A DNA stretch of 34,246 nucleotides from an uncultured Faecalicoccus sp. (GTDB lineage: Bacteria > Bacillota_I > Bacilli_A > Erysipelotrichales > Erysipelotrichaceae). Numbering within the stretch: position 1 is the first letter of the stretch; the number at the start of each line of letters is the position of its first letter. This document shows positions 1 through 34,246 of this stretch, piece by piece. The stretch is taken from assembly GCF_944325745.1 (NCBI RefSeq), contig NZ_CALVBG010000010.1, positions 1 to 34,246 on the forward strand. The letters run 5' to 3'. A program made the position numbers and the translations under genes. The notes under the pieces are model-generated. The model made no database searches. It was not told the origin of the DNA and was given only the letters and a program-made list of their open reading frames with translations.

Positions 1-2
1 GT

Positions 3-56
3 GCTGAATTGGATGAAAAAATGCAGAACATTCATGAACAAATCGCTATAAAATAA
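3..56 (+). CDS. 3' end of an unidentified CDS (partial)
   Basis: The first bases hold an open frame (third frame of the window) that ends in TAA at 54-56 and reads AELDEKMQNIHEQIAIK. This charged, helical tail reads more like protein than the other two frames. It is followed at once by a strong terminator, as expected for the end of a gene. Only 17 residues are visible, so no function can be given. Confidence 0.5.
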   Translation, partial: AELDEKMQNIHEQIAIK

Positions 57-57
57 A

Positions 58-89
58 ATGCATTCACCGATCTGTGAGTGCATTTTTTT
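58..89. terminator. Bidirectional intrinsic terminator
   Basis: A 10-bp stem (58-67 with 74-83, one G-T pair) and a 6-nt loop are followed on the plus strand by seven T. On the minus strand the stem is followed by a T-rich stretch. It lies between two convergent genes, so it can end both. Confidence 0.85.
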
Positions 90-91
90 AT

Positions 92-1336
92 CTATTCAGA
101 GTCTGCGTTGAGCTTAGCGTTAGCCATCATCAAGCGAATACGGTTTTCCTGATTGACTCGGCTAGCACTTGGATCATAATCGATCGCAACGATATTGGCT
201 TTTGGATACACTTCCTTGATTCGCCGTACCATTCCTTTGGCAACGATATGGTTGGGCAGGCAGCCAAAAGGCTGCGCCGAAATAATATTGTTGACTCCGT
301 TTTTGACCAGGGAGACAACTTCACTGGTCAAAAGCCAACCTTCTCCCATTTTCACGCCTTGATCGATAAATCCTTTCCCGTCCCGGATCACTTGATTAAA
401 ATCTTCCGGCGGAACAAACGTTCCATCCTTTTTGACCGCCTGTTCAAACGTCTTCTGCATTCTCATGATCAGCGACTTCGCTAAAGAAAACAGCGAATGT
501 GTCTTGGCATGACGATGGTAGTATTCATAATCGATGATCCCGTTCTCGATACAATACAGCCCAAAATCCATGACACCCGTCACAACAGGTTCAAATCCTT
601 CGCGCATCAGATAATTTTCCAAATCATGATTTCCTAAAGGAGAATACTTCATGTAGATCTCCCCCACGATTCCCACACGGATCTTAGGCTCTTGAGATCG
701 AGGGATCGCTTTCATCTTTTCGATCATCATTTTGTAGATCTTCTTCGAATGACGGTAACCCCCGCCAGCGAATTCTTGTTCTAAAACAGATACGATCTCA
801 TCAATGACCTGCTCGGTTTGTCCTGGTTTCAATTCATAAGGCATCACCTGGTTTTTCAGCCACATCAGAGCATCGCCATAAAGAACGCAATATAAAACAC
901 GCAACAACATCGGCATTGTGATCTTGAGACCGCTGTCTTTTTCAAGTCCGGAAAAATTGACTGATAAGCAGGGAATATGTTCCCAGCCTTCCATCTGTAA
1001 AGCTTTCCTCAACAAAGAGAGATAATTGCTGGCTCGGCATCCTCCCGCCGTCTGCGTGATCACCAAGGCAACATGATCTAAATCATATTTTCCACTTTTT
1101 AACGCATCAATAAATTGACCGATGACCAGCAGGGCAGGATAACACGTGTCATTATGGACATGGGCCAAGCCTTCCTCTTTGACCTGATCGCTGTCGTTGG
1201 TCAACACTTCAATATTGTATCCGCTCTGTTTAAAAATCGGCTTCAATAAACGAAAATGAATCGGAAGCATGCTGGGAACTAAAATGGTGTATTGATCTCG
1301 TTTTTCGTTATCAAACTTGGTATATTTAGTTGCCAT
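92..1336 (-). CDS. 2-hydroxyacyl-CoA dehydratase activase-related protein, C-terminal part
   Basis: This 414-residue protein resembles the C-terminal HgdB/HgdA-like third of the very large acyl-CoA dehydratase activase-related proteins of Firmicutes. Cysteines in conserved-looking settings include C65 (NDTCYPALL), C100 (TAGGCRASN) and one in QPFGCLPNH. Fe-S ligation by them is inference. The ATG follows the upstream gene's TAA with no gap, and its SD (GGAAAGGAG) lies in the last codons of that gene, so the two are translationally coupled. In many Clostridia the two parts form one polypeptide of about 1400 residues, and here 971 + 414 = 1385. The substrate is unknown: no dehydratase subunits or CoA-transferase lie nearby, so a housekeeping or regulatory role is as likely as amino-acid fermentation. 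Confidence 0.75.
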   Translation of the reverse strand: MATKYTKFDNEKRDQYTILVPSMLPIHFRLLKPIFKQSGYNIEVLTNDSDQVKEEGLAHVHNDTCYPALLVIGQFIDALKSGKYDLDHVALVITQTAGGCRASNYLSLLRKALQMEGWEHIPCLSVNFSGLEKDSGLKITMPMLLRVLYCVLYGDALMWLKNQVMPYELKPGQTEQVIDEIVSVLEQEFAGGGYRHSKKIYKMMIEKMKAIPRSQEPKIRVGIVGEIYMKYSPLGNHDLENYLMREGFEPVVTGVMDFGLYCIENGIIDYEYYHRHAKTHSLFSLAKSLIMRMQKTFEQAVKKDGTFVPPEDFNQVIRDGKGFIDQGVKMGEGWLLTSEVVSLVKNGVNNIISAQPFGCLPNHIVAKGMVRRIKEVYPKANIVAIDYDPSASRVNQENRIRLMMANAKLNADSE

Positions 1337-4252
1337 TTAGTTCTCCTTTCCTTCCTGGATCGCTTCTTTCAAAGAACGCAAACGAATTCTTGCCGCCCCC
1401 AGATTATCGATCTCATCGATCTTGATCTGCGTATAGAATTTGTTCGCATCTTTTAAGATGTCTTTGACTTCATCGCTTGTGATCGCATCGATCCCGCAGC
1501 CAAAGCTGACAAGCTGAACCAACTCCATATCGGGATTTTCACTGACATATTTTGCAGCTTGGTAAAGCCGGGCATGATAGGTCCACTGATTCAATACGAA
1601 TACTTTTTGTTTCTGCTGGCGCGGAACACTTTCCTCGCTTAAGACCACGAAGCCCAGCTGGGTCAACAATTTATGGATCTGATGATTGATCAGCGGATCC
1701 AAGTGATACGGACGTCCGCAAAGAACGACCATAGGGATCCCATGCGCGCGCGCAAAATTTACGGCATCCAAATGTTTTTGAACTAACTGTTCATGGAAGA
1801 TCTGTCTTTCCAGAAGACCTTGTTGTAGAGCGTATTTGATCTGTGAGCGTTTATAGTGAAATCCCATCTCTTCCAGTGTTTTCTGCATCGTTTTGGAAAA
1901 ACTCTTTGGATCATCCACAGTAATATAGGGATAGTAGAATTTCTTATCTTGAAACTCCATATTGGCCGCAATGTTTTCGGGATAATAAGCAACCAAAGGA
2001 CAGTTAAAATGATTGTCGCTTTGATGTTCATCAACATTATAGGTCATACAAGGATAAAAGATCACATCTTCCTTCTCTTTTAACAACTGCATGATATGGC
2101 CATGAACCACCTTGGCCGGGAAGCATGCCGTATCGGAAGGAATTGTCTGTTGTCCGTCATGATACATCTCTTGCGTAGTCGGACTTGACCAATGCACTTC
2201 GATCTGCAGGCAGTCAAAGAATTTCGTCCAGAATGGCAACATATCGTAATTGTTTAAGACAAAAGGCATCAAGATCTTCTGTTCATGATGGTATTTATCT
2301 TTTTGTTTTTCCAGCATATCCATCTTCTCTTTGTAGAGATCGGGCAATTCGATTTTCTTTTCGATGGATTTTATCATTTTATCGCATTTGTTTCCGGCAA
2401 CCAAACGAGTCCCGTCCGCAAATGTATTGATGGTTAATGAACAATGGTTTGTACAGCCGTTACAAGCGACCGAACGCGAAGTATGAGAAAAGTTTGCCAA
2501 AGCATCCGGACCTAACACGGCACTTTTGGTACGATGAAGCTTCTCGGCGTACAAGGCCGCTCCAAATGCTCCCATTAAATGGGCAATACTCGGGCGAATC
2601 ACTTCGTAACCCAGCTCCTGTTCAAAGCTTCTTAAGATCGCATCATTTTGAAATGTACCGCCCTGTACGACGATATGTTTTCCGATATCATCTTTATTTC
2701 GGGCACGAATGACTTTATATAAGGCATTTTTGACGACCGATTTACATAGACCCGCACTGATATCTTCAATGGTCGCCCCGTTCTTTTGGGCTTGTTTAAC
2801 CCCGGAATTCATAAACACGGTACAGCGAGTTCCCAGATCCACCGGATTTTTTGACCGCAGTCCCAACTGTGCAAATTCCTTGGCATCATAACCCAAAGAA
2901 TGCGCAAACGTTTCAATAAAGGAGCCGCAGCCGGAAGAACAAGCTTCATTCAAAACGATATCATCAATATGACCGTCGCGAATCTTGAAGCACTTGATAT
3001 CTTGCCCTCCGATATCCAAGATATAATCAACCTGAGGATTAAAGAAGCGTGCTGCCACATAATGCGCCATCGTTTCAACAACACCGCCATCCAAATGAAA
3101 GGCGACACGCATCAATTCTTCCCCGTAACCAGTAGAATAAGCGCCGTAGATGCGAACATTCGGATTGATCTCGTAGATCTTTTTTAAATCTTCTAACACA
3201 ACATCCAGAGGATTTCCCTTATTGGAAGTATAACTCTGATACAAGATCTGATGATTTTCACTGATCAAGACCAGTTTTGTCGTTGTGGAACCTGAATCGA
3301 TCCCTAAATAAGTCTTTCCTGTATAACCTTCCAAAGTTCCATATTCTACATCGTGCTGCTGATGACGATGAATAAAGGTCTGATACTCTTCTTCATTTTC
3401 AAATAAAGGCTGGCTGGATTCCACTTCCATTGGCATATCGACCAAAGCTTGTAATTTATGGACAAGTTCATCGTAGGTAAATTCTTTTTCGGAACATAAA
3501 GCCGTTCCTAGCGCCACAAAATGAATCGCCGTATCGGGACAAGTGCTCTGTGCAGGCTCTAGATTTAAAGTTTCTTCAAAGCGTTTTCTTAAACCGCTTA
3601 AGAAATAAAGAGGCCCTCCTAAAAATAAGATATTTCCTTCAATTTTACGCCCCTGTGCCAATGAAGTAATGGTTTGATTGACAACACACTGAAAAATGCT
3701 GGCACAAAGATCCGCTTTATCGACACCTTGATTGATCAAAGGTTGAATATCTGATTTTGCGAAAACTCCGCAGCGGCTGGCAATCGGATAGATCTTCTGA
3801 TAGCGGAAGCTGGCTTCGTTCATTTCTTCCAGGCTCATATTCAATAAAGAAGCCATCTGATCGATAAAGGCACCTGTTCCTCCCGCGCAGGAAGAATTCA
3901 TTCGTTGTTCCAAACTGCCTTGGAAAAACAAGATCTTGGCATCTTCTCCTCCCAATTCAATGGCACAATCGGTTTTTGGATAAAAACGTTTGATCGCTGA
4001 GGCCGATGCGAAAACTTCCTGCACAAAAGGCAGATCGCCTGCTTCGCAAAGCCCTAACGCTCCGGATCCGGAGATCGCAAACGAAAAAGGTTCCTTACAA
4101 TATTCTTTGAGTTCAACGATCTTATCTAACGCCTTTTGGCGCGCTTGTGACATATGTCGTTCATACGACTTATAAAGAATGTTGTTTTGTTCATCTAAAA
4201 CAACTGCCTTGATTGTTGTGGATCCAATATCAAAACCAATTCGAATCGTCAT
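1337..4252 (-). CDS. Acyl-CoA dehydratase activase (double BcrAD/BadFG ATPase domain)
   Basis: ASKHA-fold ATPase of 971 residues with two activase domains in tandem. Domain 1 has the phosphate loop DIGSTT near residue 8 and cysteines C122 (SSCAGGTG) and C161 (SRCGVF). Domain 2 begins with GIDSGSTTTK near 318 and has C438 and C477 in matching positions. In HgdC-type activases such cysteine pairs hold a [4Fe-4S] cluster at the dimer interface and drive ATP-dependent one-electron transfer to a dehydratase. A Cys-rich segment (CNGCTNHC, near 645) and a DUF2229-like region follow. The ATG at 4252 is preferred over an in-frame GTG at 4261 because the GTG lies inside the SD (AGGTGATAGAA-ATG). It is coupled to the next gene through an abutting TAA-ATG. 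The electron acceptor is unknown. Confidence 0.8.
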   Translation of the reverse strand: MTIRIGFDIGSTTIKAVVLDEQNNILYKSYERHMSQARQKALDKIVELKEYCKEPFSFAISGSGALGLCEAGDLPFVQEVFASASAIKRFYPKTDCAIELGGEDAKILFFQGSLEQRMNSSCAGGTGAFIDQMASLLNMSLEEMNEASFRYQKIYPIASRCGVFAKSDIQPLINQGVDKADLCASIFQCVVNQTITSLAQGRKIEGNILFLGGPLYFLSGLRKRFEETLNLEPAQSTCPDTAIHFVALGTALCSEKEFTYDELVHKLQALVDMPMEVESSQPLFENEEEYQTFIHRHQQHDVEYGTLEGYTGKTYLGIDSGSTTTKLVLISENHQILYQSYTSNKGNPLDVVLEDLKKIYEINPNVRIYGAYSTGYGEELMRVAFHLDGGVVETMAHYVAARFFNPQVDYILDIGGQDIKCFKIRDGHIDDIVLNEACSSGCGSFIETFAHSLGYDAKEFAQLGLRSKNPVDLGTRCTVFMNSGVKQAQKNGATIEDISAGLCKSVVKNALYKVIRARNKDDIGKHIVVQGGTFQNDAILRSFEQELGYEVIRPSIAHLMGAFGAALYAEKLHRTKSAVLGPDALANFSHTSRSVACNGCTNHCSLTINTFADGTRLVAGNKCDKMIKSIEKKIELPDLYKEKMDMLEKQKDKYHHEQKILMPFVLNNYDMLPFWTKFFDCLQIEVHWSSPTTQEMYHDGQQTIPSDTACFPAKVVHGHIMQLLKEKEDVIFYPCMTYNVDEHQSDNHFNCPLVAYYPENIAANMEFQDKKFYYPYITVDDPKSFSKTMQKTLEEMGFHYKRSQIKYALQQGLLERQIFHEQLVQKHLDAVNFARAHGIPMVVLCGRPYHLDPLINHQIHKLLTQLGFVVLSEESVPRQQKQKVFVLNQWTYHARLYQAAKYVSENPDMELVQLVSFGCGIDAITSDEVKDILKDANKFYTQIKIDEIDNLGAARIRLRSLKEAIQEGKEN

Positions 4253-4269
4253 TTCTATCACCTGTGATT

Positions 4270-4300
4270 ATTATACTCATTTTCATAAAAAAATCATCAA
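4270..4300 (-). promoter_or_regulatory. Putative promoter of the dehydratase-activase pair
   Basis: A consensus TATAAT (minus strand, 4275-4270) lies 18 nt before the ATG, with TTGATG 19 nt further upstream. The implied leader is only about 10 nt, which matches other genes in the window. The -35 spacing is long, so only the -10 is convincing. Confidence 0.5.
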
Positions 4301-4364
4301 AAATGCATAAAAAATAAAGGTACTTAAGTTTTTACAAATTTATAACTTTGTGCAGACCAATCCA

Positions 4365-4373
4365 TGATAAAAT
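4365..4373 (+). promoter_or_regulatory. Extended -10 promoter of the MFS gene
   Basis: TGaTAAAAT is an extended -10 element 26 nt before the ATG at 4399. No good -35 is visible, which is usual for extended -10 promoters. It diverges from the dehydratase-activase promoter. Confidence 0.5.
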
Positions 4374-4398
4374 ACTGATGGTAAGAAAGGGTGTCTTC

Positions 4399-5634
4399 AT
4401 GAAAATCAAGTTAACGAAGCAAGAAATTCGCTGGATCGTTTACGATATTGGAAATTCTGCCTTTATTTTAATGGTCTCAACGATCTTGCCCATTTATTTT
4501 AATTCTTTGTCCAGTGCACAAGGTGTTCCGGAAAGCAGCTACTTGTCCTATTGGTCCTACGCAACCTCGATCTCCACTTTGGTCGTTGCTTGTTTAGGGC
4601 CTGTATTAGGTACTTTGGCAGATTATCAGGAGCGAAAGAAAAAGATCTTCTTGTTGTCCGCAATATGCGGTGCTTTGGCGCTGGCCTGTTTTTGGATCCC
4701 GGCTACTTGGTTCAGCTTTTTAGTTCTCTTTATCGTAGCCCGTATTTGTTATTCTTTGTCCCTGATTTTTTACGACTCGATGCTGGTCGATATTACGACA
4801 GATGAAAGAATGGATAATGTCTCATCCAAAGGCTATGCCTGGGGATATATCGGCAGCTGCGTTCCCTTTTTGATCTCCCTGGTTTTGGTTCTGTTATATG
4901 AACAGATCGGGATCACTATGGGAACAGCGATGATGTTTGCGTTTGTTTTGAATGCCGTATGGTGGATCGCATTTACGATTCCTTTGGCCCTGCATTACAA
5001 ACAAAAATATTATATCGAACCTCGATCTCATCCTGTGCGCGATACATTCTCTCGTCTTTGGAATACTTTAAAAGATGCCAAACAACAAAAGAAAGTCTTC
5101 TTGTTTCTATTGGCATTCTTCTTCTTTATCGATGGTGTCTATACGATCATCGATATGGCAACGGCATATGGAACTTCGCTTGGCTTAGATCAAACCGGAC
5201 TCCTGTTGGCACTTTTGGTTACACAGATCGTGGCTTTTCCTGCCAGTTTATTCTTTGCGGTGATATCGAAAAGCCAGGATACCGGAAAACTGATCAAGAT
5301 CTGTATCTTAGCCTATTTTGCGATTGCGGTCTTTGCGATCCAATTGGATAAACAATGGGAATTCTGGTTATTGGCAGTTGCCGTAGGCTGTTTCCAAGGC
5401 GGCATCCAAGCATTGTCTAGAAGCTACTTTGCCAAGATCATCCCGAATAATACAAGCGGTGAATACTTTGGCCTCTTCGATATCTGCGGAAAAGGAGCTA
5501 GTTTTCTGGGAACCTTCCTGATTGGTTTTATCACTCAGCTGACCGGAAAACAAAACTTAGGCGTAGCCGCTATTTCCATCATGTTCTTGATTGGATATTA
5601 CATCTTCCACCAAGTCACAAAAATCAAAGACTAA
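4399..5634 (+). CDS. MFS transporter, UMF1 / Atg22-like family
   Basis: This integral membrane protein of 411 residues has about 12 hydrophobic segments. The N-terminal RWIVYDIGNSAF and the following DYQERKKK loop are typical of the UMF1 (vacuole effluxer Atg22-like) branch of the major facilitator superfamily. Bacterial members are predicted effluxers and the substrate is not known. The frame opens at 4348, but the start is placed at the ATG at 4399: AGAAAGGGTG sits just upstream and the protein begins MKIKLTKQEIRW, directly before the first membrane segment. It stands alone, divergent from the dehydratase-activase pair and closed by a bidirectional terminator. Confidence 0.85.
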   Translation: MKIKLTKQEIRWIVYDIGNSAFILMVSTILPIYFNSLSSAQGVPESSYLSYWSYATSISTLVVACLGPVLGTLADYQERKKKIFLLSAICGALALACFWIPATWFSFLVLFIVARICYSLSLIFYDSMLVDITTDERMDNVSSKGYAWGYIGSCVPFLISLVLVLLYEQIGITMGTAMMFAFVLNAVWWIAFTIPLALHYKQKYYIEPRSHPVRDTFSRLWNTLKDAKQQKKVFLFLLAFFFFIDGVYTIIDMATAYGTSLGLDQTGLLLALLVTQIVAFPASLFFAVISKSQDTGKLIKICILAYFAIAVFAIQLDKQWEFWLLAVAVGCFQGGIQALSRSYFAKIIPNNTSGEYFGLFDICGKGASFLGTFLIGFITQLTGKQNLGVAAISIMFLIGYYIFHQVTKIKD

Positions 5635-5638
5635 AAAA

Positions 5639-5682
5639 AACTCTTACCAGTGATCAATCTACATTGGTAAGAGTTCTTTTTT
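5639..5682. terminator. Bidirectional intrinsic terminator
   Basis: An 11-bp perfect stem (5639-5649 with 5665-5675) encloses a 15-nt loop. T-runs follow on both strands. It separates the convergent MFS gene and the membrane-anchored protein gene. Confidence 0.85.
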
Positions 5683-6271
5683 ACTGACGTACAATTTGTC
5701 CTACAAGTTCTGGATCCTTTGCTTCTGTCATATTTTGAGTAACCGTGCTGCCGGCTCCCGATTTATAGACTTTGAAATAAACTTGTCCATCCGGATGTGC
5801 ATCATCCAATAAGAAATTATAAGCGTCAATTTCTAAATCATACATCTTGGCTTCCTCGGTATTCGTAAAATAGGTTTCCGCCGGTAAGATCGCAATCACT
5901 TGATTATACGCTTCCTGAGCGATCGCATTACAAGATTCCGCAGAAGATGAATCCGCAATATCGATCGAGATGCGTAAAGTCGCACTCTTCAAGTTGACTT
6001 CGACACTTTCGACACCGCCGATCGATGATACGGCATTTTGGACTTGATCGATCTGGTCATTCGAAATCGCCGGATTCAAATCTTTAGAATCGAAACGGTT
6101 CCCTACGACCGGTTCATTTTGTCCGCCTAAACTTGTCAACAGAACATATCCGATGATCGCTACCGGAATCAAAATGATGACTAGCGTGAACCATACGATC
6201 TTATGTCCCTGCTTAGGTTTTTTATTCTTTTTTATAGACGATGAAGTCTTAGTTTTCATACTTTTGGCCAT
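5681..6271 (-). CDS. Single-pass membrane-anchored protein of unknown function
   Basis: I do not recognise this 196-residue protein. It has a Lys/Ser-rich cytoplasmic N-terminus (residues 1-24), one membrane helix (about 25-47) and an extracellular domain. The domain has a GGVESVEV...LRISIDI pattern of alternating hydrophobics that suggests a small alpha/beta fold. The Ala-rich helix that follows and the rest of the domain give no catalytic signature. The start follows CAGGAGG with 8-nt spacing. An extended -10 (TGGTATAAT) lies just upstream, so it may be transcribed separately from the gatCAB-linked membrane gene before it. It is last in the pcrA-ligA-camS-gatCAB block. Confidence 0.75.
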   Translation of the reverse strand: MAKSMKTKTSSSIKKNKKPKQGHKIVWFTLVIILIPVAIIGYVLLTSLGGQNEPVVGNRFDSKDLNPAISNDQIDQVQNAVSSIGGVESVEVNLKSATLRISIDIADSSSAESCNAIAQEAYNQVIAILPAETYFTNTEEAKMYDLEIDAYNFLLDDAHPDGQVYFKVYKSGAGSTVTQNMTEAKDPELVGQIVRQ

Positions 6272-6292
6272 AATTACTGCCTCCTGCCCTTC

Positions 6293-6301
6293 ATTATACC
6301 A
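6293..6301 (-). promoter_or_regulatory. Extended -10 promoter
   Basis: TGGTATAAT on the minus strand ends about 21 nt before the ATG at 6271. A TATACA 16 nt further upstream could be a -35. It suggests independent expression of the 196-residue membrane protein. Confidence 0.6.
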
Positions 6302-6325
6302 TAAACTTCGAATTTGTATATTTTC

Positions 6326-7381
6326 CTAAGCACTTAACCGAACCGACTCTAAAACACCTTGTTTCGTAAACGTTAACTTCATGGTCCCCGCATCGCTTTG
6401 ATACGTTATTGTCTCATCATCGGATGCAGATGGCTCGCCATATGCATTGATCACGGCCTCTTCATTAGACCATCCTACGACGATTTTTTCCGGTAATTGG
6501 ATCTGCATCCCCGAATCAAGATCGCTGCCGTAGATTGAAGTGATCGTTCCTTCTTCTAAAGAAATTGCCTGATCCTGCTTGTTTTGGATCTGCACTTCGA
6601 TCGAAGTTCCCTTTTGATTCACCAGCTGGATCGAAGCCGTATCTTTAGGATCTAAACTTTCATATTCTCGTTCTTCTCGTTCTGTCAATTTGATTTGCCA
6701 ATCTGAAGCAACGGCGTCTGACAATGAAGTTCCCAAAGTGAGCACCTGTTCATCAACTTGAAGCTGCCACTTTGTATCATCCTTTTTCAGACTATTGATC
6801 AACATAGACTGAATCTGTTTTTCATTGAAGGTTTTTTCAAGCTCGACAGAACAAACCACTTGCGTATTCGGTAAAACTTGAACAACCGCAAAAGTTTTCT
6901 TTTTTTGATCCTTTAAGGATTCATAGTGATTTTTATTCAAAGAATACAGTTTAGGGATCCCATCTTGATCAATTCCCTCCAGACTTTGATCCTCAATCTT
7001 AACTTGACGCAATAAAACGGTTTTTGGATTCGACAAATATGGAATATCCGACAAGGGTTCCTTCAACAAGAAAAAGCCTAGCACCAAAGAAGGAATCAAA
7101 AAGACAAGTGTTCCCAAAAACCGAATCGATTTCTTTTCACCTTTATGATGCAGTAAGATCCGAAATCCAATCAACATCAAAACCAGGAAGACAAGAACCG
7201 TGACGGTCAGTTCTCCATACATGGAGTGAAGCCATCCTTCCGCTCCTTCGAAAGAATTCATACGATAAACAGGATCCATATAGAATCGGTAAAAAAAGAA
7301 TCCTAAAAACGCCAGAACGATCAATACGATCAAGATCATCAAGATCCAACTTCCCGTATTTCTTTTTTTATTCTTCTTCAT
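6326..7381 (-). CDS. Membrane protein of unknown function linked to gatCAB
   Basis: This 351-residue protein is unrecognised. It has a Lys/Arg-rich N-terminus, three hydrophobic segments in the first 110 residues (about 12-33, 57-78, 88-105), then a soluble domain of about 240 residues. Its C-terminus (INAYGEPSASDDETITYQS, then alternating hydrophobics) resembles the AYGxP...Y motif of small SmpA/BamE-like or beta-lactamase-inhibitor-like folds, which is weak inference. The ATG at 7381 is chosen over the GTG at 7390 because GAAAGGAG runs into that GTG and gives 8-nt spacing to the ATG. The reading frame overlaps the end of gatB by 14 nt, so it is co-translated with gatB. Confidence 0.75.
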   Translation of the reverse strand: MKKNKKRNTGSWILMILIVLIVLAFLGFFFYRFYMDPVYRMNSFEGAEGWLHSMYGELTVTVLVFLVLMLIGFRILLHHKGEKKSIRFLGTLVFLIPSLVLGFFLLKEPLSDIPYLSNPKTVLLRQVKIEDQSLEGIDQDGIPKLYSLNKNHYESLKDQKKKTFAVVQVLPNTQVVCSVELEKTFNEKQIQSMLINSLKKDDTKWQLQVDEQVLTLGTSLSDAVASDWQIKLTEREEREYESLDPKDTASIQLVNQKGTSIEVQIQNKQDQAISLEEGTITSIYGSDLDSGMQIQLPEKIVVGWSNEEAVINAYGEPSASDDETITYQSDAGTMKLTFTKQGVLESVRLSA

Positions 7382-8789
7382 CCATGGCACTCCTTTCTAA
7401 ATGATCGATATTTTCCTTCAAAAGTTCTTTTGCCTTTTGCGGATCGATATTTCCTTTCGAAAGTTTCATGCACTGCCCCACAAGATAGGCCAATGCCCGA
7501 TCCTTTCCCTTTAAATAATCATGCACACTTTTCGGGTTTTGCGCAAGGACCTGATGAATCAAACGATCCAGATCCTGAGAAGAAAACTGCATCTTTTGAT
7601 AGTTTTCCCATTCCGCTTGAATCGGTTTCCCCTGCAATCCCCGTTTTAAAATTTCCCGTGCTTTGGCATAGGGAATCGTTTGATCAATCTCGTTGACCAT
7701 AAAAGCAATCTCTTCCGGTTTGATCAAAATCGGCCCCTCATGACTCTTTGACCACGAACGAACATCAACACACAGCCAATTTGCCACCATAGAAAATTGC
7801 TTGGTGTATTCTGTGATCTGAAAATACAGGTCGACAAGCTCTTTTTGTTTAAGAAGATCATAAGCTTGATGCTCGGACAAGCCGTGTTTTAAAGTCATTC
7901 GCTGATAAAGCTCTTGATACGTAGACGGCCTGTGCAAGAGCACCTCTTGGATCCATTCTTTTGACAATCGAATCCATGGCAAATTGGGATCCGGCATATA
8001 CCGATAATCCACTTTCCGCTGCTTGGTTCGCAAAAAAAACGTCTTCTTTTCTTTTTCATCATAGCGTCGAGTTTGAGGTTCAATCGTTTGATGATGCATG
8101 ATTTGTTCTTTTTGACGAGCCACCTCATAATGAAGCGCCTCTCGCATATGGGATATTGAATTCAAATTCTTGATTTCGACTTTCGTTCCTAACGTCAAGG
8201 GATCTTTGCTCAAGGACAAATTCACATCACAGCGAACTTGGCCTTTTTCCATTTTCCCTTCGCTGATCTCTAAATAAGTAACCAAGCGTAAAATTTCTTC
8301 CATGAAAGAACAAGCCGCATCAACAGATGTGATCACCGGCTGGGTCACGATCTCGATCAAAGGGATCCCACAGCGATTCAGATCGATCGAAGTACAGCCC
8401 TTTTTATGGACCAGTTTGGCAGTATCTTCTTCCAAATGTACTCGTTCGATCAAGATCTTTTGATCCTCGATCATTAAACTCCCATTTCTTCCCAGCGGAT
8501 GAAATGCTTGGGTGATCTGATACCCTTTAGGAAGATCCGGATAAAAGTAATGTTTTCGATCAAAGCGAAGATCTGGGTCGATCGTACACCCCAGAACATC
8601 ACAAGCCCTTAACGCCAATTCCACTGCTCTTTGATTGATCGTAGGAAGAGTCCCGGGAAAAGCCACATCAAAGGGCTGAACCCGAGTATTGGGACTGGCA
8701 TGATAATCGATAGGACCAGAGGAAAACATCTTGGTCTTCGTCTTCAATTCACAATGGATCTCCAAACCGATATGTAGAAACAGATCCAT
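7368..8789 (-). CDS. gatB: Asp/Glu-tRNA(Asn/Gln) amidotransferase subunit B
   Basis: GatB is the kinase and tRNA-binding subunit of the GatCAB amidotransferase. It phosphorylates Glu-tRNA(Gln) or Asp-tRNA(Asn) before amidation with ammonia from GatA. The 473-residue length is normal. The N-terminal signature GLEIHCELKTKTKMFS, the ADLPKGYQ-like DLPKGYQITQ and the VRCDVNLS segment mark the cradle domain, and the helical GatB/YqeY tail follows. The SD (GGAGG) lies in the last codons of gatA, and only 2 nt separate the genes. The 3' end overlaps the next membrane-protein gene. Having the gatCAB set implies that Gln-tRNA, and possibly Asn-tRNA, are made by the indirect route. Confidence 0.97.
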   Translation of the reverse strand: MDLFLHIGLEIHCELKTKTKMFSSGPIDYHASPNTRVQPFDVAFPGTLPTINQRAVELALRACDVLGCTIDPDLRFDRKHYFYPDLPKGYQITQAFHPLGRNGSLMIEDQKILIERVHLEEDTAKLVHKKGCTSIDLNRCGIPLIEIVTQPVITSVDAACSFMEEILRLVTYLEISEGKMEKGQVRCDVNLSLSKDPLTLGTKVEIKNLNSISHMREALHYEVARQKEQIMHHQTIEPQTRRYDEKEKKTFFLRTKQRKVDYRYMPDPNLPWIRLSKEWIQEVLLHRPSTYQELYQRMTLKHGLSEHQAYDLLKQKELVDLYFQITEYTKQFSMVANWLCVDVRSWSKSHEGPILIKPEEIAFMVNEIDQTIPYAKAREILKRGLQGKPIQAEWENYQKMQFSSQDLDRLIHQVLAQNPKSVHDYLKGKDRALAYLVGQCMKLSKGNIDPQKAKELLKENIDHLERSAMDEEE

Positions 8790-8791
8790 GT

Positions 8792-10153
8792 CTAAACCTC
8801 CACAGTTAAACCGGCTAAACCAGTATAATTTTCAATGGCCTTTGCGATATCAAACATCTTTTGTTCCTGAAACCGATTCGAACGAATACAAAGTCCGAAA
8901 GGACAACCCTGTTTCCACCCTAACGGTAAGGAAAGGCTCGGCGTCCCTGCCAGATTGTCCAATTTTAAATGCGAATTCGATAGGGATTCGATTTGCATCC
9001 TGGATCCATCCAGATCAACGATCTGAGGCGCGATATCTGGTGTGCTTAACGCAAGCAAGACATCAAGATCTTCTAACATCATCAGATATTCTTGCACGAT
9101 CTGACGGCGAATCTTCTGCGCTTTTAGAAAAAGATCCTTTTGATTTTCTTCATAAAGTGAATACGCACCGTAGATAAACCTTTTCTTGACCAAGGAAGAA
9201 AAGCCCGTCGTTCGTGCTTGTTTAACAGCTTGTTCAACCGTGTCTGCGATAGGTTGCGATCCATAACGCAGTCCATCCAGACAAGCGTGATTTGAGCACG
9301 CTTCAGCATTCGCAATGGTTTTATAGACCGGATCGACCAGGTTCAACCATTTTGAATCGATGTCCACATCGACCAGCTGAGCTCCCTTGCGTTCCAAATA
9401 ATGGATCAGATCATCAAAAATTTTTTGAAGAACAGGATCATTGATGGTTTTCATTACGCTATGAAAGATCCCGATCTTTTTTCCCGCTAAACTAGGATCT
9501 AATGATCGATGATAGGAACCGCCCGGCTTGATCAAAGTCGTCATATCGTTTGAATCTTTGCCTTCAAAGATTTCCAAAGCATAGGCAGCATCTTCGATAC
9601 AAGTCGTAAAATAACCGACCGTATCCATGGAATTGGCATAAGGCAAGATGCCATAGCGGGAGATCCTGCCATAAGTCGGTTTAACACCCACCGTTCCGGT
9701 ATAACTGGCTGGTTGCCGGATACTGTCTCCCGTATCGGTCCCCAGCGCTAACGGACAACAGCCGCTGGCGACCAGGGCTGCACTGCCTCCGCTGCTGCCG
9801 CCGACAATGCGTGAAAGATCGTAAGGATTGAAGATGGGCGTGGTTCCGGTATTGAGGCCGGTATCTCCCATCCCCAATTCATCCATCTTCGATTTACAAA
9901 AAACATGTCCTCCCTGTTTTCGCAATCGACCAATAACACTGGCATCATAAACGGGCCGATACCCTTTTAAAATATGCGATCCCGCCTGCATCGGCAATCC
10001 CGAGACCGAGATATTATCTTTAACGGCAACATAAAAGGAAGAATCATTCTTTTCGGTTTCATCGCACCAGAAAGCCACCGCCTGAATCTTTTCATCTACA
10101 GCTTTCCATTTTCTGGCCAGCTGTTGAGAATCGATTGAGTCATTCAATCGCAT
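8792..10153 (-). CDS. gatA: Asp/Glu-tRNA amidotransferase subunit A (glutaminase)
   Basis: GatA is the amidase-signature subunit that releases ammonia from glutamine for GatB. The Ser-cisSer-Lys triad is visible: K45 (AVKDN), S120 in GGSSGGSA and nucleophile S144 in TDTGDSIRQPAS. The glycine usually found just before the nucleophile is Asp here (TGDS rather than TGGS), probably a lineage variant. At 453 residues it is slightly shorter than many GatA proteins (about 480). The ATG at 10153 overlaps the end of gatC by 10 nt, and gatB follows 2 nt after the stop, so the three are co-translated. Confidence 0.97.
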   Translation of the reverse strand: MRLNDSIDSQQLARKWKAVDEKIQAVAFWCDETEKNDSSFYVAVKDNISVSGLPMQAGSHILKGYRPVYDASVIGRLRKQGGHVFCKSKMDELGMGDTGLNTGTTPIFNPYDLSRIVGGSSGGSAALVASGCCPLALGTDTGDSIRQPASYTGTVGVKPTYGRISRYGILPYANSMDTVGYFTTCIEDAAYALEIFEGKDSNDMTTLIKPGGSYHRSLDPSLAGKKIGIFHSVMKTINDPVLQKIFDDLIHYLERKGAQLVDVDIDSKWLNLVDPVYKTIANAEACSNHACLDGLRYGSQPIADTVEQAVKQARTTGFSSLVKKRFIYGAYSLYEENQKDLFLKAQKIRRQIVQEYLMMLEDLDVLLALSTPDIAPQIVDLDGSRMQIESLSNSHLKLDNLAGTPSLSLPLGWKQGCPFGLCIRSNRFQEQKMFDIAKAIENYTGLAGLTVEV

Positions 10154-10440
10154 GAAGATCTCACCACCTGATTGACCAAGATTTGATCTTCTTTTATCTT
10201 ATTTGCGTTTTCTAAAACTTGTTCTTTTTCTAAACAAGATTGCGGCTGATCCAATCGTAAAGCGTGTTCAGAATACTCACTACAGGAGATCATCGGCTCT
10301 ACATCATCCGTATCCATTTGGGCGAATTGATCTCGAATCGATTCCACCCAGGAAAAATCCGTTAAAATATTTTGGATCTCTCCTTCCGTGAGTGAAAATT
10401 GAAGATCTTCAGCTAAAGATAAGATCAATGATCGATCCAT
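10144..10440 (-). CDS. gatC: Asp/Glu-tRNA amidotransferase subunit C
   Basis: GatC is a small wrap-around subunit that stabilises the GatA-GatB interface. The 98-residue length, the N-terminal helices (LAEDLQFSLTEGEI) and the phrase DTDDVEPM match the family, in which a VxPxxH/M-type motif is common. The SD GGAGG lies 6 nt before the ATG. It follows camS by 11 nt and overlaps gatA, so the whole gatCAB unit is read from upstream. Confidence 0.93.
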   Translation of the reverse strand: MDRSLILSLAEDLQFSLTEGEIQNILTDFSWVESIRDQFAQMDTDDVEPMISCSEYSEHALRLDQPQSCLEKEQVLENANKIKEDQILVNQVVRSSCD

Positions 10441-10451
10441 AGGTATCCTCC

Positions 10452-13530
<3,079 letters not shown>

Positions 13531-13534
13531 TGTT

Positions 13535-15688
13535 TTAAGATTTACTCTTTTTCAAGGAAGGATGGGTCGCATTCAGCTGCTTGATCCCGTAAGGATGTTT
13601 AAAAGCAATCGTCGCTACATCACGTTCGATCTTCAAAACGATACCGGGTCCGAACACTTGATGTTCGACACGATCTTTCACTTTAAATCCTACTTTTTTC
13701 TTACGCGCAGGAATTCCAATGGATTGAATCTGCTTTTCTTCTTTTTTCTGTTGTTGTTCCTGGCCTTCCATATAGCACTCTTCGGTGGGAATCTCCATCA
13801 AGAACCGGCTCTTTGTCTTAAACGTATCCAACATATAACTAAAACCTGTGTTCCAAGAAATTGTCAGGTGCGATTTGGCGCGGGTCATCGCCACATAACA
13901 AAGCCTACGTTCTTCTTCCAGCGCTTTATTACCGCCCTCATTCAAAGAACGCGAGCTGGGAAAGATCCCTTCATTGAAGTTCACGATAAAAACCGTGTCA
14001 AATTCAAGCCCTTTGCTGGCGTGTACGGTCATTAAAGAAACACAATCCAGTGCGTCATCCCCGGCTTTGGACGTAAACAAAGAAACTTCCTGTAAATAGC
14101 TTTCCAAAGTCATCGAAGGATCTTCCTTCATACTTTGGGCAATATCACTCTTTAATTCCTTTAAGTTGTCCAAGCGTTCTTCTTCGTGATTCTCTTCCAG
14201 CATTTGACGATAACCGCTTCTCTCGATGATATATTCTAAAAAATCTTCGAGTGCTAGAGCATCCCGATGTTGTTGAAGATCCATGATCAGGCTATAAAAA
14301 TCCTGGCACTTTTTTTTGAGCCCGCTTGATAGATCTAGCGGATCCTTTAGAACCGTCAATAAATTGACGCTTTGTTCCTGCGCCTGATCGCGCAATTTTT
14401 CGATGGTCTTTTGTCCAATGCCGCGCCGCGGCTGATTGATGATGCGAAGAATCGCTAAATCAAAAGACAGCTGTTTTGGATCCTCTGGTTCCGGCAAGGT
14501 ACAAAGTTTTAAATAAGCCAAGGCATCTTTGATCTCCTGGCGTTCATAAAACCGGATCCCGCCATAGATCTTATAGGGGATCCGAACGGATTTAAACACG
14601 CGCTCAAAAGCCCTTGAGGAATAATTCGAACGATATAAGATCGCCATATCTTTATACGCGACGCCTTGCTGATGGCGCTCATGGATCTTGCGCGCAATAT
14701 ACACAGGTTCTTCGCTGTCTTCGGTGGCGACGTGAAGAACGATCTTATCATTGCCGGAAATCTTCGTATAAAGATCTTTTTTGATGCGGTCTTTATTGTT
14801 TTGGATCAACGCGTTACTGGCATCCAGGATCGGTTTGGTTGAGCGATAGTTTTGATCCAGGATCACACTTTTACAAGGCTGAAAATCACAATCAAAATGT
14901 AAAATAATATCCACACTGGCTCCTCGCCAAGTATAGATCGTCTGGTCCGGATCTCCCACGACACACAAAAAGGCGTGCGGGCCCACCAGATAACGAACAA
15001 TTGCGTATTGAATCGGGTCAACATCCTGAAACTCATCGACATGAATATAATCCAAACGATTCTGCCATTTTTCTTTGACTTTGGCATCACTTTCTAAAAG
15101 ACGCAGTGCCTCGATCAAAAGATCATCAAAATCCATTGCTTTGATTTCTAAGCGTTTCTTTTCATATCGAGAATAAATCTTTACGATCGTTTCTTGCTGG
15201 TCGGTCATGGCATAATTCACAGCCTGCTCCGGTGAAAGCTTTTCGCTTTTATATCCGGAAATCATTCCTAAAACATGCGCCATATTGAATTCCTTGACAT
15301 CTAGATCCAGCTCTTTATAAATGGGTCGCAAGATTTGTTTTTGATCGTCGGTATCTAAGATCGTAAAAGAAGTCGGATATCCAATCGAACGGGCATCTTC
15401 GCGTAAGATCCGTACACAAAGAGAGTGGATTGTACTGATACGGACAGCCAAAGCTTCTTTGCCCAAAGAGGCCATCAATCTTTCCTTCATTTCATTGGTT
15501 GCCTTATTCGTAAAGGTAATGGCCATGATTCGATTGGGATAGATTCCGCATTCCTGAATCAAATAAACGATACGCGCCATCAATACCCGTGTTTTTCCGC
15601 TTCCGGCACCGGCAATGATACGCACATGAGAATCTATGATACTGGCAGCTTCACGCTGCTTGTCATTTAACGTAGAAAGAATCGTCAT
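13535..15688 (-). CDS. pcrA: ATP-dependent DNA helicase PcrA/UvrD
   Basis: This superfamily 1A 3'-5' helicase acts in repair, plasmid and phage replication and removal of RecA. It is 717 residues long. Walker A AGAGSGKT is at 26-33, motif II VDEFQDVDP near 215, motif III GDPDQTIYTWRG near 240, and VxLMTVHASKGLEF and RRLCYVAMTRAK lie in the C-terminal half. The tail carries the PcrA-type Tudor-like module with VEHQVFGPGIV, which contacts RNA polymerase in characterised homologues. The start at 15688 is chosen because the in-frame GTG at 15697 is part of the SD GAGGTG. It heads the pcrA-ligA-camS-gatCAB block. Confidence 0.96.
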   Translation of the reverse strand: MTILSTLNDKQREAASIIDSHVRIIAGAGSGKTRVLMARIVYLIQECGIYPNRIMAITFTNKATNEMKERLMASLGKEALAVRISTIHSLCVRILREDARSIGYPTSFTILDTDDQKQILRPIYKELDLDVKEFNMAHVLGMISGYKSEKLSPEQAVNYAMTDQQETIVKIYSRYEKKRLEIKAMDFDDLLIEALRLLESDAKVKEKWQNRLDYIHVDEFQDVDPIQYAIVRYLVGPHAFLCVVGDPDQTIYTWRGASVDIILHFDCDFQPCKSVILDQNYRSTKPILDASNALIQNNKDRIKKDLYTKISGNDKIVLHVATEDSEEPVYIARKIHERHQQGVAYKDMAILYRSNYSSRAFERVFKSVRIPYKIYGGIRFYERQEIKDALAYLKLCTLPEPEDPKQLSFDLAILRIINQPRRGIGQKTIEKLRDQAQEQSVNLLTVLKDPLDLSSGLKKKCQDFYSLIMDLQQHRDALALEDFLEYIIERSGYRQMLEENHEEERLDNLKELKSDIAQSMKEDPSMTLESYLQEVSLFTSKAGDDALDCVSLMTVHASKGLEFDTVFIVNFNEGIFPSSRSLNEGGNKALEEERRLCYVAMTRAKSHLTISWNTGFSYMLDTFKTKSRFLMEIPTEECYMEGQEQQQKKEEKQIQSIGIPARKKKVGFKVKDRVEHQVFGPGIVLKIERDVATIAFKHPYGIKQLNATHPSLKKSKS

Positions 15689-15704
15689 ATTTTTCACCTC
15701 GCTT

Positions 15705-15713
15705 ATTTTATCA
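15705..15713 (-). promoter_or_regulatory. Extended -10 promoter of pcrA
   Basis: TGATAAAAT on the minus strand lies 16 nt before the pcrA ATG, which would give a leader of about 10 nt. There is no clear -35. It sits just after the terminator of the upstream ECF gene, as expected for a fresh transcription start. Confidence 0.5.
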
Positions 15714-15720
15714 TGGTCTC

Positions 15721-15757
15721 ATAAAATGAAAAAGTATCCTTCACAAAGAAAGATACT
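15721..15757 (-). terminator. Intrinsic terminator of the ECF S-component gene
   Basis: A 10-bp stem (15757-15748 with 15742-15733, one G-T pair) and a 5-nt loop are followed on the minus strand by TTTTTCATTTTA. It lies 11 nt after the stop codon of the ECF gene and separates it from pcrA. Confidence 0.8.
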
Positions 15758-15767
15758 GATCAAGTCA

Positions 15768-16382
15768 TTAATTTTTGGAAGAAAGCGCCTTGGTCAATGC
15801 GATATTGACAATGACCGCCACAAGAATCTCGGGAATCGAATTCGTCAGGATCACCGTACCCATCGCAGCCATCAAGGCCGATTGTGCCACACCGATTGCC
15901 TGTGCATAAGGAGCTGCATAGAACAATAAGATCAAACCCAGAACGCCTACGACATGAACGATCGTACTCACCAAAGCCGAACACCCGGCGCTGATTCCAA
16001 TGGAAAGGTCTTTCTTGCGAAAGAACTGATATAACGATCCGGCGATCACACCCAGAAGAACCCGGGGAACGATTGCGACGATCAAAGATTGATAACCGCC
16101 ATTGAAGCCTCCCACAGTTACAAAAGGACTAAAGGCAAAACTGGTGACCGTCGGAGCCATGGTCGCATTGATCACCGAAGTGATCCCAAAGACAAGACCC
16201 ATAAAAGCTCCATACTTTGTCCCCATCGTACAAGCACACACAATAACAGGAACATGCAGTAAAGTAGCACTCAAAACACCAATTCGAAGATACCCTAAAG
16301 GTGTGACCAAAAGCACGACCTCAATAGCCAAAAACAAGGCAAGCATCGTCAGATTCTTGATCTGCCGGGACGTTTTAGACAT
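15768..16382 (-). CDS. ECF transporter substrate-binding (S) component
   Basis: This integral membrane protein of 204 residues has about six hydrophobic segments. Its opening, LTMLALFLAIEVVLLVTPLGYL, is followed by a HVPVIV...GxKxGAFMGLVFG region. This is the usual layout of group II S components, which bind a vitamin or cofactor precursor and plug into a shared EcfA-A'-T module encoded elsewhere. Substrate cannot be read from sequence: pantothenate, folate, riboflavin precursors and others all have members of this type. The ATG at 16382 is preferred over a TTG two codons earlier, with AAGGAGG 10 nt upstream. Its leader is about 100 nt and contains an inverted repeat, and the promoter is a good TTGATT-17-TATAAT. 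Confidence 0.8.
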   Translation of the reverse strand: MSKTSRQIKNLTMLALFLAIEVVLLVTPLGYLRIGVLSATLLHVPVIVCACTMGTKYGAFMGLVFGITSVINATMAPTVTSFAFSPFVTVGGFNGGYQSLIVAIVPRVLLGVIAGSLYQFFRKKDLSIGISAGCSALVSTIVHVVGVLGLILLFYAAPYAQAIGVAQSALMAAMGTVILTNSIPEILVAVIVNIALTKALSSKN

Positions 16383-16449
16383 ATTCAATTTTCCTCCTTA
16401 CTCTCGTTCATTCTGATACGATGTAAAATCTAAACACTCTATCCATTCT

Positions 16450-16479
16450 TACAATTACAGTCTTTAGATCTGTATTGTA
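16450..16479 (-). promoter_or_regulatory. Inverted repeat in the leader of the ECF gene
   Basis: TACAATaCAG-type arms (16479-16470 and 16460-16450) can pair over 10 bp with one bulged base around a 9-nt loop. It starts about 6 nt after the predicted transcription start and has no T-run, so it is not a terminator. It could be a repressor operator or an RNA fold. No known riboswitch core was recognised. Confidence 0.4.
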
Positions 16480-16491
16480 TGGACATTCCAA

Positions 16492-16520
16492 ATTATAAAA
16501 AACTTACTCGGATGAATCAA
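16492..16520 (-). promoter_or_regulatory. SigA-type promoter of the ECF gene
   Basis: TTGATT (16520-16515), 17-nt spacer and TATAAT (16497-16492) on the minus strand. This gives a leader of about 100 nt before the ATG at 16382. Confidence 0.75.
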
Positions 16521-16569
16521 GTCTTTTTCCGTATCTTCCCTCTTGGACCGTTCTGGCCCTACCCGATCG

Positions 16570-16580
16570 TATAATATAAT
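16570..16580 (+). promoter_or_regulatory. Putative -10 region of the lipoprotein gene
   Basis: Two overlapping TATAAT boxes (16570-16575 and 16575-16580) lie 35-45 nt before the ATG. The best -35 candidate, TTGGAC at 16543, is spaced too far (21 nt) from the first box, so the exact promoter is uncertain. Confidence 0.5.
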
Positions 16581-16615
16581 TTGATTAGAAAAACCACATC
16601 AGAAAGGAGGCGCGC

Positions 16616-17239
16616 ATGAAAATCTTATCCAAACTCATCCTCTCGTTTTTCAGCCTGTTTCTGATCGCGGGATGTGCCACGGCCGCAAAGAAAGAGGAAT
16701 CAAAAACGGAAGATCAAAATACCCTGATTCGATCCGAGCTCACCGATACAGAATCTTTCTATCTCCAAACCAACGAATCCTATGAACTGAATGCTTATGA
16801 AGCAAATCTAGAAGACGGATTCCAAACCCTGACTTGTACACTCTATCAGCTTGAAAATCATGTATGGAAAAATTTAGAAGAGGTTGTTTTTGATCTTCGC
16901 AGCCCGACACTGGAATTTGCCTTGTCTGCCTATTTAGATACAGCCATGGTCTCTGTGCAAATGAACGATGAAGAAAACAAGGGCAGCGGTCATATCGATA
17001 TCAAAGAATTCAAGGTGATCCCTTCAGGATCTGAAAATGATGAACTCTTAAAATTATCAGATACCATTTCAAAGACCGCCATTGAAAACGGAAAAGAATT
17101 TCCTGTTATCGCCAGTTTGATGACTTTAGATGAGGGTTCCAACGTTTCCATCAGTACCGAAGATTTTTATACACCAGAAATGATAGAACCCGTTGAAAAC
17201 ACACAATACTTCGTGTTGACCTTTCGCTTTGATCAATAA
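16616..17239 (+). CDS. Lipoprotein of unknown function
   Basis: This 207-residue protein has a signal peptide ending in a textbook lipobox (LIAGC, Cys at 20). A Lys/Glu-rich linker and a domain of about 170 residues follow. The domain has many short beta-like strands (YELNAYEANLEDGF, LYQLENHVWKNLEEV) and resembles immunoglobulin-like or jelly-roll domains of other extracellular lipoproteins. I find no catalytic motif and cannot name the family. The SD AGAAAGGAGG is near ideal, so good translation is expected. It is followed 14 nt later by a 37-codon membrane-peptide gene with its own SD, and both precede one terminator, so they form a two-gene operon. Confidence 0.8.
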   Translation: MKILSKLILSFFSLFLIAGCATAAKKEESKTEDQNTLIRSELTDTESFYLQTNESYELNAYEANLEDGFQTLTCTLYQLENHVWKNLEEVVFDLRSPTLEFALSAYLDTAMVSVQMNDEENKGSGHIDIKEFKVIPSGSENDELLKLSDTISKTAIENGKEFPVIASLMTLDEGSNVSISTEDFYTPEMIEPVENTQYFVLTFRFDQ

Positions 17240-17253
17240 TGGAGGGTATTATT

Positions 17254-17367
17254 ATGAAAAAGAAAGAAACGGAAGATAAAATGGTCCAAGCGGCAAAAGA
17301 ATTACGCATCTTTTTTATAGGCTGCGTGATTTTAGGTGTTGTGATCCTGATTGCCATGATGCTTTGA
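17254..17367 (+). CDS. 37-residue single-pass membrane protein
   Basis: ATG at 17254 is preceded by GGAGGGTATTATT. The product begins MKKKETEDKMVQAAKELR and ends in one hydrophobic helix (about residues 19-37) with no tail. The charged N-terminus plus terminal helix suggests a small tail-anchored membrane protein. It is coupled to the lipoprotein gene upstream (14 nt gap) and a terminator starts 10 nt after its stop. I do not recognise a family. The good SD, coding-like composition and position argue that it is a real gene. Confidence 0.65.
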   Translation: MKKKETEDKMVQAAKELRIFFIGCVILGVVILIAMML

Positions 17368-17377
17368 TCCAAAACAA

Positions 17378-17411
17378 AAGGATGTTTCAAGCCAAGAAAC
17401 ATCCTTATTTT
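17378..17411. terminator. Bidirectional intrinsic terminator
   Basis: An 11-bp perfect stem (17378-17388 with 17396-17406) and a 7-nt loop are followed by TTATTTTTG on the plus strand and by a T-rich run on the minus strand. The stop codon of the convergent DUF2974 gene (17407-17405) lies in the stem. Confidence 0.85.
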
Positions 17412-18529
17412 TGTGTTCTCATCCAGGAAGCCGTTTGAGCCACCAAGAATCGAATAATATCAAACATAAACTTTCGTTCTTCCTGCGTCATATTCTTTAA
17501 TTCAATGACACCTTGGAAGATCTGCCGGAAATGGAGTTCATTCAATCCTGAGACAGAGGTAATATCTAAATGATCTAAAATGGAAAAAATCAAATCGATG
17601 GATTCTTTTTTCTGTTCATCCGATTTCGACAACAACAGCCGATCCACCAAAGCAATCGTATCGTGACTTTTAGCTGACAAGCCCTCCGCTCTTTCAAAAC
17701 CGTCCACCTGGATCGACCAATAAAATGCATCGTGCTGCAGAAGTCCTTCTTCTTGCGCTTTGATCACAATTTCCTTTTCGTGATGTTCCATCAAACAGCC
17801 GATGATCGAATCTTGAGGTTTGATGTTTTCAATGCGAGAGAACAAGTCTTTGGTTTCCACGGATGTCAAAAAAGAGGGGCGAAATCCCGGGGCATCAAAA
17901 ACCTGACACTTTGTGACTTGGGAAGCATACTTTGTTTTTAAAAATGCAACCATCGCCAAATGGCCCCCTTTTGAATGCCCCGTCAAATACAGGTTCGGTA
18001 TTTTTTTCTTTTGGACAAAGCCGAAGAGATAAGACTGTGTCGGGATCTTTTCAATGGTCATATCTAAGAAAGAAACCGCCATCTTCTGACAAGGCAGCCC
18101 ATCCCGATATGTCATCTGCATATTTTCTTTCCAGCCAGTCATGCTTGCATCGGTTCCCCGATACCCGATGATCATATCGTCTTCTCCAATTTGAAACAGA
18201 GTCGCGCCAAATTGGATCTGTTTTTCATCGTCATTGCGTTGCTCCACTTTTCGGATCCATACATTGGCATAACGAGGACAATCACAAAGTTCCCCGACCA
18301 AGATGGGAATGTTGTTCGAAAAACAAAAATACCCTTTGATATATTCAGGAGAATGTGACGCAAGAAAGTGTTTGCATGCTTCCGGCAATAAGACAGGGCC
18401 ATTTTCCACTTCCAATGAAAAGTCAACATAAGCCAATTCACTGAAGATTAATAAATCGACCGAATTTAATACCCGCTCGTTAAAAGAGAGATCTTTGCGC
18501 AAATGTACATAATTCAATAAATTCTCCAT
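17405..18529 (-). CDS. DUF2974 / Mbeg1-like alpha/beta-hydrolase (lipase-like)
   Basis: This 374-residue protein belongs to the lipase-3-like DUF2974 group that is common in gut Firmicutes. The nucleophile elbow GHSKGG places the catalytic Ser at 186, and GYRGTD (122-127) is the usual oxyanion/strand motif before it. The Asp/His partners cannot be fixed by eye, though FDAPGF after the elbow is typical. No signal peptide is seen, so the protein is probably cytoplasmic. The substrate is unknown. It starts 4 nt after the GNAT/carbonic-anhydrase-like gene, whose last codons supply the SD (AGGGGG), and it ends the operon led by the ABC exporter. Confidence 0.8.
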   Translation of the reverse strand: MENLLNYVHLRKDLSFNERVLNSVDLLIFSELAYVDFSLEVENGPVLLPEACKHFLASHSPEYIKGYFCFSNNIPILVGELCDCPRYANVWIRKVEQRNDDEKQIQFGATLFQIGEDDMIIGYRGTDASMTGWKENMQMTYRDGLPCQKMAVSFLDMTIEKIPTQSYLFGFVQKKKIPNLYLTGHSKGGHLAMVAFLKTKYASQVTKCQVFDAPGFRPSFLTSVETKDLFSRIENIKPQDSIIGCLMEHHEKEIVIKAQEEGLLQHDAFYWSIQVDGFERAEGLSAKSHDTIALVDRLLLSKSDEQKKESIDLIFSILDHLDITSVSGLNELHFRQIFQGVIELKNMTQEERKFMFDIIRFLVAQTASWMRTQK

Positions 18530-18532
18530 CGT

Positions 18533-19483
18533 TTACCCCCTATATTGTTTTGCGAGTTCTACATACTCCATCGCATTGGCTTTGATTCTTTTTAATTGCT
18601 CGGCCGTTGTTTGATGATGAATCTTGCCCGGACATCCTAACACAACAGAACCTTCCGGAATTTGTGCCCCTTCTGGGATCAAGGCCCCGGCCCCAATGAT
18701 CGAATGGCTTCCAATATGGGCTCCATCCAGTATAATAGCACCCATGCCGACCAGCACTTCGTCTTCGATTGTACAGCCATGCACAATAGCTCCATGTCCA
18801 ACCGTCACGCGATCTTTGATCACAAGAGGATGACCGGCTGAACAATGAAGGGTACAGTGATCTTGGATATTGGTTTGTTTGCCAATTGTAATTTTTTCCT
18901 GATCCCCGCGAACCACGCTTCCAAACCAGATGCTGGATTCCTCGGCAATTTTCACATCCCCTATCACAAGGGCAGAATCTGCGATAAATACCGAGGACGA
19001 AGAGAACAGATCTTTGCACATCCAGATCACGCCGTGCCATTGTTCTTCTTTCCAGCCACATTCGGGTAACCTTCCCATTTGGATATACTGATGTTTTTTA
19101 TGAAACGCAATGCTTCGCTCATTCGAATCGGTAATACAGGAGATCAGCCAGCGAACCGATTGTTTTCGACATGCTTCTTCCAGTGTCTCTAACAGTTGAG
19201 AAGCCAATCCATAATGCTTGCCTTCTTTAAAATAGATCGTGATCTCGACACAATGCCGATAAGCTTCTTTTTGAAAAGCCGGATGCGCATAGGCATAGCC
19301 AAGCAATTCCTGATCCTTGGTAGCCACATAAAAAGGATGGGAATTCGCTATGGCATTGATTTCCTGCGCAAAAGCTCCAAAAGATTTGGGCTGATGATCA
19401 AAATTATAGGGCGTATTTTTGACATAGTAAGCATAGATTTTGTAGATTGCTTCTATATCTGTGGTTTCAAAAGGTCGAATCAC
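18533..19483 (-). CDS. GNAT acetyltransferase fused to a gamma-carbonic-anhydrase-like domain
   Basis: Two domains lie in one 316-residue chain. Residues 1-158 are a GNAT acetyltransferase of the phosphinothricin-acetyltransferase type (FYVATKDQELLGYAYA strand; KEGKHYGLASQLLETL acetyl-CoA loop; NERSIAFHKKHQY). Residues 165-316 are a left-handed beta-helix of the gamma-CA/YrdA family (SVVRGDQEKITIG; NIQDHCTLH; VTVGHGAIVHGC; GMGAIILDGA; LGCPGKI). The zinc-ligand histidines are present as H213, H230 and H235. The start codon is GTG with SD AAGGAGGG 9 nt upstream. Each domain is common alone, and I do not know a described function for the fusion. It lies between an ABC exporter and a lipase-like protein in one operon. 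Confidence 0.85.
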   Translation of the reverse strand: MIRPFETTDIEAIYKIYAYYVKNTPYNFDHQPKSFGAFAQEINAIANSHPFYVATKDQELLGYAYAHPAFQKEAYRHCVEITIYFKEGKHYGLASQLLETLEEACRKQSVRWLISCITDSNERSIAFHKKHQYIQMGRLPECGWKEEQWHGVIWMCKDLFSSSSVFIADSALVIGDVKIAEESSIWFGSVVRGDQEKITIGKQTNIQDHCTLHCSAGHPLVIKDRVTVGHGAIVHGCTIEDEVLVGMGAIILDGAHIGSHSIIGAGALIPEGAQIPEGSVVLGCPGKIHHQTTAEQLKRIKANAMEYVELAKQYRG

Positions 19484-19497
19484 GTCGGTTTCCCTCC

Positions 19498-21243
19498 TTA
19501 TTTTTCATTTTCTTCTTGTGAAAATTGAAGATGGTAATAACGAGCATAGGTTCCGTTCTTTTTCAAGAGGTCTTCGTGCGTACCTCTTTCTTTCATTCCA
19601 TCCTGATCGATCACCACGATCTCATCCGCATTTTGAATCGTTGATAAACGATGCGCAATCGTTATACACGTTCTTCCTTCGCTCAAGCGATCCAACGAGC
19701 GTTGAATGATTCGTTCACTCTCATTATCCAGAGCACTGGTCGCCTCATCCAAGATCAAGATCTTAGGATCTTTCAAGAAAACACGGGCAATGGATATACG
19801 CTGTTTTTGACCACCTGATAAACGAGCCCCTCTTTCCCCGACATAGGTGTCATAACCATCGGGCAGGGATTGGATAAAATCATGAATATTGGCTTTCTTG
19901 GCAGCTTCCACGATCTCATCTTCGGTCGCATCCGGTTTTCCGTAACGGATATTTTGGGCAATCGTTCCAGAAAACAAATAGACTTCCTGTGAAACTAAAC
20001 CAATCGCTTGTCGTAAAGAGCGCAGTTTCAGATTCCGAACATCTTGTCCATCCACCAAAACGCTTCCTTGATCCACATCATAAAAGCGCGGAATCAAAGA
20101 ACATAGCGTCGTTTTTCCACTGCCGCTCGGGCCTACCAAAGCTAGTTTTCGCCCCGCCGGTATGGTCAGATCCACATGTTCTAAAACCGATTCTTCTTTA
20201 TTATAGGTAAAGGACACATCTTCGAAACGAATATCGCCCCGCACATCGGTCAATTCTTTGGCATCCTGGGCGTCCTGGATCTCCGGGATCTCTTTCATGA
20301 CTTCTTCAAAGCGTTTAAATCCGGAAAAACCTTTTTGAAACATTTCCGTAAACTCGACCAAAATATCGATCGGTGCCACAAAAATATTGATATAAAGAGC
20401 AAAGGTAGCCAATGTCAAAGGACTGAGTTCCCCCTGAGCCACAAATAGTCCGCCGGCTGCAATCACCGTTAAATAAAGCAGTCCTTGAAAAAAGTTATTA
20501 AAAGAGTAATACGTTCCCATCACACGATAGTTGCGTTTTTTCGAAGCCAGAAATTCATCATTGGAGTGATCAAATTTTGCCTTTTCAATATCTTCATTGG
20601 TAAAAGATTGCACAATGCGGATCCCTGCCAAAGAATCTTGTAAAGATGCATTGACATCGCCAATTTTACGACGATTGTCCATAAAGGTTTCCTGCATTTT
20701 CTTATTTTGAAAATAACTGAAGATCAACATCACCATCGTGACCAAAAACAAGATCAAAGCCAAAGGCCAGAAAATGAAAGCTAAGATCACAAAGGAACCG
20801 GCAATCTTGATCAGTGAAATAAAGAGGTTCTCTGGTCCATGATGTGCAAATTCACAGATCTCAAACAAGTCACTGACAACGCGTGACATCATGATCCCTG
20901 TATTATGACGATCATAATAGGAAAAAGATAAACGCTGGTATTGATCAAAAAGGTCTTTACGCATATCGCGTTCCATATGACTTCCCATGATATGTCCCTG
21001 GGCCGTGACATAGTATCGGCATAGAGCACGAATCAAATACATGCCCAACAAGAACAGGGTAAGGATCAAAAGTCCATCTAAGAGTTGGGCCGATTGTTGT
21101 AGAAACAAAACATCGGTGCAATAGGTCAAGATCAAAGGAAAGGCCAGATCAATGATGGAAATCATAAAGGCACAAAACAGATCTAGAAAGAAAACACCCA
21201 AATAGGGTTTGTAATAGGTCAAAAAATGTTGAAAAGTTTTCAT
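19498..21243 (-). CDS. ABC exporter, fused permease-ATPase (MsbA/LmrA type)
   Basis: This half-transporter of 581 residues is expected to dimerise. The N-terminal transmembrane domain (about 1-310, six helices) is followed by an ATPase domain with Walker A GPSGSGKT (371-378), signature LSGGQ (475-479), Walker B ILILDEATSALD (from 495) and switch His 531 (IAHRLS). The substrate is unknown: lipid, peptide or drug are all possible. The frame stays open upstream to 21405, but MKTFQHFL at 21243 is the natural family start, preceded by GGTGAG and an extended -10 box. The upstream part lies in the previous gene and its terminator. It leads an operon with the GNAT/gamma-CA fusion and the DUF2974 gene (gaps of 14 and 3 nt). 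Confidence 0.93.
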   Translation of the reverse strand: MKTFQHFLTYYKPYLGVFFLDLFCAFMISIIDLAFPLILTYCTDVLFLQQSAQLLDGLLILTLFLLGMYLIRALCRYYVTAQGHIMGSHMERDMRKDLFDQYQRLSFSYYDRHNTGIMMSRVVSDLFEICEFAHHGPENLFISLIKIAGSFVILAFIFWPLALILFLVTMVMLIFSYFQNKKMQETFMDNRRKIGDVNASLQDSLAGIRIVQSFTNEDIEKAKFDHSNDEFLASKKRNYRVMGTYYSFNNFFQGLLYLTVIAAGGLFVAQGELSPLTLATFALYINIFVAPIDILVEFTEMFQKGFSGFKRFEEVMKEIPEIQDAQDAKELTDVRGDIRFEDVSFTYNKEESVLEHVDLTIPAGRKLALVGPSGSGKTTLCSLIPRFYDVDQGSVLVDGQDVRNLKLRSLRQAIGLVSQEVYLFSGTIAQNIRYGKPDATEDEIVEAAKKANIHDFIQSLPDGYDTYVGERGARLSGGQKQRISIARVFLKDPKILILDEATSALDNESERIIQRSLDRLSEGRTCITIAHRLSTIQNADEIVVIDQDGMKERGTHEDLLKKNGTYARYYHLQFSQEENEK

Positions 21244-21259
21244 AGTCTCACCGCGCCTT

Positions 21260-21268
21260 ATTATACCA
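21260..21268 (-). promoter_or_regulatory. Extended -10 promoter of the ABC exporter operon
   Basis: TGGTATAAT on the minus strand lies 16 nt before the ATG and only 7 nt after the T-run of the preceding terminator. There is no good -35. The implied leader is about 10 nt. Confidence 0.6.
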
Positions 21269-21275
21269 AAACCAC

Positions 21276-21306
21276 GAAAAAAAAGAAGCCGTACGAGACG
21301 ACTTCT
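21276..21306 (-). terminator. Intrinsic terminator of the EF-G-like gene
   Basis: A 9-bp stem (21306-21298 with 21292-21284, one G-T pair) and a 5-nt loop are followed by eight T on the minus strand. It begins 8 nt after the EF-G-like stop codon. Confidence 0.9.
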
Positions 21307-21313
21307 CTTTAGA

Positions 21314-23389
21314 TCAATCTTCTTTTTGATGGGCCTGCACAATGCGGCTGGCCTGTGGTTCCGGTACCGGATCATAACGATCCATTTCCATCGTATAACG
21401 TCCAAGCCCTTGGGTCATCGAACGAAGTTCAATAGAATAGCGAGCCATTTCTGCCATTGGCACTTGGGCTTCAATGATCTGATCTCCATCTTCTGGTGTC
21501 ATGCCCATGATAGCTCCTCGGCGCTTGTTCAGATCCCCGATCACAGCCCCCGTATATTCATCAGGAACCGTAACAACGATATTCATGATCGGTTCTAACA
21601 AGATTGGATGGCACTTGGTCATCGCATCTTTGAAAGCCAGGCGCGCTGCTAATTTAAAGGCCATTTCACTCGAGTCGACATCATGGTATTTTCCATCGGT
21701 CAACGTAGTTTTGATATTGACCATCTTATAGCCTGCCAACGTTCCTTCGTTGCAGCATTCGCGCAATCCATTTTCCACAGCCGGGAAGTATTGTTTAGGA
21801 ACAGCCCCGCCAAAGACGCGCTCATCAAATTCCATTTCTTCCACACCCGGATTCGGTTCAAATTCCACAAAGACATGTCCAAACTGTCCATGACCGCCGG
21901 ACTGTTTCTTATGACGCCCTTCGCCCATCGCTTTCTTTGTGATCGTTTCGCGATAGGTTACCTTTGGATCTTGAAGAATGACTTCTGCTTTGTATTTGTT
22001 CTTCAGCTTATTGAGCATCACATCCAGATGCTGGTCACCGACACCGTAAATGACAGTTTCTTTCGTTTCGGCATTATTGACAACTTTAAATGTCGGATCT
22101 TCTTCCACAAGACGAGCCAAACCATTAGAAAGCTTATCTTCATCATTTTTCGATTTCGGGAAGATGGCTTGTCCAAACATGGGTTCATCAAATTGAATTG
22201 GATCAGCAATCAACAATTTACCTTTTTCACACAAAGTATCATTGGTCTTTGTGTTCTGCAGCTTGACCAAAGCTCCGATATCACCGGTAAATAATTTTCC
22301 GGCCGCCGTCTGGTGCTTTCCTTTGATCGTATAGATCGAACTGATCTTTTCTGGTTTCCCATTATTAGCATTGACCAAAACCGAATCTGAGCTCAAAACA
22401 CCGCTTAACACTTTTAAATAGGAGATGCGTCCCACAAACGGGTCTACGATGGTTTTAAAGACTTGAGCCGTTAATGTTTCTGTTTCGGAAGTCAAAAGTT
22501 CAACCTTCACACCATTTGGTGTTGTAGCCGTATACATTCCTTTTTCTGAATATGTCGGGAAGTAAGAGATGATCAGATCCATCAAACGTTGGATTCCAAT
22601 GGATTGAATGGCACTTCCCGAGAATACCGGACAGATTTCCCCATTGCGGACACCGATACGGACGCCCTTTGTCAGTTCGGCATCGGTAAATTCTTCACCA
22701 GAGAAGAATTTTTCCATCAATTCATCATCCCCCATGGCCACAGCTTCGGCAATCTGATCTTTATACATGCTGACTTCATCGATCATATCATCCGGAACCG
22801 GTTGTGCCATTTCTGAATTGGCTTTCGGACCTTTATAGTACCAGGCTTTGTTTTTGATGATATTGACAGAACCTACAACTTCGCCGTTTTCAACGATCGG
22901 TACTTCAAACGGAATGATCGATTTTCCGAACTCTTCGTGAAGCTGACCATAAGCATCCGCAAAGTTCGTATTCTCTTCGTCCAATTTATTGATGAAGAAG
23001 ATCGTCGGTTTCTTTGCTTCTACGGCTTGTTTAAACGCTAGTTTTGTTCCGGATTCTAACACATCTTTAGCATTGACAACGATCAGACAGCTGTCGCCTA
23101 CCGCAAAACCGGCTTGTTTTTCTCCTACGAAATCTAGATATCCAGGCGTATCGATAAAGTTGATCTTGCAATCTTCCCATTCAATCGGAACGATTGATGT
23201 ATAAACGGAGATCCCGCGTTTGATTTCTTCGGCATCAAAGTCGATCATGCTGCTGCCATCGGAAGTTTTCCCAAAACGATCGGTCGCTTTCGTATAATAG
23301 AGCATTGCTTCTAAAACACTGGTTTTTCCGGCTCCACTGTGCCCGATCACACTGACATTACGGACTTCAGAACTTAAATAATCTCTCAT
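21314..23389 (-). CDS. EF-G-like translational GTPase (EF-G-2 / FusA2 type)
   Basis: A 691-residue protein with the five-domain EF-G plan. G1 is GHSGAGKT (16-23), G3 is DTPG (80-83) and G4 is NKLD (134-137). Domain IV has KKQSGGHGQFGHV, and the C-terminus has GAVIGDLNKRRGAI. It is not the housekeeping EF-G: that protein starts AHVDAGKT and has DTPGH, where the His activates GTP hydrolysis. Here the sequence is DTPGY, the state I also recall for EF-G-2 paralogues such as that of Thermus. The family is ribosome-associated, but its role is unsettled (stress, recycling or slow translocation are possible). It follows an ankyrin-repeat gene by 12 nt with SD AGGAGG, behind a leader ORF and terminator. 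Confidence 0.9.
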   Translation of the reverse strand: MRDYLSSEVRNVSVIGHSGAGKTSVLEAMLYYTKATDRFGKTSDGSSMIDFDAEEIKRGISVYTSIVPIEWEDCKINFIDTPGYLDFVGEKQAGFAVGDSCLIVVNAKDVLESGTKLAFKQAVEAKKPTIFFINKLDEENTNFADAYGQLHEEFGKSIIPFEVPIVENGEVVGSVNIIKNKAWYYKGPKANSEMAQPVPDDMIDEVSMYKDQIAEAVAMGDDELMEKFFSGEEFTDAELTKGVRIGVRNGEICPVFSGSAIQSIGIQRLMDLIISYFPTYSEKGMYTATTPNGVKVELLTSETETLTAQVFKTIVDPFVGRISYLKVLSGVLSSDSVLVNANNGKPEKISSIYTIKGKHQTAAGKLFTGDIGALVKLQNTKTNDTLCEKGKLLIADPIQFDEPMFGQAIFPKSKNDEDKLSNGLARLVEEDPTFKVVNNAETKETVIYGVGDQHLDVMLNKLKNKYKAEVILQDPKVTYRETITKKAMGEGRHKKQSGGHGQFGHVFVEFEPNPGVEEMEFDERVFGGAVPKQYFPAVENGLRECCNEGTLAGYKMVNIKTTLTDGKYHDVDSSEMAFKLAARLAFKDAMTKCHPILLEPIMNIVVTVPDEYTGAVIGDLNKRRGAIMGMTPEDGDQIIEAQVPMAEMARYSIELRSMTQGLGRYTMEMDRYDPVPEPQASRIVQAHQKED

Positions 23390-23401
23390 GTCTTCATCCT
23401 C

Positions 23402-24073
23402 CTACTTCAAGATCGGCTCCAGTTGAGCACGGCAATGTTCGCGAACATAATCTAACGCAACATTTCCTTGTTTATCTTGCATATCTTTGTCGGCTCCATA
23501 AGACAATAATTTTTCAACAAGGCTTGGATAGCCGCCATAAGCAGCACGCATCAGAGCCGTACATCCGTTATTATCAAATAAATTCACGTTGGCGTTTCTT
23601 TCCAACAAAATCGAGATCGTATCTCGTTTGAATGCGATACAAGCTTCCATTAAAGCGGTACGTCCAACTTCATCCTGTGCATTGATGTCAGCACCGGCAT
23701 CTAAGAGAACTTGCACACAACGATCTTGTCCCAATAAAGCTGCACGCATCAAGGCCGTACGCCCGCGGTCATCTTTCGCATTGACATCGGCACCCGCATC
23801 TAATAAAGCTTTACAAATGGTTTTGTTCCCTTTTTTGGCAGCACCCATCAAGGCCGTTTTTCCTTTATTATCGACTAGATTTACATCGGCCCCATTATCG
23901 ATGAGCACTTGGACAACATCTTTACGGTCGCGTTTCGCGGCACGCATCAAGGCAGTTCTTCCATCTCCATTTTGATAGTTCACATCAGCTCCGGCTTTGA
24001 TCTGGCCGCATACCATGGGGAAATCCCCGTTCGCACATGCGTCCCAGAATACCTTGTTGAAATTTTGATCCAT
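23402..24073 (-). CDS. Ankyrin-repeat protein
   Basis: This 223-residue protein is built almost wholly of 33-residue ankyrin repeats. The TALM tetrad recurs at 40, 73, 106, 139 and 172, exactly 33 residues apart, with GADVN-type turns between. A capping repeat precedes the first (NGDFPMVCGQIKAGADVN) and another follows the last (QGNVALDYVREHC). It has no signal peptide, membrane segment or extra domain, so it is a soluble protein-binding scaffold. The partner is unknown. It is co-transcribed with the EF-G-like GTPase 12 nt downstream, which makes the GTPase or the ribosome a reasonable guess. The SD AGAGGAGG lies 8 nt before the ATG. Confidence 0.9.
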   Translation of the reverse strand: MDQNFNKVFWDACANGDFPMVCGQIKAGADVNYQNGDGRTALMRAAKRDRKDVVQVLIDNGADVNLVDNKGKTALMGAAKKGNKTICKALLDAGADVNAKDDRGRTALMRAALLGQDRCVQVLLDAGADINAQDEVGRTALMEACIAFKRDTISILLERNANVNLFDNNGCTALMRAAYGGYPSLVEKLLSYGADKDMQDKQGNVALDYVREHCRAQLEPILK

Positions 24074-24090
24074 TTTAATTCCTCCTCTTT

Positions 24091-24096
24091 ATTGTA
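24091..24096 (-). promoter_or_regulatory. Weak -10-like box before the ankyrin gene
   Basis: TACAAT on the minus strand lies 18 nt before the ankyrin ATG, after the leader terminator. No -35 and no TG extension are seen. If active it would bypass the terminator, so it bears on the attenuator idea. Confidence 0.25.
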
Positions 24097-24102
24097 TTGA
24101 TC

Positions 24103-24141
24103 AAAAAACAGAAAAACTGGAATGAACCTAACATCCCAGCT
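24103..24141 (-). terminator. Intrinsic terminator inside the leader of the ankyrin/EF-G-like operon
   Basis: An 8-bp core stem CTGGGATG/CATTCCAG (24139-24132 with 24124-24117, one G-U pair) extends by two more weak pairs and has a 7-nt loop. It is followed by TTTTTCTGTTTTTT on the minus strand. It starts two bases after the stop codon of a 20-codon ORF and ends 30 nt before the ankyrin ATG, so transcripts must pass it to reach the operon. Confidence 0.8.
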
Positions 24142-24204
24142 TTATCCTCTATAAAAGAAGTCCATGACTTGATTGACATTTTTTACATCTTGAACTGTTG
24201 TCAT
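24142..24204 (-). CDS. 20-residue leader peptide ORF
   Basis: The ORF runs ATG (24204) to TAA (24144-24142) and encodes MTTVQDVKNVNQVMDFFYRG. A purine-rich SD (AGAGGAAGTGG) is placed 4-5 nt upstream. It lies between a good promoter and an intrinsic terminator, the layout of transcription-attenuation leader peptides. There is no run of one amino acid, so classical amino-acid attenuation is unlikely. A ribosome at the stop codon would cover the 5' arm of the terminator. It could instead be an independent micropeptide gene with its own terminator. Confidence 0.55.
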   Translation of the reverse strand: MTTVQDVKNVNQVMDFFYRG

Positions 24205-24230
24205 CGTCACCACTTCCTCTTCTTGTCTGC

Positions 24231-24258
24231 ATTATAACAAAGCATGATCAAAAGACAA
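24231..24258 (-). promoter_or_regulatory. SigA-type promoter for the leader ORF and ankyrin/EF-G-like operon
   Basis: TTGTCT (24258-24253), 16-nt spacer and consensus TATAAT (24236-24231) on the minus strand. Transcription would start near 24224, about 20 nt before the leader ATG. Confidence 0.7.
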
Positions 24259-24299
24259 ATCAAGAGCCAATTTAGACAAATTATGAACCAAACAAGACA

Positions 24300-24833
24300 T
24301 TACTCGCTAAAAATAGCGTTTAATTCTTCCATCGATGTAATGAAATGAACCCTCTGGATCGTATCTGCACTTAAAAATCCACACTCGATCATGCGATCCA
24401 ATTGATTTTTCAGCGGCTGATAATAACCGTCCAGATTCCATAAAACGCAGGATCCGGAAATTTGATCCAGACGAATCAAAGAAATGATCTCCGTCACTTC
24501 TTCCAAAGTTCCCGGGCCGCCCGGCAAAGCAATAAAGCTTTCTGCTTCATCGATCATCTTTTGTTTTCGCTTCGACATCGTATCAACCATATACAGCTCA
24601 TCAATGCCCGGATAGAGTTTTTCTTGTTCCAACAAAAATTCAGGCATCACCCCAATGATCTTTCCCTGGTTTTGATGAACAGTATCGGCCAAAAGTCCCA
24701 TCAAGCCTTTACTGCCGGCCCCGTAAACCAAAGTATGATCATGTTCGATCAACCATCTGCCAATCGCTATTGTCAACTTTGCATATTTTTCATCAGTACC
24801 CGAACTGGATCCCAAATAGACTGCAATCTTCAT
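24300..24833 (-). CDS. LOG-family protein (TIGR00730; nucleotide 5'-monophosphate phosphoribohydrolase-like)
   Basis: A Rossmann-like protein of 177 residues. The family hydrolyses the N-glycosidic bond of nucleoside 5'-monophosphates, with cytokinin nucleotides as the known plant and Mycobacterium substrates. The signature PGGPGTLEE is at 104-112, preceded by SKRKQKM (87-93), which matches the family's RK..M motif. The opening is MKIAVYLGSSSGTDE, and YGAGSKGLMG is at 37-46. The physiological substrate in this organism is unknown. It begins 9 nt after the RNase R stop, which overlaps its SD, so the two are co-translated. No terminator is evident after it, so some read-through into the ankyrin operon is possible. 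Confidence 0.88.
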   Translation of the reverse strand: MKIAVYLGSSSGTDEKYAKLTIAIGRWLIEHDHTLVYGAGSKGLMGLLADTVHQNQGKIIGVMPEFLLEQEKLYPGIDELYMVDTMSKRKQKMIDEAESFIALPGGPGTLEEVTEIISLIRLDQISGSCVLWNLDGYYQPLKNQLDRMIECGFLSADTIQRVHFITSMEELNAIFSE

Positions 24834-24842
24834 CTAAACTCC

Positions 24843-26903
24843 TCACTCTTCTTTGCATACAAAGGAAACTTGACCTTTCAGTTTATCCGCTCCCACGCAG
24901 ATCACATCAACTTTCTGTCCCAGCTGATATGTTTTCTTGGTTGCCTCTCCTTTTAGACACGAAGCCGTCTCATCATAATCATAGAAATCATCCATCAGAC
25001 TATGCAAAGGCACCAAGCCCTCTACTGTATTCGGTAATTCCACAAAAAAGCCAAATGCCTGGACACTGATGATCTTGCCTGTAAAAGCTTGGCCGATCTT
25101 ATCTTCCATATATTCTGCCTTTTTACAATCGGTCACTTCTCGTTCAGTCAAGACGGCCTCATTTTCTTTCTCGGAAACAAAATAAGCCTGACGCTCACAC
25201 TTGCTAAAATCTTTTTCTCGCAATGTTGAGTTTTTTCGAAAGAGATATCTTCTCAGCATTCGATGAACAATCAGATCCGGGTACCGGCGGATCGGAGACG
25301 TAAAGTGACAATACTCCTTCAAAGCCAGTCCGTAATGGCCTAAGCAGCCCGCATCATACCGTGCTCGTTGCATGGCTCGTAAAGCTAATGTGCTGATGAT
25401 CTGGGACAGATCCGGGTCTTTGATAGAATCCAAGAACATCTGCAGCTGTTTCGGGGTAACATCATCGGGATAAAATGAAAATTTGATTCCCAATGACTGT
25501 GCCAGCTGCAATAAAGTAGAAAGTTTTCCCGGGTCCGGTTTTTCATGAACACGATAGATCCCCGGGATCTGCAAGGAATTCAAAGTATGGGCCACACAGA
25601 CATTGGCACTGATCATCGCCTGCTCGATCATTTCTTGGGCAAATCCTCTTTCTTTGCAGCGAACATCGATACACTTTCCTTGTTCATCCAAGATCAGATC
25701 CGATTCCACGGTATTAAAATCGATCGTTCCTCGTTCGATGGCTCGTTTTTGTAATTGCCGGGAACAAGCCTCAAAATCAGTTAACAGATGGCTGATCGGC
25801 TCATATTCCTGACAAGCTTCATGATCCCCTTCTAAGAACGCATTAACTTTCGTATAGGTACAACGCCTATCAGAATGGATCACCGAAGGTACGATACGAC
25901 TGGAAGTGATATTCCCATTCAGATCAATATCCATGATACAGCTGATCGTACAACGGTCCACATGCGGATTTAAAGAACAGATCCCGTTGCTTAACGAAAA
26001 CGGCAGCATCGGAACCACGCGATCCGCTACGTAGATGCTGGTCGAGCGAGCATACGCTTCCTGATCAATAAAACTGCCTTCTTTCACATAGTAAGAAACA
26101 TCCGCAATATGAACGTAAAGACGATATCCTCCTGCATTTTTCTCGATTGAGATCGCATCATCAAAATCTCGCGCATCTTCGCCGTCGATCGTAACGGTCA
26201 ACAGATTGCGAAAATCCTCACGTCCAACCAAATCATGTTTTTTTACTTCTTTGGGCAAGGCATTGGCCTGATCCATGACCGGCTCCGAGAAATACTGGCG
26301 GACATGATGGCGAGACAAGATTGCTGTGATATCCATGCCTTTCTCATATTCATATCCTAATAAGCGATCGATCGAACAGATTAAAGGATCACTGTATTTT
26401 TCGATCTTGAGCACTGCCTTCATACGGTGCGACAAAGAATAATCATCAAGATTGCGAATTGAAAAACGAGTATGCATATCTAAATCACTATAAAAGATAA
26501 AATGATCTTTCTTCCAATAAAACGTGCCTGTGACCCAAGTAATGCCCCGAGAATACACATGAATGATCTCATTGTATTTTCGCCCTTTGTGCACTAAGAC
26601 CTCATCTTTATCAAAGACATTACGAGCATATTTTTTAGGAACATACACTTTTTGATCCTTCTGGATCACGGCAAATTCCCATTTTGAAACATCTTTGACC
26701 TTCCCGATCATATACTCATGATCATCGATCAAAAAATAAACATTATGATTGTTGCACAAGACGCGCTCTTGTTCCAGGGCATTGAGATTTTGGATCAAAC
26801 TCGTAAAATCCTTGGAAGACTGGCAACGAAACTTACGTTCCAATTCTTTGATCGTCCATTGTTTCTTTTTTTGAAAAGCTTCAAGCAGTTGTTCTTTTTC
26901 CAT
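24843..26903 (-). CDS. rnr: Ribonuclease R
   Basis: This 3'-5' exoribonuclease of the RNB family degrades structured RNA and works with tmRNA in quality control. At 686 residues it is at the short end for the family. It has an N-terminal winged-helix/cold-shock region, then the RNB domain with TIDGEDARDFDDAIS (the Asp cluster that binds catalytic Mg) and the following VHIADVSYYV. A C-terminal S1 domain comprises FTGKIISVQAFGFFVELPN and LKGQVSFVCKEE. It follows secG across a terminator with only a GGTGGTG SD between, so it must depend on read-through or an internal promoter. The secG-rnr linkage is usual in Firmicutes. smpB is not in the window. Confidence 0.95.
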   Translation of the reverse strand: MEKEQLLEAFQKKKQWTIKELERKFRCQSSKDFTSLIQNLNALEQERVLCNNHNVYFLIDDHEYMIGKVKDVSKWEFAVIQKDQKVYVPKKYARNVFDKDEVLVHKGRKYNEIIHVYSRGITWVTGTFYWKKDHFIFYSDLDMHTRFSIRNLDDYSLSHRMKAVLKIEKYSDPLICSIDRLLGYEYEKGMDITAILSRHHVRQYFSEPVMDQANALPKEVKKHDLVGREDFRNLLTVTIDGEDARDFDDAISIEKNAGGYRLYVHIADVSYYVKEGSFIDQEAYARSTSIYVADRVVPMLPFSLSNGICSLNPHVDRCTISCIMDIDLNGNITSSRIVPSVIHSDRRCTYTKVNAFLEGDHEACQEYEPISHLLTDFEACSRQLQKRAIERGTIDFNTVESDLILDEQGKCIDVRCKERGFAQEMIEQAMISANVCVAHTLNSLQIPGIYRVHEKPDPGKLSTLLQLAQSLGIKFSFYPDDVTPKQLQMFLDSIKDPDLSQIISTLALRAMQRARYDAGCLGHYGLALKEYCHFTSPIRRYPDLIVHRMLRRYLFRKNSTLREKDFSKCERQAYFVSEKENEAVLTEREVTDCKKAEYMEDKIGQAFTGKIISVQAFGFFVELPNTVEGLVPLHSLMDDFYDYDETASCLKGEATKKTYQLGQKVDVICVGADKLKGQVSFVCKEE

Positions 26904-26913
26904 AAAATCACCA

Positions 26914-26938
26914 CCAAAAAAAGACCTTAACGGTCTTC
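26914..26938 (-). terminator. Intrinsic terminator between secG and rnr
   Basis: A 6-bp stem AAGACC/GGTCTT (26937-26932 with 26926-26921) and a 5-nt loop are followed by seven T on the minus strand. The T-run ends 11 nt before the rnr start. The short stem suggests partial termination. Confidence 0.7.
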
Positions 26939-26939
26939 C

Positions 26940-27170
26940 TTAAACGATTTGTAATGCAATCACCAAAGCAAAAAATAAGATTCCACAAATCAAAGTCATG
27001 CGTGAGATGACTTTTTCCGGTCCTCTTTCTTTTTGTACCGCAAATAAGTTCAAATCTCCGCTTCCTGTAAATGCAGCACTCAAACCATCGGATTTACCGC
27101 TTTGTAATAAAACTAATATAATAATGATCCCAGAAAGGATCATCAAGATCACATTCAAAATATCTGCCAT
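26940..27170 (-). CDS. secG: Preprotein translocase subunit SecG
   Basis: A 76-residue membrane protein with two hydrophobic helices (about 4-22 and 55-74) and the conserved loop LLQSGKSDGLSAAFTGSG. SecG assists SecYE in export across the plasma membrane. The ATG at 27170 gives the family-like start MADILNVILMIL. A GTG three codons upstream overlaps the purine-rich SD. It has its own extended -10 promoter inside the end of the HAD gene and is followed by a weak terminator, then rnr. Confidence 0.93.
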   Translation of the reverse strand: MADILNVILMILSGIIIILVLLQSGKSDGLSAAFTGSGDLNLFAVQKERGPEKVISRMTLICGILFFALVIALQIV

Positions 27171-27196
27171 GTTCCTCACTCTTTCTAGACGCTACA

Positions 27197-27205
27197 ATTA
27201 TAACA
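27197..27205 (-). promoter_or_regulatory. Extended -10 promoter of secG
   Basis: TGTTATAAT on the minus strand lies 26 nt before the secG ATG and overlaps the last codons of the HAD gene. There is no clear -35. Confidence 0.55.
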
Positions 27206-27980
27206 TAAACGAACCAAAAGAAAAGTCCAAACAATCTCTCAGATCCGACACAACATGATCCGGTTCGATCCCCAGGCGTGGGATATCTTGGGCCGTATGC
27301 ACGCCTGTCTGCACAAAAAGGGTCTCGACCCCGGCATTTTTTCCTAGGAGAATATCGGTTTCCAGATTATCCCCAATCAAGATCACATCTTCTTTTTGAA
27401 GATGAAAATGTTGTAGACACAGATCTAAAATAGGCGTATGGGGCTTCGCGATATTCGGTGATTTTTGATTCGTCGCATATTCGAACATTGCTACAACGCT
27501 TCCATTGCCCATCTCAAAGCCGTCCGGTTTGGCCAATACTCGATCTTGATTTGTGCCGATCAACTTTGCCCCCTGTAAAAGAAAAGTCAATGCTTGGGAA
27601 TACTCGCGATACGTCGCCTCTTTGTTCAAACCGACAAAAACAAAGTCAGGATCTTGATCCGTAATACGAAAGCCTTCTTCTTTTAATGCCTGATAAAGCC
27701 CTGCTTTTCCTAAGTAATACGCTTTATCTCCTGAATAATGGGCTTTGACATATTGGGCACTTGCCATGGCACTGTTATAAAACTGTTCGGCTTTGATCCC
27801 CTGATACCCCATCTTTTCCATATGCGCCACGTTTTCTTCGCGTGTGCGCATAGAATTATTGGTCAAGAAAAAATATGGAATATTTTGTTTTTGACAAGCT
27901 TCTAAAAAAAGTTTCGCACTTTCGATGATCGCATCTCCTCGATACATCGTCCCATCCAGATCGAATAATAAGGTCTTCAT
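27198..27980 (-). CDS. HAD-IIA family hydrolase (NagD-like phosphatase)
   Basis: A cytoplasmic phosphatase of 260 residues. The nucleophile motif LFDLDGTMYRG is near residue 5, motif II is FFLTNNSMRT near 38, motif III includes AKPDGFEMG, and motif IV is LIGDNLETDILLGKNAGV. The cap-domain arrangement is that of NagD/AraL (HAD-IIA). The substrate is likely a small sugar or nucleotide phosphate, which is family-level knowledge only. The ATG at 27980 is chosen since AAGGAG lies 6 nt before it, while the ATG at 27986 touches the SD. It follows nusG across a terminator with no room for a promoter, so its transcripts probably come from read-through. Confidence 0.9.
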   Translation of the reverse strand: MKTLLFDLDGTMYRGDAIIESAKLFLEACQKQNIPYFFLTNNSMRTREENVAHMEKMGYQGIKAEQFYNSAMASAQYVKAHYSGDKAYYLGKAGLYQALKEEGFRITDQDPDFVFVGLNKEATYREYSQALTFLLQGAKLIGTNQDRVLAKPDGFEMGNGSVVAMFEYATNQKSPNIAKPHTPILDLCLQHFHLQKEDVILIGDNLETDILLGKNAGVETLFVQTGVHTAQDIPRLGIEPDHVVSDLRDCLDFSFGSFML

Positions 27981-27993
27981 ATTCATCTCCTTG

Positions 27994-28020
27994 AAAAAAA
28001 GAAAGTCTAATCGACTTTCT
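27994..28020 (-). terminator. Intrinsic terminator of nusG
   Basis: An 8-bp perfect stem (28020-28013 with 28007-28000) and a 5-nt loop are followed by T on the minus strand. The stem includes the last nusG codons, and the stop codon (28009-28007) overlaps its loop. The T-run ends about 14 nt before the HAD start. Confidence 0.85.
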
Positions 28021-28555
28021 TTAGATCCATATAAGGGATTTCTGTTGGTGTTTCTCTTCCGAACAAGATCAACAAAACAGTCGCTTCTTGTTTTTCTTCG
28101 TTCATCGCTTCCACAACACCTTCAGAACCTTTAAAAGCTCCGTTTAAGATTTCCACGGTATCTCCCACTTGGAAATCTACCTGGACATTGACATCCTGAC
28201 GTCCTAAACGGCGCAATACAGAATCGATTTCTTCCTGAGCGACCGGGAATGGTTTCGCCCCTTTTCCAGAAGATCCGATAAATCCCGTAACGCCCGGTGT
28301 GTTGCGGACAACATACCAAGCTTCATCGGTCATGATCATTTGAACCAAAACATAACCAGAAAAGAGGTTGCGTGTCTTTTCTACCGGTTTTCCGTTTTTA
28401 TATTCGATTTCCTTTTCTTCCGCCACAACGATCTGAAAAAGATAATCTTCCAGACCCATCGTACTGATACGACGTTCCAGATTTTCTTTTACCCGGTTTT
28501 CCTGCCCTGCATACGTATTAACGACATACCATTCTTTTTTTAATTCTTCTGCCAT
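28007..28555 (-). CDS. nusG: Transcription termination/antitermination factor NusG
   Basis: A 182-residue protein with the NGN domain (WYVVNTYAGQENRVKENL; SGYVLVQMIMTDEAWYVVRNTPGVTGFIG) and a C-terminal KOW domain (VGDTVEILNGAFKGSEGVV). NusG binds RNA polymerase, modulating pausing and Rho-dependent or Rho-independent termination, and couples to ribosomes. The SD GAGGAGG is 7 nt upstream. The order rpmG-secE-nusG is standard, but here the gene ends in a terminator followed by a HAD phosphatase instead of the rplK-rplA genes that usually follow. Confidence 0.97.
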   Translation of the reverse strand: MAEELKKEWYVVNTYAGQENRVKENLERRISTMGLEDYLFQIVVAEEKEIEYKNGKPVEKTRNLFSGYVLVQMIMTDEAWYVVRNTPGVTGFIGSSGKGAKPFPVAQEEIDSVLRRLGRQDVNVQVDFQVGDTVEILNGAFKGSEGVVEAMNEEKQEATVLLILFGRETPTEIPYMDLKKVD

Positions 28556-28570
28556 ATACGATCCTCCTCA

Positions 28571-28780
28571 CTAGCCTACGATCACTTGGATCAATCCGCT
28601 GGCCAAAATTTCACAGATAAAGAAGTAAAGGCCAAACAAAAGCGTAAACAAGATCACCAAGCCGCTAGACTTCATCAAACCCTTAAATCCCGGCCACTGA
28701 ACTTGTTTCAGTTCGCGAACGATTCCTTTCGGGGAATACGTACGTTCTTTTTTTTCTTTCTTTTCTTTATTCTTTGCCAT
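28571..28780 (-). CDS. secE: Preprotein translocase subunit SecE
   Basis: A 69-residue single-pass membrane protein. A very basic N-terminus (KNKEKKEKKERTYSPKGIV), the amphipathic VRELKQVQWPGFKGLMKSS segment and one C-terminal helix are the SecE plan. The ATG at 28780 follows AAAGGAGTCTAT, and the longer open frame upstream runs through the rpmG stop region and is not used. It lies 10 nt after rpmG and 15 nt before nusG. Confidence 0.93.
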   Translation of the reverse strand: MAKNKEKKEKKERTYSPKGIVRELKQVQWPGFKGLMKSSGLVILFTLLFGLYFFICEILASGLIQVIVG

Positions 28781-28790
28781 ATAGACTCCT

Positions 28791-28940
28791 TTACTTTGTT
28801 TCTTTATGCAGTGTATGTTTTCCACATTTCGGACAATACTTTTTCACTTCTAATCGCTGGGTATTGGTTTTCTTGTTTTTGGTCGTCACATAATTTCTTG
28901 AAAGACATTCAGTACAAGTCAATATTACTTTATCGGCCAT
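28791..28940 (-). CDS. rpmG: 50S ribosomal protein L33
   Basis: This 49-residue protein begins [20 protein letters not shown] and ends [16 protein letters not shown]. The two CxxC pairs (C9/C12 and C36/C39) make it the zinc-binding (C+) form of L33. The SD is GGGGTG 7 nt upstream. It heads the rpmG-secE-nusG group after the SigH-like gene, the standard Firmicutes order. Confidence 0.95.
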
Positions 28941-28966
28941 GTTTCAACACCCCCATAACTTAATCA

Positions 28967-28994
28967 ATTTAACATTTAAACCACTCTTAGTCAA
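28967..28994 (-). promoter_or_regulatory. SigA-type promoter of rpmG-secE-nusG
   Basis: TTGACT (28994-28989), 16-nt spacer and TTAAAT (28972-28967) on the minus strand, with a TG one base upstream of the -10. It overlaps the stop of the sigma-factor gene. Confidence 0.6.
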
Positions 28995-29583
28995 TTGAGA
29001 CTCGATAATTTTTCACTTTTTCTAGAACGCGATTGACTTCATAGACTCGAAGATTCAGAATTCGGCAGATCTCTTTGCGCTTATAGCCTTGCAGCCATAA
29101 TTCCAACACTTTTTTAGCATTTTCATCCAATTCCAAAAATAGCTTTTGGATCATTTCATCGTATAAAAGTTTATTGACCACCATTTCATGCAGAGAAAAC
29201 TTCTGTGCCGCAATCTTTTCTACGGCATATTGTGATCTTTCTTCCGAAACCAAATAATCCAGATGAACGATCTCCACATCCCAAGGAAAAGACTTTCTGC
29301 GATTGGTTCGACAAATATCACGGATCTTATTATTGAGCGAATACTTATAAAAAGACGCAAAACTAAATCTTGTATGAATTCGAAAATAATAAAGACATTT
29401 TAATAAGACCATATCTGCCACCAGGAAAAAATCACTTTGATTCCATAAACAATCCGTGGAATGGACTTGAAAAGCTCCGATGGTATGATAAATCAACGGT
29501 TTAAAGATCTCTTTTAAGATGGGAAAAGCTTCTTCATCTTTTAGAAAAAACAAATAAATATATAGATTGATATTTTTGTGCAT
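28987..29583 (-). CDS. sigH: SigH-like RNA polymerase sigma factor
   Basis: A 198-residue protein at the exact locus of sigH in Bacillus (rlmB-[yacP]-sigH-rpmG-secE-nusG). The central part has a region-2-like stretch (DFFLVADMVLLKCLYYF; RFSFASFYKYSLNNKIRDI), and the C-terminus has a region-4 helix-turn-helix (NAKKVLELWLQGYKRKEIC then LRVYEVNRVLEKVK). Region 2 is far from consensus: the usual DIVQEG is replaced by FFLVAD. In sporulating bacilli SigH drives early sporulation, and in non-spore-formers homologues drive competence. The target set here is unknown. The start at 29583 follows GGAAAGGGC. Upstream sequence belongs to rlmB. Confidence 0.75.
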   Translation of the reverse strand: MHKNINLYIYLFFLKDEEAFPILKEIFKPLIYHTIGAFQVHSTDCLWNQSDFFLVADMVLLKCLYYFRIHTRFSFASFYKYSLNNKIRDICRTNRRKSFPWDVEIVHLDYLVSEERSQYAVEKIAAQKFSLHEMVVNKLLYDEMIQKLFLELDENAKKVLELWLQGYKRKEICRILNLRVYEVNRVLEKVKNYRVSID

Positions 29584-29614
29584 TCTTTTGCCCTTTCCAG
29601 AGCAAAAAAAGAAA

Positions 29615-30328
29615 TTACAGAGGATTGCGAGCTTGATAGATTTGATACAACAAAACGGCACAGGCGACACTGGCATTCAAGGAAGTGATCTTCCCTTCCA
29701 TCGGCAGTTTGATCATATAGTCACACTGTTTTTTGACAAGCGGAGAAATTCCTTTTCCTTCAGAACCAATGACCAGAACCAAAGGAACATCATAGATCCC
29801 TTCGCGATAATCTCTGGCTCCTTCCATGTCAGTGCCGATCACCCAATATCCGTTTTCTTTGCATTGATTCAAAGCATTCTTGAGATTGGTCACCGTACAA
29901 ACAGGGATCGTATAAGCGGCTCCGGTACTGGCTTTGATGGCCGTCGGTGTCAAGGAGACACTATTATGCCGGCAAAGGATCACCCCATCCGCTCCTACAC
30001 AATCACACGTTCTTAAAACAGCGCCTAAATTATGCGGATCCTGGATCCCGTCCAAGGCGACCAGAAGTCCTGGATGGCGAGCCTTTTGGAGAAGTTGTTC
30101 CAAGCTCCATTCGGGAATCGGCCGAACTTCTAAAGCAATTCCATTATGATGGCGGTCTTTGGCCAATTGATCGAGCTGATTGCGATCCATATAGCGGATT
30201 TCACAGTTCAGCTTTTGTACTCGATCGATCAATTTTCGATCACGCATGCCTTTTTGAAGATAGATCCGCTCAATTGAATCCGGATCCTGTTCCAGCTGCG
30301 TGAATACATTTTTTCCATATACGATCAT
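29615..30328 (-). CDS. rlmB: 23S rRNA 2'-O-methyltransferase, TrmH family (RlmB)
   Basis: A SPOUT methyltransferase of 237 residues. After an N-terminal L30e-like substrate-binding domain come the three SPOUT motifs: LDGIQDPHNLGAVLRTCD, LVIGSEGKGIS, and KLPMEGKITSLNASVACAV. The family methylates the ribose of a conserved G in 23S rRNA (G2251 in E. coli numbering). The ATG at 30328 overlaps the mrnC stop (ATGA) and has AAGGGAG upstream, so earlier in-frame codons are rejected. It is co-translated with mrnC, downstream of cysS. Confidence 0.94.
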   Translation of the reverse strand: MIVYGKNVFTQLEQDPDSIERIYLQKGMRDRKLIDRVQKLNCEIRYMDRNQLDQLAKDRHHNGIALEVRPIPEWSLEQLLQKARHPGLLVALDGIQDPHNLGAVLRTCDCVGADGVILCRHNSVSLTPTAIKASTGAAYTIPVCTVTNLKNALNQCKENGYWVIGTDMEGARDYREGIYDVPLVLVIGSEGKGISPLVKKQCDYMIKLPMEGKITSLNASVACAVLLYQIYQARNPL

Positions 30329-30711
30329 AAAGAATCTCCCTTTTTTAAGATTTCCTGCAGACAAACTTCTAAACGCTCGACATGCCCATAAAGATACAAA
30401 TAACCCAAGAGCGCTTCTAAAGCGGTGGCTTCCAAATACGTCTTTCCGTCCGCATTTTTAGCTTTGGAGTGGATCGTTGCATTGCGGCCTCGCTGAAGGA
30501 TTCGATGTTCTTCATCCGTGAAAAAATCTTCTTCCTTTAGAGCTTCTAAAATCTTGGCCTGCGCTTTGGCGCTGCAGATCCTGGCACTTTTTTTCTGGAG
30601 AAGATCCGCTTTCTGGTACCCTTGATCCAAAAGATGTTCACGAACACGCAAAGTCATCAAAGCATCACCCATCCAAGCTAAGCTGGTTGCGTTATGCGTA
30701 ACGATCTCCAT
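30325..30711 (-). CDS. mrnC: Mini-ribonuclease III
   Basis: MrnC is an RNase III catalytic domain without the dsRNA-binding domain, which matures 23S rRNA ends. It is 128 residues long. The signature is LAWMGDALMTLRVREHLL near the N-terminus, with the second acidic cluster in LEATALEALLGYLYLYG. Its ATG overlaps the cysS stop (TAATG), and its stop overlaps the rlmB start. The cysS-mrnC-rlmB order is standard in Firmicutes. Confidence 0.95.
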   Translation of the reverse strand: MEIVTHNATSLAWMGDALMTLRVREHLLDQGYQKADLLQKKSARICSAKAQAKILEALKEEDFFTDEEHRILQRGRNATIHSKAKNADGKTYLEATALEALLGYLYLYGHVERLEVCLQEILKKGDSL

Positions 30712-32042
30712 TAGAGGATCCCTTTTTCCTGAAGTGTTGCCCGATATGCATCGGCTGTCTCAAAATCTTTTTCTTTGACTGCTTGGCGCCAATCCCGATA
30801 CATCTTTTTGTCTTGCTCACTCAGATGAACTTCATCCAATTGGATACCGAGCACTGAAAGCATCGTCTTTAAAGCTTGCGTGCAAGAAGCCAGTTTTTCT
30901 TTCGGCATCGGACGAGAACGCAATGTTTGATTAATTGTCTTGACCACTTCATAAACTACCGAGATCGCATTCGGAGTATTCAGATCATCATTCAATGCAT
31001 CCACAAAACTTTGCATCATTTGAGGATCCGCCTCCATTTCAGGAGCGTTTTCCAACTGCAGCTGAACAACAGCTTGTTTATAGGCCGTTTGAATTTTCTG
31101 AAGTTCTTTTTTGGCCGTCTCAATGGCTTCGGCACTTAAATTGAGGGGAGCCCGATAATGTACCGAGATCATCATCCAGCGGATCACATTTCCGCCATGA
31201 TCCCGGATCAAATCCTTGGCCCACCAAACATTGCCCAAAGATTTTGACATCTTTTCATTTTGAATATTGATCATTCCATTATGCACCCACATGTTGGCAA
31301 GCGGCGTCGAAGAGCACATCCGGCACTGAGCCATTTCATTTTCGTGATGAGGGAATTTCAGATCCAGTCCCCCTCCATGAATATCGATCAATGGTTTTTG
31401 GAAAACATCTTGGATCATGACCACACATTCGGTATGCCATCCCGGGCGGCCTTTTGACCAAGGCGAATCCCATTGGATTCCTTGATCGGTCTTTTTCCAT
31501 AAAGTAAAATCTAACGGATTTTCTTTCTTTGTATTTTCATCGATCCGTGCTCCCACCATCAAGTCTTCCATTTTTTGATGTGAAAGCTCACCATAAGTAG
31601 GATCACTCATTACTCGAAAATAAACATCTCCATCCACTTGATAAGCTGCTCCGTTATCGATCAGTTTTTGAATAAAAGCGATGATCTCCTCCATCGTTTC
31701 CGTCACTCGGGGAGCCACATCCGGTAAATCCGCGTGCAAATCTTTACGAACGCGGTTATATGCCTCGATATATCGATCTGTAATTTCTTTTTCGCTCACA
31801 TTTTGTTCCATAGCTGTTTTGATGATCTTGTCATCAACGTCAGTATAGTTGCTGACAAACATGACTTCCATTCCCTGCAGCTGCAGAGCTTTTTTTAGTG
31901 TATCAAAAACTACGATGGGCCGGGCATTCCCCACATGAGGTTCATTATATACGGTAGGTCCGCAGACATACATCGACACCTTCCCTGGTTCGATAGGCTG
32001 TAAAGGTTCGATCTTCTGCGTATAACTGTTGTAAAGATTCAT
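30711..32042 (-). CDS. cysS: Cysteinyl-tRNA synthetase
   Basis: A class I synthetase of 443 residues that charges tRNA(Cys). The HIGH-type motif reads HVGN (36-39) and KMSKS is at 264-268. Zinc ligands C27, C206, H232 and E236 are in place, so cysteine discrimination is intact. The C-terminal anticodon-binding region is slightly short. The SD is AAGAAGG. Only 47 nt separate it from the upstream small gene, and that space is taken up by a terminator, so no promoter is obvious. No T-box leader is present. It leads cysS-mrnC-rlmB. Confidence 0.97.
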   Translation of the reverse strand: MNLYNSYTQKIEPLQPIEPGKVSMYVCGPTVYNEPHVGNARPIVVFDTLKKALQLQGMEVMFVSNYTDVDDKIIKTAMEQNVSEKEITDRYIEAYNRVRKDLHADLPDVAPRVTETMEEIIAFIQKLIDNGAAYQVDGDVYFRVMSDPTYGELSHQKMEDLMVGARIDENTKKENPLDFTLWKKTDQGIQWDSPWSKGRPGWHTECVVMIQDVFQKPLIDIHGGGLDLKFPHHENEMAQCRMCSSTPLANMWVHNGMINIQNEKMSKSLGNVWWAKDLIRDHGGNVIRWMMISVHYRAPLNLSAEAIETAKKELQKIQTAYKQAVVQLQLENAPEMEADPQMMQSFVDALNDDLNTPNAISVVYEVVKTINQTLRSRPMPKEKLASCTQALKTMLSVLGIQLDEVHLSEQDKKMYRDWRQAVKEKDFETADAYRATLQEKGIL

Positions 32043-32064
32043 ATTGTTCCTTCTTTCTTTTTGT

Positions 32065-32090
32065 AAAAAAACATAGACGCGGGTCTATGT
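32065..32090 (-). terminator. Intrinsic terminator between the 54-residue gene and cysS
   Basis: An 8-bp perfect stem (32090-32083 with 32078-32071) and a 4-nt loop are followed by T on the minus strand. The stop codon of the small gene (32092-32090) runs into the stem. The SD of cysS follows about 10 nt after the T-run. Confidence 0.85.
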
Positions 32091-32254
32091 TATTCTTCCG
32101 TTTTGTTCTCGAGAGTCAGATCACGAAATTGTTCCAATAAATCACGGTCTACCCCTAGATCTTTCAAAGTTTGGATATAGGCAGCATCCAGATCATCTAC
32201 ATCTTCTGTTAGTTCATCTCGATCATCTTCTACTAACCGCTGTTTGATTGGCAT
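32090..32254 (-). CDS. Small acidic protein of unknown function
   Basis: A 54-residue protein that begins MPIKQRLVEDDRDELTEDVD and is strongly acidic, with a predicted helix containing YIQTLKDLGVDRDLLEQFRD. It has no membrane segment or cysteine. GGAGGGAAAGAGT directly precedes the ATG at 32254, and a TTGAAA-17-TATTCT promoter lies 25 nt further up, so it is a genuine, separately promoted gene. It ends inside an intrinsic terminator just before cysS. Its family is not recognised. It might be a small regulator, or a leader ORF for cysS. Confidence 0.65.
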   Translation of the reverse strand: MPIKQRLVEDDRDELTEDVDDLDAAYIQTLKDLGVDRDLLEQFRDLTLENKTEE

Positions 32255-32278
32255 ACTCTTTCCCTCCAGTGTACATTT

Positions 32279-32307
32279 AGAATACCTTAAAACCACCTAT
32301 ATTTCAA
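32279..32307 (-). promoter_or_regulatory. SigA-type promoter of the small acidic gene (and perhaps cysS)
   Basis: TTGAAA (32307-32302), 17-nt spacer and TATTCT (32284-32279) on the minus strand. It is the nearest convincing promoter upstream of cysS. Confidence 0.7.
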
Positions 32308-32322
32308 GGAAAGCGAAACCAC

Positions 32323-32347
32323 AAAAAAAAGGATCCCGAAGGATCCT
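32323..32347 (-). terminator. Intrinsic terminator of gap
   Basis: A 7-bp perfect stem AGGATCC/GGATCCT (32347-32341 with 32336-32330) is closed by a TTCG tetraloop on the minus strand. Seven further T follow. This is a very stable terminator about 25 nt after the gap stop. Confidence 0.92.
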
Positions 32348-32371
32348 CTTATAAGCTTCTTAAATCAAATC

Positions 32372-33385
32372 TTATCCTAATTCAGAGAAGTATTTGATTG
32401 TACGAACCATCTGGCTCGTGTAAGAGTTTTCGTTGTCATACCAAGAAACAACCTGTACTTGAGTATCACCGTTTTCCATTTCGTGAGCCATTGTCTGAGT
32501 AGCATCGAACAATGAACCATAACGCATACCGATGATATCGCTAGATACTAACTGTTCTTCAGTATAACCGAAAGATTCAGTAGCGGCAGCTTTCATAGCA
32601 GCATTGATTTCGTCAACTGTAACTTTTCCTTTACATACAGCAACTAAGATTGTAGTTGATCCTGTAGGAGTAGGTACACGCTGAGCAGAACCGATCAATT
32701 TACCGTTCAATTCAGGGATAACCAGACCGATTGCTTTAGCAGCACCTGTAGAGTTAGGAACAATGTTAACAGCAGCAGCACGGCTACGACGAAGGTCACC
32801 TTTACGCTGAGGTCCGTCCAAAGTCATCTGGTCACCTGTGTAAGCATGAACTGTAGTCATGATACCAGATTCGATTGGTGCTAATTTGTTCAATGCGTTA
32901 GCCATAGGAGCCAAGCAGTTTGTTGTACAGCTAGCTGCAGAGATAACTGTATCTTCTGGAGTCAATGTTTCATGGTTAACATTGTAAACGATCGTTGGCA
33001 GATCGTTTCCTGCTGGAGCAGAGATAACGACTTTACGAGCACCGGCTTTGATGTGAGCTTCCGCTTTTGCTTTTGAAGTATAGAATCCTGTACATTCCAA
33101 AACAACATCTACGCCCAGTTCACCCCAAGGCAGTTTAGAAGCATCTGCTTCTGCATAAATTGTGATTTCTTTTCCATCAACAGTGATAGAGTTTTCACCA
33201 GCTTTAACTGTATCAGCTTTTGCATAAGTACCCTGAGTAGAGTCATACTTTAACAAATGAGCTAACATTTTAGGGCTGGTCAAGTCGTTGATAGCAACAA
33301 CTTCATACCCTTCGGCACCGAACATCTGACGGAAAGCTAAACGTCCGATACGTCCAAAACCGTTGATTGCAACTTTTACTGTCAT
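32372..33385 (-). CDS. gap: Glyceraldehyde-3-phosphate dehydrogenase (NAD-dependent)
   Basis: This glycolytic enzyme converts glyceraldehyde 3-phosphate, phosphate and NAD+ to 1,3-bisphosphoglycerate. It is 337 residues long. It has the Rossmann loop NGFGRIGR at 8-15, D34 in AINDLT (NAD rather than NADP preference), the catalytic Cys C153 in [10 protein letters not shown], and [14 protein letters not shown] near the end. It is monocistronic with a consensus promoter, an AAAGGAGG SD and a TTCG-loop terminator, all signs of high expression. No CggR-type regulator or pgk lies next to it here. The codon choice looks more biased and less GATC-rich than in neighbours. Confidence 0.98.
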
Positions 33386-33417
33386 ATCAGTAAATCCTCC
33401 TTTAAATTAACAACAAC

Positions 33418-33446
33418 ATTATAAAAACTAAACTCTCTTTTGTCAA
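33418..33446 (-). promoter_or_regulatory. Consensus SigA promoter of gap
   Basis: Perfect TTGACA (33446-33441), 17-nt spacer and perfect TATAAT (33423-33418) on the minus strand. The leader is about 25 nt. Confidence 0.92.
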
Positions 33447-33509
33447 TCTATGGCCCCTTTGTTTCAGACCGATTTTATGCTCAATTTTATTCCTTGATAG
33501 GGACAGAAA

Positions 33510-33519
33510 GACAGGTGTC
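33510..33519. promoter_or_regulatory. Palindrome overlapping the lrp-like promoter
   Basis: GACAGGTGTC is an inverted repeat (GACA / TGTC with a GG centre). It covers most of the likely -35 element of the Lrp/AsnC gene, a suitable place for a repressor. The binding protein is unknown, and the site is short enough to be chance. Confidence 0.3.
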
Positions 33520-33543
33520 AATCTTTTTAATCTGTGCTAGAAT
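33515..33543 (+). promoter_or_regulatory. Putative promoter of the Lrp/AsnC gene
   Basis: GTGTCA (33515-33520) is followed after a 17-nt spacer by TAGAAT (33538-33543), extended by TGC directly upstream. The leader to the ATG at 33571 would be about 20 nt. Confidence 0.5.
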
Positions 33544-33570
33544 AAATACTATACTTCAGGAGGTGTTCAC

Positions 33571-34065
33571 ATGAATCAGGGAACTATATTAGATTTATTA
33601 GAAAACAATGCCCGCCTGACCAGTCAGGATCTGGCCGACATTCTCAACGAGGATAAAGATACGATTGCCAAACAGATCGAACAGCTAGAGAAAGATAAGA
33701 TCATTTGCGGCTACCACACAGTGATCAACTATAATAAAGCACAAAAAGATCAAAAGGTGATGGCCTATATCGAAGTCAACTGTACTCCCCAAAGAAATCA
33801 AGGCTATGATAAAACGGCGCTTTTGATTGCGAAGTACCCCGAAGTGGAAACCATGTATCTCTTGAGCGGTGACTGCGATTTCTTATGCCTGGTCTCCGGA
33901 AAGACCATGTTCGAGGTAGCACGTTTCGTCTCCGATAAGATTGCCTGTGTCGAAAATGTACAATCTACTAAAACCTTGTTTGTTTTAAAACAATATAAAC
34001 AAAGTGGTTTGTTGATGCAGGATGAAGTCCAGCCAGAAGAACCTAGACTGGTGGTGACACCATGA
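33571..34065 (+). CDS. Lrp/AsnC-family transcriptional regulator
   Basis: A 164-residue regulator. It has an N-terminal helix-turn-helix (residues 1-50: LLENNARLTSQDLADILNED) and a C-terminal RAM ligand-binding domain (from VMAYIEVNC onward, with YLLSGDCDFLCLVSG at the effector-contact region). Lrp-type proteins bind amino acids and usually control nearby genes and themselves. The stop overlaps the start of an aminotransferase gene (ATGA), so the two are translated together. The pair matches AlaR-AlaT (YugG-YugH) of B. subtilis, where the regulator controls the alanine transaminase. The effector here is inferred to be an amino acid such as alanine. SD AGGAGGTG. Confidence 0.9.
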   Translation: MNQGTILDLLENNARLTSQDLADILNEDKDTIAKQIEQLEKDKIICGYHTVINYNKAQKDQKVMAYIEVNCTPQRNQGYDKTALLIAKYPEVETMYLLSGDCDFLCLVSGKTMFEVARFVSDKIACVENVQSTKTLFVLKQYKQSGLLMQDEVQPEEPRLVVTP

Positions 34066-34246
34066 TCAAATCCATCAATCCCACCGTTAAAGCCATGAAG
34101 CCTAGCGGCATTCGCAAATTTTTTGATTTGGCCAACACGATGAAAGGGGTTATTTCCCTGGGGGTCGGCGAACCCGATTTTGATACTCCCTGGCACATCT
34201 GTGAAAATGCGATTCATTCGATGTCAGTGGGAAAAACGCATTATAC
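34062..34246 (+). CDS. Class I/II aminotransferase (PLP), 5' part
   Basis: The gene runs off the window. The 61 visible residues begin MIKSINPTVKAMKPSGIRKF and include ISLGVGEPDFDTPWHICENA. This is the N-terminal motif of aspartate/alanine-type fold-I aminotransferases that use pyridoxal phosphate. The PLP lysine and the rest of the active site lie beyond the end. Its ATG overlaps the Lrp/AsnC stop codon, which suggests an AlaT-like transaminase under control of its neighbour. The substrate is not determinable from this fragment. Confidence 0.88.
   Translation, partial: MIKSINPTVKAMKPSGIRKFFDLANTMKGVISLGVGEPDFDTPWHICENAIHSMSVGKTHY

Follow-up and report, generated by a model that had tools for sequence, protein, structure and literature searches.

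A candidate peptide-independent, ribosome-mediated transcription attenuator ahead of an ankyrin/EF-G-like operon in Erysipelotrichaceae

Does the translation of a short open reading frame (ORF) decide whether RNA polymerase reaches the two genes behind it, and if so, what does the ribosome report there? This question is raised by a locus of an uncultured Faecalicoccus sp., found in a contig stretch of 34,246 nucleotides that we refer to as the window. The operon, which encodes an ankyrin-repeat protein and an EF-G-like protein, lies with all of its leader signals on the minus strand (Table 1). The initial annotation had placed here a promoter, a 20-codon ORF with a Shine-Dalgarno sequence and a terminator two bases after the TAA, and we could confirm these coordinates. 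More precisely, the 5' arm of the terminator begins within the leader stop codon, while position 24139, two bases past the TAA, marks the beginning of its GC core. In the open-licence literature, we found no description of the ankyrin/EF-G operon or of its leader.

Table 1. Features of the leader and operon in the window.
Feature	Position	Strand	Basis or remark
Two direct repeats, 21 bp each, abutting and overlapping the -35 box	24253..24294	-	Candidate regulator site
Promoter, TTGTCT-16-TATAAT	24231..24258; -35 TTGTCT 24258-24253, spacer 16 nt, -10 TATAAT 24236-24231	-	-10 box found at the same place in relatives
P1 5' arm AGAGGAAGU, overlapping the leader Shine-Dalgarno	24212..24220	-	Fold, covariation, locus-specific complementarity
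Leader ORF MTTVQDVKNVNQVMDFFYRG, 20 codons + TAA	24142..24204; ATG 24204-24202, TAA 24144-24142	-	Frame and stop position kept in the family
P1 3' arm ACUUCUUUU, within the ORF end	24153..24161	-	Fold and covariation
Intrinsic terminator hairpin AAAGCTGGGATG-7-CATTCCAGTTTT, then TCTGTTTTTT	24113..24143; U-tract on to ~24103	-	Terminators at the same place in relatives
Ankyrin gene Shine-Dalgarno AAAGAGGAGG	24081..24090	-	Predicted mostly unpaired
Ankyrin-repeat protein, 223 aa, ATG at 24073	23402..24073	-	Translation; homologues in the family
EF-G paralogue (NF009381), DTPGY for DTPGH	21314..23389	-	Motif comparison

Within the window, promoter-like sites (20 found, 17.7 expected) and terminator-like sites (9 found, 8.2 expected) are no more numerous than chance predicts, so that the case for the leader rests on conservation and comparison. 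The leader terminator nevertheless has the longest stem among those listed, and the RNA up to the terminator is much more stable than its shuffled counterparts (z -3.6). A scan of the window against Rfam gave no match to a known leader or riboswitch at gathering score, and the leader peptide has no match in Pfam.

We then compared the locus with its relatives. Proteins 97-100% identical to the ankyrin protein occur in Faecalicoccus acidiformans, F. pleomorphus and one uncultured Faecalicoccus, and at E <= 1e-40 the protein is found in 170 of the 196 Erysipelotrichaceae genomes; among the matches listed by an order-wide search, all come from this family. In all, 130 family loci were taken as the comparison set, in which the EF-G gene follows the ankyrin gene at 128 loci. 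Nearly all of them share the same design, that is a promoter, an ORF of 17-47 codons with Shine-Dalgarno sequence and ATG, an intrinsic terminator and the ankyrin gene, with a terminator detected in 125 of the 130 (terminators and ORFs were called with custom scripts). The leader ORF and/or the terminator seem to be lost or decayed at five loci (L133, L070, L060, L063 and L068), three of which belong to one genus, and the operon thus seems able to do without the leader device.

The distance between the terminator and the ankyrin ATG has a median of 38 nt across the family. Since this leaves little room for a promoter, the operon would either be read through the terminator or be poorly expressed. 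In the window, a weak TACAAT box lies at 24096-24091, some 18 nt away from the ATG of the ankyrin gene. The initial annotation had warned that this box might bypass the terminator, but it has no counterpart in the Faecalicoccus relatives (L004 and L005). A separate downstream promoter for the ankyrin gene was rejected on account of the tight spacing and of this lack of conservation.

The most regular trait of the leader is the place where its ORF ends. With the leader ATG chosen on Shine-Dalgarno strength alone, blind to the end of the ORF, 100 of 120 loci had their first stop codon between -12 and +15 nt from the point where the terminator 5' arm begins; the remaining two frames gave 6 and 13. 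Shuffled ORFs gave 20.5 +/- 3.8 such loci, with a maximum of 31 in 500 rounds. The stop still sits at the stem in 71 of 86 non-redundant leaders (3 and 8 in the other frames), a set of leaders less than 75% alike in which kinship is removed only in part. The commonest stop position overlaps the first pair of the stem, and a second peak, in another frame, lies 10 nt further in. Also, 85% of the leaders stop at -1 to +15 (median -1) compared to 20% of the long ordinary ORFs that lie ahead of a terminator at these loci (median -15), a contrast somewhat inflated by the wider window scanned for these controls. In its design, the sequence is therefore one in which a short leader ORF sits between promoter and terminator ahead of structural genes, and the geometry is such that the position of a ribosome on this ORF would alter the formation of the terminator. 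The leader-ORF attenuator put forward by the initial annotation for this operon is thus supported by an open frame and a stop geometry kept across the family, as is its proposal that a ribosome at the ORF end would cover the terminator 5' arm.

The same cannot be said of the peptide. Although peptide length stays within 17-47 residues at nearly all loci, the sequences fail to align family-wide: alignment in relatives, suggested earlier as a check, recovered the open frame and the stop position and returned no conserved peptide residues, which are thus the wrong yardstick for this leader. A conserved-peptide reading was discarded, as the alignment gave only a VF-x-GV-like stretch that recurs patchily in part of the family and that may have a role in the loci that carry it. 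In two pairs of close relatives (L014/L015 and L081/L085), frame-shifting indels produce different C-termini and the stop is still found at the stem. Because the peptide is unconserved and relatives swap frames while keeping the stop in place, what matters seems to be the position of the ribosome rather than the peptide. In close pairs, the nonsynonymous share is 0.65 compared to 0.77 expected without selection, a mild constraint that might stem from base pairing alone; indels between close pairs are of length 3 in 17 of 58 cases within the ORF and in 10 of 95 outside it, loose pairs being uninformative. The window peptide has no run of regulatory codons of the trp/his type and composition is spread over residues across the family, so that the absence of a single-amino-acid run noted at the outset holds for both. 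Leader stop codons are mixed (66 TAA, 28 TGA and 24 TAG). As a separate observation, the last codon before TAA or TAG is TTT in many loci, a possible site of polymerase pausing.

The minimum-energy fold of the leader revealed a second helix, which we called P1 and which the initial annotation had missed, in which the ribosome-binding site (RBS) of the leader pairs with the end of the ORF. Across 91 non-redundant loci, pairing between the RBS and the ORF end of the same locus has a mean energy of -15.3 kcal/mol, compared to -11.5 +/- 0.31 once the ORF ends are exchanged among loci. An alignment of 18 sequences from the window's clade has 13 doubly changed, still-paired cells over both helices, compared to 5.1 +/- 2.5 in shuffles; the covariation score drops at every slid register, and RNAalifold recovered the same two helices unprompted. 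Consistent with these data, the leader RBS is predicted to be 30% unpaired, a value that rises to 43% once the ORFs are shuffled (Wilcoxon p = 1.4e-10); this RBS is also more occluded than that of the ankyrin gene in 80 of 91 loci. P1 is clear in the window's clade; outside it, support varies by locus and several loci have none. P1 and the terminator coexist in the minimum-energy fold, and the consensus fold contains just these two helices, so neither fold holds a competing antiterminator hairpin of the trp/his type. The initial annotation had seen no clear antiterminator either and had counted this as a caveat. While the observation stands, the caveat falls away, since the ribosome would take this part and no separate antiterminator would be needed.

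From what the comparison shows, namely the leader frame, the stop geometry, helix P1, the cre boxes and the His-to-Tyr change described below, we infer a switch, its direction and its signal. We consider it probable that the leader is a peptide-independent, ribosome-mediated transcription attenuator that switches the ankyrin/EF-G-like operon: on reaching the leader end, a ribosome would block the terminator. Transcription would begin upstream of the short ORF, at the promoter predicted from the sequence. If no ribosome loads, P1 would lock the RBS, the terminator would form and the ankyrin and EF-G-like genes would stay off; this unloaded state would be self-locking, since the RBS is captured once the ORF end has been transcribed. 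A loaded ribosome would run to the stop codon on the terminator 5' arm, block the hairpin for as long as it stays there and let RNA polymerase read through, whereas a ribosome still upstream on the leader would permit termination. When a stop codon occupies the A site, the ribosome covers about ten bases downstream of it; as these belong to the terminator 5' arm, a ribosome at the leader end would mean read-through. Read-through would hence rise with prompt arrival and slow departure of the ribosome, the latter being expected, for instance, from defects in termination, recycling or translocation.

The promoter of the leader carries signals of its own. At 51 of 118 loci, compared to 0.8 expected, the leader promoter region contains a CcpA cre box that departs from the consensus at no more than one position, and the -10 hexamer often lies within this box. 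In these many relatives, the device would stand behind a CcpA box and its transcription would rise upon carbon limitation. The box is absent from the window's own genus, where 21-bp direct repeats are found at the -35 box instead. Judged from predicted sites, the operon may belong to the CcpA regulon in the relatives that carry the box. Such repeats are seen in the Faecalicoccus-Holdemanella clade, where cre is missing, and a block of the repeat region (TTGGnnCTTGATTTG) is common to the Faecalicoccus, Faecalitalea and Holdemanella relatives; the role of cre may have passed to a different regulator in the Faecalicoccus-Holdemanella clade. Among EF-G2-like genes elsewhere in the class, in other families (L234-L253), a cre box with at most one mismatch was found in 10 of 20 cases compared to 0.07 expected, which suggests an old CcpA control of EF-G2 in the class. 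Inspection of these 20 genes found no leader ORF-terminator arrangement of the present kind, and the ankyrin gene is absent too. Since cre occurs there in genes that have no attenuator, carbon control seems the older of the two, and we suppose that the attenuator was added in the ankyrin-bearing family.

The product of the second gene is 38% identical to canonical EF-G, whose gene fusA adjoins tuf on another contig. It is therefore a second EF-G of the EF-G2 type, present beside canonical fusA and with the catalytic His replaced by Tyr: the motif reads DTPGY instead of DTPGH at every locus where it is readable (66, some genomes being counted twice). In translational GTPases, loss of the catalytic His predicts poor GTP hydrolysis. 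The paralogue is probably GTPase-poor, like the EF-G2 of Bacteroides, and probably acts with a reduced need for GTP hydrolysis, while the ankyrin protein may be its partner or inhibitor.

As to what such a switch would sense, two signals fit: slow departure of the ribosome from the stop (trouble with termination, recycling or EF-G) or a slow RNA polymerase; the rate of initiation may be a further candidate. With a slow polymerase, the leader would sense coupling in the manner of pyrE/pyrBI: the ribosome would always reach the end while polymerase speed varies, and a polymerase slowed in the U-run by a shortage of nucleotides would let the ribosome catch up and block the terminator, raising output upon energy or UTP shortage. 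The unconserved peptide and the stop at the stem agree with this, and the cre boxes point towards starvation. TTTT also occurs in the ORF end at 83 of 91 loci compared to 48 +/- 3.6 in shuffles (24156-24153 in the window; L102, L110 and L115 are further examples). However, the U-run doubles as the P1 3' arm in the window's clade, which would account for it, and TTNTTT, the NusG pause motif of the B. subtilis type, is only mildly enriched (32 compared to 23 +/- 4). We see a coupling sensor as possible, if somewhat short of an even chance. With slow departure, the leader would be a peptide-blind sensor of ribosome dwell at the stop: slow EF-G-dependent translocation or recycling would make the terminator fail and bring on an EF-G paralogue independent of GTP hydrolysis, as a family-wide feedback on EF-G capacity stacked on carbon control. 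This we propose tentatively, as a reading less likely than not.

Explanations that give the ribosome or the ORF another role fare less well. That the leader is an arrest attenuator of the msrDL/erm type, in which a particular nascent chain stalls with a drug or other ligand, appears improbable: msrDL uses the same physical device of a stop-codon ribosome blocking a terminator (PMC10314930) and some members of the family share the VF-x-GV-like stretch, but no motif runs through the whole family, frame-shifted C-termini are tolerated, and stops are mixed whereas msrDL needs its residues and prefers UAA (PMC10314930). A structured RNA, either a riboswitch or a protein-binding leader with an incidental ORF, would agree with the covarying helices and, given the lack of an Rfam match, could be an undescribed family. 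We find it harder still to credit, as the ATG frame alone is open and ends at the stem (in 100 loci, with 6 and 13 for the other frames) and no core is conserved in the central part of the ORF. Least credible of all is a free-standing micropeptide gene that ends in a terminator of its own, with the ankyrin operon using another promoter. While promoter, Shine-Dalgarno, ORF and terminator do make up a complete small gene at nearly every locus, the peptide is unconserved, ordinary genes in the same loci stop further from the stem, only some 38 nt separate the terminator from the ankyrin ATG, and the TACAAT box is unconserved.

The leader attenuators known so far respond to an amino acid, a drug or a nucleotide; a family-wide attenuator without a conserved peptide would read the state of the ribosome or of coupling. 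The enterobacterial pyrE and pyrBI leaders are translated independently of their sequence up to a stop at or in the terminator, and ribosome-polymerase coupling sets their read-through. They are the nearest to the present leader in their blindness to the peptide, and they differ from this leader by their output and by the RBS-hiding helix found here. In msrDL, the leader of the streptococcal mefA/msrD operon, a macrolide-stalled ribosome at the stop codon obstructs the Rho-independent terminator before msrD (PMC10314930). Both leaders set a stop-codon ribosome against a terminator ahead of a translation-factor gene. However, msrDL encodes a 6-residue, residue-dependent macrolide arrest peptide, whereas the present ORFs are 17-47 codons long and unconserved and imply no drug; the present leader also has an RBS hidden by a helix and, in many relatives, a cre-controlled promoter. 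With no arrest peptide conserved, it falls outside the msrDL kind. The vmlR and tlrB leaders of Bacillus subtilis also place genes that act on the ribosome under the control of an upstream ORF (PMC9226507, PMC6851288). That of vmlR answers general translation defects as well, and it uses anti-antiterminator and antiterminator hairpins (PMC9226507), in contrast to the present leader, where the ribosome itself would block the terminator.

For the output, the closest parallel is fusA2 of Bacteroides, whose product EF-G2 is described as enabling GTP-independent translation, is induced more than 200-fold by carbon limitation and is needed for gut colonisation (PMC6989115, PMC10294740). Both systems pair a second, divergent EF-G with carbon-linked control, here predicted from cre boxes, in gut bacteria. 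They differ in that BT4338 activates fusA2 at its promoter, whereas the present operon combines CcpA-type boxes in relatives with an attenuator and an ankyrin partner. Faecalicoccus, Holdemanella, Amedibacillus and Longicatena offer species for direct study. The parallel is suggestive: by analogy, it suggests that gut Firmicutes and Bacteroides reached starvation-controlled alternative translocases separately.
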